Part shown: one piece after another, positions 1 to 64,000 of the stretch
Layout: each line of letters opens with the position of its first letter
Position numbering within the stretch: position 1 is the stretch's first letter
NCBI GenBank assembly: GCA_943788055.1
Contig: CALSOU010000006.1
Coordinates: 186,001 to 250,000, forward strand
Length of the DNA: 64,000 nucleotides
Reading direction: 5' to 3'
Source: an uncultured Saprospiraceae bacterium
Lineage (GTDB): Bacteria; Bacteroidota; Bacteroidia; Chitinophagales; Saprospiraceae
Program-made: the position numbers and the translations under genes
Notes under the pieces: model-generated
The model's database searches: none
Seen by the model: the letters and a program-made list of their open reading frames with translations, nothing else
Told to the model about the DNA's origin: nothing

Positions 1-1003
1 AAAACAAATCTAATAGATGCTATACATTATTTGGGCTTGACCCGATCATATTTTCTTTCTACAGACACTCATAATTACCGACATGAATCGGACTTCTTTA
101 GATTGGACGGGCTCTTTGTTCAAGACGAAACAGAGCATCGAATAGTTTGCAAAACACAAAAGCGAAAACCCAAGGTTTTTGAAAAAGATGCTAAGAAGTA
201 CGAAAGGTTGGTGGATCACATTGGCCTGATACCAATTGTCATGATCGCTCCGAAAGATGGTAATATCATCAACGAGGGCAGTGTTGAAAGGCGGCGCATA
301 ATTGATACTACAATTAGTCAGTTGGATTCCGATTATCTAGATTGTCTAATGGAGTACAATTATATCTTGAAGCAAAGAAATCAGCTGCTTAAATCTGATG
401 AAGAACATAGGATTGATCTATCTCTACTAGATGTGTACGATCAGAAATTAAGCATAACTGGTTCGACTATTTTCGACAAAAGAAAGGCTTATTTAGAAGA
501 GTTGAAAGACATATTTCTAGATAAATATGAATTCATAAGTGGAGGCAAAGAGATATCTGATCTAACCTACAAGTCTAAATTGTCAGAGACTGCATTGGAC
601 GTATTACTTAAGGAAAATCGAAAAAAGGATTTAATCCTGCAGCGCACATCTGTAGGTGTACACAAAGATGATCTTGTTTTTCTAAATAATGGATCTCCAA
701 TAAAGTTTATTGGGTCGCAAGGACAACAGAAATCATTTGTGCTTGCGCTTGAAATTAGCTCAATTTGAATTAATCAAAAAGCATAGGCAAGTTAGTCCCA
801 TCATCTTATTAGATGACATCTTTGATAAGCTAGATTCTAGTCGTGTAATGCATTTGATTAAATTGCTGAATAATGCAAAACTTGGGCAAATCTTTATTAC
901 AGATACAGAGAAAGATCGTTTGAATCATATTTTTGAGGAACTGAATTTTGATTTTGCACTTTATGAAGTCACTGATAATCAGGTTCTTCCAGTAACTTTG
1001 TAA
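1..1003 (+). pseudogene. recF: RecF, DNA replication/repair ATPase (5' end outside window; frameshifted)
   Basis: RecF is an SMC-like ATPase that loads RecA at single-strand gaps. The window opens inside the Walker A loop: the first codons read KTNLIDAIHYLGLTRSYF, the residues that follow GxxG in the RecF P-loop, so only about 30 residues are missing. Near the C-terminus the signature motif GSQGQQKSFVLAL is read in frame 1, but the expected continuation KLAQFELIKKH and the Walker B region IILLDDIFDKLD lie one base further on (frame 2). One extra base near position 751 explains this. As written, translation stops at 766-768 and loses the Walker B and D-loop regions, so the product could not hydrolyse ATP. 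It is followed after 34 bp by the DciA-like gene, a common Bacteroidota pairing. Real mutation and sequencing error are both possible. Confidence 0.9.
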
Positions 1004-1037
1004 CTTAAGCTTACTTTATACATTTTAAATTCCTTGC

Positions 1038-1328
1038 ATGAAAAAACATAATGATCAACCTATTCAAGATATACTGAAAGGAATGATGAAGAAAGGTCCT
1101 TTGACTACGGGTTATTATGATACACAAGTCAAGCTAATCTGGAATGAAAAATTAGGTAAGTTACTTACAAATAAAACTGTTAAGATACATTTGAATAAAG
1201 GTGTAATTTACTTGAAGTTGAATTCTGCTCCACTGCGAAAAGAACTCTTCATTGGAAAGGAGCAGTTGATTAAAAGATTTAACGAGGAACTAGGAGAAGA
1301 TCTAGTAAAGGATATGATTTTTTCATAA
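1038..1328 (+). CDS. DUF721 / DciA-like protein
   Basis: This 96-residue protein belongs to the DUF721 family, whose characterised member DciA helps load the replicative helicase. The family is recognised from its N-terminal helical part followed by a short alpha/beta unit with the pattern VYLKLNSAPLRKEL, which matches the conserved 'v....sp.wa.eL' segment, and a C-terminal helix. The length is normal for Bacteroidota members. It starts at an ATG 34 bp after recF on the same strand, so it is probably co-transcribed with it. A strong hairpin-plus-T-tract lies immediately after the stop codon. The role in helicase loading is family knowledge, not visible here. Confidence 0.8.
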   Translation: MKKHNDQPIQDILKGMMKKGPLTTGYYDTQVKLIWNEKLGKLLTNKTVKIHLNKGVIYLKLNSAPLRKELFIGKEQLIKRFNEELGEDLVKDMIFS

Positions 1329-1365
1329 AAAAAGCGTTTCATAGTTTGATCATGAAACGCTTTTT
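1329..1365. terminator. Bidirectional intrinsic terminator
   Basis: A perfect 14-bp inverted repeat (1329-1342 and 1352-1365, core GCGTTTCAT/ATGAAACGC) with a 9-nt loop is flanked by A-tract and T-tract. It lies between the convergent DUF721 gene and the S8 peptidase gene, so it can end transcription from both sides. Confidence 0.9.
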
Positions 1366-1383
1366 AATCAATTTGACCTTTAT

Positions 1384-3039
1384 CTAGGCTTTATTTGCTT
1401 TAATCTTTTTCTTTCCTTTTGTCTTACTTGCCAGTTCTAAGGCTTTATATGCATTCAAATGACCTCCAGAAGTACTAAGTGAACTAAAATCAACGACTTC
1501 GTCAGATCCGGGTTTGCTCACTTTTGTCATCCGCTTGTCACTAGACTGTTCAATGATCTCTTTTACTTGTTCAGCCGTAAGGCTAGGGTAGTATGATCGT
1601 ATCAATGCTGCAACACCGGCGACTACTGGAGAAGCCATACTTGTACCTTGTGCATTTTGGTAATTATTGTCTGGTGTAGTAGAGTAGATAGCCATACCAG
1701 GTGCAAATACATCTACATTTTCTTTACCATAGTTTGAGAACGGTGCAACAGAATTTTCTCCCTCTTTCCAATTTAGAGCACCAACCTCTAACCAATTGTC
1801 AAATGTCTTGTCTTTCTTCCAAAATAGTATTTTCTTTCTGTACATATCATTTGGAAAGTTATCTGTTACGTCATTGTCTTGACTGCTGTTTCCAGCTGCA
1901 TGAACCAAAAGAACATCATTCTTTTCAGCGTATTTAATTGCTTTTTCAACTACTTCTTCGTTCCATGAGTATCCTTTTCCAAAACTCATATTAACTACTG
2001 AAGCACCATTGTCAACAGCGTAACGAATTGCATTAGCAACATCTTTATCGCGCTCATCTCCATTCGGTACTGTGCGAACAGACATAATTTTCACATTGTC
2101 AGCAACTCCATTCATCCCCAAACCATTGTCTCTTTCAGCACCAATGATTCCTGCTACATGCGTACCATGAAACGCATCTGGACCTTCAACATCATTATTA
2201 CCGTAGTATTTTTCAGTTTGATCTTCGTAATTGTCGCCTATGACTACACGTGAATCAAAGTCTGGATTGTATCCGTATTCAAGTTGATTACCATAGTATT
2301 CATACGCACCCTTGTATTGTTCACTAATTGCATCTTTCATCTCGTCAACTGTCTTAGCATCTCCATACAATTGTTTAACGATATTACTCGCAACAACGAA
2401 CTGCTGCTCTCCTGTAGTAGCAAGGCTGTCCGCAAATTCAGGAGTAAGTTCAATACCACCTCCTAAAGCTGCTTCTAAGGCATCTAATGCTCCGTAGATC
2501 ATACCTTCATTACCCTTGATTCTTTCAAGCGACTTTTCAGCCTTAGCTCTACTTTCTTCTAACTCTTTTTTTACTTTTTGGTAGAATTCATATTCTTTCT
2601 TGCCTTTTTTTGTGAGTTTGTCAGGATCAGCGTTTTCATACTTGTAGCTGTATTTTTTGTAAACTCTAGCAATTTCGAGATTATCATCATTTACATTTTT
2701 TCCATCAAAACCTCCGATGAAGTTCCATCCATGCACATCATCTACATAACCATTTCCGTCATCGTCGATACCATTACCTGCTATTTCACCTGGATTGACC
2801 CACATCACATCGTCAAGATCTTCATGCTCAGCATCAACACCTGAGTCTATCACTGCAACAACCACAGAAACACTTGATTTTCCTTTTAGCAGTTCTTCAT
2901 AAGCACGTTCAGTACTCACTCCATATACCCCATCTTTTTCTTTGTCTAAATTAAACCAATTAGCGGGAGGTCCGTCTTGAGCTTGAAGTCCCATGTATCC
3001 TAGTGCTAGGAAAAATGTGTATAACAATTTCTTATTCAT
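1384..3039 (-). CDS. Secreted S8 (subtilisin-like) serine peptidase with large insertion
   Basis: The protein has 551 residues. An N-terminal signal peptide (KKLLYTFFLALGYMGLQAQ) indicates export. The catalytic triad is visible: Asp65 in VIDSGVD, His291 in HGTHVAG and Ser467 in GTSMASP. Between Asp and His lie about 225 residues, where classical subtilisins have about 30. The insert carries a Ca-binding-like NGIDDDGNGYVDD stretch and then a charged helical segment (about 125-245). There is no T9SS C-terminal domain; instead the C-terminus is lysine-rich. It is therefore probably periplasmic or secreted by another route. A TATATTTG promoter element lies 27 nt upstream of the start. Family assignment is certain; the substrate is unknown. 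Confidence 0.93.
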   Translation of the reverse strand: MNKKLLYTFFLALGYMGLQAQDGPPANWFNLDKEKDGVYGVSTERAYEELLKGKSSVSVVVAVIDSGVDAEHEDLDDVMWVNPGEIAGNGIDDDGNGYVDDVHGWNFIGGFDGKNVNDDNLEIARVYKKYSYKYENADPDKLTKKGKKEYEFYQKVKKELEESRAKAEKSLERIKGNEGMIYGALDALEAALGGGIELTPEFADSLATTGEQQFVVASNIVKQLYGDAKTVDEMKDAISEQYKGAYEYYGNQLEYGYNPDFDSRVVIGDNYEDQTEKYYGNNDVEGPDAFHGTHVAGIIGAERDNGLGMNGVADNVKIMSVRTVPNGDERDKDVANAIRYAVDNGASVVNMSFGKGYSWNEEVVEKAIKYAEKNDVLLVHAAGNSSQDNDVTDNFPNDMYRKKILFWKKDKTFDNWLEVGALNWKEGENSVAPFSNYGKENVDVFAPGMAIYSTTPDNNYQNAQGTSMASPVVAGVAALIRSYYPSLTAEQVKEIIEQSSDKRMTKVSKPGSDEVVDFSSLSTSGGHLNAYKALELASKTKGKKKIKANKA

Positions 3040-3066
3040 AGTTCATTTTTTTTTTGTAAAGTAACA

Positions 3067-3074
3067 CAAATATA
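3067..3074 (-). promoter_or_regulatory. -7 element TATATTTG for the S8 peptidase gene
   Basis: It matches the Bacteroidota sigma-A -7 consensus TAnnTTTG and lies 27 nt before the ATG at 3039. I see no clear -33 TTTG. Confidence 0.55.
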
Positions 3075-3287
3075 ATCTTGCCAACAAAATGATATAAAGA
3101 TTTATGTTGTAATACTGCTATTTATGATATTATTAACGTCTGAGAAAAAGAAGGATTTCAACCCAATTATTTTTGTATTGAAAATTAGATGCTAGAATTG
3201 ACCACTGAAGCGTTTAGGTTCTCAACTTCTACAACTGATACAGCGACTTTGCCAGATCTGATATCTTTTCTAAACAATTATTTGGTG

Positions 3288-3295
3288 TAATTTTG
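3288..3295 (+). promoter_or_regulatory. -7 element TAATTTTG for the barrel protein gene
   Basis: A TAnnTTTG match 34 nt before the ATG at 3330. No good -33 partner is seen. Confidence 0.5.
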
Positions 3296-3329
3296 CGTAG
3301 AGAATTTATAAATCTTATTTTGTGTTAAA

Positions 3330-4187
3330 ATGTACAAATCTGTTTTATATCTAGTTCTCGCCGTATTTTTCTCGACATTCTCTACAAAGAGCGTTGAAGC
3401 TCAGGCCTACATGGAGGTAGGTGGTAGCGTTGGTTTGTCTAACTACAACGGCGATCTTACCAACAGCATTAGTCTAGCGTTAAGACAGAGTCATCCTGCA
3501 GTAAGTGCATTTTCCAAATTCAACATAAATTCAACGCTTTCTACAAGAGTGGGAGTGACTTATGCTAACGTTTCTGGTTCCGATGCACTTACTGGAAGGT
3601 CTGAGTTAATAAGGCGTAATCTAAGTTTTGATTCGGATATTTATGAAATTGCTGGGATGCTAGAAGTGAACATGTTCAAGTTTTCTGCTATTGCAAGTGA
3701 AAATATATTTACCCCATACGTAGCTCTTGGTTTTGGAGCCTTCAGATTTGACCCAAGGACAGACTATCAGGGACAGAGAATTCGTCTTCAGCCGCTAGGT
3801 ACAGAAGGGCAAGGGACCTCAGCCGCACCAAATAATCAAAAATATAGTCTTACACAATTAAATATTCCCTTTGGAGGAGGAGTTAAGTTCAAATTGGCAG
3901 ACAACATTACTGGGTTTGCTGATTTTACCTGGAGAAGGACCTTTACGGATTATCTCGACGATGTGAGTACATTGTATGCCGATCCCGAAATTCTGCTAGC
4001 TGAAGGAGGAGAACTTACTCTTGCTTTAAGCAATAGGACTGGAGAATTCCTTGGGGAAGAAGGATACATTAGCAATGGAGTTCAGAGAGGAAATCCGACA
4101 ATTAATGACTATTATTTTATGGGCGCAGTTGGCGTGAGCTTTGCTTTTTATTCAAGTGGAAGTAATGTAGAATGTCCAAAATTCTGA
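3330..4187 (+). CDS. Outer-membrane beta-barrel protein, DUF6089/PorG-like
   Basis: The protein has 285 residues with a Sec signal peptide (about 1-25, ending SVEAQA). The mature part begins YMEVGGSVGLSNYNGDL, and continues with alternating aromatic/polar strands and glycine-rich turns typical of an outer-membrane barrel. The pattern 'GxSNYxGDL ... LRxxVTYAxVSGxD ... F...IxEIAxMLEVN' resembles DUF6089 proteins, a family that includes the gliding/T9SS protein PorG. The C-terminus ends aromatic (CPKF), as expected for an outer-membrane protein. A paralogue of the same layout lies at 19907-20632. Whether it is the true PorG of the T9SS cannot be decided here. Confidence 0.7.
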   Translation: MYKSVLYLVLAVFFSTFSTKSVEAQAYMEVGGSVGLSNYNGDLTNSISLALRQSHPAVSAFSKFNINSTLSTRVGVTYANVSGSDALTGRSELIRRNLSFDSDIYEIAGMLEVNMFKFSAIASENIFTPYVALGFGAFRFDPRTDYQGQRIRLQPLGTEGQGTSAAPNNQKYSLTQLNIPFGGGVKFKLADNITGFADFTWRRTFTDYLDDVSTLYADPEILLAEGGELTLALSNRTGEFLGEEGYISNGVQRGNPTINDYYFMGAVGVSFAFYSSGSNVECPKF

Positions 4188-4195
4188 TAGTTTTG
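4188..4195 (+). promoter_or_regulatory. -7 element TAGTTTTG for recQ-GT4
   Basis: A TAnnTTTG match just after the barrel gene stop codon and 41 nt before the recQ start. Confidence 0.5.
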
Positions 4196-4236
4196 TAAGT
4201 GATTATTGTTGTTAAATCATCTATAGAACCCTCATT

Positions 4237-6132
4237 TTGTCTAAAGCTAAACAGATTCTGCAGAAGCACTGGTCCTATGACAGCTTTAGACCGCTTCAAT
4301 CCGAGATCGTAAAAGAAATTATCCAAGGCAACCCAGTTGTGGGTTTGTTGCCTACAGGAGCGGGGAAATCTATTTGCTATCAGGTACCTGGGATAGCTAG
4401 ACCCGGATTAACGCTAGTAATCTCGCCATTAGTGGCATTGATGGAAGATCAAGTCAATCAGCTCAGGGAAAGAGGGATCAAAGCAGTTTTTTTGCATGGT
4501 GGGATGCATAGGCGTGAGATTGACCAAGGTATAGATAACGCTATTTACGGGCAATATGATTTTCTTTATATGGCACCTGAGAGGATTCAAAGTGAATTGT
4601 TTCAAGCAAGAATGCATAAGATGAATCTATCGTTGATTGCAATTGACGAAGCACACTGTATTTCACAATGGGGACATGATTTTAGACCGTCTTATCTAAA
4701 GATTGATGTACTTAAGGATCACTTTCCTGACGTACCTTTTGTCGCATTTACTGCTACTGCAACAAAAGAAACACTAGAAGATATTCGGTCTTTTTTGCCC
4801 TTGAAGAACGCAAAACTCTTTAGGCAGTCTTTTGCAAAAGCAAACCTATCCTACTCCGTATTATGGACGACTGACAAGTTGAAAGAACTAAAATGCATAT
4901 TGGAAAGATTGCAAGGAGCAGGGATAATTTATGTGCGTAATCGATCAATGACTGAAAAGATCTCGGGTATTCTTAAAACGCAAAGACACAATGTCGACTT
5001 CTATCATGCTGGCTTAACATATGAGCAACGCCGGAAAAAACAAATGGAGTGGATCCGAAGTAATGATGGCATAATTGTCTCAACCAACGCATTCGGGATG
5101 GGGGTAGATAAAGCAAATGTCAGGTGGGTATTGCATCTGGATATTCCCACATCATTGGAGGAGTATTACCAAGAAGCAGGAAGGGCAGGAAGAGATGGTA
5201 AGGATTCTTTTGCAGTTTTGATTTATGACGACAAGGGTATTGAGAACGCTTATAGAAAAATGGAGTTAGGTCAGGTCGATCATACTCAGATTAATAAAGT
5301 TTATGAAAAGCTCAACCAATTTCTGAACATTCCTATCGGAGACGGTCACGAGACTTGGTTTGACTTTGATATCAATCTTTTTTGCAAGTACTCAGGTTTT
5401 TCGCTCTTACAAGTTCAGGCTGTGTTTAAAGTTCTTGAAGAAGCAGGAATACTCTTTGCTACCGACTCATTTTTTAAGCCTTCGACACTTCATTTTGAAG
5501 TATCAAAAGAATCATTCATCAGGACGGCTTCAAATTCATCTTTTCAATCGTTTTTGACAACGGTGGTGCGAACTTACGAAGGTCTTTTTTCACATCCTGT
5601 CAAAGTAAGTGAAGAAAAGATAGCTCGTTTAACTGACTTGCCAGTATCGAAAGTTATCGAGTTTCTGAGTAAGATTAACGATCTTGAAATCGGAATTTAT
5701 ATCCCGAGATCAGAAATGCCCCAAGTGAAATTTACTTTTCCGAGATTTGAAGCAAAGTCCATAAATATAGATTATGCTCGAATAAATAGACAATACAAAA
5801 CGAATTGGAGAAAGCTAGAGGCTATGATTGAGTATCTGGAATCTGCTCATTGTCGAGAACAGCATATTTTGGAGTACTTTGATGAGAGAAACACAAATAG
5901 TTGTGGTCATTGTGACCTTTGTAGGGGTAGTGCAAAAACAGATTTTTCAGTGAGGGAATTGAAGGACTTAAGGAGCTATCTAGTTGACAAGGTGGAGACT
6001 GAAATTGATCTTTTTGATGTTCTACATTGGTGGCCTTTCAATAAGAGAAAGAAGGTACTGTATATGTTGTCGGTTCTAGAAAATGAGAATCGTATTTCAA
6101 TTAATCATTCGAAGTTAAAAGTAATCAAGTGA
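4237..6132 (+). CDS. recQ: ATP-dependent DNA helicase RecQ
   Basis: RecQ unwinds DNA 3'-5' in recombination and fork repair. Visible motifs are Walker [11 protein letters not shown] (36-45), the DEAH box (about 137-140), motif III FTATAT and motifs V-VI with [11 protein letters not shown] and [11 protein letters not shown] four-cysteine zinc site follows (about 538-565, [10 protein letters not shown]...CGHCDLC). The protein ends at 631 residues after a winged-helix region and has no obvious HRDC domain. No ATG precedes the conserved N-terminus, so I take the TTG at 4237 as start. The stop codon overlaps the GTG of the next gene (GTGA), implying translational coupling. Confidence 0.93.
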
Positions 6133-7220
6133 AGCGATTATATATATTAATTACTAATAATATATCTTTCGATCAACGAATGCATAAGATCGCAGAAACA
6201 CTTTCTAGTGATTTTGACGTGTGTATTATAGGTAGCTCCACTCGTAGGCCTCCTCCTTTAGAGCAAAGGTGCTACAAGCAACAACGGATAAAGACAGTTT
6301 TTAAAGCTGGAAAAGGGTTTTACATAGAATACAATTTTCGTCTAATTTGGACGCTCTTTTGGCGAAAGCCAGATGTGATATACTCAGTAGATCTAGATAC
6401 TTTGCTTCCAGCAACTATCCTAAGTAAAGCAAGGAATCTTCCTTTGATTTACGATGCTCATGAGTATTTTACGGAAGTTCCCGAGCTACAAGGGAGGACT
6501 TTCGTCCAAAATATCTGGCGGAAGATTGAGCGCTATGGTATTAGGCAAGCGTCGATATGTATCACGGTCGGCACTGAATTGTCTAAGATCTATGGATCTC
6601 TCTATTCAAAGACATTCTATACGGTAAGAAATGTCCCGATTTTACAAGATGCTCAAAATGTGGACAAGCCAAGATCTGAGCGCAAGACCATTTTATATCA
6701 GGGAGCTGTCAATGAAGGTAGGGGAGTAGAAGCAAGTATACGAGCAATGCAACACCTACCACATATGCAGCTAATTATTGCAGGTGGTGGACCATCTTTA
6801 GAAGCATGCAAGAACTTGACAGAAAAACTAGAATTAGAGAATATCGTATTTACTGGTATGTTACCACCTAGCCAACTTAAGCAGTATACGAAAAAAGCAT
6901 GGTTGGGTCTCAATCTCTTGGAAGGAGAAAGTCTAAACTATTACTACTCTCTAGCCAATAAATTCTTCGATTACACCGCATCTCTTGTTCCTTCGGTCAA
7001 TATGAATTTTCCTGAATACTCAACGCTTATGAGCCACCACAAAGTTGGACTACTTATAGAACCTGCGGATATTTCTCAACTACATAAGTTTATTTTGTCT
7101 TTGGAGCAAGACGAAGAAAGGTACTTTTCTATGAAAAAAGCATGTCAACAAGCAACAAAGGATTGGAATTGGAGCACCGAAGCAGTACAGTTAAATCGCC
7201 TAGTAGATCGACTTAGATAA
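6129..7220 (+). CDS. Family 4 glycosyltransferase
   Basis: This 363-residue GT-B enzyme has an N-terminal acceptor domain beginning [19 protein letters not shown] and a motif [17 protein letters not shown] typical of GT4 enzymes of Bacteroidota. The C-terminal nucleotide-sugar domain carries [11 protein letters not shown] and [10 protein letters not shown]. An E-rich LLEGES...[12 protein letters not shown] segment stands where the E-x7-E motif is expected. The sugar and acceptor are unknown; envelope polysaccharide synthesis is likely. The GTG start overlaps the recQ stop. There are no polysaccharide genes next to it, so its context gives no further clue. Confidence 0.85.
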
Positions 7221-7252
7221 GGTCTGAATTAGCTCAAAAGTTAGTTTTTTCG

Positions 7253-7260
7253 TAGTTTTG
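7253..7260 (+). promoter_or_regulatory. -7 element TAGTTTTG for the cysteine synthase gene
   Basis: A TAnnTTTG match 16 nt before the GTG start at 7277. Confidence 0.5.
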
Positions 7261-7276
7261 TGGAAACTTTCAGGCC

Positions 7277-8311
7277 GTGGCACTATTCAGTCTTATTTAC
7301 GATCGATTTCTACTTTCGAGTAAAAAAAGAAAATTTAGAGAATCAGGTATTAAGGATCGAGAAATTGGCAACACGCCATTAATTCGACTATTTCACTATT
7401 CTTCAAGTTATAGCAGACTCATGTACGCTAAGATGGAATGTGAGAATCCTACAAGGTCTGCAAAAGATAGAGTTGCTCAATATATTCTTAATAAGGCTAT
7501 AGGAGCAGGAAGAATTAACAAGGATACAACTGTTATAGAAGCTTCATCTGGAAACACTGGTCTCGCTCTTGCAAGGTTATCTAATAAGATGGGTATCAAG
7601 TGTATTATTACTATCAAAGATAAAGTCTCTGCTACAAAGATTTCTGATCTCAAGCAACAAGGCGCTAAAGTGATTATATGTTCAGCAAAGGCAGACCGTT
7701 CTAGTCTTGATAATTACATTACAAAAGCAGAGCATCTTGCAGAAACAATTGAAGATGCTTTTTATGTGAATCAAAATTACAATCCTTATAATACCGAAGC
7801 TCATTATAATTCAACTGGACCGGAAATTTGGGATCAGACAGGTGGTGCAATAACACATCTCGTAGGAACTATTGGCACGGGAGGAACTCTTTCAGGCACA
7901 GCTAAGTACCTAAAGGAAATGAATCCAGAAATTCAAGTCATAGCTGTCGATGCGAAAGGTTCCGTTTTACAGCATTTCTACCAAACTAGGGAACTTGATA
8001 AAAGTAAAGCTAGTTCTTACAATATGGATGGAGTTGGAAAGAAGTTTATTCCCGCAAATGTCCGATTCGAATATTTTGATCAAGTTTTACAGGTGTCAGA
8101 TATTGAAGCCTATCATAGTTGTGTCGAGCTGAATCACGAAGAAAGTATTTTTGTAGGACATTCGTCAGGAGCAGTGATGGAAGGAATGAAACAAATTGCG
8201 CATGAATGCGACCGAAAAGCCTGCATTGTTGGAATATTTCCTGATCACGGGTCGAAATATGAAAAATCAATATTTTCTAATCAATGGCTAGAAGACAAAG
8301 GCTTCATATAG
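7277..8311 (+). CDS. Cysteine synthase family protein (PLP-dependent)
   Basis: The family makes cysteine from O-acetylserine and sulfide with pyridoxal phosphate. The PLP lysine is Lys63 in NPTRSAKDR, the substrate loop is SSGNTG (90-95) and the phosphate-binding loop is GTIGTGGTLSG (about 191-201). The length of 344 residues exceeds CysK (about 310) because of an N-terminal extension, and lies between CysK/CysM and cystathionine beta-synthase catalytic cores. The start is GTG, since no ATG lies before the conserved region. CysK, CysM and a CBS-like role cannot be separated from sequence alone, so no symbol is given. Confidence 0.88.
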   Translation: MALFSLIYDRFLLSSKKRKFRESGIKDREIGNTPLIRLFHYSSSYSRLMYAKMECENPTRSAKDRVAQYILNKAIGAGRINKDTTVIEASSGNTGLALARLSNKMGIKCIITIKDKVSATKISDLKQQGAKVIICSAKADRSSLDNYITKAEHLAETIEDAFYVNQNYNPYNTEAHYNSTGPEIWDQTGGAITHLVGTIGTGGTLSGTAKYLKEMNPEIQVIAVDAKGSVLQHFYQTRELDKSKASSYNMDGVGKKFIPANVRFEYFDQVLQVSDIEAYHSCVELNHEESIFVGHSSGAVMEGMKQIAHECDRKACIVGIFPDHGSKYEKSIFSNQWLEDKGFI

Positions 8312-8423
8312 CCTGAGAAGACTAAATTCAATTTTTTTAAGTCAGAACTGACAGAAAAACACCATCGAAAAAGACAAGTATTTTTGATTGTACTTTTTCA
8401 AACCTTAATCACAAACAACTGTT

Positions 8424-8431
8424 TATTTTTG
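8424..8431 (+). promoter_or_regulatory. -7 element TATTTTTG, 4 nt before mnmA ATG
   Basis: A TAnnTTTG match that ends at 8431 while the ATG is at 8436. With the usual spacing from the -7 element to the transcription start, the mRNA would begin at or next to the start codon (leaderless). Confidence 0.6.
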
Positions 8432-8435
8432 CGTT

Positions 8436-9551
8436 ATGAGTAAGAAAGGACGAGTATTAGTAGCCATGAGTGGTGGGATTGATAGCACAGTGACAGCTAT
8501 GATGTTGCATGAGCAAGGGTATGAAGTGGTAGGCATTACTATGAAGACCTGGGATTATGCAAGCTCAGGAAGTTCCAAAAAGGAAACGGGTTGTTGCAGT
8601 CTAGACTCAATTAATGACGCACGTGAGGTTGCTGTCAATATGGGATTTCCACACTTCATTATCGATATACGTGAAGAGTTTGGTGACTATGTGATTGATA
8701 ATTTTGTTGACGAATATATAGCAGGTCGAACTCCTAATCCGTGTGTTTTGTGTAACACCCATATCAAGTGGTCTGCTTTGCTCAAAAGGGCAGATGCTAT
8801 GGACTGTGAGTTCATTGCAACTGGTCATTATGCTAAAGTATCTGAGCACAAGGGACGCAAGTTTGTTCAAAAATCCAAGGACATAGGAAAGGATCAAAGT
8901 TATGTTTTATGGGGACTTTCTCAAGAGTGTCTGGAACGAAGCAGATTCCCATTGGGGCCGTATACTAAACCTGAGGTAAGGCAGATGGCTGCAGATTTTG
9001 GATATGAGGCACTGTCAAAGAAAGCCGAAAGCTATGAGATATGCTTTGTTCCAGATAATGATTACAGAGGTTTTCTAGATAGGAGAGTACCTACTTTGGC
9101 TGCTGAAGTTGCTGGAGGGGACTTTATCGATATCTCAGGAAATGTCTTAGGACAGCACCGAGGCTATCCATATTTTACGATCGGTCAGCGAAAAGGCTTA
9201 GGTAAAGCATTCGGTAAACCTATGTATGTGACGGAAATTAGACCAGACTCTAATACTGTAGTACTGGGAGATGTGGATAATTTAATTAGAAATGGTATGA
9301 TGGTTGGTGGTGTCAATTTGATGAAGTACAAGACCTTGCCTGAAAGTTTTCAAGCTACAACCACAGTTAGATATAATGATCCTGGAACTTTGTCCGTTCT
9401 AAAGCAATTTAGAGCAGATTCTGTAGAGGTTGAGTTTTTAGCCAATGTACGGGGTGTCGCCCCTGGGCAAAGTGCTGTTTTCTACGATGGTGATGATGTG
9501 ATCGGAGGTGGAATAATCAAAACTTCAATACTGTCTTCACGCGATAATTAG
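8436..9551 (+). CDS. mnmA: tRNA-specific 2-thiouridylase MnmA
   Basis: MnmA thiolates U34 of the tRNAs for Lys, Glu and Gln. The PP-loop SGGIDS is at 12-17. The two catalytic cysteines stand where expected: Cys102 in NPCVLC and Cys202 in YEICFVPD. The sequence then has FTIGQRKGLG and a C-terminal beta-barrel ending with GVAPGQSAVFY. The length of 371 residues is normal. It heads an operon with a lipoprotein (14-nt gap) and rimM. MnmD, which acts on the same wobble base, is encoded at 50959-51624. Confidence 0.96.
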   Translation: MSKKGRVLVAMSGGIDSTVTAMMLHEQGYEVVGITMKTWDYASSGSSKKETGCCSLDSINDAREVAVNMGFPHFIIDIREEFGDYVIDNFVDEYIAGRTPNPCVLCNTHIKWSALLKRADAMDCEFIATGHYAKVSEHKGRKFVQKSKDIGKDQSYVLWGLSQECLERSRFPLGPYTKPEVRQMAADFGYEALSKKAESYEICFVPDNDYRGFLDRRVPTLAAEVAGGDFIDISGNVLGQHRGYPYFTIGQRKGLGKAFGKPMYVTEIRPDSNTVVLGDVDNLIRNGMMVGGVNLMKYKTLPESFQATTTVRYNDPGTLSVLKQFRADSVEVEFLANVRGVAPGQSAVFYDGDDVIGGGIIKTSILSSRDN

Positions 9552-9565
9552 AGTTATGCAAGTTT

Positions 9566-10321
9566 ATGAAACAAGTCATTTATTTTCTAGCTATTCTATT
9601 TAGCCTTGCTTTCTTTGCGTCTTGTGAAGATGTCACAGAGGACTTGCCGATGGATAATTTTGGTTATGAGTACTTTCCTTTAGCAGACAATGCATTATGG
9701 ATCTATAAGGTAGATAGCGTTATATATTCCCAACTCGGAGATAAAAAGGATACAACTTCTTCATATGTCAAGGAGGAAATCGTCGAAGTTTTTGTCGACC
9801 AGGTACAAGACACTGTTTATCGTATAGAAAGAAGTGTAAGTAAGTCTTCGAATTATGAATGGAATGTCGTTGATGTTTGGGTAGCGCAGAAGGATCCAAC
9901 AATGGCTACGAAGACTGAGGAGAATCTGAAGTATATGAAACTAGTTTTCCCTTTAAAAGAATACGTAAGTTGGGATGGAAATGCATTTATCACTGAGGAT
10001 GTCGATATTTTTGTGGGAGGAGAAACTTTAGATTTGCTTCGTGATTGGGATTACAGAATGTTGTCGATTGAATCCCGTATGTTGATTGGAGATGAACCTT
10101 ATACTGAAGTGGCTACTATCCAAAATGCAGATTCGGGTGAGAATGAATTGATACACAGAAGATTTGTTGTAGAGAAATATGCTAAGGATATTGGTTTAGT
10201 ATATAAAAGGCATGTTATTCTCGATACTCAATGTATCGTCGAGTGTGAAGGTCAGACTTGGGAAGAAAAGGGAGAAAAAGGATACTTACTTGAATCAGTC
10301 TTAGTCGAATATGGGAACTAA
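9566..10321 (+). CDS. Putative lipoprotein of unknown function
   Basis: The protein has 251 residues. A lipoprotein signal with lipobox FFASC puts the acylated cysteine at residue 20. The mature part has the motif FGYEYFPLADNALWIYKVDS, an opening seen in many Bacteroidota lipoproteins in which a strand-rich domain follows 'YFPL..G..W.Y'. No catalytic motif is seen. It lies between mnmA and rimM and overlaps the latter by 11 bp, so it is transcribed with RNA-modification and ribosome genes although it acts at the envelope. No function can be inferred. Confidence 0.8.
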   Translation: MKQVIYFLAILFSLAFFASCEDVTEDLPMDNFGYEYFPLADNALWIYKVDSVIYSQLGDKKDTTSSYVKEEIVEVFVDQVQDTVYRIERSVSKSSNYEWNVVDVWVAQKDPTMATKTEENLKYMKLVFPLKEYVSWDGNAFITEDVDIFVGGETLDLLRDWDYRMLSIESRMLIGDEPYTEVATIQNADSGENELIHRRFVVEKYAKDIGLVYKRHVILDTQCIVECEGQTWEEKGEKGYLLESVLVEYGN

Positions 10322-10832
10322 AAAGAAGCTAGTTCAGGAACTTAGTTTTATAAAAGTTGCGTCGCTTGGTAAAAGTTTCGGTACTGCTGGATTCAATCGT
10401 GTCAAGGTTTACGAGTCTTTTGAGAAGTTGTGTAAAAAGCAAGATTTCCTATTCCTAAAACTGGATGACACCTATGTTCCATTCAGGGTGATGCAGTGGA
10501 AGCAAGGAGACAGCATGATTCGTTTTGATGATATCATTTCGCAAGATCAAGGAGATCGTTTAAATGGAGTTGGTGTTTTTCTTCCAAATGACACAGCAGG
10601 GCATTTGGAAGTTAATAATGAAATGCCATTTGTTGGTTTTACGATTCTAAACCTAGAGGAAAAAGTCGGAGATATCATTGAGATTTACGAAATGCCCCAG
10701 CAATTACTTGCCCTTGTTGGATATGAAGGTAAGGAAATTTACATACCTCTCCATGAGGATCTCATTGTGGAAGTGAACGATGAAGAAGAGTATCTTGTAA
10801 TGGACCTTCCCGAGGGCATTCTTGAACTCTAA
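10311..10832 (+). CDS. rimM: Ribosome maturation factor RimM
   Basis: RimM assists assembly of the 30S head by binding S19. The 173-residue protein shows the N-terminal RimM barrel (SLGKSFGTAGFNRVKVY, where family members read 'GK..GxhGxkGevkv') and the C-terminal PRC-barrel. It ends with the diagnostic IPLHEDLIVEVN...VMDLPEGILEL, which corresponds to the family pattern 'iP...d.i...d.....i.v..peGLl.l'. The ATG overlaps the end of the lipoprotein gene by 11 bp. The first half is more divergent than usual, so the call rests mainly on the C-terminal part and the length. Confidence 0.88.
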   Translation: MGTKKKLVQELSFIKVASLGKSFGTAGFNRVKVYESFEKLCKKQDFLFLKLDDTYVPFRVMQWKQGDSMIRFDDIISQDQGDRLNGVGVFLPNDTAGHLEVNNEMPFVGFTILNLEEKVGDIIEIYEMPQQLLALVGYEGKEIYIPLHEDLIVEVNDEEEYLVMDLPEGILEL

Positions 10833-10846
10833 GTGAGTATTTCAAT

Positions 10847-12781
10847 CTACAAAACTACATTGCGTAGTAGATTATTTATTTGCGCTAAATCGGTTTTGAT
10901 AGCCATTATTACTTTAAGCTTTATCCTCAATTCATCGACGTCATCAGGCGAAATACTTTTAATTTTTTCCTGATTTTCCTCGAGAATTCGTTGAAGTTTT
11001 TTACTCTTCAATCGTAGGATACTTTGGGTGAAATCATTTATATAATTGTCCTTAGGCATTGCTTGTGTTTGTAATTCAATGCCTCTGGACTTCCAGTTTG
11101 CATAGTAATATTTATCAGAATTCACCTCTATTGCCAGTTGACTGATTTCTTCATTCGGATGTGTTAGAAAATATGTAGGAGTAAGCACCAGTTCTTTTTC
11201 ATGTGCTTTGGCAACTTCTTGAATTACTTCAACATACAATTCATTATCAAAGTATTCAATAATATTTAAAATTGCTTGATAGACATAGTCATAGACTCGA
11301 ATTTCTTTGGATTCGTCAATGAAGTTGTCTCCCAAGGTCATCAGTATTCTTACTATATCTCTTTCTTGAGCTTCATGTGAATTTACATCAAAAATAGCGG
11401 ATTGTTGCTTGTTAGGTTTAGGATCTTTATCCCATTCAGCTTCTGATCTAGGTTTTTCAAATTGTGGACTAGAGTAGCTCTTCTTGTTAATTTGCTGCTT
11501 TATAAGTTTGTTTGCTTCTTTTTGAATCGTGATCTCCGGCACGTCCAGTAATCTACTACAGAGCTTTACATATTCATTACGCTTCAGGGAGTCAGTAATC
11601 TTAGAAATAGACTCTACAATATCCTTCACTACCTTCGAACGTTTAATCGGGTCATCACCAGCTTCTTTGAGCAGTAAGTCTATTTTGAAAAGTATAAAGT
11701 CTTTGGAGTTCTCGCTTACGTATTCGGTAAAAGAAGTATGGCCAACTTTACGAACATATGAGTCTGGATCTTCTCCATCAGGAAGCAGTAGTAGACGGAC
11801 ATTCATATCTTGCTCCAAAATCAGATCCAGCCCTCGTAACGCAGCGTTAATTCCAGCAGAATCACCATCATATACGACTGTGATGTTCTCCGAAAATCGT
11901 TTGACTAACTTGATTTGTTCAACCGTTAATGCGGTTCCAGAGGATGCCACGACATTTTCAATACCATTTTGGTGAAGACTGATAACATCAGTGTAACCCT
12001 CCACCATATAGCACGTATCTTTCTTTCGAATTGCTGTCTTGGCGAAGTATAGTCCAAAAAGTGTTTTCCTTTTATTATAAATCTCGCTTTCTGGAGAGTT
12101 TATATACTTTGGAATTCTTTTGTTGGAACTCAGCGTACGTGCACCGATACCTATGATCTTTCCACTTAGATTTCTAATAGGAAAGACAATTCTTGAATGG
12201 AAGAAATCTCGATTCTCTTTTAATAGTCCAAGTTCATGTGCAAGTTCTAGATTGTATCCGCCTTGTTTGAGTTCGTTGAATAAAAAGTGTCGATCCTCAG
12301 GAGCATAACCAAGACCCCATTTTTCAACTGTAGATTCTAAGAATCCCCGTTCTTTGAAATAGCTAAGTCCTATAGCACGCCCTTCATTGGTTTTTAGAAG
12401 GTATTCTTGGAATAGCTTCTGGGCAAATCCATTTATAATGAAAAAACTATCTTTCTTTTGAATTTCTCTACGTACTTCTTCACTTACTTCCGTCTCTTCC
12501 AGCTCAATATTATATTTGTTAGCGATCCACCGGATAGCTTCAGGATAACTAAGCTTTTCATGGTCCATGAGAAAACGTACGGAGTCTCCTGCCATCCCGC
12601 ATCCAAAGCACTTGTATATTCCTTTTGCTGGAGATACGACAAATGATGGAGTTTTCTCATCGTGAAAAGGGCAAGGTCCCTTTAGATTGACTCCTGCTCG
12701 TCGTAAATCAATAAATTCACCTAACACCTCTTCAACTCGAGCCGCTGCTTTAACTTCATCTATGGATTTAGGTGTAATCAC
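10847..12781 (-). CDS. dnaG: DNA primase DnaG
   Basis: DnaG makes RNA primers for replication. The CHC2 zinc site is complete (Cys37, His40, Cys58, Cys61). It is followed by the RNA-polymerase domain with FHSRIVFPIRNLSGKIIGIGAR and the Toprim motif MVEGYTDVISL. The second Toprim acidic motif is VVYDGDSAGINAA. The length of 644 residues fits Bacteroidota DnaG with its C-terminal helicase-binding domain. The start is GTG at 12781, four bases after a TATATTTG promoter element. The gene is convergent with rimM (14 bp apart). Confidence 0.96.
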   Translation of the reverse strand: MITPKSIDEVKAAARVEEVLGEFIDLRRAGVNLKGPCPFHDEKTPSFVVSPAKGIYKCFGCGMAGDSVRFLMDHEKLSYPEAIRWIANKYNIELEETEVSEEVRREIQKKDSFFIINGFAQKLFQEYLLKTNEGRAIGLSYFKERGFLESTVEKWGLGYAPEDRHFLFNELKQGGYNLELAHELGLLKENRDFFHSRIVFPIRNLSGKIIGIGARTLSSNKRIPKYINSPESEIYNKRKTLFGLYFAKTAIRKKDTCYMVEGYTDVISLHQNGIENVVASSGTALTVEQIKLVKRFSENITVVYDGDSAGINAALRGLDLILEQDMNVRLLLLPDGEDPDSYVRKVGHTSFTEYVSENSKDFILFKIDLLLKEAGDDPIKRSKVVKDIVESISKITDSLKRNEYVKLCSRLLDVPEITIQKEANKLIKQQINKKSYSSPQFEKPRSEAEWDKDPKPNKQQSAIFDVNSHEAQERDIVRILMTLGDNFIDESKEIRVYDYVYQAILNIIEYFDNELYVEVIQEVAKAHEKELVLTPTYFLTHPNEEISQLAIEVNSDKYYYANWKSRGIELQTQAMPKDNYINDFTQSILRLKSKKLQRILEENQEKIKSISPDDVDELRIKLKVIMAIKTDLAQINNLLRNVVL

Positions 12782-12785
12782 GCTG

Positions 12786-12793
12786 CAAATATA
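12786..12793 (-). promoter_or_regulatory. -7 element TATATTTG, 4 nt before dnaG GTG
   Basis: On the minus strand the element is followed by cagc and then the GTG start of dnaG, which suggests a leaderless transcript. Confidence 0.55.
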
Positions 12794-12953
12794 CTGGTTT
12801 TTGAAAGCTTTGATAAACCTTCAATTTGATATTCGTAGATTGCTATGAATTCAGCTTTACTACTGAAATTACTTCGATGATATTTCAAGCCATACAAGTG
12901 ATCAAAGAATTTACAGCATAATCGTAAAATAACCTTCTTCTTTTTAAAAGAAC

Positions 12954-13691
12954 TTAGTATTCCAATTCTAGTAGATCTCGAGTGTAATCCCGCATCGTAA
13001 AATACCCTTTTTGACCAGCAAGCCATTTAGCCGCTTTAATAGCTCCTAAAGCGAAACCATCCCTAGATTTAGCGACATGAGTGATCTCGATTTTATCAAT
13101 CGCATTCTCATATTTAATACTATGCGTTCCCGGAACATCGGGCTCTCGTAGGGCTTCAATTCGAACCGATTTTTCTGCTGGTTTCTCATCAAGCGTCCAT
13201 GTTTCTACATCCTTGCGTTCTTGAATGATTCCTTCAGCAAGCGTAATGGCAGTGCCACTCGGACTATCTAGCTTATGAATATGATGAATTTCTCTTATTT
13301 GGGGGGGGTACCCACCATTTTCCATGAGTTTTGCTGCATATTCATTCAAGTAGAAAAAGAGATTCATCCCTACTGAAAAGTTGCTGCCGTATAGAAATGC
13401 CGAATTTGGATATTCATTCAATATCTCGTGAATCTCTGGAAGGCGGTCTAACCACCCGGTTGTTCCAGATACTACAGGTATGCCAAGTTCAATACATCTA
13501 CAAATATTATCGAATGCGACAGTCGGTACGCTAAATTCTATTGCAACATCACAAGTTCTCATCTGCTCTATATCCCATTTTTCATCGCTTTTGACGACAT
13601 AAACTAGTTTGCAGTTTTCTTGAGCTAGAAATTCTTCAATGGCATGACCCATACGACCATATCCGATAAGGCATACTTTAATTTCATTCAT
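12954..13691 (-). CDS. dapB: 4-hydroxy-tetrahydrodipicolinate reductase DapB
   Basis: DapB carries out the second step of the diaminopimelate/lysine branch. The NAD(P)-binding loop is GYGRMG (10-15). The motifs IEFSVP, VSGTTGW and the catalytic region EIHHIHKLDSPSGTA, with the lysine of the K-x-D-x-PSGT motif, are all present. The length of 245 residues is normal. The coding strand contains a run of eight cytosines (plus-strand G8 at 13301-13308) inside the segment just before the HH motif. The reading frame is intact across it. The neighbours are dnaG and the divergent accD, with no other lysine genes nearby. Confidence 0.95.
   Translation of the reverse strand: MNEIKVCLIGYGRMGHAIEEFLAQENCKLVYVVKSDEKWDIEQMRTCDVAIEFSVPTVAFDNICRCIELGIPVVSGTTGWLDRLPEIHEILNEYPNSAFLYGSNFSVGMNLFFYLNEYAAKLMENGGYPPQIREIHHIHKLDSPSGTAITLAEGIIQERKDVETWTLDEKPAEKSVRIEALREPDVPGTHSIKYENAIDKIEITHVAKSRDGFALGAIKAAKWLAGQKGYFTMRDYTRDLLELEY
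13301..13308. repeat. G8 homopolymer inside dapB
   Basis: Eight consecutive G on the plus strand, within the coding region of dapB. Long G tracts are rare in such an AT-rich sequence and are prone to slippage. Confidence 0.9.
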
Positions 13692-13814
13692 GATCAGAAT
13701 ATTCTTTTACTGGCAAAGGTGGTATTTTTTTTGCCATACTTGTTCTCTAAAAATCTTTCAATTGAACTATCTTCGCTTTTTTTATATGTACTTATGCAGT
13801 TGAAAATTTGATCT

Positions 13815-14681
13815 ATGGGATGGTTTAAAAGACTTAAGGACGGTATACAAACAGCTACAAAATTTAAGAAAGAAGCTCCTGATGGGCTTTGGCATCAGTG
13901 TAAGAATTGTTCTGAGACTTCTACAATGAAAGAGTTGAAGGAAAATTATTTCAAATGTCTTTCTTGTAACCACCATACCAGAATTGGAAGTCATGATTAT
14001 TTCGATATTATTTTCGATGGTCAATTTACCGTACATTTTGATGATATCATCAGTGAAGATCCACTTGAGTTTGTAGATGTTAAGACTTATCCTGAAAGAC
14101 TTGAGGCTGCGTACAAAAAGTCTGGTCTTACAGATGCTATTTCAGTGGCAAAAGGGAAGGTTAGCAGAAAACCTTTGATTGTTGCAGCTATGGATTTTTC
14201 GTTCATCGGAGGATCAATGGGTAGCGTTGTGGGAGAAAGAATTGCTCGTGGAATTGACATGGCAATTGCAGAAAGAATCCCATTTATGATTATCTCCAAA
14301 TCAGGTGGAGCAAGAATGATGGAAGCTGCATTTTCATTGATGCAAATGGCAAAAACCTCAGCTAAATTATCACAACTTGCAAAAGAGGGTATTCCTTATT
14401 TTAGCTTTCTGACAGATCCCACAACTGGTGGTGTTTCAGCTTCGTTTGCGATGTTAGGTGATGTCAATTTTGCTGAGCCAAATGCATTAATAGGATTTGC
14501 TGGACCTCGTGTGATCAAAGAGACAATCAAACAAGAATTACCGGAAGGCTTTCAAACCTCGGAATTTCTGCTTGAGCATGGATTTTTAGATTTCATCGTA
14601 GATAGATCTGAATTGAAAGCACGATTGGCGGACCTGCTTACTGTCTTTGATCCTAGTAAGATGGAAGAGGCAGAATCATAG
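13815..14681 (+). CDS. accD: Acetyl-CoA carboxylase carboxyltransferase subunit beta
   Basis: AccD forms the carboxyltransferase with AccA and makes malonyl-CoA for fatty acid synthesis. The N-terminal zinc ribbon is complete (Cys29, Cys32, Cys48, Cys51). The crotonase-fold core shows ISKSGGARMMEA, PTTGGVSASFAMLGD and IGFAGPRVIKETI. The length of 288 residues is typical. The start ATG precedes MGWFKRLKDGI, a usual AccD N-terminus. It is transcribed divergently from dapB. The FabD that uses its product is encoded at 38714-39592. Confidence 0.96.
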   Translation: MGWFKRLKDGIQTATKFKKEAPDGLWHQCKNCSETSTMKELKENYFKCLSCNHHTRIGSHDYFDIIFDGQFTVHFDDIISEDPLEFVDVKTYPERLEAAYKKSGLTDAISVAKGKVSRKPLIVAAMDFSFIGGSMGSVVGERIARGIDMAIAERIPFMIISKSGGARMMEAAFSLMQMAKTSAKLSQLAKEGIPYFSFLTDPTTGGVSASFAMLGDVNFAEPNALIGFAGPRVIKETIKQELPEGFQTSEFLLEHGFLDFIVDRSELKARLADLLTVFDPSKMEEAES

Positions 14682-14744
14682 TTAATGGGTCAAGCCCAAA
14701 GTGCTTCACTTAAGAGTCATTTTCCAACTTGATTGATGACAATT

Positions 14745-16328
14745 TTAAGCTTTGACTACTCGAAAGCTTTTGTTAAAGGGGTCACAGTTTTCGATCAGTA
14801 TGTCTATTAATTCTGGTCCTTCATCGAGATAGAATTCCATAAAATTGGCACGACGCTCTTGTAGACCGTCATTAGGGAATAGATAGTCTTTGACCTTTCT
14901 GATTTTATTCAAATCAACTTCTTGTTGTTGTTTGATTTTCTTGATAAGTCTTCCTCTCAATTTCTCTAAACCATTGATTTGGTTAGTTTTCATCGCTTCG
15001 ATCCGTGCCACCAGTGTATGATCAATTTCTTCCGTTATCTTTTCGATTTTCATATGAGCTTGTTCAATTTCTGAATAGTACTCTATGAAATCTACATCGA
15101 ATTTACTTTGTTCAAGTGCATATTCTTTAAGTAGTAAGTCAGTATCTTTCAGTAGGTCATCAACATGTAAACCTAGTTTGGATAGAACTTCTTGATTTTT
15201 CTGACTTAACCACATTGCTGAAGTTCTTCTGATTAGCATCGGGAAGAACACACCAAAGGCTTCAAATTGAGTTTTCCTTTCCATCCAGTAAGCTAATTCT
15301 CCACCACCACCTATGTATGCAAGGTTAGGCATTATATGCTCTTGATAAATCGGACGCATCACCACATTGGGAGAAAATCGCTCTGGAAATTCATCTATAA
15401 TTGCTTCCAACTCAGACTTAGTAAATGTAGTCTCGGAGTCAACCAAATGATATGTATCTTCTATTTTTTCAATTCTCAGTCTCTGACCATCGTGCAGATA
15501 GAAAAAATTGATATCTCTAGCATATGCTTGGTTAGAAAAGCCTTTTTCTTCCAAAAGAGCTTGAGTTTCCACAACAAGTGGCTTAGAAAACTCTTCGAAT
15601 ATTTCCTTCTTTATGATTGGAGCAAAGCTTTTTTTGAAAGTTTTATTGTCAAAATTTGCAATGACCAGACCATATGCATCAAAGATTGCATGTGTAAATA
15701 AAAAACTAAACTCTCCGTAAGTCTTTGCATTCTTTTGGGCGAAAGCCAATTTTTCCCTTAGATCATCAGCAGGTTCACCTTTCCCCAACATAGCACCTAC
15801 TTGTTCTATAATCTCGTCAAAACCTTTTAAATCTAGACGTCCAACACTTCCAGATGCTTCTCGATCCCAACTGATTTTCTTTCCGAACAAATACGTGTGA
15901 TTTATTTCATCGAAATCATGATCTTCTCCACCAATTATAAAGACAGGAACGATTTTGTGTGATTTAGAACTAGCTCTTTTTGCTAAATTTATGGCACTAC
16001 AAATCTTAAGAATGTAGTACAAAGGTCCTGTCAGCAAGGATGGTTGATGCGCTGTAATTACACTAAAAGTACTGTTCTCTGCAAGCATTTCAATATGCTC
16101 AGCTACCAATTCAGAGTGGGGGATAGACTTATATTGATTTTGTAGCTCTGAGACCAAAAGGTTTCGATCAACAGTATGATTTTTACGATCCGCAATTGCT
16201 CTATCTAAGGAATCAAATTGAAAAGGATAGGAAATGAATGGTTCTAGACTTTTGTTACCTTCTTGATATGCTAAGTCTCTGGACGATAAAGCTGTCACCT
16301 TATTGAAAGGGATCTCTTGAATTTGCAT
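14745..16328 (-). CDS. bshC: Bacillithiol biosynthesis cysteine-adding enzyme BshC
   Basis: BshC is assigned the last step of bacillithiol synthesis, adding cysteine to glucosaminyl-malate. The 527-residue protein has the family opening IPFNKVTALSSRDLAYQEG. It shows the nucleotide-binding-like core VITAHQPSLLTGPLYYILK and VPVFIIGGEDHDFDEINH, where the BshC signature 'W....EDHD..E....' is recognisable, and a long coiled C-terminal helix region (about 415-480). A YtxJ-type bacillithiol-system protein is encoded at 51634-51978, so the organism probably uses bacillithiol. No bshA or bshB lies in the window. Confidence 0.93.
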   Translation of the reverse strand: MQIQEIPFNKVTALSSRDLAYQEGNKSLEPFISYPFQFDSLDRAIADRKNHTVDRNLLVSELQNQYKSIPHSELVAEHIEMLAENSTFSVITAHQPSLLTGPLYYILKICSAINLAKRASSKSHKIVPVFIIGGEDHDFDEINHTYLFGKKISWDREASGSVGRLDLKGFDEIIEQVGAMLGKGEPADDLREKLAFAQKNAKTYGEFSFLFTHAIFDAYGLVIANFDNKTFKKSFAPIIKKEIFEEFSKPLVVETQALLEEKGFSNQAYARDINFFYLHDGQRLRIEKIEDTYHLVDSETTFTKSELEAIIDEFPERFSPNVVMRPIYQEHIMPNLAYIGGGGELAYWMERKTQFEAFGVFFPMLIRRTSAMWLSQKNQEVLSKLGLHVDDLLKDTDLLLKEYALEQSKFDVDFIEYYSEIEQAHMKIEKITEEIDHTLVARIEAMKTNQINGLEKLRGRLIKKIKQQQEVDLNKIRKVKDYLFPNDGLQERRANFMEFYLDEGPELIDILIENCDPFNKSFRVVKA

Positions 16329-16468
16329 AGTTAGTATTTGCTAGTTTTTGCGTAGAGTGGCAAATTAATATTTGAGAATTATCACTCAGATTAAAGAAAC
16401 AAGTAGATTTCAGATTAGTTCTTAGTAATCAATATCAATTCTACTAATAATATTATTATTGCTTTATA

Positions 16469-16476
16469 TATGTTTG
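16469..16476 (+). promoter_or_regulatory. -7 element TATGTTTG for the permease gene
   Basis: A TAnnTTTG match 16 nt before the ATG at 16493. Confidence 0.5.
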
Positions 16477-16492
16477 AAACATCATCCCTCAT

Positions 16493-17550
16493 ATGAAGGT
16501 TTTAGCTCTTATTTCTTCGCGCTTGCTATACGGGGGACTAGTTCTTGTTCTGGTTTCGTCTTTAATATCGACCTTAATATATCTTGGTCAAGTCGATCCG
16601 GCACGACTAAGTTTTGGACAAAGAGCAGATGTTCAAACCGTCGAGGCTAAAAGGGCAGCAATGGGATTAGACGACCCTCTTTCACATCAGCTAGCAAGAT
16701 ATTTAGGAGATTTGTCTCCTTTGCAAAGGGTTAATAATAGCAGACTACTAAGCTTGCCTTATCAGTATACGAACGTCTATGTTGGCAATAGTCACACGTG
16801 GGTGATTAAAAAGCCCTATCTCCGTGAATCATTTCAGTATGGCACATCTGTTGCAGATTTAATACGGAGGCGTTCCCTCTAACAGCAATTTTGGCAGTAA
16901 GTGCTTTTGGTATTGCTCTATTTCTTGGTCTCTTGATGGGTATAATTGCGGCTGTTCGCTATAATGAGCCGATCGATCGTTTGATTATTGCGCTTAGCTC
17001 AATCGGGTATTCTCTTCCCAGTTACGTGGTAGCGATGGTTGTTGCAATTTTGTTTGCATACTATCTGCAAGCTTGGACAGGACTCAATATTCAAGGGAGT
17101 ATTTTCGAGCTAGACGAAATGGGGGATGAAATAATTGTGTGGAAGAATTTATTGCTTCCAGCTCTTGCGCTGGGAGTTAGACCCTTGGCTATCATTACCC
17201 AGATTACTCGTTCATCAGTTTTGGACGTGTTATCTGCTCCGTATATCAGAACTGCTCGAGCAAAAGGCTTAGCGTTTGCAAAGGTGATGAAGAAACATGT
17301 TTTGAGAAATGCTCTGAATCCGATAGGAACGGCAGTAAGTGGATGGTTTGCATCTTTGTTGGCAGGCGCTTTTTTTGTCGAAACTGTTTTTAATTTTAAA
17401 GGTCTTGGTAGCTTAACAGTGGATGCTTTGCTTAATTATGATGTGCCCTTAATTCTAGGTTGCATCTTATTTACCTCCGTCTTGTTTGTTGTCATCAACT
17501 TGTGTACAGACTTGTTTTACATCTTAGTAGATCCACGTCAAAAATTATAG
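16493..17550 (+). pseudogene. OppB/DppB-type ABC transporter permease, frameshifted
   Basis: The two halves of one oligopeptide/dipeptide permease lie in different frames. The first (16493-16882, 129 residues) has the first membrane segment and the periplasmic part with MGLDDPLSHQLARYLGDL. The second runs from about 16870 to 17550 in another frame, reading AFPLTAILAVSAFGIAL and then the EAA-type loop YIRTARAKGLAF and ILVDPRQKL. One missing base near 16866-16872 would restore AxxFPLTAI as in the family. The second half starts without a good initiation codon. No DppC, ATPase or binding protein follows, so the gene is an orphan, consistent with decay; a sequencing error is also possible. Confidence 0.88.
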
Positions 17551-17636
17551 ATGATGGGAATTGATATGAAAAAAAGCTATGTCTACTAGGAGGAATAGCT
17601 TCCGATATGATGAGATTGTTCTTAACTTGATTTGGA

Positions 17637-17944
17637 CTATTGTCCGATTGCAAAAGCAATACCAAGACTAATACTATTTATACTTGATGTAATTCCAGTT
17701 AATCTGTTTTCGAAGCTAATATGATCGAATACTTGATTAAAATCTCGGTTGCACTTGAGATCAACCGCTGCGAATTTGAAGTTATAACCTAGGCCTAGCT
17801 GTAACCCTGCGCTTAGTTTTGCAGGATTGATGGTAATATTGTCATAATTGTCAAGAGTCTCAAGCCAAGTTTTTGTTGGGCAAAAAGTGAAGATGCTGTA
17901 AAAAGGCAGATTGCAAGTAGAGCAAAAAAGAGTAAGTTTTTCAT
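17637..17944 (-). pseudogene. Remnant of an outer-membrane beta-barrel protein
   Basis: On the minus strand an ATG at 17944 opens a clear signal peptide (KNLLFFALLAICLFTASSLFAQ). After about 25 codons the frame is lost. In a neighbouring frame coding continues as NITINPAKLSAGLQLGLGYN and ends with ISSINSISLGIAFAIGQ-type barrel strands at a TAG (17637-17639). Total coding capacity is only about 100 residues, while PorT-type barrels have about 200, so an internal deletion plus a one-base shift is likely. It lies next to an intact barrel gene on the same strand (18413-19066). Too short and broken for routine gene calling. Confidence 0.6.
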
Positions 17945-18412
17945 AATCTGTTTAAATGTAGTTGTTTGTCAATTATTCATTGAATAAAGATGCAAATATC
18001 ATCTTGATTGCATAAAAATATTGCATATGCAAACAAATTATCATTGATATAACGTGTATTTTAAGAATAAAAAACAATATCAATTTAGTAAATTGACTCT
18101 ATTAGAATATAATTTGTAAAGTGTATTAAGTTTTGAAGATCTACTTTCTCAGTGTTGGTCCTTTTAAACTTAAATTTTTTCATATTTTCATCGCAGAAAA
18201 GGAATGAATAGATCTAAGCTAAGTTGATTTAGCTAAGGCAAATTTTTCCAAAAAAGTAAAATTTTATTTTTTGTGGGTAGATTACTAAAAATCAGCAGAA
18301 GAAACTAAAGGCTTCAAATCTATTTGTGAAGCTTAATTGGGATCTTTCTCCTATAGTAGTGTAGGGCAAAAGAGAATTGCCAATCTGATTATCTGTCAGA
18401 GTCTGACGAATT
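17945..18412. other. AT-rich stretch without recognisable gene
   Basis: About 470 bp between the barrel remnant and the intact barrel gene. I see no open frame with coding character, no tRNA and no clear terminator. It may hold the promoter of the remnant (a near-miss GATATTTG around 18000) and eroded sequence. Confidence 0.6.
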
Positions 18413-19066
18413 CTAGAATTCATAACCAATCCCCACCATCAGACGATCAGCCTTGCTAGGAAAATGAAACTTATTGCCCTTATAATTAATATGTTCACCG
18501 AAGAAGTTGGTACTCAGTTCATAGCGCAGGTCGAATCTGAATCGCCAAATATCAATTCCTATTCCACCAAGATAAGAGTAAGTAAAACTTTCAGGTGTTA
18601 CGGAATAACCATCAAGATTTTTTAATTCAGACACTTGAATCAATGGAATATGTCCAGAGACGCCACCTTGGATATTGAACCATCCAAATTTTAGACCCAT
18701 CACCAATGGAACATTTAAGGAAGTATATTGCTCTTTAAAAAACTGGTCAGCTGAGCTTACCTGAAGGTCTTCAATCTTATAGTTGACTGAATTGGAGTTG
18801 ATAACTACCTCTGGCTGTAAAAATATCTTCCACACTGTTAGTCTGCTGTAAAGCCCTACATGATATCCGAAATTTACATCTTCAATCGAAATTCTATAAT
18901 CTTCTTGTGACTCATTTTGTAAAATGAGCGACTGAAAGTCACCATTTATGTATTGCATGGTACTCGCTCCAGCCTTGATACCTGCTTCAAGTTGTGAAAA
19001 ACCAGTTTGTAACGACATTATTACAAACAACGCAATATATATAACTATTTTTGAGTACCTGTTCAT
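18413..19066 (-). CDS. Outer-membrane beta-barrel protein, PorT-like
   Basis: From the ATG at 19066 the protein has 217 residues: signal peptide (YSKIVIYIALFVIMSLQTGFSQ), then LEAGIKAGASTMQY and repeated amphipathic strands. Typical features are FLQPEVVINSNSVNY, the loop LNVPLVMGLKFGWF and a C-terminal phenylalanine (VGIGYEF). These match the PorT / outer-membrane barrel family of Bacteroidota, usually porin-like or structural. A longer in-frame start at 19105 is unlikely because it lies inside the TATTTTTG promoter element and would put 13 residues before the signal peptide. Function is unknown. Confidence 0.8.
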   Translation of the reverse strand: MNRYSKIVIYIALFVIMSLQTGFSQLEAGIKAGASTMQYINGDFQSLILQNESQEDYRISIEDVNFGYHVGLYSRLTVWKIFLQPEVVINSNSVNYKIEDLQVSSADQFFKEQYTSLNVPLVMGLKFGWFNIQGGVSGHIPLIQVSELKNLDGYSVTPESFTYSYLGGIGIDIWRFRFDLRYELSTNFFGEHINYKGNKFHFPSKADRLMVGIGYEF

Positions 19067-19102
19067 AACGATGATGTTTATCAGCTTTTCAAGCCAATAA
19101 TG

Positions 19103-19110
19103 CAAAAATA
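19103..19110 (-). promoter_or_regulatory. -7 element TATTTTTG (with TTTG 21 nt upstream) for the PorT-like gene
   Basis: On the minus strand TTTG (19132-19135) is followed after 21 nt by TATTTTTG, a good two-part Bacteroidota promoter. It supports the shorter start at 19066. Confidence 0.6.
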
Positions 19111-19178
19111 CAATTGATATTCCTAACTTGTCAAAAACAAGCCTGTCAATTTATGAACGAATAAAAAAAGATAAAGTT

Positions 19179-19781
19179 ATGCCTCTTAATGATGTTTATT
19201 TTATTGGAAGTTTCCCGACGTACAATCAAACTCCAACTGAACAGTTTCCAGAATTTGCATTTATTGGTAGAAGTAACGTTGGCAAGAGCTCGCTGATAAA
19301 CATGATAACGGATCGTACACATCTGGCAAAAGTTTCCAATACCCCCGGAAAAACACAGCTTATCAACTACTTTAAGGTTGATGAGTCCTGGTATCTAGTT
19401 GACCTTCCTGGTTATGGATATGCAAAGCTTAGCAAAACTAAAAGGCTCGAATTCCGTAAAATGATTGAAGATTTTCTAGTTAGAAAACAGACTATCGTTT
19501 GCACTTTTGTTTTGCTAGATGTAAGACATGATTTGCAAGCAATTGACCTGGAGTTTATCAATTGGTGCGGTATGGCTCATTTGCCAATTTGCCTGATTTT
19601 TACGAAAATGGATAAGTTGAGGCCAAATGAACGAAAGAGGAATGTGGCCCGTCTTAAGAATTCTTTATTACAGCATTGGGAAAGTCTGCCGCCATTATTC
19701 TTAAGTTCTTCTGAAACAGCGGAAGGCAAAGATGAAATAGTAGGCTACATAGAAGAACTCGTCGAAAAAGTGTCGTCCTAA
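19179..19781 (+). CDS. engB: Ribosome biogenesis GTPase EngB (YihA/YsxC)
   Basis: EngB is an essential GTPase for assembly of the large ribosomal subunit. Motifs are G1 GRSNVGKSSL, G3 DLPGYG and G4 TKMD, with the family-specific SNTPGKTQLINYF between G1 and G3. The ATG at 19179 gives MPLNDVYFIGSFP, matching the usual N-terminus. An upstream TTG at 19128 would add 17 residues and is less likely. The mature length of 200 residues is normal. The gene is divergent from the PorT-like barrel gene. Confidence 0.93.
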   Translation: MPLNDVYFIGSFPTYNQTPTEQFPEFAFIGRSNVGKSSLINMITDRTHLAKVSNTPGKTQLINYFKVDESWYLVDLPGYGYAKLSKTKRLEFRKMIEDFLVRKQTIVCTFVLLDVRHDLQAIDLEFINWCGMAHLPICLIFTKMDKLRPNERKRNVARLKNSLLQHWESLPPLFLSSSETAEGKDEIVGYIEELVEKVSS

Positions 19782-19906
19782 AGGCTGTTTTCAACTATAT
19801 TTTGTACTTTTAAATTTACCTCTAAAAGATACAGGGCAATACCTGCAGAGTGACGCTAGTGCGCAATAATCTTAAATACAATTCTTAAAAATAGTACAAC
19901 ATAAAA

Positions 19907-20632
19907 ATGATCAGACAACTCTTAATTTTGACTTTTTGCCTTGGTGTTTTTTTACCTAACCTAGCTGTGGCTCAAAGTAGCATCGGTTTTAATATTGGTA
20001 TGGCATCACATGAAGGAGATTTAAACAAATTTGGTGAAGCAGATATGGACATATGGAGTTCTGCAGGCTTAAGTTTTGGGTTTTATGGAAAAAAGTCATT
20101 GGGAGACTTTTTTAATGTAGGCTTGGCTTATCAATTTGCCAGATTTACAGGTGATGATAGTGATTTTGGTGAAGGGTCTGGACACGCGAGTCGTAACTTT
20201 AGTTTTGCTAATAGCATGCACGAAGTTACGCTTAAGGCAGATCTTGAACCCTTTAAGCGTTGGAAGCTTTCTCCGTTTCTTTCAGCTGGTGCTGGCGTAG
20301 CTTTTAATAATCCAAGAACTATCTTCGATATTAGTAATAAATCCGACGAGCAAATTGCGAGAATTTCGCAAGATGAAACAGAAGTTCCAAGTGTTATTCT
20401 AGCAATTCCAGTTGGAGTCGGATTTAATTTCAATTTAACTGAAAAGCTAGTGATTAACTCCGAGTTTGCTATGAGACTGCCAATTTCAGACTATTTGGAT
20501 GGAGTGTCTGTTTCTGCAAAGTCTGAGTATAATGATTATTTCGGTTCAGGGGTAATAGGATTAACATATACTTTTGGAAACGCTAAAACGACTGAGGCTA
20601 CTTTGCCCGCTGTCAAGGATGAAGATCTTTGA
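19907..20632 (+). CDS. Outer-membrane beta-barrel protein (paralogue of 3330-4187)
   Basis: The 241-residue protein has a signal peptide ending NLAVAQ and then SSIGFNIGMASHEGDLNKF. This parallels the VGGSVGLSNYNGDL opening of the protein at 3330-4187, followed by comparable barrel strands and the loop LPISDYLDGVS. That loop matches TFTDYLDDVS of the paralogue, so both are probably DUF6089-like. The stop codon TGA at 20630-20632 is followed, in the same frame, by 26 further sense codons of proline/acid/lysine-rich character ending at a TAA (20711-20713), which could be an old C-terminal tail. Confidence 0.72.
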   Translation: MIRQLLILTFCLGVFLPNLAVAQSSIGFNIGMASHEGDLNKFGEADMDIWSSAGLSFGFYGKKSLGDFFNVGLAYQFARFTGDDSDFGEGSGHASRNFSFANSMHEVTLKADLEPFKRWKLSPFLSAGAGVAFNNPRTIFDISNKSDEQIARISQDETEVPSVILAIPVGVGFNFNLTEKLVINSEFAMRLPISDYLDGVSVSAKSEYNDYFGSGVIGLTYTFGNAKTTEATLPAVKDEDL

Positions 20633-21178
20633 GAGCAGATGATTCTTGAGTATCCTCCTTCAGGAGATTCTGGCGAGCAGAATCCCGCAGAGACTAAATC
20701 CAAGAAAAAGTAATAGAACTAGTTATTCAGGTGAACCTAAGAATAGCTATACACTGTGGGTTTTATATTTTAAGCAATCGGAATTGTAATTGTACTACCT
20801 TGGTGTTTTCATAACTAAGTTGAGAGATTGAATTTAATCTCTTACAAGAGAAGTAGAGAGTTGTTCTAGTGACTCTGCCACATCTGATTGAGCAACTGAA
20901 TCGAAGGAAATTTGTCAAATTCGAGAGGTTTGTGAATTGCTATTGAGATTGTGAGATAAAACCGTACAATGTTCAACGATTTATTCAAGGAGTGGTAAAG
21001 TATAGTGTAATCCAGAATTTTGTTTCGGTAGATGTTAATAAACAAGTTAATTGATTTAGAAGAATCTCGAAGCTCAAGTAAAAGAGATGTTATTCAATTT
21101 TGATTTGGGTGCTATTTTGGAAATAAACTGTTTTTTAATCGTTCAATCTCATTTGTTTTGTAGATTTACCACTCGAAC
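20633..21178. other. Intergenic stretch without recognisable gene
   Basis: It starts with the in-frame post-stop extension of the barrel gene (to 20713). A hairpin with 7-bp arms lies at 20823-20842 (AGAGATT/AATCTCT) without a T-tract. The remainder shows no coding frame. A TAGATTTA sequence 15 nt before the next ATG may be a weak -7 element for the acyltransferase gene. Confidence 0.55.
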
Positions 21179-22867
21179 ATGGCAGTAGTTTTTCCACATA
21201 CTATCCCAGAGATCGAATCTTGGCCCATTTTTAAGCTCAGTCAAAGACGTGAGGCTTTTATTCAATCCATTATTCAAGGTGTCACAGAGGAATTTTCATC
21301 AAAGTCAGCAAGTGAAATTGAGGAGATACTCTCGAAGACCATATTCCTAGAAATTAAGAGATGTAAGGAAAATCCGTGGAAGGTTGATCCACGAAATGAA
21401 GTCAAATACTGGAAAAGCCTGCGTAAAGAACTAGAAGAGAACCTCCGAGCAGAGAACTCTGAGGAATTAAATATTACCTTGCTCCAAAGAATAACGAACC
21501 GATACTCGGAGGAGATCGTGGGTAATTTCAAAGTGCGAACATTTCGACTAGCACGGAAAGCTTTAACTGGTATCTTTAGACGCCTCCTAAATTCAGCTTC
21601 TGGCAAGAATCATAGACGCCTTTGGGGATCTCAATATCAGCTCTATGAAAGACTGCTAGTTAAAGGACCCATTGATAAAGTTAGAACTTTATCAGAGAAT
21701 GGAACCGTAATCATTGTTCCAACGCATTTTAGTAATCTTGATTCAATATTAATTGGCTATGCTATTGATGGAATAATGGGACTTCCTGCTTTTCATTACG
21801 GAGCTGGTTTGAATTTATACGATCTTGAACTAGTCGCTTATTTTATCAATCGATTGGGAGCATACAAAGTCGATCGTAGAAAGAAAAACCCTATTTATCT
21901 AACGACTCTCAAGACAATGTCTTTGAATAGTATAAAAGACGGTGTAAACACACTGTTTTTCCCAGGAGGAACAAGATCGCGAAGCGGGGCTTTGGAAAAA
22001 ACACTCAAGATGGGGCTTTTAGGAACTGTCATAGAAGCTCAACGCAAAAGGTTGGAAGATGGTGAAAAAAAGAAGATTTTCGTTGTACCCTTGATTTTAA
22101 GCTATCATTTCGTTCTTGAAAGTAAATTTATGATAGAACAGCATCTTAAGGTGATCGGACAAGAACAATATCTTGGAAGCAAAGATGCTGCAAAAAGTTA
22201 CAAGAGTTATATCAAGTTTCTTTGGGACTTGTTTGCTCAAGGATCGGAAATATATATGACTCTAGGTGAACCTATGGACGTTGTCGGTAATCACGTTGAT
22301 GAACATGGTGAATCATTTGATCGAAAAGACAGATCAGTAGAGATTGACGAGTATTTTAAGTTGGATGGGAAACTTGACAAAAATCCTCAGAGAGAATATG
22401 TTTACACTAAGATTTTAGCAGAGAAGATTGTCGAATCTTTTCATAAGGATAATACCGTTTTGTCCTCTCATGTTGTTGCCTTTACTTTATTCCGTATGAT
22501 TTTGGAGAAGTTTCCAGATGAATCGATATTCAACGTATTAGCACATGATGCTTCTAAACTTACTTTTGATTATGATGTTTTCAAAGAGAGAATCGTGCTC
22601 ACGCAGATTGCATTGGAAAGAATGGCGGAAAAATCTCAATTGAAGATAACCGAAGTTCTTCGTGGTGATCCGGATCATCTAATAACAACAGGAATTAGCA
22701 ATATGGGTGTTTATCACTCCAATAACCCTGTGTTTATTAATGATCGAAACCAAATTGAAACTGAAGATTTAAAACTGCTGTATTATTATCATAATAGGTT
22801 GGATCAATATGAACTAGAGAAGCGTGTCGACAGAATATTGGACAAGGAAAAAGTGGAAAAAGAGTGA
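21179..22867 (+). CDS. PlsB/PlsC-type glycerophosphate acyltransferase domain protein
   Basis: The 562-residue protein has the acyltransferase motif H-x4-D as HFSNLD (183-188) and the substrate motif FPGGTRSR (261-268), which together define the PlsC superfamily. About 150 residues precede the catalytic domain, and a long C-terminal part (about 340-562) lacks recognised motifs. Thus it is far larger than simple PlsC (about 240) and resembles the larger PlsB-like proteins. It probably acylates a glycerol phosphate or lysophospholipid at the inner membrane. The stop codon overlaps the GTG start of the exonuclease gene (GTGA). Confidence 0.82.
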   Translation: MAVVFPHTIPEIESWPIFKLSQRREAFIQSIIQGVTEEFSSKSASEIEEILSKTIFLEIKRCKENPWKVDPRNEVKYWKSLRKELEENLRAENSEELNITLLQRITNRYSEEIVGNFKVRTFRLARKALTGIFRRLLNSASGKNHRRLWGSQYQLYERLLVKGPIDKVRTLSENGTVIIVPTHFSNLDSILIGYAIDGIMGLPAFHYGAGLNLYDLELVAYFINRLGAYKVDRRKKNPIYLTTLKTMSLNSIKDGVNTLFFPGGTRSRSGALEKTLKMGLLGTVIEAQRKRLEDGEKKKIFVVPLILSYHFVLESKFMIEQHLKVIGQEQYLGSKDAAKSYKSYIKFLWDLFAQGSEIYMTLGEPMDVVGNHVDEHGESFDRKDRSVEIDEYFKLDGKLDKNPQREYVYTKILAEKIVESFHKDNTVLSSHVVAFTLFRMILEKFPDESIFNVLAHDASKLTFDYDVFKERIVLTQIALERMAEKSQLKITEVLRGDPDHLITTGISNMGVYHSNNPVFINDRNQIETEDLKLLYYYHNRLDQYELEKRVDRILDKEKVEKE

Positions 22868-23406
22868 ATTTTATCGTGTATGATTTAGAGGCAACTTGCT
22901 GGATGGGAAGACCTCCAGGCGGAGTAAATGAGATCATTGAAATTGGTGCTGTCAAAGTAAACAGGTATGGTGAGGTGTTAGGTACATTCAATAAGTTTGT
23001 TAAGCCACATGTGAACCCATATCTCTCTCATTTCTGCACCAAACTTACTTCAATCCAGCAATCTGATGTAGATAGAGCTCAGAAGTTCGACATGGTATCC
23101 GAGCAATTTCAAGAGTGGATTGATATATGGGATGAAGATTATATTTTGTGTGCATGGGGAGATGCTGACATTCGTTTACTTCGTGGAGATTGTAAACTTC
23201 ATAAACTCGACGAAGATTGGCTTGATAACTATCTCAATATTAAGCAGCAGTATCACTCTCTGGTCAACGCCGCTAGGAAAACAGGATTAAAGGCTACAAT
23301 CAAGAGGGAAGGGTTTCAGTTTACAGGAATTCAACATCGAGCGATAGCAGATGCCGAGAATACAGCAAAGATATTTATCAAGTACATCGATATGTGGAGA
23401 TACTAA
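22864..23406 (+). CDS. DEDDh 3'-5' exonuclease (KapD/ERI-1-like)
   Basis: The 180-residue protein is a DnaQ-fold exonuclease. Exo I is FIVYDLEATCW with the metal-binding Asp and Glu; Exo II region is CAWGDADIRLL; Exo III is HRAIADAENTAKIF with His and Asp spaced as in DEDDh enzymes. The conserved NEIIEIGAVKV follows Exo I. In sequence it resembles the stand-alone KapD/ERI-1 subgroup more than polymerase epsilon subunits. RNA or DNA could be the substrate. The start is a GTG coupled to the acyltransferase stop codon; the functional reason for this pairing is unclear. Confidence 0.85.
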   Translation: MNFIVYDLEATCWMGRPPGGVNEIIEIGAVKVNRYGEVLGTFNKFVKPHVNPYLSHFCTKLTSIQQSDVDRAQKFDMVSEQFQEWIDIWDEDYILCAWGDADIRLLRGDCKLHKLDEDWLDNYLNIKQQYHSLVNAARKTGLKATIKREGFQFTGIQHRAIADAENTAKIFIKYIDMWRY

Positions 23407-23460
23407 ATTTTAAATAATTCCACAAACTTCATATACTCTATCCATTGCATGAATGATTTG

Positions 23461-23955
23461 CTAAACTAAGTGCACACTTTTTTCGTCTGCATTTTTCAAT
23501 TGAACTTCGATGTGTTCGCCGATTGTTGTCGCTAATGAAAGACCAACATAGTTTGAGTGAATTGGGTAATTCTTATGCTTTCTATCAACTAGTACTGCTA
23601 TCTCAATTTTTTCAGGTAATATCTCCAAAAGGGGTTTGAACCCAAAAAAGAGTGTACGCCCAGTATTTGCAACATCATCAACAAGTACGATAGTCTTTCC
23701 ATTGAGTTTGTCTTTGTCAATATTTATTAGCACTTCCTCTGCGATGGGATCGGCAGCGTTAACTCTTACTTGAAGGTAGTGAATAGGAATATCCGTGTTG
23801 CGTTTCATATACAATCCAAGACTTTTTGCAAAACTTAAGCCATTGTTGTTGATCCCCGCTAGGTAAATTTCGTCGACACCATAGTTCCTTTCCAGAATCT
23901 GAATCGCCAAACGTTTGGTCTTTTGCCTAATTTGCTCTTGATTTAGAATTAACAT
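23461..23955 (-). CDS. Phosphoribosyltransferase, PyrR-like
   Basis: This 164-residue type I phosphoribosyltransferase has the PRPP-binding motif VLVDDVANTGRT (91-101). It also has an N-terminal ILNQEQIRQKTKRLAIQILE helix as in PyrR, and a C-terminal LATTIGEHIEV. PyrR proteins bind pyr mRNA or act as uracil phosphoribosyltransferase. Bacteroidota carry short PyrR-like proteins of uncertain role. No pyrimidine gene is adjacent, and I see no PyrR-binding anti-antiterminator in the window. A general PRTase role is the safe reading. Confidence 0.82.
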   Translation of the reverse strand: MLILNQEQIRQKTKRLAIQILERNYGVDEIYLAGINNNGLSFAKSLGLYMKRNTDIPIHYLQVRVNAADPIAEEVLINIDKDKLNGKTIVLVDDVANTGRTLFFGFKPLLEILPEKIEIAVLVDRKHKNYPIHSNYVGLSLATTIGEHIEVQLKNADEKSVHLV

Positions 23956-24130
23956 AGCTTCCTATTTTTATTATAATAGATACACGTAATTGTATATTAT
24001 TATGCTAGTTTTATTATTAATGATTTTTTTTTACTTGAAGTCAAAAAAATTGTATTATTAACCTGATGACTATCGAACATTGGATATGGTCGAATAATCA
24101 TCATGAAACAAAAATACACATCCTTTTCAA

Positions 24131-25504
24131 ATGAGCATTAGTCAAGTACTTTTTACAATCGTTTTTTTAATAATCTTATACTTCGGCAAGAAGTGGTATA
24201 CTCGTGTTTATCGGAATATAATGCTAGGAAAATCCGAGGAAATCGAAGGTGACGAAGGTAAACGAATGAAGAACATGCTTTTAGTGGCTTTTGGACAAAA
24301 GAAAATGTTCAAAAGATTACTACCTGCCGTTTTGCACCTATTTATTTATGTGGCATTTCTATTTACTCAAGTTGAACTAATCGAAATTATCATCGATGGT
24401 TTCTCGGGACAACATAGAATATTTGCTCCCTTTCTAGGTAGTTTTTATACAGTGATAATTTCGACAATCGAAATTCTGTCGGCTCTAGCACTGATTGCAA
24501 CTTTTGTTTTTCTTGCTAGACGTAATCTACTGCCATTTATGGGCAAGCCAATTTCTCGATTCGAAAAATCTGAAATGAAAGGTTGGCCAAAGTTAGATGC
24601 AAATATTATTCTCTTTGGTGAAATAGCTCTGGTAACAGGAATCTTTATGATGAATGGAGCAGATGTTGTGCTTCAGGGTCTCGATCCTGAACATTATCAC
24701 CAGACAGGATCATTTGCCATTTCAAGTTGGTTTGGACCTGCGGTTTTTGGAGGATTACCGAAGGAGCTTCTAGTACTGATAGAAAGAAGTGGTTGGTGGC
24801 TGCATTTAGTAACAGTTTTCGCATTTATTTTATATCTACCGATATCCAAGCATTTTCATATTTTCCTTGCATTCCCAAATGTTTATTTTGCTAAACTGAA
24901 TCCGCGAGGAGAAATGGAGAATATGCCTGAAATAATGGGAGAAGTTAAGTCGATGATGGGCCTAACTACAGATGAGGCTACTCCAGAAATGGATCAAGAT
25001 TTTGAGTTTGGGGCAAAGGATATTACTGATCTTTCTTGGAAAAACGTGCTTGATGCATATTCTTGCACTGAATGTGGCAGATGTACAGATGTTTGTCCAG
25101 CGAATACTACTGGGAAAAAGCTTTCTCCCAGAAAGATAATGATGGACATTCGTGATCGTGCAACCGAAATAGGGGAGAAGTTAGATTCAAAATCGACAGA
25201 GTTTATAGATAAAGCAAAATCGAATAAAGAGTCTGTTCTCTCGAAAAGCAACTTTGACGATGGTAAAAGTTTATTTGACTATATCAGTCGCGAGGAAATT
25301 CATGCTTGCACAACCTGTAATGCCTGTGTAGAGGCTTGTCCTATTATGATAAATCCACTAGATCCTATCTTGAAGCTAAGAAGATATGAGATCCTATCGG
25401 AAAGTGCTGGTCCAGCTGATTGGGTTCCAATGTTTACAAGTTTAGAAAACTCTGGATCAGTTTGGGCTATTCCAGATGATCGAGATGCTTGGACGAAAAG
25501 CTAG
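24131..25504 (+). CDS. Membrane 4Fe-4S protein, HdrD/LutB-like electron transfer subunit (N-terminal half of an Fe-S oxidoreductase pair)
   Basis: The 457-residue protein has about five hydrophobic segments (about 3-20, 65-85, 105-130, 158-178, 225-248) like NarI-type membrane subunits. Two 4Fe-4S ferredoxin sites follow: CTECGRCTDVCP (Cys312, 315, 318, 322) and CTTCNACVEACP (Cys393, 396, 399, 403). In Bacteroidota this protein is usually encoded directly before a CCG-domain partner. Together they look like a heterodisulfide-reductase-type quinone- or thiol-linked oxidoreductase. Here the partner (26568-27377) is separated by a DUF1028 gene. The electron donor and acceptor are unknown. Confidence 0.85.
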   Translation: MSISQVLFTIVFLIILYFGKKWYTRVYRNIMLGKSEEIEGDEGKRMKNMLLVAFGQKKMFKRLLPAVLHLFIYVAFLFTQVELIEIIIDGFSGQHRIFAPFLGSFYTVIISTIEILSALALIATFVFLARRNLLPFMGKPISRFEKSEMKGWPKLDANIILFGEIALVTGIFMMNGADVVLQGLDPEHYHQTGSFAISSWFGPAVFGGLPKELLVLIERSGWWLHLVTVFAFILYLPISKHFHIFLAFPNVYFAKLNPRGEMENMPEIMGEVKSMMGLTTDEATPEMDQDFEFGAKDITDLSWKNVLDAYSCTECGRCTDVCPANTTGKKLSPRKIMMDIRDRATEIGEKLDSKSTEFIDKAKSNKESVLSKSNFDDGKSLFDYISREEIHACTTCNACVEACPIMINPLDPILKLRRYEILSESAGPADWVPMFTSLENSGSVWAIPDDRDAWTKS

Positions 25505-25530
25505 ATTTTATAAACGCTAATGTAAGTAGC

Positions 25531-26556
25531 ATGAAAAGTAGATATTGTAGTTTATTATTGGTCTTCTTCATTTTTGGATGTTTCCAAAATGGTCATACGC
25601 AAGATACATTCAGTATTGTAGCTGTTGACAGTGAGACCGGAGAGGTAGGATCGGCAGGAGCTACGTGTCTTGACGATGATAATATTGCTGGCGGAGCAGT
25701 TATCATAAGTAAATTATACCCAGGCAAAGGTGCAGTGAATACACAGTCATTTTGGTCTCCCGACAATCAAGAAAATGCGGGAACTTTGGTAAACCAAGGT
25801 TTACAAGCACAAGAGATTATTTATTGGCTTGAAGCAAATGATGTAGATAATAATCCCACTAGACGACAATACGGTGTTGCGATCTTGAATGGAGACAATA
25901 GTACTTCTGCAGCAGGATACACTGGATCTGATTGCTTCGATGAGAAAACTCACATTGCTGATAACTATTACAGTATACAGGGTAATATTTTATTGTCAGA
26001 AGATATAGTTACTTCAATGGAATCTGCATTTTTGAATGCTCAAGGCTCGCTCGCAGAAAAGCTAATGGCATCATTACAGGGAGCAAATGTTCCGGGAGCA
26101 GATAGTAGATGCCTACAGGAAGGTGTTTCTTCCCAATCGGCCTTTGTGAGAGTTGCTAGACCTGACGATGAAGAGGGGTCTTACTATTTGGATATCGTTG
26201 TTTCAAAAACACCTTTTGGTTACGAACCAATCGACAGTGTACAAGCACTATTCGATGAATGGGCACTGATTAATGAAACCGTTGAGGAACCTGTTGCTAA
26301 AGATCTTTTCAAGTTGTATCCTAATCCTGTACAAAAGAGCTTTACAGTGGAATATGAAAGGTTTAGTTCGTCGTCAATGTACACTTTGGAAATTCGTGAT
26401 TCATCTGGAAAGTTGACGCGGGTTGAACAAATTAATAAGAATCGTGACGAAATCCAGTTGAACGAATCAGAGGTGCTTCAAGGTCAGTATTTTTATACAT
26501 TTAAAGAAAATGGAAAGATTGTAAAACAAAGTAGTTTTATAGTAATTAATAAGTGA
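25531..26556 (+). CDS. DUF1028 protein with T9SS C-terminal sorting domain
   Basis: From the ATG at 25531 the protein has 341 residues. The signal peptide is RYCSLLLVFFIFGCFQNGHTQ. The DUF1028 domain (Ntn-hydrolase-like fold) begins TFSIVAVDSETGEVGSAGAT, where TFS is the expected start after cleavage, and continues with GAVNTQSFWSP. The C-terminus (from about 265) is a type A T9SS sorting domain opening LYPNPVQKSFTVEY, so the protein is exported to the cell surface or medium. It sits 26 nt after the Fe-S gene and its stop overlaps a possible GTG of the CCG gene. A secreted hydrolase in a cytoplasmic redox operon is odd. Confidence 0.87.
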   Translation: MKSRYCSLLLVFFIFGCFQNGHTQDTFSIVAVDSETGEVGSAGATCLDDDNIAGGAVIISKLYPGKGAVNTQSFWSPDNQENAGTLVNQGLQAQEIIYWLEANDVDNNPTRRQYGVAILNGDNSTSAAGYTGSDCFDEKTHIADNYYSIQGNILLSEDIVTSMESAFLNAQGSLAEKLMASLQGANVPGADSRCLQEGVSSQSAFVRVARPDDEEGSYYLDIVVSKTPFGYEPIDSVQALFDEWALINETVEEPVAKDLFKLYPNPVQKSFTVEYERFSSSSMYTLEIRDSSGKLTRVEQINKNRDEIQLNESEVLQGQYFYTFKENGKIVKQSSFIVINK

Positions 26557-26567
26557 TAAAGAATAGA

Positions 26568-27377
26568 ATGGAAGATAGTAATAGTCAATCGACTTTTAAG
26601 ATAAGGCAATTTTCTGAAGTTGCAGCTGCTGGCGAAACAGTAGAATACCTTTTCTGGGTAGGTTGCGCTGGATCGTACGATTCACGGGCGCAAAAGGTTA
26701 CGAAAGCATTTAGTAAGATATTGCATCATGCCGGTGTATCCTTCGCAATACTCGGGAACGAAGAGAATTGCACTGGAGATCCAGCGCGTCGCGCTGGGAA
26801 TGAGTTTTTATTCCAGATGATGGCTCTTCAGAATATTGAGACAATGAACGCATATGGTATCAAAAAGGTGGTAACTGCATGTCCACATTGCTTTAATACG
26901 ATTAAGAACGAGTATCCTGTCTTGGGAGGAAGTTATGAAGTTATTCATCATACACAATTGATTCACGAATTACTAGAAACCGGAAAGATTACCGCAGAAG
27001 GTGGGAAATTTAAGGGAAAGAAGATCACGTACCATGATTCCTGCTATCTAGGAAGAATCAATGGTATATACGAAGCTCCTAGAAAGATTTTAGAGTTTTT
27101 GGACGTAAGTCTTGTGGAAATGAAAAGATGTAAATCAAATGGCCTTTGTTGCGGTGCTGGTGGAGCTCAAATGTTTAAAGAAGATGAAGCAGGAGATAAG
27201 CGAATCAACATCGAAAGAGCTGAAGAAGCATTGGATACAGGTGCGTCAACAGTAGCAGCAAATTGTCCTTTTTGTTTGACCATGATGGGTGACGGTATAA
27301 AAGCAAAAGAAAAGCAAGATGATGTCATGGTGTACGATCTTGCTGAGATGATTGTGCAAAATAATAGTTGGTCATGA
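26568..27377 (+). CDS. CCG-domain Fe-S oxidoreductase subunit (HdrB/LutA-like)
   Basis: From the ATG at 26568 the protein has 269 residues with two cysteine-rich CCG domains. The first runs from FWVGCAGSYDSRA to ACPHCFNTIKNEYP; the second from YHDSCYLGR to GLCCGAGGAQMF and NCPFCLTMM. Such domains bind the non-cubane 4Fe-4S clusters of heterodisulfide reductases. It is the usual partner of the membrane Fe-S protein at 24131. A GTG at 26553 overlapping the previous stop is an alternative start. The stop overlaps the following ATG (ATGA). Confidence 0.88.
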   Translation: MEDSNSQSTFKIRQFSEVAAAGETVEYLFWVGCAGSYDSRAQKVTKAFSKILHHAGVSFAILGNEENCTGDPARRAGNEFLFQMMALQNIETMNAYGIKKVVTACPHCFNTIKNEYPVLGGSYEVIHHTQLIHELLETGKITAEGGKFKGKKITYHDSCYLGRINGIYEAPRKILEFLDVSLVEMKRCKSNGLCCGAGGAQMFKEDEAGDKRINIERAEEALDTGASTVAANCPFCLTMMGDGIKAKEKQDDVMVYDLAEMIVQNNSWS

Positions 27378-27853
27378 CAGATTTAATTGCTTTGGATGAG
27401 AATTCTCGTGTCTGGCTATACCAAGCTGGTCGATTTTTCGATGATCAGGAGATTAGCATGATTCAAGGAGAAATCTATGATTTTGTAACACAATGGGTGA
27501 GTCATAGTAATACTTTGAGGGCCTATGGAAATATATTTCACAGAAGATTTATTGGTTTGTTCGTAGATGAATCACTTGCTGGAGCTAGTGGTTGTTCGAT
27601 TGATTCTTCAGTTCGATTTTTAAATCACTTGGGCACGAAGTTTCAAGTAAATATGATAGAGCGTGATCGTTTTGCCTACATCAAGGATGACGATGTTAAA
27701 GTTGTTGGGATGAATGATCTAGCAGGTCATTTTGCTGCTGGAGAAGTGGCAAATGATACACTTTTTTTCGATCATCTAGTTTCCACAAAGAAGGACTTCC
27801 TAGAATCATGGCTTAAACCGCTAGATCAATCTTGGCATAAGAGATTTATCTAA
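27374..27853 (+). CDS. Conserved Bacteroidota protein, unknown function
   Basis: The protein has 159 residues from the ATG at 27374, which overlaps the previous stop (ATGA). It begins TDLIALDENSRVWLYQAGRFF and contains FHRRFIGLFVDESLAGASGCSIDSS. Homologues in Bacteroidota are commonly encoded after the CCG-domain protein and are often labelled 'ABC transporter ATPase'. No Walker A or signature motif is present, so that label is not supported. A role linked to the Fe-S redox pair is suggested by position only. Confidence 0.75.
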   Translation: MTDLIALDENSRVWLYQAGRFFDDQEISMIQGEIYDFVTQWVSHSNTLRAYGNIFHRRFIGLFVDESLAGASGCSIDSSVRFLNHLGTKFQVNMIERDRFAYIKDDDVKVVGMNDLAGHFAAGEVANDTLFFDHLVSTKKDFLESWLKPLDQSWHKRFI

Positions 27854-27986
27854 TTACAAGTTTTGGTAGATAAATTATCGCAATCAGTCTAAGTATCTAA
27901 GGCGTTATCAGTGAAAAGAACAGGTGATTGAATCTTTTAGGATGATTCTTGCGTTGATGGATTTGTACAAGTAACAATGAGAAACA

Positions 27987-28451
27987 ATGATAGGGAAAGT
28001 AAAAAAGTGGTTTGGAATTGAAGGCCTCAAAATAGCAGTTGAGCTAGAAGACAAGTATAGCAGAGATGATCAAAAGGTTCGCGGCCTGATTATCCTACAA
28101 GCTAAGGAAGAAGAGGTTGTTGAAAGTATAAGAATCAAATTGATAGAAAAGTATGGCCGTGGTCGAGGTAAGAATAGACTTATTGACGAATACACGATGG
28201 CTGACGAGCTTTTTACAAAAACTTATCAGGTGGAGGCAAATTCAGATTTTGAAATTCCTTTTGAAATCAGCTATCAAGAAATGGTATCCAATATGGACGA
28301 AATAGAACGAAGGAACTTAATATTTAAGGGTGTCATAGCATTAGCTAAATTTGTACGTAATGCAAATTCTATTTATCGCGTTGAGATTGAAGCAAAAGTG
28401 AGTGGCACAAAGTTCAGTCCTTTTGTATCGCAAGAAATCCAATTTGTATAA
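27987..28451 (+). CDS. Arrestin-like / Spo0M-like protein
   Basis: The 154-residue protein begins MIGKVKKWFGIEGLKIAVEL and continues KVRGLIILQAKEEEVVESI. This resembles the start of Spo0M-type arrestin-fold proteins ('G...V...L....pG..v.G.v...gg...q.I..i'). Predicted strands predominate, with the matching FEIPFEI turn in the middle. In other bacteria Spo0M-like proteins modulate sporulation or cell division; no sporulation is expected here. The resemblance is moderate, so the family call is tentative. It stands alone, convergent with the TPR lipoprotein gene. Confidence 0.55.
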   Translation: MIGKVKKWFGIEGLKIAVELEDKYSRDDQKVRGLIILQAKEEEVVESIRIKLIEKYGRGRGKNRLIDEYTMADELFTKTYQVEANSDFEIPFEISYQEMVSNMDEIERRNLIFKGVIALAKFVRNANSIYRVEIEAKVSGTKFSPFVSQEIQFV

Positions 28452-28512
28452 GATATTAAAACTAACTGGAAATTGTCCCGCGACCACACCTTTGGGCTGA
28501 ACCCTATTTTAT

Positions 28513-29454
28513 TTATTCGTCATTATTGTTAGCTTGGTTTTGCTGCTGAAGCTTTTCAAGTTCAGCTTGAATTTCTTCATTCGTTTTACCAAGATTGTTA
28601 AGGCTAAATTCCGCGTCATCTGCAAATGAGTGGTCCGGATAAGAAGCAAGAAATTGTTCGTAAACGCTTCTAGCAGCCTCGATGTTTTTCATATTATCTT
28701 CTAGTACAAAGGCTTTTAGGAATAGTGCCATCGGAGCTTGTTTAGATTCAGGGTAAGTGTTGACTACCCAATCGTACAAACTCAATGCTTTCTTGAAGGT
28801 TCCAACCGTTTTAGCTATCTCAGCAGCTTTAAATAAATTTGCTGGAGCGTCCTCAGTAGTAGGGTTAACCATCACATATGCTTCAGTAGCGTCCACATAC
28901 TCAAAAGCTGCGTTTCTGTTTAATCCCATGGCGTCAACATTTTCAAAAATTAATTCGCCCTTTGCTTGAAGGAAATCAGCTGAATTCGCTGGCATTTGAC
29001 CCATACTAGCTAGATAAGTTTCTGATTTTTCATCATTTGGATATTTCTGGGTGTAAAAGAACTTCAGAGCTTGACTCGCACTTTTCTTACCTATTTCTTC
29101 CATCGATGTTATCAGTTCTGAAATATTTCCATTCGCGTCTGAATCCGAAGGAAATTGTTTTATCAATTCATTGAGTAAGCCTGCTGATACCACTGATTGC
29201 TTTTGCTCTTCAGCGACTATTCGAGCTTTTTTCAAAAGCTTTTTTGTTTCGCTTGTTTGTGGATTTTGAGCACTATATAGTGTCACCGCCGCGATGTATC
29301 CCGCAGCAGTTTCCTTGGTTGGGTTTGAGTCGTAATTTTCCTTCTTTTCGTGAACTTGTGCCATTTCAGGCTCAATATTTTTTTTACACGATGATATTAC
29401 TATTCCCAAAACCAAACATAAAACAAATACTTTCATTTCTACAAAGCTTTTCAT
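28513..29454 (-). CDS. TPR-containing lipoprotein
   Basis: The 313-residue protein has a lipoprotein signal with lipobox VISSC (Cys23). The middle and C-terminal parts form helical repeats. The clearest TPR-like units are ALSLYDWVVNTYPESKQAP and ARSVYEQFLASYPDHSFADD (about 225-295), similar to YbgF/BamD-type 'A...Y......P.s..a..A' units. The C-terminus is glutamine/asparagine-rich. It probably acts as a periplasmic scaffold at the outer membrane. A TATATTTG element lies 16 nt upstream of the ATG. Confidence 0.75.
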   Translation of the reverse strand: MKSFVEMKVFVLCLVLGIVISSCKKNIEPEMAQVHEKKENYDSNPTKETAAGYIAAVTLYSAQNPQTSETKKLLKKARIVAEEQKQSVVSAGLLNELIKQFPSDSDANGNISELITSMEEIGKKSASQALKFFYTQKYPNDEKSETYLASMGQMPANSADFLQAKGELIFENVDAMGLNRNAAFEYVDATEAYVMVNPTTEDAPANLFKAAEIAKTVGTFKKALSLYDWVVNTYPESKQAPMALFLKAFVLEDNMKNIEAARSVYEQFLASYPDHSFADDAEFSLNNLGKTNEEIQAELEKLQQQNQANNNDE

Positions 29455-29470
29455 ACTCGATTTTTTACAG

Positions 29471-29478
29471 CAAATATA
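29471..29478 (-). promoter_or_regulatory. -7 element TATATTTG for the TPR lipoprotein gene
   Basis: A TAnnTTTG match on the minus strand, 16 nt before the ATG at 29454. Confidence 0.5.
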
Positions 29479-29555
29479 AAACTATCTATCAAAGTTTTGA
29501 TTATAGATTATATGATATGCTTATAATTTAAATACAGTTATTGGTAACGATATAA

Positions 29556-30896
29556 ATGATGAAAAAAAGCTATAGTAAAAGTATTTTTTGGTTTAGAAGA
29601 GATTTGAGACTTGAAGATCAAGTAGGCCTGCATAATGCATTGAAAATGAGTAAATCAGTTTGTCCCATATTTATTTTTGATCGAGAGATTCTTGACAAAT
29701 TGGAAGATAGGAAAGATGCACGAGTAGAGTTTATTCATGATACGTTGAAATCAATGAAAATCACTCTGAATGAGCTTGGTAGCGATTTGAAGATTTACTA
29801 CGGTAATCCAAAGGAACTCTGGCCGAAAATTCTAGATGAAATACGGCCTGATGCCGTCTTTTGCAATCGGGATTATGAGATTTATGCTAAAGATCGAGAT
29901 AGCTTGGTTGAAAAATTCTGCAAGGATCAAGAAACTGACTTTCATTCCTACAAGGATCACGTAGTTTTTGATAAGGAAGATGTGTTGAAGGATGACAGCA
30001 CCCCATATGTTGTTTTTACACCCTATAAACGGAAATGGATAGAGAAACTGAATAGCCGAGTTGATGACAATGGTCTATCTTATTATCTGAAGTCGTATTC
30101 TGTAGAAAAGTATAATGAGGCTTTCGCCCAAATGGACGGTGAAGAAATGATAAAGCTCTCTGACATGGGCTTTGAACGATCAGAGATCGAAATACCATCA
30201 AATACAGTGCCCCAAAAGCGTATTAAGCAATATGACAAATTGCGTAATTTTCCAGCGGTCGATGGTACTTCAAGGTTAGGGATTCATTTTAGGTTTGGAA
30301 CAATTAGCATTCGCGAGAAAGCTCGAAAAGCACTAAAACTTAATGATACGTTTCTAAGCGAATTAGTTTGGAGAGATTTCTATGCGCACATTCTTGATGC
30401 TTTTCCACACGTCGAAGAGAATTCATTTCGAGAAAAGTATGATCGAATTGAGTGGAGAAACAATGAGAAAGAATTTGATTCATGGTGTAAGGGAAAAACT
30501 GGTTATCCTATGGTCGATGCGGGTATGCGCGAGTTGAACAACACGGGATATATGCATAATAGAGTAAGGATGGTTGCTGCAAGTTTCTTGACGAAACATC
30601 TTTTAATAGATTGGAGATGGGGGGAGGCATATTTCGCAGCTAAGTTACTAGACTACGATCTTTCGAGTAACAACGGTGGATGGCAGTGGGCAGCTGGAAG
30701 CGGAACGGATGCTGCGCCGTACTTCCGGATTTTTAATCCAGAATCTCAAATGAAGAAGTTTGATAAAGAGAATAAGTATATCAAAAAGTGGGTGCCGGAA
30801 TATGGAACTGATAAGTACGTCGATCCCATAGTAGATCATAAAGAAGCAAGAGAAAGATGCCTCAGTACTTATAAAGCGGCCCTTCAAGACGCTTAG
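29556..30896 (+). CDS. phrB: Deoxyribodipyrimidine photolyase / cryptochrome family
   Basis: The 446-residue flavoprotein splits UV-induced pyrimidine dimers with light. The N-terminal antenna domain starts SIFWFRRDLRLEDQVGL. The FAD domain shows SRLGIHFRFGTIS, the WRDFYAH motif, KTGYPMVDAGMREL, NRVRMVAASFLTKHL and the C-terminal NNGGWQWAAGSGTDAAPYFR. These are class I CPD photolyase signatures. The final segment is slightly short compared with E. coli PhrB (472). A DASH-type or (6-4) enzyme cannot be fully excluded, but the motifs favour class I. Confidence 0.92.
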   Translation: MMKKSYSKSIFWFRRDLRLEDQVGLHNALKMSKSVCPIFIFDREILDKLEDRKDARVEFIHDTLKSMKITLNELGSDLKIYYGNPKELWPKILDEIRPDAVFCNRDYEIYAKDRDSLVEKFCKDQETDFHSYKDHVVFDKEDVLKDDSTPYVVFTPYKRKWIEKLNSRVDDNGLSYYLKSYSVEKYNEAFAQMDGEEMIKLSDMGFERSEIEIPSNTVPQKRIKQYDKLRNFPAVDGTSRLGIHFRFGTISIREKARKALKLNDTFLSELVWRDFYAHILDAFPHVEENSFREKYDRIEWRNNEKEFDSWCKGKTGYPMVDAGMRELNNTGYMHNRVRMVAASFLTKHLLIDWRWGEAYFAAKLLDYDLSSNNGGWQWAAGSGTDAAPYFRIFNPESQMKKFDKENKYIKKWVPEYGTDKYVDPIVDHKEARERCLSTYKAALQDA

Positions 30897-30912
30897 CATT
30901 TCCAAAGCGAAA

Positions 30913-31752
30913 TTATTTAGTTTTTAAAGGAAGATGTACCTGAAGGAAGTCAATGATGCTCAATTGATCATCCGAGTAGAAAAGATAGTCTGAATATGTT
31001 TTCTTTTCACTTAACTTTTTCAACAATTGAATGGCGGGCAACTTCTCAGAAAAGTAATTAGTACCGAAAAAAACCATAGGACTTACATAATCATAAGTAG
31101 AGTAGTGGTTTTGAGCGGCGTCTGTAAATACTTCTTGTATAGTTCCTGCACTTCCAGGGCAATATATAATGCCATGTAAGCAAATTGCCAATAAATTATC
31201 TTCTCTAACCGCGTTGCTAAAGTACTTTGCAATATACTTTGAAAAGGCATTGCTTGGCTCATGACCATAAAACCAAGTAGGAATTGCAAGACTCTCAGCT
31301 CCATCAGGATATTTGTTAATGATGTCTTGTGCTAGTTTCTCATAACTTACATCTGTATATGAAGGGCTTTTTTGAATGCATTGTATAGCTTCCTCCAGGT
31401 CTTCAAGCGAGTAAGTTGAAAAATACGCACCCATATTACTAGCTTCCATAATACCTGGCCCGCCACGTGTTACAACATAGTATCCAGCTTGTGCAACTCT
31501 CCATGCTAACTCTGCAGCTTACCAGAAGTCGGAACTAGTTCTTTTGACCCCATGTTCCCCATTTTCAAACTTACAGCCAATGAACGTACAATGCTATATT
31601 TTAATGTTATGCCACTTTATCTTGATTTCTGTAAAATCGATGTTTCGTATGGTACAATTTATTAAATACGGTGCTTTCTGAAGAAAAGCTTGAAAAGTCT
31701 TTATTTCATGAATTTTTGTAGGTGGGTGACCCGCTCTAAATTTATGTTTCAT
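30913..31752 (-). pseudogene. LOG-like (lysine-decarboxylase-like) protein, decayed
   Basis: Read in one frame from an ATG at 31752, which overlaps the end of the upstream gene, to 30913, the locus encodes a LOG-like protein interrupted by TAG (31594-31596) and TAA (31519-31521). The N-terminal piece contains PPTKIHEIKTFQAFLQ and CTFIGCKFE. The part after the second stop has the nucleotide-binding signature VVTRGGPGIMEASNMGAYF and PGSAGTIQEVFTDA. Bacteroidota relatives are, from memory, about 380-400 residues with about 100 residues between 'FIGC' and 'MGGH'; these are missing (junction near 31560). So there are two nonsense codons and a probable internal deletion, but no frameshift. The C-terminal 178 residues could still be translated from the ATG at 31449, but without the GGP-loop start. 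Confidence 0.8.
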
Positions 31753-33184
31753 TCGGCAATTGTACATCTTTTAGTTTTTCTAGAAACCATTGTCTCGATG
31801 CCAATTCTTTAGTATCTAGAATTTTTTGTTTCAGTTTTGGTAGGAGATCTGGATCATAACGTGCTTTATTTAGAGTTTTCATGTACTTTATTAGGTTGAG
31901 ATATTCTCTTCTGATTTTCTCAGAAATTCCTTTTGATCTCCTCATATATGCAGTAAAACTGTCAGAGAAATACATCAGGGCCTCTTCGTCATAAAGCTCA
32001 TAATAGCTTACCATAAGCATTGTTTTACTTACATTAGCATAGAGTGGATCTTCAAATTCTACATTTCGCACCGTTTCAATAACGCGTTTGTAGTCTTTTT
32101 TGTAAAAATGAAATACAGCTAAATTATATTGATAAGCATTGTCTTGGAATTTCTCATCTAGCAACTTAATTTTATCTTTAATGAACTGCTTTGTCCACTC
32201 TATTTTTTTCAATCTTAGAGCGATCGAAACGATGTTCCGGTACGATGTGGGACTGAGTTTGCCTTTTTCTAGTATGGCCTTGTTTTCAATTCCTTCAGAA
32301 TAGACATCCAACATTTCTTGGTAAAAATCTGCATTTCCCTTATTGATCTGCCTTATAGTAAAATTGATAAGTGATTCGTGTATTGTTTTAGCATCCCTTG
32401 TGTCAAAGAGATGGTAATATCTTTTTATTAATATTTTTAGATTTCGATAGCTATCAGTATCGTCAGAATTAATTGAGGTTTTGTATATCTCGTAGTAGAT
32501 TCTCAAAACGGGAGGCAAGTCTTTTTGATGCATCTTTACGATCGCCAGAACTTTGTCGATATAAGGGAATTCGTACTCAGATTCAAAAAGTCTCTTATGA
32601 GAAAGATAAGTATTGTAGTACTTGAGTTTTTCGACCATATAGAAGTAATCGAGATTGTCATTGATCCTAAGAACATCTACCTCACGATCTTTCTTTTTCG
32701 TTTTGATCTTGCGCTCAAATTCCGATTCTAAATTAAAAATGTTCTTCTCTAGATAAAAGCTTTGGAGAAAGTGATTTCCATCTCTCAGATTATTCCGTGC
32801 AATCCATTTGTTTGCAGTGTTTATCGCCTTGCTGTAAAGGGGTTTTAGTTCTCTTTTATCTACAGAAGTTATCAGATTGTTGGCTTTATGTTGCTCATTT
32901 TCTTCATACTCTTCTTGAGCTAAGAATTGGAGACAAAGTTGAAATAGGTCTGAAGCGAGATTTCTAAATTTTTGATCATTGTAGGATTTTTCACCTGTGG
33001 CTAGCTTATAGTAGTACTCTTTGTCTTTAATTTTTGATTTGTAAAGATCTATTTTTAACGCTTCAAATAAGGCGATTATCTTTTGGTTTTTGTTGAAATA
33101 AGGAGAAGCCACGAATTTATGAATCCTATTGAGTTCATAGGCAGATAAACTTTCCAAAAGAACGATCAAATTACCTTTATTCAT
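31742..33184 (-). CDS. Helical-repeat protein of unknown function
   Basis: The 480-residue protein has no signal peptide. It begins KGNLIVLLESLSAYELNRIH and FVASPYFNKNQKIIALFEAL, and is almost entirely predicted alpha-helical, rich in Lys, Glu, Tyr and Leu. It contains repeat-like units such as NLAVFHFYKKDYKRVIETV that resemble degenerate TPRs. I do not recognise a named family, though similar proteins appear to occur in several copies in Saprospirales genomes (recollection). The last codons overlap the start of the LOG-like pseudogene by 11 bp, so the two were one operon. Function is unknown. Confidence 0.75.
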   Translation of the reverse strand: MNKGNLIVLLESLSAYELNRIHKFVASPYFNKNQKIIALFEALKIDLYKSKIKDKEYYYKLATGEKSYNDQKFRNLASDLFQLCLQFLAQEEYEENEQHKANNLITSVDKRELKPLYSKAINTANKWIARNNLRDGNHFLQSFYLEKNIFNLESEFERKIKTKKKDREVDVLRINDNLDYFYMVEKLKYYNTYLSHKRLFESEYEFPYIDKVLAIVKMHQKDLPPVLRIYYEIYKTSINSDDTDSYRNLKILIKRYYHLFDTRDAKTIHESLINFTIRQINKGNADFYQEMLDVYSEGIENKAILEKGKLSPTSYRNIVSIALRLKKIEWTKQFIKDKIKLLDEKFQDNAYQYNLAVFHFYKKDYKRVIETVRNVEFEDPLYANVSKTMLMVSYYELYDEEALMYFSDSFTAYMRRSKGISEKIRREYLNLIKYMKTLNKARYDPDLLPKLKQKILDTKELASRQWFLEKLKDVQLPNET

Positions 33185-33418
33185 GACATCTATTGAATAT
33201 ATAAATGAATGTATACCAGAATTTTATAAATAATAAAAATATTAATGTTTTCTTTTTGTAAATTGGGTTTTTCATCAAGTTGATTTATATGTAATGTATT
33301 GATCTCATGCATGTTAGAACTCATCGCAAAAATGCATATTCTAAGCTTTTTCGCCAGACGTATAGTTTGTTTTAATATATGTTTTATTTTAACGCATAAA
33401 TGCTGTATCTTTACATCA

Positions 33419-33426
33419 TAATTTTG
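33419..33426 (+). promoter_or_regulatory. -7 element TAATTTTG for the T9SS surface protein gene
   Basis: A TAnnTTTG match 11 nt before the ATG at 33438. A second, weaker candidate TATCTTTA is at 33406-33413. Confidence 0.5.
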
Positions 33427-33437
33427 TGAGTAGACCT

Positions 33438-35912
33438 ATGACAAAAACATTACAAAGCCTAAAGCTACTATTTTTTCTCTTGCTCGGAGTATTTCTCCAA
33501 GCGCAGAATAACAATGGTAGTCAATCTTTCGAATTGGTTAAGAATACCGTTCTAGAAGATGTGTCGGTCAATTCGATGATAAAACCGATAACGGTTGTGC
33601 AGCCTACAAACGGGTCTGTATCTTACTCGTATCTAGCCTCAGGCGTTTATGAAATGAAATACACACCTGATGCTGATTTTGTTGGCTCGGATTACTTCGT
33701 AGGTGAGTACTATGTAAACAATGGCATTCCGACTCCGAAGTATGTTCATTTTAATGTAGAAGTAAAGGAGACGATAATTAGAACATCTGCTGATTTCGCA
33801 AACACAAGCGTAAATCAGCCTGTCACAGTTTTTGCTCTAGACAATGACTTTGCTACTCATGGTCCGCTGACGATCGTTGCGGCTAGTTTTGTCACTGGAG
33901 GTTCAATCGCTCTAGGTTCTTCCTCTGAATTGGTTTTTACTCCGGAAACTAACTATGTAGGTGATGCATATGTAAATTATATCGTTCAAGATACTCTCGA
34001 CTTCACTGCTATCGGTACTATTAAAATTGGGGTTCAAGATTCGATCAATGTTCCAGCTTTCGATCAAATTAATATGGCGACTACCAATCGAAATCCAGCT
34101 ACTATCTTGTTGCCACTATCTGGTTTTATAGTCGATACTTTAAATGCAGCTATGCATGGGGCAATTGAATTTGCCGGAACTGACGTTGTTGAATACATAA
34201 GTACGTTAGGTAACGATTCTAAGGATACATTCTCAGTAATTATACCAGGTGCATACGAACGGGAAATCATCATCGAAACTATTAATATACCTGAGCCTAA
34301 TGGATTTCTGATTGATGACTACGTGATTACTACTGTTGGTGAAGCTGTCACTTTCGATGTCCAAGCAAATGATATTAAGAAAAACTTCCCAATAACTGAT
34401 TTTACGCAGGCGAGTGGATTAGTGCAGGATTCTTTAGATGAGAGTGTGTTCACATACACACCACCTGCCAACTTTGAAGGTGAGAAGGTATTTTCATATA
34501 CTGTAACAAATGGAGTTTATAATGAAACGGGATATATAACCATTCTGGTTAGCAATTTTACACCCGAAAATAATGCAATTTATAACCTGACTACTCCTAG
34601 AAATACTCCTTTAGTAATAAATTACGATATCCCGATATCGAATTTTTCGTTTATCGAGAATTTGAGTCCAGCAAATGGAAGCTTAGATATCTACGAAGGT
34701 ATAGACACCATTTCCGTAGGATGCGAAAGCATTTCAGGCTATAATTTGGTTACTTACACTCCTGAAGAGGATTATGTTGGTGCTGATCAATTTGAGATTT
34801 TGTACTGCGTAGACAATAACAACTGCCAATTAGTTAAAGTATTCTTAGAGGTAGAGGACATAGGGTTAGATTCGATTTGTCTTTGTGTTGCAAATTGCGT
34901 TTGGGCTGGAGACTCTGATAATGACGGTAAAGTTTCAGTAGCAGATTTATTGCCGATTGCATATCACCAAGGGCTCTATGGAGAACCAAGAGAGGAGGCT
35001 GGAGTAACTACTTCCTGGTTTGGGCAGCATGCAGAAGACTGGAATGTTAATCAAGTTTACAATGCAGAAGACGTTAAGCACGTAGATAGCAATGGCGATG
35101 GATTAATCGCTGGCGATGATCTATTAGAAATAGAGTCATACTACAATCGATTCCACAGTTTGGTTGCACCTGATAATTTAGTAATAAAGGACTATCCGTT
35201 TGAGCTTCACACTGATCAAGACACAGTTTATGCTGGTGAATACATTCACTTTGATATCATTATTGGAACTGAAGAGTATCCTGCATTAAACTTGCATGGA
35301 TTGGCTTATGGTTTAACTTTCCCAGCTAGCCTTATCGACTCCTCCACTTTACAAGTAGACTTTTTAAATGAAGAGTGGTTTGGCGCAAATTCGGCAGCAT
35401 TGGAAATGGCAGTTCAGCCAGTAGAAGGAAGAATCGAAGCGTCGTTTTCTAGAACTTCTGGTATTCCAGTTTCTGGATATGGATTAGTTGCAAGTGTAGA
35501 TTTTATTATTGAAGATGATGTTCAAGGGATCAAAGCTGGTGATGAAATTATTGAGATGAAATTTTATCTCGAACCGATGGTGATTCAAGGTGTAGGCGGC
35601 GAGCAGTTTACCTTACCTCCGTTTGAAAAAATCCTTTATTTAGACTTAAGAGGTAGAGAATCGATATTTGATTCGAAAGTTGATATCAATGTATATCCAA
35701 ATCCTTCTCGGAATGAAGTGTTTGTTCATGCAAACAATCAAGTAAAAATCGAGAAAGTTCAAGTAATAAACAGTAATGGGCAAGTTATAAGAAGTGAAGT
35801 AATAAACTTTGAAACTGCTAGATTACAGGTTTCTGATTTGGTTGATGGCTTATATTTTATTCGCGTAGAAACTGCTAGTGGAACAACGGTAAGGAAGTTT
35901 ACCAAACTATAG
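33438..35912 (+). CDS. Large T9SS-exported surface protein with cadherin-like repeats and dockerin-like module
   Basis: From the ATG at 33438 the protein has 824 residues with a signal peptide ending FLQAQ. The first half (to about 470) holds four or five beta-sandwich repeats with the signature 'G..sY...g.y.mkYTPd.dFvG.DyF', typical of Big_9/cadherin-like tandem domains. Then comes a Cys-rich CLCVANCVWAGDSDNDG with Ca-binding loops DSDNDGKVSVAD and DSNGDGLIAGDD, a dockerin-like pair. A cohesin-like beta domain follows (about 580-720). The C-terminus is a T9SS sorting domain (VYPNPSRNEVFVHANN...RKFTKL). It is likely a secreted or cell-surface adhesion protein. A GTG at 33426 is an unlikely alternative start. 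Confidence 0.87.
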   Translation: MTKTLQSLKLLFFLLLGVFLQAQNNNGSQSFELVKNTVLEDVSVNSMIKPITVVQPTNGSVSYSYLASGVYEMKYTPDADFVGSDYFVGEYYVNNGIPTPKYVHFNVEVKETIIRTSADFANTSVNQPVTVFALDNDFATHGPLTIVAASFVTGGSIALGSSSELVFTPETNYVGDAYVNYIVQDTLDFTAIGTIKIGVQDSINVPAFDQINMATTNRNPATILLPLSGFIVDTLNAAMHGAIEFAGTDVVEYISTLGNDSKDTFSVIIPGAYEREIIIETINIPEPNGFLIDDYVITTVGEAVTFDVQANDIKKNFPITDFTQASGLVQDSLDESVFTYTPPANFEGEKVFSYTVTNGVYNETGYITILVSNFTPENNAIYNLTTPRNTPLVINYDIPISNFSFIENLSPANGSLDIYEGIDTISVGCESISGYNLVTYTPEEDYVGADQFEILYCVDNNNCQLVKVFLEVEDIGLDSICLCVANCVWAGDSDNDGKVSVADLLPIAYHQGLYGEPREEAGVTTSWFGQHAEDWNVNQVYNAEDVKHVDSNGDGLIAGDDLLEIESYYNRFHSLVAPDNLVIKDYPFELHTDQDTVYAGEYIHFDIIIGTEEYPALNLHGLAYGLTFPASLIDSSTLQVDFLNEEWFGANSAALEMAVQPVEGRIEASFSRTSGIPVSGYGLVASVDFIIEDDVQGIKAGDEIIEMKFYLEPMVIQGVGGEQFTLPPFEKILYLDLRGRESIFDSKVDINVYPNPSRNEVFVHANNQVKIEKVQVINSNGQVIRSEVINFETARLQVSDLVDGLYFIRVETASGTTVRKFTKL

Positions 35913-35944
35913 AAAAATTCAAACTCAATCCTTATAAAAAAATG

Positions 35945-35980
35945 GAGTCTTAGTCGAATGATTAAGGCCCTATTTTTTTT
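35945..35980 (+). terminator. Putative intrinsic terminator after the T9SS surface protein gene
   Basis: An imperfect 8-bp stem (GAGTCTTA 35945-35952 with TAAGGCCC 35963-35970, one mismatch and one G-U pair) is followed by a run of eight T. Confidence 0.6.
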
Positions 35981-36044
35981 ACAATTGTTGAAGATTGTAG
36001 TAGAACCTGTTTGTACTTACAGGGTTATCTCGATTTGCAGACTA

Positions 36045-36761
36045 TTAAATTCTATTCTCATTGATTTCTTGAAATAATGCTTCTTTGTAATTCTTGCCTA
36101 TGGGCAGTAATTTGGTTTTATTATTCTCTATAATCTCAACCATATTACCCATTAGTGCTTTTATCTTAGGTGTTGCGACGATGTATGATCTATGAATTCG
36201 TTTGAATGAATCGGAGGGAAGCTTAGCCTCTAGACTTTTCATAGTCTGTAGTGTGATCACACGCCCTTCCACAAGTCTTATTATAACATAGTCCTTTAGA
36301 CCTTCAATGTATAGAATGTCCTTGTAGTTTATTTTGACGAGTTTCTTGTCTGCTTTAACAAAGAAGAAGGTTTCTTTGGCGTCAGCATTATGCGCACCTT
36401 TACGAGCGGCTAAATCTTGTTCTGCTTTATTCACAGCCTGCAAAAATCTATCCATAGAGATAGGTTTTAACAGATAGTCCGTTGCAGCTAATTCGAAACC
36501 CTCAACCGCATAATCTGGATAAGCGGTAGTGAATATAATTAGTGGAGCGTTTTTAAGTGACTTTACGAAGTCTATACCTGTAACTTGTGGCATTTGTATA
36601 TCAAGAAATATTAAGTCGACTTGTTCGTTTTTCAATACCTCGTTGGCCTCGATCACATTGCTACATTTACTCACTAGGATAACATTAGGCATGTTTTCGA
36701 TATAGCTCTCTAGAATATCTTGTGCTAGTGGTTCATCATCAACAATCATTGCATATATCAT
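36045..36761 (-). CDS. LytTR-family response regulator
   Basis: The 238-residue regulator has a receiver domain with the phosphoacceptor Asp54 (FLDIQMP), acidic Asp8/Asp9 and the conserved Lys in LLKPI. The C-terminal LytTR DNA-binding domain (about 135-235) contains KKLVKINYKDILYIEGLKDY and FKRIHRSYIV. Its ATG overlaps the stop of the sensor kinase gene (ATGA), so the two form a two-component system of the LytS/LytR type. Targets are unknown; LytTR sites are direct repeats I could not locate with confidence nearby. Confidence 0.93.
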   Translation of the reverse strand: MIYAMIVDDEPLAQDILESYIENMPNVILVSKCSNVIEANEVLKNEQVDLIFLDIQMPQVTGIDFVKSLKNAPLIIFTTAYPDYAVEGFELAATDYLLKPISMDRFLQAVNKAEQDLAARKGAHNADAKETFFFVKADKKLVKINYKDILYIEGLKDYVIIRLVEGRVITLQTMKSLEAKLPSDSFKRIHRSYIVATPKIKALMGNMVEIIENNKTKLLPIGKNYKEALFQEINENRI

Positions 36762-37837
36762 GTGTCTAATTTTAGGGTTAATTCAATTAAGTAGTGATCA
36801 ATTTTGTTTTCCGTATTTAAGGTATGCGTAGCGGGATATAGGATTTCGAGCCGTCGTTCAACATTGGCAAGGCCGATGCCTCCGCTTTTTTTCTGAGGAT
36901 TTTCGGTGGGGCCGCTTGATCCTTTGCTATTTTCTATTGTGAGTTGTAGATTTTCTTGGTTAACGATCAACGTTACGTGTATATAACCGTCAAGTAACTG
37001 TTGATTAATACCATGCTTGAAGGCATTTTCAAGAAATGGTGTAAGTAGAAGAGGAGATATAAATTTTCCATCCGTATCTCCTTCAACATTAACTTTTATA
37101 TCAAATGACTTACTAAGTCGCAGTTTTTCAAGCTCGATGTAGTTTTTGAGATAATTGATTTCTTTTTTTAGAGGTACTTTTCGTTCATTGCATTCGTAGA
37201 GTATGTAGCGCATGATCTCACTAAGTTTTAACACTGTTTCTGGAGCACGATCTGACTTCTTTAAGGTTAATGCGTAGACGTTATTTAGAGTATTGAATAA
37301 AAAATGTGGATTGATCTGGCTTTTCAGAAAATTGAGTTCTGTCTGAGTTGTTTTGTACTCAAGTTCTTTATTTTCAATATCAGTTTTCTGCCAATCATTC
37401 AGAATCTGAAAAATAGTAGACGACGCGGCAACGAAGAGGCTTGATAAGAAAATGAAGCCCTGATTGTCAATGAATCGTTGCTGAATTATCGGGAAACTCT
37501 GAAAAAGAATATAAAGGCTCAAAGTTTTTATAGGACTAATCAATAAAACACTGAAGAACAAAAAAACGGAATAGGTAAGAACCTTACCTTCCTTGAGAAA
37601 TTGTGGTATTAAGAAAAGTAGATTGAAATATACAACGATTGCAAAAAAGACAACATTGACAATTTCTTTGAAAAATGTAATGTGAAACGCATATTGATTT
37701 CGATCAGTTAAAACCAAGATAAATAAAACCATTAGCCAAAAGAAAACATGATACCATGTGCTTTTCATAGGAGAACTCATGAAACGCTCCTTGATTGTTT
37801 TTTTTACCGGTTCGATTAACGACATGTCGTCTTGCAT
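36758..37837 (-). CDS. LytS-type sensor histidine kinase
   Basis: The 359-residue kinase has four predicted membrane segments (about 30-44, 58-79, 88-114, 127-146). A short linker leads to the His_kinase domain with phospho-acceptor His178 in INPHFLFNTLN. The HATPase domain has LLTPFLENAFKHGIN and GGIGLANVERRL. There is no sensory domain beyond the membrane part, as usual for this family in Bacteroidota. It pairs with the LytTR regulator directly downstream. Confidence 0.93.
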   Translation of the reverse strand: MQDDMSLIEPVKKTIKERFMSSPMKSTWYHVFFWLMVLFILVLTDRNQYAFHITFFKEIVNVVFFAIVVYFNLLFLIPQFLKEGKVLTYSVFLFFSVLLISPIKTLSLYILFQSFPIIQQRFIDNQGFIFLSSLFVAASSTIFQILNDWQKTDIENKELEYKTTQTELNFLKSQINPHFLFNTLNNVYALTLKKSDRAPETVLKLSEIMRYILYECNERKVPLKKEINYLKNYIELEKLRLSKSFDIKVNVEGDTDGKFISPLLLTPFLENAFKHGINQQLLDGYIHVTLIVNQENLQLTIENSKGSSGPTENPQKKSGGIGLANVERRLEILYPATHTLNTENKIDHYLIELTLKLDT

Positions 37838-38061
37838 TTATTTTTCTGCACCTACACAAATGAACACAGAATTGACCAAAAGTATTTCTCTGTCTTAGGT
37901 TATTTCGCCCAAATGGTACCAATGATCGATAAAAATAGACAAATGAATATAGAATTCTATTTAAAGCGGAAATTCATGCTAGTAAACAAAATCAACCTAA
38001 GCTATGTTAATCATGACGTTAGAGATTTATACAAATCAGCAATTTAGCATAAAGTAACAAA

Positions 38062-38664
38062 ATGAGTTATAAAAAAACTGAAACATATGATGAGGCAACT
38101 ACGAGTTCTCTCATGAAGAATTACAAAGAAATAATCGGATTAGTAGGAGAGGATGTGAATAGGGAAGGTCTAATCAAAACACCAGAAAGAGCAGCTAAAG
38201 CAACTCAGTTTTTGACTCAAGGCTACTACCAAGATGCAAAGCAAGTTATTGAATCTGCCCTCTTTACTGAGGAATACAATGAGATGGTCATTGTAAAGGA
38301 TATTGAGTTTTATAGTCAATGTGAACATCATATGTTACCTTTCTTCGGAAAAGCTCATATTGCGTACATACCAAATAATAAGATAGTAGGTCTTAGTAAA
38401 TTACCACGAGTTGTAGATATATTTGCTCGTAGATTACAAGTACAAGAACGCTTGACACATGAAATACTTGATTGTATTCAAGAGGCTCTTAACCCACTAG
38501 GTGCAGCTATTGTAATCGAAGCTAGACACATGTGCATGATGATGCGTGGTGTTCAAAAACAAAGCTCTGTTACGACTTCATCGGCATTTACAGGTCAATT
38601 CAAGGAGTCAGAGACAAGAGCTGAATTCATGAAATTAATTCACGGGCCAGCGCGATGTATTTAA
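38062..38664 (+). CDS. folE: GTP cyclohydrolase I
   Basis: FolE opens tetrahydrofolate (and queuosine) synthesis by converting GTP to dihydroneopterin triphosphate. The zinc ligands Cys87 and His90 (CEHHMLPF) and Cys158 ([12 protein letters not shown]) are present. So are the substrate residues in [22 protein letters not shown]. The length of 200 residues is normal and the motif [10 protein letters not shown] near the C-terminus fits the family. The gene is on its own, in line with fabD 49 bp downstream. Confidence 0.96.
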
Positions 38665-38713
38665 ACTGCATCACATTTATAGTTAGCCCGATTTAAACAA
38701 AACGTCTAATACT

Positions 38714-39592
38714 ATGAAAGCGTATGTTTTTCCAGGCCAAGCTAGCCAATTCCCAGGGATGGGAAAAGATATGTTTGAGGGAAGTGATCAAGCGAAAGCT
38801 TTATTCCATCAAGCAGATGAAATTTTGGGTTTCGAAATTTCAAAAATAATGTTTGAGGGCACTGCCGAACAGTTAAAACAAACATCGGTTACACAGCCTG
38901 CAGTATTTTTGCACAGTGTCATAAAATCCATTTTAGCTGGTGATAGTTTCAACCCTGATGTAGTTGCTGGTCATTCTCTTGGTGAGTTTTCAGCTTTGGT
39001 TGCTGCTGGAGCGATGAGTTTTGAAGATGGCTTGAAACTTGTAAGTGAAAGAGCGAGGGCAATGCAAGACTCTTGTAATGAGGCTGAAAGTACGATGGCG
39101 GCAATTCTAGGTCTGGAGAATGAGATCGTTGAAGATGTATGTGCTTCTATTGACGAAGGTGTGATACCTGCCAATTATAATTGTCCTGGTCAATTGGTTA
39201 TCTCAGGGTCAATTCAAGGTGTAGATTTAGCTGTTCAGGCCCTCACTGAGAAAGGGGCTAGACGAGCACTAGTACTTCCAGTAAACGGTGCTTTTCATTC
39301 TCCATTTATGGAATCAGCTAAACTTCGATTAGAGAAAGCTATTGATGCGACAGAGTTCAAAAAGCCTATGTGTCCTATTTATCAGAATGTAGATGCAGCT
39401 TCACAGACAGATCCAGAGCAAATCAAAAAGAATTTAGTTAATCAACTTACCTCACCTGTAAGATGGACTCAGATAATGCTAAACATGATAAATGATGGCG
39501 TTACTTCTTTTGTTGAGGTTGGAGGTAATGGAAAAACGTTATCGGGTTTTGTAAAGAAAGTTAATAGATCTATTCCGACTGAGGCATTATAG
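38714..39592 (+). CDS. fabD: Malonyl-CoA:ACP transacylase FabD
   Basis: FabD moves malonyl groups from CoA to acyl carrier protein for fatty acid elongation. The N-terminus MKAYVFPGQASQFPGMG is diagnostic. The nucleophile elbow is GHSLGE with Ser88, the catalytic His is in NGAFHSPFM (about 197) and the GxQ-type oxyanion loop is PGQASQ. The length of 292 residues is normal. No other fab genes adjoin. Confidence 0.96.
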   Translation: MKAYVFPGQASQFPGMGKDMFEGSDQAKALFHQADEILGFEISKIMFEGTAEQLKQTSVTQPAVFLHSVIKSILAGDSFNPDVVAGHSLGEFSALVAAGAMSFEDGLKLVSERARAMQDSCNEAESTMAAILGLENEIVEDVCASIDEGVIPANYNCPGQLVISGSIQGVDLAVQALTEKGARRALVLPVNGAFHSPFMESAKLRLEKAIDATEFKKPMCPIYQNVDAASQTDPEQIKKNLVNQLTSPVRWTQIMLNMINDGVTSFVEVGGNGKTLSGFVKKVNRSIPTEAL

Positions 39593-39705
39593 CTACTTAC
39601 CCTAATTATGTGAGAATACAATTGAATTAGCTAAGCTGATTCGATGATAACTTTGTTTTAGGAGTTAAGATGTAATTTTTCTTATCTTTCAGTTGTTACT
39701 TACGT

Positions 39706-40260
39706 ATGAATGAAATTGATATTGGACAGATTTTAATATCGGAGCCCTTCATGGAAGATCCGAATTTCAAGCAAGCAGTGATTTTGATTTGCGATTATGT
39801 GCTTGAGCATGGAACTGTAGGCTTCATGCTAAATAAGCCAATTGACATGAAAGTTGACGAGCTTATAGATGATTTTCCTGACTTTGATGATAGCGTTTAT
39901 TTGGGAGGACCAGTAGGTCATGATACAATACACTACGTTCATACGCGTGGAGATATACTCGACGGTAGTGTAGAGATTAGAGATGGTCTATATTGGGGAG
40001 GAGATTTTGATAAATTAAAGTTTCTAATTGATACAAAAGTCATCACAAGTGAACATGTTAAATTCTTTGTTGGTTACAGTGGTTGGTCTCCGGGGCAGTT
40101 GTCAGATGAATTAAAAATGGGAAGTTGGGTTGTCGACGATATGGACAGCAACTATCTAATTAATATCTCTAGTGATGATTTATGGAAATCTTCTCTGACT
40201 AATATGAGTTCTTCGATGGCAATTATTGCTGAGATTCCTGATAAAGTTAATTTGAACTAA
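39706..40260 (+). CDS. YqgE/AlgH family protein
   Basis: The 184-residue protein belongs to UPF0301 (YqgE/AlgH). The family patterns are visible: GQILISEPFMEDPNFKQAVILIC at the start, GTVGFMLNKPI, the VYLGGPVG loop and FFVGYSGWSPGQLSDELK. The last is the most conserved segment, normally 'G.aGW.pGQLe.Ei....W'. Biochemical function is unknown; AlgH was linked to alginate regulation in Pseudomonas but this does not transfer. It ends 40 bp before the ABC-F promoter element. Confidence 0.93.
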   Translation: MNEIDIGQILISEPFMEDPNFKQAVILICDYVLEHGTVGFMLNKPIDMKVDELIDDFPDFDDSVYLGGPVGHDTIHYVHTRGDILDGSVEIRDGLYWGGDFDKLKFLIDTKVITSEHVKFFVGYSGWSPGQLSDELKMGSWVVDDMDSNYLINISSDDLWKSSLTNMSSSMAIIAEIPDKVNLN

Positions 40261-40270
40261 GATTCCTATG

Positions 40271-40284
40271 CTCTATTAATAGAG
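40271..40284. repeat. 14-bp perfect palindrome upstream of the ABC-F gene
   Basis: CTCTATTAATAGAG lies between the yqgE stop and the TAATTTTG element. It could be an operator or a weak hairpin; there is no T-tract. Confidence 0.4.
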
Positions 40285-40300
40285 AGCCGCAAAGATTATC

Positions 40301-40308
40301 TAATTTTG
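40301..40308 (+). promoter_or_regulatory. -7 element TAATTTTG, 4 nt before the ABC-F ATG
   Basis: A TAnnTTTG match ending at 40308, with the ATG at 40313. As for mnmA and dnaG, the expected transcription start coincides with the start codon. Confidence 0.6.
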
Positions 40309-40312
40309 CGCC

Positions 40313-42229
40313 ATGATTCAATTAACAGACATATTTATCAAGTACGGCGATCGTATTCTTTACGATTATATCAACTTCCGAGTTGAGAAAGGTGAGCGAA
40401 TTGGCCTAGTAGGGCGGAATGGTACAGGTAAGTCTACATTATTGAAAATCATTGCCGGAACGCAAAGCCCAGACGATGGATTAGTTGATATTTCCAAACA
40501 AGTAAAATTAGCCTTTTTAACTCAAGATCTTCCAGAGACCAAAAAACTTACGCTCAAAGAATTAGCACTATCTGCTTTTGAAGAAGCCAATAAGATTCAA
40601 GATGAAATTGATCTGATCAACAAGAAGCTTGAGAATATGACTGATAATCATCATATCGATATGAAAATCTTCGATCGATTGTCAGAATTGAATATGGCTT
40701 ATGATCTTTTAGGGGGACATAATATTGAGGGACATATTGAATTGGTTCTTTTGGGATTGGGATTCAAGCCAGAAGATTTTGAGAAGCAAATGCACATGTT
40801 CTCTGGTGGGTGGGCAATGCGAGCAGAGTTAGCTCGATTATTGCTTAGCTCTCCTGAAATTCTCCTTTTGGATGAGCCGACCAATCACTTAGATATCGAA
40901 TCTATACTTTGGCTGGAACAATATCTTTCTAAATCAAATATGACAATTATCGTGATTTCACACGATAAGACTTTTCTTTCCAATGTGTCAAATAAAACTG
41001 CTGAACTAGAATTCGGGAAAATGGAGGTTTATAAAGCTCCATATGATAAATATCTAGCTATTAAAGAGGAGAGAAGAGCGATTCAGATTTCAGCCTATAA
41101 GAATCAGCAAAAGGTTATTGCAGAAAAGGAACGAACTATCACTCGTTTCATGGCGAAAGCTACAAAGACGAAAATGGCTCAATCGATGAAAAAACAGCTT
41201 GACAAGCTTGAGCGCGTCGATGCTATTGATGATGAAGCGGCAACTATGAAAATTAGTTTCCCAATGGGAGCTAGATCAGGAAAAGTTGTCTTGAAAGCTG
41301 AGAATATTTCGAAAGCATATGGTGACAATCAAGTTCTTTCAAATATATCAATCCAAATTGACCAAGGAGAAAAAGTGGCCTTTGTGGGGCAGAATGGGCA
41401 GGGTAAAACAACACTTGTAAAGATTCTCACTAATCTAATACCCGCGGATTCAGGAGTTGTAAGTCTGGGACACAATGTCACGCCAAATTACTACGCGCAA
41501 AATCAAGCCGATAATCTTGATAACTCAAAAACACTTATACAAACACTTGAAGATGTTTCACCTCCTGAAATGAGAACCAAGTTAAGATCTGTTCTAGGTT
41601 CATTTCTTTTCTCCGGGGAAGACGCTGAGAAAAAAGTATCTGTTTTGTCTGGTGGTGAGCGAGCGAGGCTTGCTATGGCAATTATGGTTCTAAGACCGAG
41701 TAATCTGCTCATCATGGATGAGCCTACGAATCACCTTGATATGATTTCGAAGGAAGTTCTGAAGCAAGCAATAAAGCTTTTCGAGGGAACGGTAGTTATC
41801 GTTTCACACGATAGAGACTTCTTAGCGGACCTCTGTCATGTTGTATATGAATTCAGAGATCAAGAGATCAAACAGTATTTAGGTGATATCAACTATTTCT
41901 TAGAAAAACGGCAAACTGATTCTATGCGAGAAATAGAAAAGGTTAGTCTGAGTGAATCTTCTGCTCCAAAGCAAAAAAAGAAAATACATGCGAGTCGTGA
42001 TGAAGTTAAGAAGAAACGAAGATCATTACAGTATGTAGAGCGAGATATGGGAAAGTTGGAGAATCAAGCTAGAAAAATAGAATTGAAGATGGCGGATCCA
42101 GCGTTCTACTCTGAACCTTCTCACGAGGAAGTTATCAAAAAGTACCAAGGACTAAAGGACAAGATTCAACAAAAGATGACGGAATGGGAAGAAGTTGCAA
42201 TGTGGATCGAAGAGCACGATGAAGGATAG
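40313..42229 (+). CDS. ABC-F family ATPase
   Basis: This 638-residue soluble protein has two ABC cassettes and no membrane part, as in ABC-F translation factors (Uup/EttA/YheS type). Cassette 1: Walker A GRNGTGKST (34-42), signature FSGGWAMR, Walker B DEPTNHLD. Cassette 2: Walker A GQNGQGKTT (about 360), signature LSGGERAR, second DEPTNHLD. The linker between the cassettes (about 245-310) is charged and helical, and a coiled C-terminal extension (about 545-638) resembles the Uup domain. It likely acts on stalled ribosomes. The exact subfamily is not fixed, so no symbol is given. Confidence 0.92.
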   Translation: MIQLTDIFIKYGDRILYDYINFRVEKGERIGLVGRNGTGKSTLLKIIAGTQSPDDGLVDISKQVKLAFLTQDLPETKKLTLKELALSAFEEANKIQDEIDLINKKLENMTDNHHIDMKIFDRLSELNMAYDLLGGHNIEGHIELVLLGLGFKPEDFEKQMHMFSGGWAMRAELARLLLSSPEILLLDEPTNHLDIESILWLEQYLSKSNMTIIVISHDKTFLSNVSNKTAELEFGKMEVYKAPYDKYLAIKEERRAIQISAYKNQQKVIAEKERTITRFMAKATKTKMAQSMKKQLDKLERVDAIDDEAATMKISFPMGARSGKVVLKAENISKAYGDNQVLSNISIQIDQGEKVAFVGQNGQGKTTLVKILTNLIPADSGVVSLGHNVTPNYYAQNQADNLDNSKTLIQTLEDVSPPEMRTKLRSVLGSFLFSGEDAEKKVSVLSGGERARLAMAIMVLRPSNLLIMDEPTNHLDMISKEVLKQAIKLFEGTVVIVSHDRDFLADLCHVVYEFRDQEIKQYLGDINYFLEKRQTDSMREIEKVSLSESSAPKQKKKIHASRDEVKKKRRSLQYVERDMGKLENQARKIELKMADPAFYSEPSHEEVIKKYQGLKDKIQQKMTEWEEVAMWIEEHDEG

Positions 42230-42235
42230 TAGATT

Positions 42236-42961
42236 CTACATATCCCATTTTTCTATTTGATTCCAGCATGCTCTTATATCTTTGGGTAGGTCAGCAGTGA
42301 ACTTCAGCTTTTCTTCTGTTCTAGGATGTACGATTTCTAGAGAGTATGCATGCAACGCTGCTCTCTTCATCAGTGACTCTTCTTGGCTTGAGTGCTTACT
42401 TGAAGTATACTTTTTTTTGAAGCTGCTCAAATAAACTTCCGGGTTCTTATTGTACAAAATGTCACCTAGGATGGGATGTCCTATAGAAGCCATATGCACA
42501 CGAATCTGGTGCATTCGACCAGTTTCAATCAGCACCAAATTTTTGCAGTATCGCTTCGAATTTGCTAAGCTTTTGTAATGAGATATTGCTTTTTTGCCTT
42601 CGTGGTTAATTCGTACTGTTTTTGACCTTGAATCGTGTAGAATCGGTTTATTGATTTCTTCCCAATTTTCCCCGGTATTTCCTTTAGATAGACATATATA
42701 CTCCTTAGTCACTATACGATTTAGAAACTGATGATTGAGAGCCTTATGAGCCGCTTCATTTTTGGCAAGGATAACGATGCCGCTAGTCTCTCTATCTATT
42801 CTATGTATTATAAAAATGTCACTCTCAAGCTGAGTCTCTAACATTTGCTTTAGACTCAAAGGTCTTCCACTTCTTGTAGGAATGACGGTTATGCCACTGG
42901 ACTTATTTACAACAATAATATCCTCATCCTGAAAGATGATTTGGAATTTAGACTTTGCCAT
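42236..42961 (-). CDS. RluA-family pseudouridine synthase
   Basis: The 241-residue enzyme isomerises uridines in rRNA or tRNA. The catalytic motif HRIDRETSG (53-61) holds Asp56. The sequence also has the family's RMHQIRVHMASIGHPILGD and the C-terminal LHAYSLEIVHPRT. It lacks an S4 domain, as in RluA rather than RluC/D. Its ATG lies 14 bp inside the end of the upstream RibF-GT2 gene, so translation is probably coupled. The target nucleotide cannot be told. Confidence 0.9.
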   Translation of the reverse strand: MAKSKFQIIFQDEDIIVVNKSSGITVIPTRSGRPLSLKQMLETQLESDIFIIHRIDRETSGIVILAKNEAAHKALNHQFLNRIVTKEYICLSKGNTGENWEEINKPILHDSRSKTVRINHEGKKAISHYKSLANSKRYCKNLVLIETGRMHQIRVHMASIGHPILGDILYNKNPEVYLSSFKKKYTSSKHSSQEESLMKRAALHAYSLEIVHPRTEEKLKFTADLPKDIRACWNQIEKWDM

Positions 42962-44951
42962 TAAAACTTAGATTTTGAAATGTCTTCTTTCCGAAAATAA
43001 AAAACGACGCAACGATACTTTTGGGATACATTCCACTCATATTACTTGTACCAATTCGGATCTTGTCGATATGTAATTTTAGTTTTTTTCGTTGTTTAAG
43101 TATTTTAAGGAAACGAGGAAAAATATACCAATGCGCTCTAGCAACACTAATCGCGTTTTTAAATTTACCACCAACTAACATTTGGGCGGCAGCCAAACCA
43201 TCTAAGAAGAGACGAATAATGAATTTTAGAAACCAAAATCTCGATTCATCATTTTTTATCAAAGTTGTTAGGTTATTTCTGAAGTTGAGATAGGTTTTGT
43301 TGGGCGACTCGTATGCCAAAGTACCTCCGCCTAGATGAAATACATGTGTTCCTGGAGCTACCATTACTTTGTATCCTGCTCGTTTCATTCGCCAGCATAA
43401 ATCGATTTCTTCTTGGTGAGCAAAAAAATCACTGTCAAGACCATTTAGACTGTCATAAACTGATTTGCGAACTACCATAGTGGCACCACTAGCCCAGAAT
43501 ACTTCTGCAGGTCTATCGTATTGACCTTTGTCCACCTCTAGGTGATCAAAGATTCTACCACGACAGAAAGGATATCCCAAAACATCCATTAAACCTCCCG
43601 CCGCACCAGCGTATTCAAACTTTTCTGGATCTTCGATAGATCTGATTTTTGGAGAAACAGCAGCGATTGTCTCATCTGCCTCCATTAAATCAAGTATCGG
43701 ATCAAGCCAATTAATAGTACATCTAATATCAGAATTCATCAAAACGATGTATTTGTAGTCTAGCTGCCTAAGTGCTTGGTTGTAGCCACCAGCAAAACCA
43801 TAGTTTTCTGTAAATTCTATTATCTTATACTCCGGTTGCCACTCCTTTACATAATTAACTGATTCGTCCATTGATGCATTGTCAATGAAAAGATAGTCAA
43901 TAGGTCGATCCGTGGAATGTAATGTTGATGGAAGATACTTCTCTAGAATTTCTTCGCCATTGTAGTTTAGTATTGCAATTGCGGTGTCTGGATAAGAACG
44001 TTCGTATGAATTTTGCTTAAGTATTTTTCGCGAGTTGATTTCATCTTTTGAAAGCTGTGACTTCAATTCTTCAATACTGTCAAATTTAACATCATCTCGA
44101 ATGTAATCTACAAGCTCAACCCTTATGTCACTGCCATAAATGTCTTGATCGAAGTCAAAAATATGCACCTCGATGGTTTGACGAAATTTATTATGCATCG
44201 TTGGTTTGTTACCGATGTATAACATTCCACCAAATTCTCCTTGCTCAAGAAATACCTTTGCAGCGTATATTCCAGCTATAGGTAGCAGTTTGAATTCATT
44301 ATCAACATCGATATTAGCAGTGTTATATCCGATCTTTTGACCAACCTGCTCCCCGTATACAACCTTACCGGATATCATGAAAGGATAATTCAAATAGTCG
44401 TTTGCAAGCGTAATTTCATTATTCAAGATCGCTTTTCTCACCTTGGTGCTACTTACCGTAATATCTTCAAGATCTTCTTTTTCTATTTCAATAGTTTTGA
44501 AGTTGAATTTCTCTTCGTAGGATTTCAAGAAGTTTAAATCACCTTGTCGGTTGAGCCCGAAACGATGATCGTAGCCAATGACAATGTACGAGGGCTTAAA
44601 TTTTCCGTAAAGAAATTTTTCAATGTATTCTTCTGGATGCTGCTGAGAAAATTCAATCGAAAACGGAACAACAACTACATGATCGACACCGAATTTTTCA
44701 AAGAGCGAAAGTTTCTCGTCCAAGGAGGTTATCAATTGAAGCGAATTATCATCAGGGTAAATTACCTGACGAGGATGCGGGTGGAATGTAATTATGACAC
44801 TCTCGCCTTGGATTTCGGTTGCAAGTGCTTTAATCCTTCTTATGATCTTTTGATGCCCAATATGGACACCATCGAATGAACCTATAGTCAAAACGGACTT
44901 GGTAAACGCTGGTAGGTTGTTTAGATCTTGGTGGACGTGCATGTTTTTCAC
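42948..44951 (-). CDS. ribF: Fusion: riboflavin kinase/FAD synthetase (RibF) + family 2 glycosyltransferase
   Basis: The 667-residue reading frame joins two usually separate proteins. Residues 1-311 are a complete RibF: FAD synthetase motifs TIGSFDGVHIGHQKII (22-37), FHPHPRQV and IGYDHRFG (125-132), and a riboflavin kinase domain with GQKIGYNTANI (204-214) and the catalytic-acid region TIEVHIFDFD. After a 10-residue linker, residues 322-667 form a GT2 enzyme: AIAILNYNG, FIDNASMDES, the DXD-like MNSDI, FWASGATMVVRKS and DLCWRMKRAGYKV, then a hydrophobic C-terminal part. No ATG, GTG or TTG occurs at the junction (about 43985-44020), so the GT is not separately started there. RibF alone accounts for the gene symbol. 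The stop overlaps rluA. Confidence 0.88.
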   Translation of the reverse strand: MKNMHVHQDLNNLPAFTKSVLTIGSFDGVHIGHQKIIRRIKALATEIQGESVIITFHPHPRQVIYPDDNSLQLITSLDEKLSLFEKFGVDHVVVVPFSIEFSQQHPEEYIEKFLYGKFKPSYIVIGYDHRFGLNRQGDLNFLKSYEEKFNFKTIEIEKEDLEDITVSSTKVRKAILNNEITLANDYLNYPFMISGKVVYGEQVGQKIGYNTANIDVDNEFKLLPIAGIYAAKVFLEQGEFGGMLYIGNKPTMHNKFRQTIEVHIFDFDQDIYGSDIRVELVDYIRDDVKFDSIEELKSQLSKDEINSRKILKQNSYERSYPDTAIAILNYNGEEILEKYLPSTLHSTDRPIDYLFIDNASMDESVNYVKEWQPEYKIIEFTENYGFAGGYNQALRQLDYKYIVLMNSDIRCTINWLDPILDLMEADETIAAVSPKIRSIEDPEKFEYAGAAGGLMDVLGYPFCRGRIFDHLEVDKGQYDRPAEVFWASGATMVVRKSVYDSLNGLDSDFFAHQEEIDLCWRMKRAGYKVMVAPGTHVFHLGGGTLAYESPNKTYLNFRNNLTTLIKNDESRFWFLKFIIRLFLDGLAAAQMLVGGKFKNAISVARAHWYIFPRFLKILKQRKKLKLHIDKIRIGTSNMSGMYPKSIVASFFIFGKKTFQNLSFNGKV

Positions 44952-45183
44952 AGAATTATATCGTAAAAGTACGAAAACTAATCAATGATGAAGCGAGTCC
45001 CTAGTTGTCTTATTTTTGGTGGAGTTTCAATTGAGAAATGGAAATTTTGTACTCTTGGGAGTCAATTTGTACAAGGAGAAATCATAGTCTCCAAAAGCTC
45101 TAGTGATTAATACTGTCGAGAGTTTTATGACTTGAAAGTAATTGGCTGAAAACCTTGCGATTAATTAAGTTCAGCGACGGAGT

Positions 45184-45555
45184 TTATTCACTTTCTCGAT
45201 TTACTTCCTCAAAAGAGAATGCTGGCGTACAAATCGAAACATATTCACATTCTTCATCAAAGGGATTTGAATACCGCACTCGATTATTTGCAAGGATTTT
45301 AATCGATTCGCCTGCTTTGAGAATTATTGTTTCATCAGCGATTTCAATTTGCTTTCTGCCTCTGACAAGCATTGTATATTCATCGAATGTTGGACTCTGG
45401 AAAGGCTCTTTCCACCCTGGGGGAGCAACCATGTGAGCAATACTCAAATTCTGATTTTTATCTGTTGCATTTCCAACATGTTCTGCAATGTATTTACCGT
45501 CGTCTGTAGGAACAATAAAGGGTGCATTCTGAAGAACATAGCTAAGTTTTTTCAT
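45184..45555 (-). CDS. Cupin-domain protein
   Basis: The 123-residue single-domain protein has a cupin core with APPGWKEPFQSPTFDEYTMLVRG-type strands (I quote only the framework: Pro-Gly turn, DEYTMLVRGRKQIE and KAGESIKILAN). The usual metal-binding histidines of motif 1 are replaced (WKEPFQSPTFDEY), so metal binding is uncertain. It follows the response regulator gene by 6 nt and is probably co-expressed with the two-component system. The ligand is unknown. Confidence 0.75.
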   Translation of the reverse strand: MKKLSYVLQNAPFIVPTDDGKYIAEHVGNATDKNQNLSIAHMVAPPGWKEPFQSPTFDEYTMLVRGRKQIEIADETIILKAGESIKILANNRVRYSNPFDEECEYVSICTPAFSFEEVNRESE

Positions 45556-45561
45556 AGTATT

Positions 45562-46245
45562 TTATTCGACAAATTTGTATCCAACACCTCTGACAGAGAT
45601 AAAATGAGTAGGTGCTGATGGGGTCTTTTCAAAGTTTTTGCGGAGCATCAAGATAAAATTATCGATGGTGCGAGTTGATGGAATTACGTCGTAACCCCAA
45701 ACCGCTTGAAGAATATCTTTTCTGCTTACAACCTGATTCTTGCGCTCGAGAAATAGTCTGATGAGCATGACTTCCTTCTTGGTCAACTTAAACTTTCCTT
45801 TTGGTCCAGTAGCTTCGTAAGTTGTAAAATTGATATGATTACCATCAAAACGATACTCTTCCATATCGGATTTTAGTTCTTCAATAGACCTTTGAAGTAG
45901 CTTTTGTATCCTTAATAGTAATTCTTCAAGAACGAAGGGCTTAGTAAGATAATCGTCTGCTCCCTTTTTTAAGCCGTTAATTCGATCATCTGCTTCAGAT
46001 CTCGCCGATAGAATGAGAATAGGAATTGTATGGTTTGTCAATCTAATTTGCTCACAAACCTCAATACCATTCATAGAAGGAAGCATAACATCCAAAATTG
46101 CAAGATCAAAACGTTCTGCTTTGAAGGTCTCCAATGCTTTTTTACCGTCGGCAACTGCCACCACTTCATAACCTTCTATTTCTAGATTGATTTTAATCAA
46201 ATCAGAAATACTCTTTTCGTCCTCTACTAGTAATATTCTTATCAT
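45562..46245 (-). CDS. OmpR-family response regulator
   Basis: The 227-residue regulator has a receiver domain with Asp9/Glu8, phospho-acceptor Asp52 (LAILDVMLPSMNG) and the conserved Lys in YLTKPF. The winged-helix DNA-binding domain (about 130-227) shows KLTKKEVMLIRLFLERKN and VWGYDVIPSTRTID with the final VRGVGYKFVE, typical of OmpR/PhoB. Its ATG overlaps the stop of the histidine kinase gene (ATGA). Confidence 0.95.
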   Translation of the reverse strand: MIRILLVEDEKSISDLIKINLEIEGYEVVAVADGKKALETFKAERFDLAILDVMLPSMNGIEVCEQIRLTNHTIPILILSARSEADDRINGLKKGADDYLTKPFVLEELLLRIQKLLQRSIEELKSDMEEYRFDGNHINFTTYEATGPKGKFKLTKKEVMLIRLFLERKNQVVSRKDILQAVWGYDVIPSTRTIDNFILMLRKNFEKTPSAPTHFISVRGVGYKFVE

Positions 46246-47189
46246 GATATATTCATTTCTACTTGAAACACTGAACCGCTAGGTGTGTTGTCTTGAATTG
46301 TAACTTTTCCTTGATTTTTGTCTACTATTTGTTTGACGATGAACAGTCCTAAACCTGTCCCCGTTGATTTCCTGGTTTCTTCGCTTCCAACTCGGTAAAA
46401 ACGCTTAAAAATTGCTTGCTTTTCATTTGGCGCAATCCCAGGGCCTTCATCACTTACCGTCAGTCTAAATATCTTGTCTTCAAGCGAGAGCTTGACTTCG
46501 ACGTGTGATTCACTGTATTTTAAGGCATTTTCAATCAGGTTTTTAGCAATCTTCAAAACACCATTAATGTCTATATCTATTGATCTACCTTGAGTATCTT
46601 CAGTAGTGACGGTGTAGGTGACTCGTCCTTCATCTAGTGTAGCAGATCGTTGATGCTTAATATAGTTTAATGATTCGACTAGAGTAGTCGTGTGTTTTTC
46701 AACATTGTATTTGTGATCAATTGACGTCGCATCAAGGATATTATCTAATTGTTTGTGTAAACGATCAACTTCAGTTATTCCGTTATCTGAAATTATCAGG
46801 TTTTGATTTCTTGAAAGGTCGCGTTTTTTGATTGTTTCTAATGCTAGTTTGATGGATGCCAGAGGAGATTTAAGTTCATGTGTTACAGCTAAAAGGAAGT
46901 TATTCTGTCTTTCCGTATTTTTAAGGTCTCGTTTATAAATAATCCACATGAGTGTGATACCTACAATCAATGCAAGACCAAAGACAAAACCTTCAGCTAT
47001 GATCATGTTCCTTTGGCGATAATGTTCCTCCTCTAAAGTAGTTAGAGCCTCACTTTCTTCAATTCCAGTAATAATATATATGCTTTGCTGCTGATTGTAA
47101 ATGATTTCATTTTTACTGTACAATAGGTAAGTCCACCAACAGAGGGCAGCTAACATATACAGCACAATTACAAAAGGGGCAAACTTCAT
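46242..47189 (-). CDS. Membrane sensor histidine kinase
   Basis: The 315-residue kinase has two membrane segments (about 5-24 and 66-85) enclosing a short periplasmic loop, then a HisKA domain with His104 in VTHELKSPLASIK. The HATPase domain shows N-box NLIENALKYS, G1 DEGPGI and G2 GTGLGLFIV. It lacks a HAMP domain. It is first in an operon with the OmpR regulator and the cupin gene, divergent from the HU/SPOR gene. The signal is unknown. Confidence 0.94.
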   Translation of the reverse strand: MKFAPFVIVLYMLAALCWWTYLLYSKNEIIYNQQQSIYIITGIEESEALTTLEEEHYRQRNMIIAEGFVFGLALIVGITLMWIIYKRDLKNTERQNNFLLAVTHELKSPLASIKLALETIKKRDLSRNQNLIISDNGITEVDRLHKQLDNILDATSIDHKYNVEKHTTTLVESLNYIKHQRSATLDEGRVTYTVTTEDTQGRSIDIDINGVLKIAKNLIENALKYSESHVEVKLSLEDKIFRLTVSDEGPGIAPNEKQAIFKRFYRVGSEETRKSTGTGLGLFIVKQIVDKNQGKVTIQDNTPSGSVFQVEMNIS

Positions 47190-47335
47190 TGTAATAAATT
47201 TTTACTGCAAAAGTCAGCAATAATCAAAGCATTGTACTAACACTTGTGAATTGTTTACCAAAACTTTACACATTACTCCTTTGATTATGTAGTTAGGATG
47301 GCAAGTCGACAACTTAATTTGAGTAATAAAAAGCT

Positions 47336-47343
47336 TACTTTTG
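47336..47343 (+). promoter_or_regulatory. -7 element TACTTTTG for the HU/SPOR gene
   Basis: A TAnnTTTG match 19 nt before the GTG start at 47363. Confidence 0.5.
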
Positions 47344-47362
47344 CTGTAACAAATACGTTTTT

Positions 47363-48376
47363 GTGAAATACTACGATCAATTATTAGACTTTCTTAATGC
47401 CCACAGATTTTTAGTGCTTCCGGGCGTGGGTACTATTGTTGTCACAAGAACGAATTCAAGATTTTCAAAGAATAGAACTATACTAACAGCTCCCAAGTTT
47501 CATCTTGAACTTTTGGAAGTAGATACCAACAGGTTTCAACACCAGATTTCCATACTAGCGAAGTCTTGGGATATAGAAGAGCAGAAAGTAGGAGAAGTTT
47601 TGGAAGAGTTTGTTCCTAGCTTAGCCTCTGAATCAGGTTCTAGAGATAGAATTAACATACCTGGAATTGGCAACCTTTTTAAGATAGGAGCAGATTTTAA
47701 GCTCCAGAGCTCTGGAGATTTAGAGAAGAAGCTACATTACATGAACGCTGATGTACTTCTGCATAAGCCGTTCAAATTGAGAAAAAGTAATGTTAGCGAG
47801 AAACCTGGGTTAAAGGATAGCAAGTTCTTAGTTATGACTAGAACAATGCGATATGCAGCAGCGAGTTTGTTGATCTTTTGTATTGTGTTGATAGGAGTAG
47901 GGGTGGCCCCAAAAGCGAAATCGCTCCTTCAGCCTGTAAATTATACCTTGGAAGGAACTGACTACAATGTCCAAGATTTCAATCGAGCTCCTGAGACTGA
48001 TGGTAGCGAAAGAAATACAGATCTAATCCTGGATAGCAGTGCATTTGAGTCAATTGAATCTTCGGGAGATAACAAAACTTTTGATAGTCAATCGGAAGCA
48101 CAAAGCCCTGAAATAAAAAGAATATTGACTTTTTCCGCTGAAGACTATCCCGTGGCAAAGTCGGTGACGAACTGCATCTATATCGCCGGGTCATTTACTT
48201 CGGAAAAACTTGCTTCTAGAATGAAGAGTCGACTAGAAGCTGAAGGATTTGAAATCTATGAATCTCCCTACAAAGTTTACACTAGGATAGGGGTTGTTCT
48301 TCCGTGCGAAGCTGATTCTCAACTGAATACTTTAGCAAAAATTGAATCGAAGTACTGGCTATTGAAGGAGAATTAG
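47363..48376 (+). CDS. HU-CCDC81-like and SPOR domain membrane protein
   Basis: The 337-residue protein starts (GTG) with YYDQLLDFLNAHRFLVLPGVGTIV, the opening of the bacterial HU-CCDC81 tandem domains in which 'FL..h..l.lPgfG.f' is the first HU-like unit. A second unit ends with NIPGIGNLFK. A single membrane helix (about 172-190) leads to a low-complexity periplasmic stretch, and the C-terminus is a SPOR domain (about 262-337, CIYIAGSFTSEKLASRMKSRL) that in other proteins binds denuded septal peptidoglycan. It may link the cytoplasmic division or nucleoid side to the septal wall. This architecture is known in Bacteroidota. Confidence 0.82.
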   Translation: MKYYDQLLDFLNAHRFLVLPGVGTIVVTRTNSRFSKNRTILTAPKFHLELLEVDTNRFQHQISILAKSWDIEEQKVGEVLEEFVPSLASESGSRDRINIPGIGNLFKIGADFKLQSSGDLEKKLHYMNADVLLHKPFKLRKSNVSEKPGLKDSKFLVMTRTMRYAAASLLIFCIVLIGVGVAPKAKSLLQPVNYTLEGTDYNVQDFNRAPETDGSERNTDLILDSSAFESIESSGDNKTFDSQSEAQSPEIKRILTFSAEDYPVAKSVTNCIYIAGSFTSEKLASRMKSRLEAEGFEIYESPYKVYTRIGVVLPCEADSQLNTLAKIESKYWLLKEN

Positions 48377-48394
48377 CTTGTTATTTTTCTATTT

Positions 48395-50146
48395 CTAAAT
48401 ACTAAGAATCTTGATCTCAACTCGCTGATTAAGTTTTCTACCTGCAAGTGTCTCATTGGTTGCAATGGGTTTGTCTTTTCCATAACCTTTGTAAGTAATC
48501 CTAGTTGCGTCGAGACCTTTTTTGTATAGATATTCTGCAATATTTTTAGCTCTACTAGTGGATAGTTTGTAGCAAATATCAGCTGGGGGAATATTATTTG
48601 TGTGACCTCCAATCTCAATCACTATGTCTGGATTTTGAGACAAAAACGCACAGATTTCTTCAAGGACGGGTAGGAATTTTTCTTCAATATTACTTGAGTC
48701 AGCTGAGAAGTATAATTGATCGACTTTCAGCGTTTGACCAATTTCAATTGATGCAAGATCAAGTTGAGGTATAAATTTTTCAGCTGGAATTTCAACTTCT
48801 GCTTCAACTTTGCAATCATTATCATCGGTAACAGTTAGTCCGTATAAACCTGCAGCGAAGTCAGTTCTGTCTTTTGTAGTACTCTCATCAGACCATGTGT
48901 AGGTATATGGAGCAATTCCTCCAGAAACACTAGCTTCTACACTTCCATCTTTTAGTCCGGCTTTCGAAATGCCATTAACTTCATCGAATTCGACAGTAAA
49001 GGGGTATGGATTTTCAAGAGTTATTTCAGTAGCAAAACTATTATTGTTTTTGTCAGTAACTGTGACCTTGTAGCTTCCTTCTGTTAGATTAGATACGCGT
49101 TTTCCATTTAGGGATCTATCCGACCACTTGTACTTGTATGGAGGGTTTCCTCCAAATGCTTTTACTTTTAGAGCACCTGTGTCATTTCCAAGGCACGTGA
49201 TATTTTGAGATACAGTTAGTAGCGCAGTTAAATCGAGCGTTTTCGTATCACCGAAGCTAAGAAGATAGAGTCCATCTGATTGTGTTCCAATCCAAATGTT
49301 TTGATTGGCGTCTCCTTCAATTGCATTGGTTTGTTTTGCAATAAAACCGAGATCATCAGTATAAGAATGAATTTCATCTATGTATGGGTTGTATCTGACT
49401 AGTGAATTACTTGCCAGTATTAATCTGCCGTCTTTGTCGGTAGTAATGTCTCTTACTTTTCCCTCTTTAAGTCCTTTGTCTAAGGCAGCATCATACCACC
49501 TTCCAAACTGGTCAATTACCCACATAGCTTTGTCACTCACTAACCACAGACCTTCTTGATTGTAGGTCATTGACTCCATAGAGTGTCCTTTTTCATAGAC
49601 TTTCCATTTACCTCTTTTGTTTATCAAAACAATCCCGTTGTCCGTGCCTATCCACATTTGATCTTGTTGGTCAACAAAAACGAAATATACAATATCAGAT
49701 GTCAACTTTGAATTGCTAGTAGTGTAAAGGGCCGTTCTTCGTTTGGTCTTAACATTAACTTTGTACAGACCTTGATCTGTTGCTATCCATAAACTCCCTT
49801 TATGGTAAATCATATTATTTGTCGTAATATCATTATTCAGATCAATCAATTTTTCAGTAAGACTGTAAATAGAATTATCGCTAGCAGCCCAAACATCTTC
49901 TTGTCGATTAGTTGCCAATGCTTGAAAAGAACCCTCTACAAGCATTTTAGGAGCGGAATTCTTGTTCACTATTTTGTATAATCCTGCACCCGTTGCAAGG
50001 TATTTTGCATTGGACTTTGTAACAACTATATCGTTAATTGCTGCTCCATTTTCTATACCTGGATATACCTTGATGCTTATCAGCGAATCGGGTAGTTGAG
50101 CAAAAATACTGCTTGAGATTAAGCAAAAAAGAGCAATGTACTTCAT
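48395..50146 (-). CDS. Propeller-SprB-repeat-OmpA envelope protein
   Basis: The 583-residue protein has a signal peptide (KYIALFCLISSSIFAQ). Residues about 20-300 form a beta-propeller of two-component-regulator type with repeats like GSLWIATDQGLYKVN and MWIGTDNGIVLIN. Two SprB-like repeats follow (about 315-450) with the 'GG.pPY.Y.WS......R..L..G.Y.vTVTD.n' signature. The C-terminal OmpA domain (about 465-583) has IEIGGHTNNIPP, LSTSRAKNIAEYL and GYGKDKPIATNET, the peptidoglycan-binding motifs. It is probably a periplasmic wall-anchored protein. The combination is unusual. Confidence 0.87.
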   Translation of the reverse strand: MKYIALFCLISSSIFAQLPDSLISIKVYPGIENGAAINDIVVTKSNAKYLATGAGLYKIVNKNSAPKMLVEGSFQALATNRQEDVWAASDNSIYSLTEKLIDLNNDITTNNMIYHKGSLWIATDQGLYKVNVKTKRRTALYTTSNSKLTSDIVYFVFVDQQDQMWIGTDNGIVLINKRGKWKVYEKGHSMESMTYNQEGLWLVSDKAMWVIDQFGRWYDAALDKGLKEGKVRDITTDKDGRLILASNSLVRYNPYIDEIHSYTDDLGFIAKQTNAIEGDANQNIWIGTQSDGLYLLSFGDTKTLDLTALLTVSQNITCLGNDTGALKVKAFGGNPPYKYKWSDRSLNGKRVSNLTEGSYKVTVTDKNNNSFATEITLENPYPFTVEFDEVNGISKAGLKDGSVEASVSGGIAPYTYTWSDESTTKDRTDFAAGLYGLTVTDDNDCKVEAEVEIPAEKFIPQLDLASIEIGQTLKVDQLYFSADSSNIEEKFLPVLEEICAFLSQNPDIVIEIGGHTNNIPPADICYKLSTSRAKNIAEYLYKKGLDATRITYKGYGKDKPIATNETLAGRKLNQRVEIKILSI

Positions 50147-50177
50147 GAATCAATTATTTATTGAGGCTTGATGGTTG

Positions 50178-50185
50178 CAAAGATA
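50178..50185 (-). promoter_or_regulatory. -7 element TATCTTTG for the propeller-OmpA gene
   Basis: A TAnnTTTG match on the minus strand 31 nt before the ATG at 50146. Confidence 0.5.
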
Positions 50186-50335
50186 ATTCAATTATATCTA
50201 AGCCTTTCTCAAGCCGTTTGTTTAGGAAATAAGAGTTGGGCGATATAGATAAATAGATTGGTGATTGAAGCTAGATTCAAGTTTCCAAGACACTTATAGA
50301 ATGATTTCTAAGTGCGTTCTACTGTATTTATTAAT

Positions 50336-50914
50336 TTATTTTAGTCTCAACCAGCCGAGGATATTGAAATCAGCAATGGTGTATATTCCTTCAAATTCAA
50401 CTAGCTTCAGTTTTACTCTAGATTTACGTCCAACATTTTGTTGAGCAAGAATTATATGATCTGCTCCCACTTCGGCAATTATTCCTATGTGACCATATGG
50501 ATTATGTTTATATCCATCGTAAACTACTATGTCGTCGACTTCTGGTTTAGAATATTTGACATTACGATACTGTATTAGGTCGCGCTCTTTGTTATATTCA
50601 ATATGAGATAATTTCTTATTGAAAAAGTCTTTGGCATGCCCATATGAATTTGGCATTTTATGTCCAAAACGTTCGTAATAATAACGCTTTACAAATTCAA
50701 CACATTGCCATTTAAGACCGAGATTATAGCCATCAGGTGCAAGGTTTCGACCTGCTACATGATGCATTGGTCCATTATATCGGATGGAAACTCCATTTAA
50801 ACTGTCTATCACTTGACCGACTTTCGGGTTGTCTATCGTCATTGGACTAAAGCCTAAAAAGGAGACTAGTAAGCAGACAATCAATTTGTTATATATCGTG
50901 TTATTATTTAACAT
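50336..50914 (-). CDS. CHAP-domain amidase/peptidase
   Basis: The 192-residue protein has an N-terminal hydrophobic signal (KLIVCLLVSFLGFS). The CHAP domain has the catalytic Cys in KWQCVEFVKRYYYERFG and His in PYGHIGIIAEVG, followed by the conserved QN in ILAQQNVG. CHAP enzymes cleave peptidoglycan peptides or amide bonds such as glutathionylspermidine. Export suggests a cell-wall role, yet it is last in a cluster with mnmD and ytxJ. A near-consensus TACCTTTA lies 4 nt before the ATG, so it may also have its own promoter. Confidence 0.85.
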   Translation of the reverse strand: MLNNNTIYNKLIVCLLVSFLGFSPMTIDNPKVGQVIDSLNGVSIRYNGPMHHVAGRNLAPDGYNLGLKWQCVEFVKRYYYERFGHKMPNSYGHAKDFFNKKLSHIEYNKERDLIQYRNVKYSKPEVDDIVVYDGYKHNPYGHIGIIAEVGADHIILAQQNVGRKSRVKLKLVEFEGIYTIADFNILGWLRLK

Positions 50915-50918
50915 GTTG

Positions 50919-50926
50919 TAAAGGTA
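50919..50926 (-). promoter_or_regulatory. Near-consensus -7 element TACCTTTA, 4 nt before the CHAP ATG
   Basis: It differs from TAnnTTTG only in the last base and keeps the 4-nt spacing seen at mnmA, dnaG and the ABC-F gene. Confidence 0.35.
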
Positions 50927-50958
50927 GTGTTTTCAAAAGGTTAATCCGAGGACTGAGA

Positions 50959-51624
50959 TTATTTTCTTGCTCTCGTCATTTCTCGTTTACCTGGTGGCCC
51001 AGGTAGAGGTTCGATCGAAAAGCCAACTTCCTTTAGATTCCTTTTGACTTGACCTTTTGCGCAGTAGGTTACTAGTATTCCATCTGCTTTTAGAGCGCTA
51101 TGCATTTTTTGAAAAAGATCAATAGTCCAAAGCTCCTCTTGTGCTGCGGGAGCAAAAGCATCAAAGTATATGACATCAAAGCGATTACTTTCCGTAATCA
51201 TATGAATATCTTCTCGTCGTTTTTCAAATGTAAAGAGCGGAGTGAGCTGATGCTGTTGATCCCAAGGTAGTTCGTGCAGATCTTGAAATGAGTCGGCGAG
51301 ATCAAGCTCATTTCCGTATCTGAAATGTTTAGCTTGGTTTAATTCTACAGGGAATTTTTCATAGCCGACATAGAAAATAGACTGGTTAGTGTTAATTGAT
51401 TCTTTCAAAGTAAGTAAGGCATTCAAGCCTGTTCCGAAACCCATTTCGAGCACATGGATTGTGGAATCACTATCCAGCTTTTCTAATAATCCAGCGTTGA
51501 TAAATACGACTTCGGATTCTGTTCTTGCCCCATGTATTGAATGGTAACGTTCATTGAATTCAGAGGAGATGAGGGTTTGAGATCCGTCCTCTGTTTCAAT
51601 TATCGATGATGCCTCTTTCGACAT
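50959..51624 (-). CDS. mnmD: tRNA (5-methylaminomethyl-2-thiouridylate) methyltransferase MnmD
   Basis: MnmD methylates the aminomethyl group at wobble U34. The 221-residue protein has the SAM loop EMGFGTGLNAL (60-70), the family start IIETEDGSQTL and FNERYHSIHGAR. It also has the catalytic-site motif YFDAFAP (153-159) and the C-terminal PPGKREMTRA, all typical of the MnmC N-terminal-domain homologues called MnmD. It lacks the oxidase half of E. coli MnmC. The gene lies 9 nt after ytxJ. Confidence 0.93.
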   Translation of the reverse strand: MSKEASSIIETEDGSQTLISSEFNERYHSIHGARTESEVVFINAGLLEKLDSDSTIHVLEMGFGTGLNALLTLKESINTNQSIFYVGYEKFPVELNQAKHFRYGNELDLADSFQDLHELPWDQQHQLTPLFTFEKRREDIHMITESNRFDVIYFDAFAPAAQEELWTIDLFQKMHSALKADGILVTYCAKGQVKRNLKEVGFSIEPLPGPPGKREMTRARK

Positions 51625-51633
51625 GTAATAGTT

Positions 51634-51978
51634 TTACTTCTGTATGAATTGCTGGTGTTCAACGAGATCTTCAACCTGAATATCTAAATGACTTTCGTCA
51701 TATGTTGTTTCTCCTCCATTGACCACAATGACTTGTGGGGATTCATGATGAACGCCTAATTCTTCAGCAATATGATTGGAAAGTGATCGATTAGCAAGTA
51801 TATCAAAGTAATATACATCAGCGTATTCTAAATTTTCCATACCTGCATCTAAGCGCCTCTTTGCCATTGACGACAAGGGACAAGTAGTGCTATGCTTGAA
51901 AATTATCTGCGGTTTTGCAAATGAAGCTTGTTTGATGTATTCAACTTGTGCTTCTTTATTCAGAATATTCCAGTTCAA
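51634..51978 (-). CDS. ytxJ: Bacillithiol-system thioredoxin-like protein YtxJ
   Basis: The 114-residue protein has the thioredoxin-fold pattern IIFKHSTTCPLSSMAKRR with a single active-site Cys33 (TCPLS), as in YtxJ monothiol bacilliredoxin-type proteins. It continues with VYYFDILANRSLSNHIAEEL and the cis-Pro-like ESPQVIVV. YtxJ family members are linked to bacillithiol redox reactions, which fits the bshC gene at 14745-16328. It lies 14 nt downstream of a small lipoprotein gene and 9 nt upstream of mnmD. Confidence 0.9.
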   Translation of the reverse strand: MNWNILNKEAQVEYIKQASFAKPQIIFKHSTTCPLSSMAKRRLDAGMENLEYADVYYFDILANRSLSNHIAEELGVHHESPQVIVVNGGETTYDESHLDIQVEDLVEHQQFIQK

Positions 51979-51992
51979 GGTGATCTATTTAG

Positions 51993-52127
51993 TTAAAACA
52001 ATTGGACGATAGGAGACACTCTAAGCTCACCAGGACATCCGTAACCTTTATTGCATGAAGACATAACTGAGACAAATAATAAGAATGCAAATACTGCAGC
52101 TAAAGATCTTGAAATAGATTTTTTCAT
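51993..52127 (-). CDS. Small lipoprotein (44 residues)
   Basis: An ATG on the minus strand at 52127 opens a 44-codon frame that begins KKSISRSLAAVFAFLLF and has the lipobox VMSSC (Cys25), giving a mature peptide of about 20 residues starting CNKGYGCPGEL. The signal peptide with two basic residues, hydrophobic core and lipobox is unmistakable. The motif C-x3-YGCP recurs in tiny lipoproteins of Bacteroidota (recollection). It heads the ytxJ-mnmD-CHAP cluster (14-nt gap to ytxJ). The second cysteine (YGC) may be redox active. Function is unknown. Confidence 0.75.
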   Translation of the reverse strand: MKKSISRSLAAVFAFLLFVSVMSSCNKGYGCPGELRVSPIVQLF

Positions 52128-52498
52128 AGTAAATTTTTATAATAATTTTTTATCGTTTGGAAGCCATTTATCTATATGATAGATTGCGATTACTGTATTG
52201 GAAGGGAACTAACATTGTTTTTTATCTTCAACGACTTAAATACGCTAAATCATATACTTTCTACAAAAATAACTGATTTTTCTAGGAAAGTCATGTCGTC
52301 CTACGACTTTGATCAATCTTCCAACCATTTAGTTAGGAAGTTGTTTATTGTTTTGTCGTTTTATCACATTTAGATCAAGTGATATTCTTTTGTTTTTCGA
52401 AATTTGAGGTAGAGCCTGAACCTAGTAACATTAATTTGAGGCTACTCAATTTTGGATTTGATAAAAAATGATACATTTGCGTTTGACAAAAATAGAAA
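52128..52498. other. Intergenic stretch between small lipoprotein and pdhB
   Basis: About 370 bp of AT-rich sequence between divergent genes. It carries the pdhB promoter at its end and presumably the promoter of the small lipoprotein operon. No further coding frame is convincing. Confidence 0.55.
52451..52479 (+). promoter_or_regulatory. Two-part promoter TTTG-N17-TACATTTG for pdhB
   Basis: TTTG at 52451-52454 and TACATTTG at 52472-52479 fit the Bacteroidota -33/-7 elements, and lie 19 nt upstream of the pdhB ATG. Confidence 0.65.
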
Positions 52499-53479
52499 AT
52501 GAGCAGAATTCTTACTTTACGAGACGCCCTAAATGAGGCAATGATAGAAGAAATGAGAAGAGATGAAAATGTCTTCTTGATGGGAGAAGAGGTGGCCGAA
52601 TATAACGGGGCGTATAAAGTGAGTAAAGGTATGCTCGATGCGTTTGGGCCAAAAAGAGTGGTTGATACCCCTATTGCTGAACTTGGATTTGCTGGAATCG
52701 GTGTAGGTGCTGCTATGAATGGACTACGTCCCATTGTGGAGTTTATGACATGGAATTTTGCAGTGCTGGCATTTGACCAGATCGTTAACAATGCGGCGAA
52801 GACAGTATCTCAATCTGCTGGTGAATTTCATTGTCCAATCGTCTTTAGAGGTCCATCTGGGGCAGCAGGTCAATTGGCTCAACAGCATTCTCAAACATTT
52901 GAGGCTTGGTTAGCTAACACGCCAGGAATTAAAGTGATCTCTTGTATTGACCCACATGATTCAAAGGGCTTGTTGAAGGCTGCAATCCGAGACGAAGATC
53001 CTATTTGTATCATGGAATCTGAGATCATGTACGGTCATAAGGGTGAAGTTCCTGAGGGTGAAATTCTAGTAGAGATTGGTAAAGCGGCTGTTCGAAGAGA
53101 AGGAACTGACGTTACTTTGGTGTCATTCAATAAAATGGTTGAGGTTTGTAAGTCTGCGGCAGATGAGTTGGCAAAAGATGGTATTTCTGCAGAGATAATA
53201 GATTTAAGAACAATACGTCCGCTAGATATCGATACGATCATCAATTCAGTAAAGAAAACAAACAGAATAGTAGTAGTAGATGAGAGCTGGCCATTTGCTG
53301 GAGTTTCTTCTGAGGTTACTTACAATGTTCAAAAGTTTGCTTTCGACTACTTGGATGCGCCAGTAATTAGAGTTAATTCTGCTGATACTTCGTTACCATA
53401 CGCGCCGACATTTGTTGAGGAGTTCTTACCAAGTCCTGCCAAGATAATTACAGCGGTAAAACAGGTAATGTACAGATAA
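52499..53479 (+). CDS. pdhB: Pyruvate dehydrogenase E1 component subunit beta
   Basis: This is the beta subunit of the thiamine-diphosphate E1 that decarboxylates pyruvate (or another 2-oxo acid). The 326-residue protein has LTLRDALNEAMIEEMRRDENVF, GEEVAEYNGAYKVSKG, VDTPIAELGFAGIGVGAAM and FRGPSGAAGQLAQQHSQ, followed by the transketolase C-terminal domain with VVVDESWPFAG. Phe/Glu residues near GEEVAE contact the cofactor. The alpha subunit and E2 are encoded elsewhere, common in Bacteroidota. It might serve a branched-chain oxo acid complex, but the sequence fits PdhB best. Confidence 0.93.
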   Translation: MSRILTLRDALNEAMIEEMRRDENVFLMGEEVAEYNGAYKVSKGMLDAFGPKRVVDTPIAELGFAGIGVGAAMNGLRPIVEFMTWNFAVLAFDQIVNNAAKTVSQSAGEFHCPIVFRGPSGAAGQLAQQHSQTFEAWLANTPGIKVISCIDPHDSKGLLKAAIRDEDPICIMESEIMYGHKGEVPEGEILVEIGKAAVRREGTDVTLVSFNKMVEVCKSAADELAKDGISAEIIDLRTIRPLDIDTIINSVKKTNRIVVVDESWPFAGVSSEVTYNVQKFAFDYLDAPVIRVNSADTSLPYAPTFVEEFLPSPAKIITAVKQVMYR

Positions 53480-53507
53480 GCTTGATCATACAATCTAGTC
53501 AAATAGA

Positions 53508-55013
53508 CTATTTACCCAAAAGTTTCTTAAGACTTTCTGAAGGATCAATAATTGACTTGACCGTGCTTGCAAGGTCAGAAGTCGTTTGAATTCCTGTAGA
53601 TTCAAGTATTTCAAAAGCCTGAGCAGTACTTAGCTCAGGATTATAAGATTTCATCAGTGTGACCAAGCCAGCTACAAATGGCGTTGCCATTGATGTGCCA
53701 CTAAACTTTTGATATTTATTTCCTGGAAAAGTACTTAATATATTGACGCCCGGGGCCGAAACACCCATTTCGATATCTTGCAGAGTATTTGTAAAACTTG
53801 CGGGCTGTAAATTTTCGTCCACTGCTGCTACTGTGATAACACCTTTTGAATTAGCAGGGGCGTAGAATTTGGCATTTGCTGATGAATTTCCAGCTGCAAC
53901 TACGATAATTACATTGTTTTTATCTGCGTAGGAAACGACTTGATTGTAAGCTCTCTGTCTGCTATCAGTTGATCGACCTCCTAAGGACATGCTAATGACA
54001 TCAGCACCACTATCAATAGCTTCAATCATACCTTTTATAATTCCCTGTTGAGTACCGCCACCAAAATCCGCTAGCACCTTTATTGAGCTCACTGTAAAAG
54101 AAGCATCAGCATTAAAAGATCCTATACCTACGTTGTTTCCAGTCATCGCAGCTGCAATCCCAGCGCAATGTGTTCCGTGTCCCTTGGCATCTTTGTCATG
54201 TTTTGTTTTGATGGATTGATACACATCAACAAGATCTTCATGCGAACCGTCAATTCCTGTATCGAGAATAAATAATGATGCCTGATGCTGTGGCTTCTTG
54301 GATTGTAACATCTTATAAAGCTCATTCATGTTACTCTTATCAAGGGCCCATTGGTCATTATTCAAAGGGTCGTCATATAGATATTTTTTGTTTGTGAGCC
54401 GGAGAGATTGATCTTCGAGTAAGGTAGGAATGCTGATTACTTCGTTTTTTTCCAGATAAAGAACTTCTTCTCTCTTAGATAATTCAGCAATAGTTGAGCG
54501 AAGCTTTTTTGGACTTTCGTCCAAAATGTTTACCGTATACCAATCGTCAAGCTGAGTGCTTTCTCCCTTCAAGGGGTTAAAAGCTCTGCTTACTTCAATA
54601 TTCTGATTCTTTTGGGCGTAAGCCTCGAAATTTGCTAGTTTTTTTTCTCGTACTTGCACTAACAATTCCGCTTGAAGATCAACTGCCGAAAGTGAAACTG
54701 ATGAATTCTGGAATGTTTTACCCGTCAAAACAAACATCACGTAGATACTTCCAACAAGAAATGGTACATGAGCAATAGGGTAATTTCGAATTTTACTAGC
54801 AATCACAGAGAGAATCGAAAGTATTAGTAAGTTCACTGAAAGACCTGCGAGGGATCTCATGTCAAATAGACCACCCGTGATTATACTCCATGCCAACACT
54901 GCAATCAAGGCTATACTTAAGTGTCCTAGATAAAACGATTTTTTGGACTCGCTCCATAGCTGCCATGCGACCAGACTTCCGGTTAATGCTAGAATTGAGG
55001 CACTTAGAAACAT
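53508..55013 (-). CDS. Membrane-anchored S8 (subtilisin-like) peptidase
   Basis: The 501-residue protein starts with four predicted membrane helices (about 4-20, 31-49, 56-73, 82-98). A region about 111-200 with YTVNILDES and EVLYLEKNEVISI resembles an I9-type propeptide. The peptidase domain has Asp251 (LDTGIDGSHED), His279 (HGTHCAGI) and Ser441 (SGTSMATP). So the catalytic domain is tethered by a polytopic N-terminus, unlike the soluble subtilase at 1384-3039. It should face the periplasm if the helix count is even and the N-terminus is outside. The substrate is unknown. Confidence 0.92.
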   Translation of the reverse strand: MFLSASILALTGSLVAWQLWSESKKSFYLGHLSIALIAVLAWSIITGGLFDMRSLAGLSVNLLILSILSVIASKIRNYPIAHVPFLVGSIYVMFVLTGKTFQNSSVSLSAVDLQAELLVQVREKKLANFEAYAQKNQNIEVSRAFNPLKGESTQLDDWYTVNILDESPKKLRSTIAELSKREEVLYLEKNEVISIPTLLEDQSLRLTNKKYLYDDPLNNDQWALDKSNMNELYKMLQSKKPQHQASLFILDTGIDGSHEDLVDVYQSIKTKHDKDAKGHGTHCAGIAAAMTGNNVGIGSFNADASFTVSSIKVLADFGGGTQQGIIKGMIEAIDSGADVISMSLGGRSTDSRQRAYNQVVSYADKNNVIIVVAAGNSSANAKFYAPANSKGVITVAAVDENLQPASFTNTLQDIEMGVSAPGVNILSTFPGNKYQKFSGTSMATPFVAGLVTLMKSYNPELSTAQAFEILESTGIQTTSDLASTVKSIIDPSESLKKLLGK

Positions 55014-55277
55014 ACTTTTGTTTTATTTGATAACGGAAATATCATGTAAAAGATTCAATATGTATCTTGTTATAAGACAAGTTGCCTATTTCTGCAGACA
55101 TAAGGATACCTCACTTCGAGATAATAAACACAGCGTTTTAGACCTACAGACCTAAAATTGTAGCCGCCAACGGACATTAATAGTTTATTTAGCTTTAGAT
55201 TACATCTAATTAGTCAAGAGATATGTTTATCGTATTAATAAAGGTATGATATGAGGTTTTAGAAAAGTAGAATTTCA

Positions 55278-55285
55278 TACATTTG
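55278..55285 (+). promoter_or_regulatory. -7 element TACATTTG for trxB-fba
   Basis: A TAnnTTTG match 22 nt before the TTG start at 55308. Confidence 0.55.
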
Positions 55286-55307
55286 TCGAAATTAAAAAAG
55301 TAAAACA

Positions 55308-56240
55308 TTGGAACACGTACATAATCTAATTATTGGTTCAGGGCCTGCTGGATATACAGCTGCGATTTACGCTGCAAGAGCAGGAATGAAACCACTTATG
55401 ATTACAGGTCAAGAACCTGGAGGACAATTAATGATCACAACAGATGTAGAGAATTATCCTGGCTATCCTACTGGTGTGGGTGGTCCCAAAATGATGGATG
55501 ACTTCAGAGAACAAGCTGAAAGGTTTGGAACTGAAATACGTTATGATATTGTAACTGAGGTGAACTTTGATCGAGAAAAGAAGTATGTTAAGACTGAAAA
55601 TGGTCTTGAAATGACAGCTGATTCTATCGTAATCGCGACTGGTGCAAGTGCAAAGTGGCTAGGTTTGGAATCAGAAAAGCGTTTGATGAACTTAGGTGTT
55701 TCAGCTTGTGCTGTCTGTGATGGATTTTTCTTTAAAGGTAAGGAGGTGATTGTTGTTGGAGGAGGAGATACAGCTGCGGAAGAAGCTTCATATTTAGCTA
55801 AGTTATGCCCAAAGGTTCATCTGCTAGTAAGAAGAGATGAGATGAGAGCATCTAAGATAATGCAAGAGCGTGTAATGAAAATGGAGAATATAGAAATTCA
55901 TTGGAATACATCAACTGTGGAAGTGTTAGGTGAAGAGGAAGTTGTAGGGGCAAGGGTGAAGGATACTCAAACTGGAGAAGAAAGAGTAATCAATGGATCT
56001 GCGTTTTTTGTAGCGATTGGTCACAAGCCAAACACTGGAATTTTTGAAGGTATACTCGATATGGACGATGCAGGTTACTTAAAAACTGTACCAGGAACTA
56101 CTTTGACCAATGTTGAAGGCGTTTTTGCTTCAGGAGATGCTCAAGATAATGTATACCGACAAGCCGTTACTGCAGCAGGTACTGGCTGTATGGCAGCGCT
56201 TGATTCGGAACGCTACCTTGTGGAAAAAGGAATTATATAG
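55308..56240 (+). CDS. trxB: Thioredoxin reductase
   Basis: TrxB reduces thioredoxin with NADPH and FAD. The 310-residue flavoprotein has the FAD-binding GSGPAGYTAAIYAARAG (10-26), the redox-active CAVC (Cys134, Cys137), the NADPH-binding VVGGGDTAAEEASYL and the C-terminal FASGDAQDNVYRQAVTAAGTGC. The start is TTG at 55308, because the conserved N-terminus HNLIIGSGPAG begins immediately and no ATG is upstream. It precedes fba by 67 bp. Confidence 0.95.
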   Translation: MEHVHNLIIGSGPAGYTAAIYAARAGMKPLMITGQEPGGQLMITTDVENYPGYPTGVGGPKMMDDFREQAERFGTEIRYDIVTEVNFDREKKYVKTENGLEMTADSIVIATGASAKWLGLESEKRLMNLGVSACAVCDGFFFKGKEVIVVGGGDTAAEEASYLAKLCPKVHLLVRRDEMRASKIMQERVMKMENIEIHWNTSTVEVLGEEEVVGARVKDTQTGEERVINGSAFFVAIGHKPNTGIFEGILDMDDAGYLKTVPGTTLTNVEGVFASGDAQDNVYRQAVTAAGTGCMAALDSERYLVEKGII

Positions 56241-56307
56241 AAAAAATGCAGTAGCTAGTGCTGATCCACTGCTTAGCACACTTTTAGACACAAATCAACT
56301 TTATAAC

Positions 56308-57378
56308 ATGTCAACTAAATTTAGAAAAGGAGTTTTGGCAGGAGAAGAAGTAACTGAACTTCTTGATTATGCCAATGCGAAGGATTTTGCACTTCCAGCA
56401 GCAAATATTGTAGGAACAAATACATTGAACGCGGTATTAGAAACTGCCAAAAAAGTGAACTCTCCCGTTATTGTTCAACTATCAAATGGTGGTGGCGTAT
56501 TTTATGCGGGTAAATCATTAAATAATGATAATCAACAAGCCGCTGTGGCTGGTTCAATTAGTGCAGCATTGCATGTTCACCAAATGGCTGAGCTTTATGG
56601 AGTAAGCGTTATACTACACACAGACCACTGCGCAAAGAAATTGTTGCCGTGGGTTGATGGATTGGTGGCTGCAAGTGAACATTACTATAAGCAGCATGGG
56701 CGTTCGTTATATAGTTCGCATATGATTGACTTATCAGAAGAGCCGCTGGAAGAGAATGTCGAGATATGTGGAAACTATCTAGAGCGGATGGCTAAGATGG
56801 ACATGACACTTGAAATAGAACTAGGTGTTACTGGAGGAGAAGAAGATGGTGTCGATAATACAGATGTTGATAGTTCGAGATTGTACACACAACCAGAAGA
56901 AGTTGCATATGCATATGAGAAATTGAAGGCAATCAGTCATCGCTTTACTATTGCCGCAGCTTTTGGGAATGTACACGGTGTATACAAACCAGGAAATGTT
57001 GAATTAAGACCAGTTATCTTGAAGAATTCTCAGGACTATGTTCAAGAGAAATATGCAACTGGAGATAATCCGATCAACTTTGTATTTCATGGAGGATCAG
57101 GTTCATCTCCTAGTGAGATTTCTGAGGCGATCAAGTATGGTGCCGTTAAAATGAATATTGATACAGATCTACAGTGGGCTTTTTGGGATGGAGTGAGAGG
57201 ATACGAAGAGAAGAATCACGATTTCTTGCAAGGTCAAATTGGAAGTCCATCAGATCCAGATGCACCAAACAAGAAGTATTACGATCCAAGAAAATGGTTA
57301 AGAGTAGCAGAACAATCTTTTGTTACTAGAATGGAACAAGCATTTGAGGAGCTAAATTGTATAGGCAGAAATGCGTAA
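56308..57378 (+). CDS. fba: Class II fructose-bisphosphate aldolase
   Basis: The zinc-dependent aldolase splits fructose-1,6-bisphosphate in glycolysis. Visible are ALPAANIVGTNTLNAVLE, the zinc-site HTDHCAKK, the loop ELGVTGGEEDGVDN, FGNVHGVYKPG, the phosphate-binding FHGGSGSSP and NIDTDLQWAFWDG. These place it in the FbaA (E. coli type) group. The ATG at 56308 gives MSTKFRKGVLAGEEV and 356 residues, the family length. A longer frame from 56110 inside trxB is spurious. A strong terminator follows. Confidence 0.96.
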   Translation: MSTKFRKGVLAGEEVTELLDYANAKDFALPAANIVGTNTLNAVLETAKKVNSPVIVQLSNGGGVFYAGKSLNNDNQQAAVAGSISAALHVHQMAELYGVSVILHTDHCAKKLLPWVDGLVAASEHYYKQHGRSLYSSHMIDLSEEPLEENVEICGNYLERMAKMDMTLEIELGVTGGEEDGVDNTDVDSSRLYTQPEEVAYAYEKLKAISHRFTIAAAFGNVHGVYKPGNVELRPVILKNSQDYVQEKYATGDNPINFVFHGGSGSSPSEISEAIKYGAVKMNIDTDLQWAFWDGVRGYEEKNHDFLQGQIGSPSDPDAPNKKYYDPRKWLRVAEQSFVTRMEQAFEELNCIGRNA

Positions 57379-57415
57379 TTGAATAGATAACCTCTGTATA
57401 AAAAATGAATATACT

Positions 57416-57448
57416 AGCCTAAGTTGCAACGCAGCTTAGGCTTTTTTA
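57416..57448 (+). terminator. Intrinsic terminator after fba
   Basis: A 12-bp stem (57416-57427 with 57431-57442, one T-G wobble, arms AGCCTAAG/CTTAGGCT) with a 3-nt loop is followed by five to six T. Confidence 0.92.
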
Positions 57449-57486
57449 ATTGATATTATCTAACGAGCTTCTTTTAAACAATCAGT

Positions 57487-58533
57487 TTAGTTTTGTTTGT
57501 AATACATATCGTGCTCACGATCGTAGTAGAAATTCGTAGTACCAGTACTATCTAGATGGCCTTGAAGCTCTTCCACTGGATCAAACATACCTTCTCCAGT
57601 CAATTTGAATGTTCCCCAGTGAATGGCTAAGCTTTCTGTTGGTTGAAGATCGATATGCGCTTGAAAAGCATCTTCGGGAGCCATATGAACATGCTGCATG
57701 AAAAATCTAGGCACGTATGCACCAATCGGAATTAATGCCAAATCAATTTGTTTGTAGGTGTCTTTGATTTCTTTGAAGTGATCGCCGTAAGCTGTATCAC
57801 CAGCAAAGTAAATCGTTTTTTCCTTTGTCTTTATAATCCAGCTTCCCCAAAGAGAAGAGTAGGGGCTAGCCATCCGATTACTCCAGTGAACTGCAGAATG
57901 GAAAATGAATTCCACATTATTGTATAAGTGAATATCATTCCAGTCCATTTCAATCACATTTGAAATGTCGAATTTATCTAAAAAGGCTTTCAATCCGAGT
58001 CCTACCAGAATCTTGCAATTGTGATTTTCTGATAATTTCTTAAGGGACTTGACATCAAAATGGTCGTAATGGTCGTGTGAGATTACGATTACATCGATTT
58101 CTGGGAGATCTTCGATCTGTATAGAAGGATTTCGTTTTCTCTTTGGACCCATCCATTCAAATGGGCTAGCTCTTTTAGAGAAAACAGGATCAGTCAAAAT
58201 ATTTAGTCCAGCGTGCTGTATTAGAATCGTTGCATGATTAATTTGCTTGTAGGCAATACCATCAGTTATTCTAGGAATGATATTGGGAGTTGCTTGATCT
58301 GATTGTTCAACCAGATTTGGCCATTTTTTAGCTTTATTGCTAAATTGATATGCCATCAATTTTCTAAAACTTCCCATTTCATTTCCGCCAATGTTATGAA
58401 ATTTCTTTCCATCAAAATGATCAGTTATAGGACCTTCATACTTGGGTATTGATAGTGTTTTACAGCCGTAAATACCGAAAATGACCAAAAGTGTAACTAT
58501 TGAAGTAAGTATGTAGATCATTGATTTTGACAT
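57487..58533 (-). CDS. MBL-fold metallo-hydrolase (NAPE-PLD-like lipoprotein)
   Basis: The 348-residue protein has an N-terminal hydrophobic segment ending in a possible lipobox (IYGC, Cys24). The metallo-beta-lactamase motif HDHYDHFD (153-160), the TDPVFSKRASP loop, YFAGDTAYGDHF and the last metal ligand AIHWGTF are present. The order and the pattern FDGKKFHNIGG and FEWMGPKRKR match bacterial proteins related to N-acyl-phosphatidylethanolamine phospholipase D. It may act on phospholipids at the envelope. Its own gene is 152 bp downstream of the amidohydrolase stop. Confidence 0.87.
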   Translation of the reverse strand: MSKSMIYILTSIVTLLVIFGIYGCKTLSIPKYEGPITDHFDGKKFHNIGGNEMGSFRKLMAYQFSNKAKKWPNLVEQSDQATPNIIPRITDGIAYKQINHATILIQHAGLNILTDPVFSKRASPFEWMGPKRKRNPSIQIEDLPEIDVIVISHDHYDHFDVKSLKKLSENHNCKILVGLGLKAFLDKFDISNVIEMDWNDIHLYNNVEFIFHSAVHWSNRMASPYSSLWGSWIIKTKEKTIYFAGDTAYGDHFKEIKDTYKQIDLALIPIGAYVPRFFMQHVHMAPEDAFQAHIDLQPTESLAIHWGTFKLTGEGMFDPVEELQGHLDSTGTTNFYYDREHDMYYKQN

Positions 58534-58578
58534 GTGTTAAACATTTGGAAAGACTAGAATTTTGACTATTTCAGTAAT

Positions 58579-58613
58579 GAAAAAAAGGAAGTAGCGCATG
58601 ATACGTTACTTCC
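58579..58613 (-). terminator. Intrinsic terminator after the amidohydrolase gene
   Basis: Arms GGAAGTA (58587-58593) and TACTTCC (58607-58613), extended by CG pairs, enclose a short loop. On the minus strand the hairpin is followed by a run of T (plus-strand A tract 58579-58586). Confidence 0.85.
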
Positions 58614-58685
58614 TTTCTAAATTTATTCACTCCATTACTGAGATATAACAAGTAATTAAGAAAATGTTTTTTCTGATAGTGCTTT

Positions 58686-61600
58686 TTATTGATGACAATG
58701 GCATGACGGCTGCAAAAAGCTTCCAGTCTGCAAAGAAAATGGGTAGTCATTCCCGCTACCTTCAAGCTCCCAGTAAAACTTGCTACGTGTAACTTCCCTT
58801 AATCCAACTTCATTCATTGTTTCGGTGTCAAACAATCTCCCGTTGGCAATTGTGTAACTAACTGACTCTGTATTCTGAATATTATCGAGGGGATTCTTAT
58901 CCAAAATGACAATATCTGCTAATTTGCCTTCTTCTAGGGACCCAATTTCTGAATCCATTCCCAAATATTCTGCTCCCGTCAAGGTAGCTGATCTTAAAGC
59001 TTGCAGATTGCTTACTCCACCTTGCTTGATCATCCATAATTCCCAATGTGCTCCTATACCCTGGATTTGACCGTGCGAGCCTAGATTAATTCCTACACCG
59101 GCATCAGAGAGTTTCTTACATGACTTTGATACGAGAATATGGCCATTGTCGTATTCCTCTTGAGGTACCATTGTTCTATGTCTTGACCTTGAGTCAATAA
59201 TACCGCGCGGAGTGAACTTCAGAAGTTTATCTTTTTCCCAAACGTTTGTGTTTTGGTACCAGTAGTATTCGCCATTTAAACCACCGTAGTTGACGATTAG
59301 GGTAGGGGTATTGCCAGTTTTAGTCTTTGACCAGAACTGAATAACATCGTCGTACAGAGGTGCAACGGGTATATTGTGTTCTACCCCAGTATGGCCATCA
59401 GCAACCATCGATAGGTTGTGGTAGAAGAAAGAACCACCTTCTGGATATACTTGGATGTTTAGTTGTCTAGCTGCTTCAATTATCTGCTGACGCTGCTCTC
59501 TTCTTGGTTGATTGTACGATTTAATGGAGAAGGCACCGTAAGCTTTGGTTCTTCGGAGCGCTGACTTTGCATCTTTTAAACTATTGATTTCCGCTTTGAA
59601 ATCACCATCTGCTCCGTATAGAATTGTTCCTGTCGAGAATATTCGCGGTCCGGTCATAATTCCTGCTTTGACCATTTCGCTTTGCGCAAAAGTCATTTCT
59701 GAATTACTAGAAGGATCGTGTGTTGTGGTAACACCGTATGCGAGATTGGTGTAGTATTGCCAATGTTTTTGTGGGCTAAGTCCAAATCTGAAAGCTCCTA
59801 GATGTGCATGGACGTCTACGATGCCTGGCATAACGGTCTTTCCTTTTCCATCTATTCGATAGGCGTTCTTTGGTATCTTTTTATCATCCTGTGGTCCTAC
59901 ATATTGAATTTTATTATCCTTGGTTACTAGCAGCCCGTTTTCGATGACCAAGTCTCCATTCATGGTGATTATTCGAGCATTTGAAATAGCGATTGAACCG
60001 CTAGGCTTATCATGATCAACTTCAAGTAAAATCTTTACACCTAGGGTGTCTATAGGTTGGATGGTATCAGGTGCTCCTTCAAGGAATAGAAACTGATCGG
60101 TCAATGACTCGGTATAATATCGATTTCCGAGTGTCCAATGCAATTTTTCACTATCGGAAGACCAGTGTAGATTGATACCTGCATCTTGTGAAACTTTTGC
60201 TACAGGAAAAGCTTTTGATTTGGACGTAAGTCCCATCGGTTTTCCTACTTCAATCATAGGCGCAATATAGACTTGATGTAACTCGATAAATGCTATCCAT
60301 CGATTATCGGGACTCGGTACATATTGATTTGCGTATTTGGAAGTGTATAAGGTGGTCGTTTCATTTTTTTCTATGTCATATGCTTTGTAAGTCTTACTTA
60401 AGCTACCAAATAGATATCCACCGGTTTGATAGAAAATACGTTTACCAGTTTTGTCAAAAGTTGGATATTCACCTTCCGCTGTAAGGGATTTTATTTTTTT
60501 ACTTTCAATATCAATTGTATATAATCCTGGTTTCAATTCTCTTGTGAATCCTTGATGACCATTTCCATTTTCTATTCTAAAGCAAATCTGTTTACCATCT
60601 GGAGAAAAAGATGGAGTCCTGTAGATCGCTTTTTTGTCGGAAAGAGCTTTTGACTTACTTCCATTCCGGTCCATGATCATAAGTTTACCCGACTTTTCGT
60701 CGTCCCAGTTGACATAAACAATTTGACTGCCGTCTGGAGAGTATGATGGTTCGAAATCAAAAGAGTTGCCGGTAGTTAATTGTTTTGCTTTCATATCGTC
60801 AGTTGAAGCCGTATACAATTTACCTAATGCGTTAAATAATATCTCTTTATCATCCGAAGATGTGCTAGCATGTCTGATGACTTTTACTTTGAATTTTTCA
60901 GGTGCGACTTCATTTTGAAAGTGGACGGTTTTCATGAGCTTGTGTTCCGCTTCAGCTACAAAAGGAATAACATTGGACGTTTTAGAGGCTAGGTTTACTT
61001 TATGAATTTTCCCTTGGCCCCAGATAACAATATTTTTGTCATCAGGCGTCCAATCGAAACCTGTGTATATTCCAAAAATTGTCCAGGCTTCCTGTTGATC
61101 TTTACTAAGGCCTTCAAAAAGAGGAAATATCTGCTGCGTTTCTAAATCCATGACATAAAGAATTGATTTAGTTCGAACACGTTTGACAAAAGCTAATTTT
61201 TTACCATCATGTGAAATCTGGGGTCTACACGCGCCACCTGGACCCGAAACCATTATTTTTGTTTTACCAGTTTTGAAGTCATATTCTTTTATGGCAAAGA
61301 TCTGATCATTTGGGTCTTTGTTGTACTGAAAGTATCCACCTGGATAAATATCTTCGCTATAATACATTTTGGTGCCGTCAGAAGAAATTGACGGTTCGTT
61401 GACGTCTTGTTGATCGTTCTTTTTCTCAGTCAATTGTGTTCCTGATCCCCCAGAAATATGGTATTGCCACATTTCACCAGCACCTAGTGAGCGTGTCGAG
61501 GAAAAGTGTTTTCTTGCGATAATTGACTTACCATCAGCTGTCCATACCGCATTGTTAAGTAGACGGAAGCTTTCTGTAGTAATTTGTTTAGCTTCAGAGC

Positions 61601-61943
61601 CATCAGCCTTCATGTACCAGATGTTGTCTCCTCCTCTGACGTCTGAAGTAAATGAAATATATTGTCCATTAGGACTAAACCTTGGTTGTACTTCCCAAGC
61701 TAGTCCTTCTCTAAGAACCCTTGCATTACCACCTTCGATTGGCATCGAATAGATATCTCCTAGAAGGTCAAAAATAATTGTTTTACCGTCTGGACTTACA
61801 TCCAGATTCATCCAAGTACCCTCCTCAAACGAGAACTTGTGTGTTTCGAAATCACCAGGAGGATTATTAACATCCCATTTTTTAGATTGGGCACTTACGA
61901 AAATACAAAAGGAAAGAAATAGCAGTATAAGTATTGGTCTCAT
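58686..61943 (-). CDS. TolB-propeller amidohydrolase, secreted
   Basis: The 1085-residue protein has a signal peptide ending FVSAQ. Residues about 40-650 form TolB/PD40-type propeller repeats with the pattern 'SPDGk.I.f...' (VSPDGKTIIFDLLGD, FSPNGQYISFTSD, YSPDGSQIVYVNWDD). The amidohydrolase domain (about 650-1060) has the metal site DVHAHLG (HxH), a lysine-bearing AFSIKSYNQPR, and GHTGVEHN, NLGSHGQ, EGKLADIVILDKNPL. Such imidazolonepropionase-like enzymes with a propeller are frequent in Bacteroidota; the substrate is unknown. The last residues are SCHCHQ, an unusual Cys/His tail. Confidence 0.9.
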   Translation of the reverse strand: MRPILILLFLSFCIFVSAQSKKWDVNNPPGDFETHKFSFEEGTWMNLDVSPDGKTIIFDLLGDIYSMPIEGGNARVLREGLAWEVQPRFSPNGQYISFTSDVRGGDNIWYMKADGSEAKQITTESFRLLNNAVWTADGKSIIARKHFSSTRSLGAGEMWQYHISGGSGTQLTEKKNDQQDVNEPSISSDGTKMYYSEDIYPGGYFQYNKDPNDQIFAIKEYDFKTGKTKIMVSGPGGACRPQISHDGKKLAFVKRVRTKSILYVMDLETQQIFPLFEGLSKDQQEAWTIFGIYTGFDWTPDDKNIVIWGQGKIHKVNLASKTSNVIPFVAEAEHKLMKTVHFQNEVAPEKFKVKVIRHASTSSDDKEILFNALGKLYTASTDDMKAKQLTTGNSFDFEPSYSPDGSQIVYVNWDDEKSGKLMIMDRNGSKSKALSDKKAIYRTPSFSPDGKQICFRIENGNGHQGFTRELKPGLYTIDIESKKIKSLTAEGEYPTFDKTGKRIFYQTGGYLFGSLSKTYKAYDIEKNETTTLYTSKYANQYVPSPDNRWIAFIELHQVYIAPMIEVGKPMGLTSKSKAFPVAKVSQDAGINLHWSSDSEKLHWTLGNRYYTESLTDQFLFLEGAPDTIQPIDTLGVKILLEVDHDKPSGSIAISNARIITMNGDLVIENGLLVTKDNKIQYVGPQDDKKIPKNAYRIDGKGKTVMPGIVDVHAHLGAFRFGLSPQKHWQYYTNLAYGVTTTHDPSSNSEMTFAQSEMVKAGIMTGPRIFSTGTILYGADGDFKAEINSLKDAKSALRRTKAYGAFSIKSYNQPRREQRQQIIEAARQLNIQVYPEGGSFFYHNLSMVADGHTGVEHNIPVAPLYDDVIQFWSKTKTGNTPTLIVNYGGLNGEYYWYQNTNVWEKDKLLKFTPRGIIDSRSRHRTMVPQEEYDNGHILVSKSCKKLSDAGVGINLGSHGQIQGIGAHWELWMIKQGGVSNLQALRSATLTGAEYLGMDSEIGSLEEGKLADIVILDKNPLDNIQNTESVSYTIANGRLFDTETMNEVGLREVTRSKFYWELEGSGNDYPFSLQTGSFLQPSCHCHQ

Positions 61944-62130
61944 GAAGAAGATTTTTGTTTGTTGACATAAATTTAAACAAAGAGCATAGAAGTGTGCAGC
62001 TTTGTATCACTTTTCTGGCAATGAGGAACACACTATTAATCTGCAATTTAAGCCAAGATGATAGTGCTCCAATTTTGTAGACATAATGTACCTTTATCGC
62101 AATATTAGGACTGAGCAAAAAATACTTAAA

Positions 62131-62355
62131 ATGCTTAAAATTCGACCTAGTTGTGAACATTGTGCCAAGGATCTTCGAGCTCACTCAAAGAATGCAATGA
62201 TCTGTAGTTACGAATGTACGTTTTGTCGAGAATGTGTCGAAAATGTACTACAGAATGTTTGCCCTAATTGCTGAGGTGGTCTCGAAAAGAGACCAGTGAG
62301 ACCAAAGGCTGAATTATTGGTTAATCCAGCTTCCAATAAAATAGTTCAGAAGTAA
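62131..62355 (+). pseudogene. DUF1272 zinc-binding protein interrupted by TGA
   Basis: The ATG at 62131 opens LKIRPSCEHCAKDLRAH, AMICSYECTFCRECVENVL and VCPNC, the three cysteine pairs of DUF1272. Then TGA (62272-62274) stands where family members have a glycine (CPNCGGG). The frame continues GGLEKRPVRPKAELL to a TAA at 62353-62355, clearly the original C-terminus. A single change GGA to TGA explains this. The truncated 47-residue product would keep all zinc ligands, so partial function is possible. No frameshift is present. Confidence 0.8.
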
Positions 62356-62419
62356 TTTTGAAGAATTCGCATTAACAAAAGAGAGGTACTTAAAGATTAA
62401 CCCAGAAGAGCGTTAGACC

Positions 62420-62951
62420 ATGTCAGAAAAAACTAAGGCTATCAATACACTAGATCGCGTGAATAATCAACTCAATGAATTATTCAATCGCGTTTATCAA
62501 GTGGATGAAGGTCTCTTGCATAAGAGGGTTGGCCCAAAGAGTTTGAATGTAATACAGGTATTGGAACAGTTACATGAAACTGAGTTATTGACTTTGCAGT
62601 ACATGAAGTACAAAGTAAAGCAAAAGACTGCTTTTAGCAAGGAAGGTTTTCAAGCTAAAGTTAAGTACTTTGTTATGCGTGTACTCTATTCTTTGCCACT
62701 CAAGTTTAAGGCCCCAAGATATTCAGTCAGCCGAATGATGAATTGGTTTCAACGAGATGCAGAAGAGATATGCAGATCTTCGGAAGGATTATCAGCAGTT
62801 CATAGATGCACAAGACGAATCTTTCTTTCAGCTAGCAGTCTGTAAACATCCAGTCGTAGGACGAATAAAGCTCTTAAAGATGTTGAGGTTTTACAAAGCT
62901 CATACTTCTCATCATGAAAAACAGATACTGAGGGTTCTAATGAAAGTATAA
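62420..62951 (+). pseudogene. DinB-family protein, frameshifted
   Basis: The first frame (62420-62845) encodes LDRVNNQLNELFNRV and LNVIQVLEQLHETELLTLQY, the N-terminal helices of a DinB four-helix bundle with the first metal-binding His. After the motif FKAPRYSVSRMM the conserved remainder continues one base further, from about 62757: MQKRYADLRKDYQQFIDAQ, CKHPVVGRIKLLKMLRFYKAH and SHHEKQILRVL, carrying the second histidine pair typical of DinB/YfiT proteins. One extra base between about 62742 and 62758 accounts for the shift. Undamaged it would have about 176 residues. Function (thiol-dependent transferase or unknown) is lost if real. Confidence 0.8.
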
Positions 62952-63077
62952 GTTTATTGATCTTTTACTTCTGCGTCATTTATGGAATTTCGTTTTTTTT
63001 GTAATATTTTGAGTATAAATTACCATATCTAGGTGATTAATCGTAATATTGCGATATAACAATTAAATGCGCATATT

Positions 63078-63554
63078 ATGAAATTATCAGAATTAAAATC
63101 AGCTTTACATGGGACTGATAAATTACAATTTCAATTAGAGAATGGAGAACGTGTCCCTGCACATTTTCATGTTACAGAAATTGGAAGGCTTGATAAGAAA
63201 TTTATGGATTGTGGCGGAGTGCTTCGCAAAGAAACAACAATTAGTCTTCAATTATGGACTTCAATAGATTTACATCATCGACTTAAACCTTCGAAGCTAG
63301 TTAGAATCGTGGAAATGTCTGAAGAGAAACTTTCTTTGGAAGACAGCGAGATCGAAGTAGAATATCAGGCTCAAACAATCGGTAAATATGGCCTTGAATT
63401 TAATGATGGAGTTTTCGTTTTAACTGGAAAAAAAACGGAATGTTTGGCAAAAGAAGAATGTGCTGTGCCTGCGATTAATTTGATACAAGTAGCGGGAGAT
63501 AAAGTAAAATCTGCTGTTGGGGGTAGTTGTACACCTGGTGGCGGTTGTTGTTAA
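63078..63554 (+). CDS. DUF6428 family protein
   Basis: The 158-residue protein starts KLSELKSALHGTDKLQF and has RVPAHFHVTEIGRLDKKFMDCGG with the conserved HFHVTE motif. It continues SLQLWTSIDLHHRLKPSKL and EVEYQAQTIGKYGLEF, and ends in a cysteine-rich SCTPGGGCC tail that could bind soft metals. This matches DUF6428, a family that in Bacteroidota often lies next to arsenite or heavy-metal resistance genes (recollection). Here it precedes a remnant of an efflux adaptor. Function is unknown. Confidence 0.78.
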   Translation: MKLSELKSALHGTDKLQFQLENGERVPAHFHVTEIGRLDKKFMDCGGVLRKETTISLQLWTSIDLHHRLKPSKLVRIVEMSEEKLSLEDSEIEVEYQAQTIGKYGLEFNDGVFVLTGKKTECLAKEECAVPAINLIQVAGDKVKSAVGGSCTPGGGCC

Positions 63555-63898
63555 GTGGATTAGCTAGGAATATTTGTTCGCTATTCATCAGTGCCGTACT
63601 GAACCTTGAGTACTTGAAGAAAGCACAAATGATCGAATGGTTTTTATAAGAAAACCAGTCGAACTTGGCCAGAGACAAATCGGTTATGTCGAAGTTCTGA
63701 ATAAAGGTGAGTTTGAAAACGTAGACAAGATCTTAATCGATGGTGGATTTAACCTAATAGGTATCGTGTAGTTTCACTTCTGGATATTAGGTCTTCAAGG
63801 ACCTAGAAGTATATTCGATATGTCTTCAGATCCTTTTATGCTTTTTTAATTGCAAGATTTGATTGCTATTGGCATATGATAATTCAGTTCATTTGAAT
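63555..63898 (+). pseudogene. Remnant of an RND efflux periplasmic adaptor (CusB/HlyD type)
   Basis: Between the DUF6428 gene and the last gene only the end of an adaptor protein survives. In the frame closing at TAG 63769-63771 it reads MVFIRKPVELGQRQIGYVEV, LNKGEFENVDKILIDGG and FNLIGIV, which parallels the C-terminal 'vf.kpVelG.r....vEVlsGL..Gd.Vv..G.f.L' of RND/Cus adaptors. Just upstream SAVL-like codons lie in another frame, with a TGA (63607-63609) in this one, indicating further damage. It has no start or membrane part. The rest of the stretch shows nothing else. Confidence 0.55.
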
Positions 63899-64000
63899 AT
63901 GGCTACGTTAAATAACGCGAAGAAGTTAGCTCCAAAAGGTGATCCGATTATGCACGGATTTTTTGATAAGATTGATGGGATTAATAGACTAGGTGATACT
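63899..64000 (+). CDS. Start of an unidentified protein (runs off the window)
   Basis: An ATG at 63899-63901 opens a frame of 34 codons to the window end: ATLNNAKKLAPKGDPIMHG and then FFDKIDGINRLGDT. I do not recognise the family from this much. It lies 127 bp after the adaptor remnant. No signal peptide is evident in the visible part. Confidence 0.5.
   Translation, partial: MATLNNAKKLAPKGDPIMHGFFDKIDGINRLGDT

Follow-up and report, generated by a model that had tools for sequence, protein, structure and literature searches.

A composite gene of RibF and a family 2 glycosyltransferase, found across the sampled Saprospiraceae

In most of the sampled Saprospiraceae genomes ribF is fused in frame with a gene of a family 2 glycosyltransferase (GT2). 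The fusion is real, old and family-wide; its parts are ordinary, while their partnership is unusual. We consider it likely that this is a fixed, family-wide composite gene coding for two independently working enzymes and selected for their joint production. The analysis started from the window, a stretch of 64,000 nucleotides from an uncultured Saprospiraceae bacterium with a genome of 3.0 Mb in 13 contigs. The locus includes the following features.

42948..44942, minus strand: ribF-GT2 fusion gene (ATG 44942 is the probable start; a longer frame opens with GTG at 44951)
44442..44903, minus strand: FMN adenylyltransferase (FAD_syn) domain, residues 17-170 of the 667-residue frame (Pfam PF06574, E 1.1e-47; invariant residues)
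44019..44393, minus strand: riboflavin kinase domain, residues 187-311 (Pfam PF01687, E 4.4e-38; invariant residues; sole copy in the genome)
43989..44018, minus strand: linker, residues 312-321 (no ATG, GTG or TTG; no long A run; pLDDT below 50 at residues 316-318)
42951..43988, minus strand: family 2 glycosyltransferase domain, residues 322-667 (Pfam PF00535, E 1.6e-19; invariant residues; fold similar to GalNAc-T2 and GlfT2)
43173..43235, minus strand: hydrophobic helix in the GT2 domain, residues 573-593 (helix of the AlphaFold2 model; hydropathy)
42236..42961, minus strand: rluA-type pseudouridine synthase, the next gene (14 bp overlap with the fusion)

A single open frame of 667 codons runs on the minus strand from the GTG at 44951 to the stop at 42948. 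The true start is probably the ATG at 44942, giving 664 residues, since Met4 is shared by at least 90% of the fused proteins in an alignment of 67 (the window protein and 66 fused relatives, 42-66% identical to it). The initial annotation described a complete RibF and a complete GT2 enzyme with about ten residues between them and no start codon at the junction. The frame and the Pfam domains bear out the former, and ATG, GTG and TTG are all absent from the junction codons of the window. The compact operon that it proposed is likewise supported, as the rluA-type gene overlaps the fusion on the same strand. A small cupin gene (45184-45555) sits before the fusion, and upstream of it lies a response regulator and sensor kinase pair, recognised by eye (45562-47189, minus strand).

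The NCBIfam ribF model TIGR00083 matches the window protein with 255 bits (cut-off 184), while three PRK05627 sub-models stay under their own cut-offs and one is above. Glycos_transf_2 covers residues 325-443 (70.9 bits, cut-off 23.3), and none of the NCBIfam glycosyltransferase models reached its cut-off with this protein. The residues invariant in the 67 aligned fused proteins are G24, D27, G28, H30, H129, S168 and R172 in the FAD_syn domain, T211, A212, N213 and E261 in the flavokinase, and D357, N406, D408, E514, E515, D517 and H539 in GT2. The HxGH-type, SST..R, TAN and catalytic Glu motifs of RibF are invariant or nearly so. We take these motifs, as well as the DXD-like and ED acidic motifs of GT2, to have their usual catalytic roles in the fused proteins. 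At one position, N210, the window protein deviates from the Pro found in at least 90% of the alignment.

A search of 30 fused genomes for a second RibF found none: flavokinase matches number exactly one per genome and always fall within the long frame (30/30). The fused copy, the only flavokinase match in these genomes, should therefore supply FMN. For the same reason, loss of the kinase or adenylyltransferase activity in the fusion seems unlikely, as far as this can be judged from sequence.

In the AlphaFold2 model (mean pLDDT 88.7, pTM 0.71) the window protein consists of two well-formed domains with a weak spot at residues 316-318; such a pTM leaves the predicted relative arrangement of the domains loose. 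The folds nearest to the model are FAD synthetases for the N-terminal half and GalNAc-T2 and GlfT2 for the C-terminal one. RibF of the window resembles known RibF proteins (Corynebacterium ammoniagenes FAD synthetase, PDB 2x0k; Thermotoga maritima TM379) in whole length, fold and motifs, but differs from them in ending in a fused GT2 and sitting before rluA. The GT2 part shares its fold and acidic motifs with GT-A family 2 glycosyltransferases such as GalNAc-T2 and mycobacterial GlfT2. The solved relatives are distant (17-20% identity) and lack the fusion with RibF, while free-standing Bacteroidota orthologues in the class are mostly about 40-52% identical. The best 19-residue hydropathy of the GT2 part (1.54 at residue 575) is short of a clear transmembrane helix, and the modelled helix 573-593 may possibly provide a peripheral membrane contact.

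Among 199 Saprospiraceae genomes, with doubtful junctions inspected singly, ribF and GT2 are fused in 145 (at least six of these one-frame fusions are cut by a contig end), adjacent but separate in 35, apart in 3, and undecided or without a match in 16. These are the arrangements that the initial annotation had proposed to count in relatives. In the 35 adjacent cases the genes share a strand and are divided by a stop or a frame change. The three genomes with genes apart are G124 (about 1.4 kb between ribF and GT2 on one strand, the sole such readable genome of the family), G081 (about 80 kb, opposite strands) and G101 (two contigs, neither gene being near the relevant contig end). Three genomes are undecided: G143, G165, G197 (GT2 at contig end). 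Thirteen of the 199 have no match at E 1e-50. Altogether, the link is retained in 181 of the 183 readable genomes, i.e., in the 145 fused, the 35 adjacent and the one with a 1.4 kb gap. In G016, G077, G186 and G030, all at least 91% complete, neither ribF nor GT2 is matched at E 1e-50; this joint absence fits one missing stretch carrying both.

Both genomes of the same genus with a whole readable locus have the fusion, at 67% and 65% identity, while a third congener, 51% complete, has a ribF fragment only. The initial annotation had allowed for a recent loss of the stop codon between neighbouring genes. Such a loss, a sequencing error or an assembly chimera confined to the window genome is refuted by the same open frame in these two congeners and in the 145 family genomes; nothing was found in favour of this explanation, and we assign it a negligible probability. 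The recurrence of the frame in 145 genomes also rules out an open frame by chance.

Outside the family no fusion was encountered. In an order-level sample of 298 genomes, every one of the 78 matches spanning both domains belongs to Saprospiraceae; of the remaining 220 genomes, 9 are listed as members of the family and 211, by listing order, as members of other families. In a class-level sample of 395 genomes, five spanning matches (E 1e-98) were found, all in the family. In both samples a fused gene with its alignment broken in two pieces would not have been counted as spanning. No ribF was found in the flanks (up to 6 kb) of 75 other GT2 loci (L037-L112 without L047). Long frames containing GT2 in four genomes of other families proved spurious: in L240 and L241 the frame is a GC-rich one opposite a RecQ-like gene, and in L242 and L243 it comes from a distinct GWxTD-type gene lying upstream. 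Thus, as far as sampled, the fusion appears to be a trait of Saprospiraceae. Within the family, genera g17, g109 and g128 have both fused and split members; the split state of G148, a member of g17, may be due to a frameshift.

The neighbours of both genes point to a relocation. In the same order, truB directly precedes ribF in five of ten outgroup ribF loci, and a uppP-like gene is found further upstream in six of ten. (L204, a locus of another family with the two genes about 10 kb apart, was used as an outgroup only.) In eight of eight fused genomes truB is present with nothing ribF-like in the stretch covered behind it, and in six of the eight the DUF3098-like and uppP-like genes before truB keep their order (names of truB neighbours other than TruB itself were assigned by eye). 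The window genome also has truB elsewhere, without ribF. In this genome truB is followed by an ABC transporter gene that by eye resembles gldA (L248:2090-3011, contig C6, about 35 kb before the window). An apparent frame change, either a real mutation or an assembly error, breaks it into two frames; the relative L251 has one frame there.

GT2 was matched in 61 of 61 sampled members of the class (membership by listing order) and in 125 of 186 genomes from other classes of the phylum at E 1e-50. Among 85 loci outside the family, the gene just upstream of GT2 is lipid A acyltransferase-like in 20, a GWxTD-type gene (its representative scored under the Pfam cut-off) is found upstream in 13, and the next downstream gene is OmpA-like, as named by eye, in 31. 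Three representatives were searched against Pfam. Examples of free-standing GT2 genes beside a lipid A acyltransferase-like or GWxTD-type gene in other families are L110 and L053. The free-standing GT2 can be considered a core enzyme and a candidate for the synthesis of the LPS core or O-glycan core. Since truB lacks ribF behind it in fused genomes and GT2 has other neighbours outside the family, it appears from gene order that ribF moved to GT2 or that both moved together.

We propose the following course of events. In the family ancestor, ribF would have left its usual place behind truB and landed directly before the gene of GT2, a partner near-universal in the class. The two genes would then have fused, once or several times. 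Translation would give one chain, presumably a stable protein with both activities, whose N-terminal half is responsible for FMN and FAD synthesis. The C-terminal half would use an activated sugar donor, with a membrane-bound glycolipid of the envelope as the probable acceptor; we infer this envelope role from the fold and from the neighbours of GT2 in other families. The halves would act independently on a flexible tether. As relatives use adjacent, often overlapping, separate genes, the selected trait would most likely be joint production of two housekeeping enzymes.

The phylogeny of the locus is consistent with this emphasis on joint production. On a tree of 116 rows, built by a quick method with 35 of its 112 inner branches weak, the fused label requires 12 changes, six of them forced by well-supported branches; with weak forks collapsed, the lower bound is 11. 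(Loci L148, L149, L155, L142, L032, L135 and L152 were dropped because their genomes already contribute a copy of the locus; the tree does not contain L151, and L183, identical to L035 in both aligned domains, was kept in the tree but not in later counts.) Polarised fits permit a single fusion followed by 12 fissions, 15 fusions with no fission at all, or mixed histories of 12 changes. Either fusion or fission may thus have come first. Among 36 split loci, a possible GT2 start occurs before the ribF stop ends in 15, within 60 nt in 14 and further off in 4, while 3 have no ATG, GTG or TTG. Because fusion and adjacency exchange in this way, joint production seems more important than a covalent bond between the halves. 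Shared expression is the probable benefit, given some 12 switches on the tree and the neighbouring genes of most non-fused relatives.

The functional fusion that the initial annotation offered as its other option can be upheld as regards the fusion, while catalytic cooperation is disfavoured by the same changes of state and by the adjacency kept in most non-fused relatives. Functional coupling, e.g., FAD synthesis tethered at the membrane where GT2 works or sugar transfer tied to flavin supply, could explain the nearly complete retention of the link, which might be more than shared expression alone needs. It would also agree with the hydrophobic helix of the GT2 part and with the looser association of rluA, which is the next downstream gene in 54 of 68 fused loci but in 14 of 36 split loci (the latter with short flanks). 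On the other hand, the fused and separate states switch about 12 times, the linker varies from 4 to 20 residues across fused proteins, and no substrate or pathway common to RibF and GT2 is known. We regard coupling as unlikely and retain joint production of independent enzymes as the preferred reading.

Two proteins might still arise from the composite gene if GT2 were translated from an internal start or if the chain were cleaved, for instance by proteolysis of the linker. At least one in-frame ATG, GTG or TTG is located near the junction in 42 of 68 fused loci. In the other 26, the interval between GT2 and a point 15 codons ahead of the RibF end is free of start codons, and there is none at the window junction either. 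At the fused junctions of L015 and L017 a G-rich stretch is followed by an A9 run whose end forms an in-frame ATG, a possible internal GT2 start. We consider this explanation of the gene rather doubtful, slightly more so than coupling, and continue to favour a single chain.

The most interesting lead comes from relatives and concerns runs of A at the joint. Runs of at least nine A are present at 22 of 169 fused junctions (17 genera), while 9.1 such junctions are expected from synonymous resampling with each gene's own codon usage; the 169 fused and 33 split junctions used here are all the loci read, not an even sample, and L030, L167 and L171 were skipped for their long gaps. In the two domains of the fused loci the same resampling predicts 14.4 such runs against 2 observed. 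For lengths 5, 6, 7, 8, 9 and 10, the runs number 55, 13, 11, 4, 10 and 13 at the fused junctions (9.3 kb) and 941, 367, 87, 23, 2 and 0 in the domains (325 kb). Flanking regions have nine runs of at least nine A in 321 kb, and the 120 nt before ribF have one in 23 kb. In 13 of 26 loci, fused and split, the run ends 10-14 nt before GT2.

Four split junctions have an A10 run, and in 4/4 one additional A opens the whole fusion (in L151, only to the contig end); in two of them, L178 and L179, GT2 has no ATG, GTG or TTG. Conversely, shifting the frame at the run of fused loci brings up a stop, either in the linker or no more than 35 codons into GT2. Such a pattern would be expected if slippage at these sites supplied free RibF besides the fusion, and programmed slippage is a possibility in these relatives. 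On the A9-A10 run of the linker, either RNA polymerase or the ribosome would slip, and one gene would give both RibF and RibF-GT2. In part of the family slippage would set the ratio of these products, and the fused and split states would be phases of a dual-output gene, with lineages like that of the window fixed in the fused phase. We treat both the slippage and this dual-output role as tentative possibilities, less likely than joint production though more credible than coupling.

The excess over resampling, the scarcity of runs in the domains and flanks, and the opening of the fusion by one extra A all favour slippage. A10 is also rare in some of the 17 searched genomes that carry it at the junction (6 runs in the 3.8 Mb assembly G011, 14 in the 8.1 Mb G026), but other genomes have more of them, up to 85 in G018. 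The window junction has A5 at most, and 147 of the 169 fused junctions likewise lack a long run. The end of the GT2 gene with the next 60 nt, a stretch where three runs of at least nine A occur in 12 kb, also weakens the argument. Relaxed selection in a lysine-rich linker explains part of the excess: lysine triplets are written as AAAAAAAAA in 8 of 16 cases at the junction vs 0 of 27 in the domains, while the junction share of AAA (251 of 330 Lys codons) alone predicts about 44% of the triplets to be A9. Moreover, the rows are related, and the A-run label (12 such rows) needs at least 8 changes on the tree, little under the mean of 11.5 in shuffles, whose minimum is also 8. The runs may also be relics of GT2 start sites, as L015 and L017 would suggest, and homopolymer assembly errors are possible in split loci.

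In PMC1088944, on transcriptional slippage at A runs, avoidance of long A and T runs is reported for the coding DNA of several bacterial genomes, tested by codon resampling like that used here. The runs of Saprospiraceae differ in being concentrated at one inter-domain junction. Vitamin-pathway fusions described in the consulted part of PMC4921024 are likewise composite genes with a riboflavin enzyme; they join RibD halves or RibF halves within the riboflavin pathway, or involve an N-glycosidase. No fusion of RibF with a glycosyltransferase was found in the literature as far as consulted, although an earlier listing in the fusion-partner tables of PMC4921024 is possible; the main text of PMC3711429 does not contain the word "riboflavin". 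According to the consulted part of a review on Bacteroidota O-glycosylation (PMC12871550), most glycosyltransferases are uncharacterised and the glycan core is made by machinery encoded elsewhere. The fused GT2 might be a candidate for this core machinery.

For annotators, the fusion is a warning that the protein may be labelled by one half only. Through the fusion, a GT2 of wide conservation is also linked with a gene amenable to study. If the A runs do act as slippage sites, the family would offer a case from cells in which slippage of the polymerase determines how much one-enzyme and two-enzyme product is made. Overall, the joining of a housekeeping cofactor enzyme with an unrelated envelope-type enzyme in most members of Saprospiraceae constitutes a natural test of composite-gene persistence.
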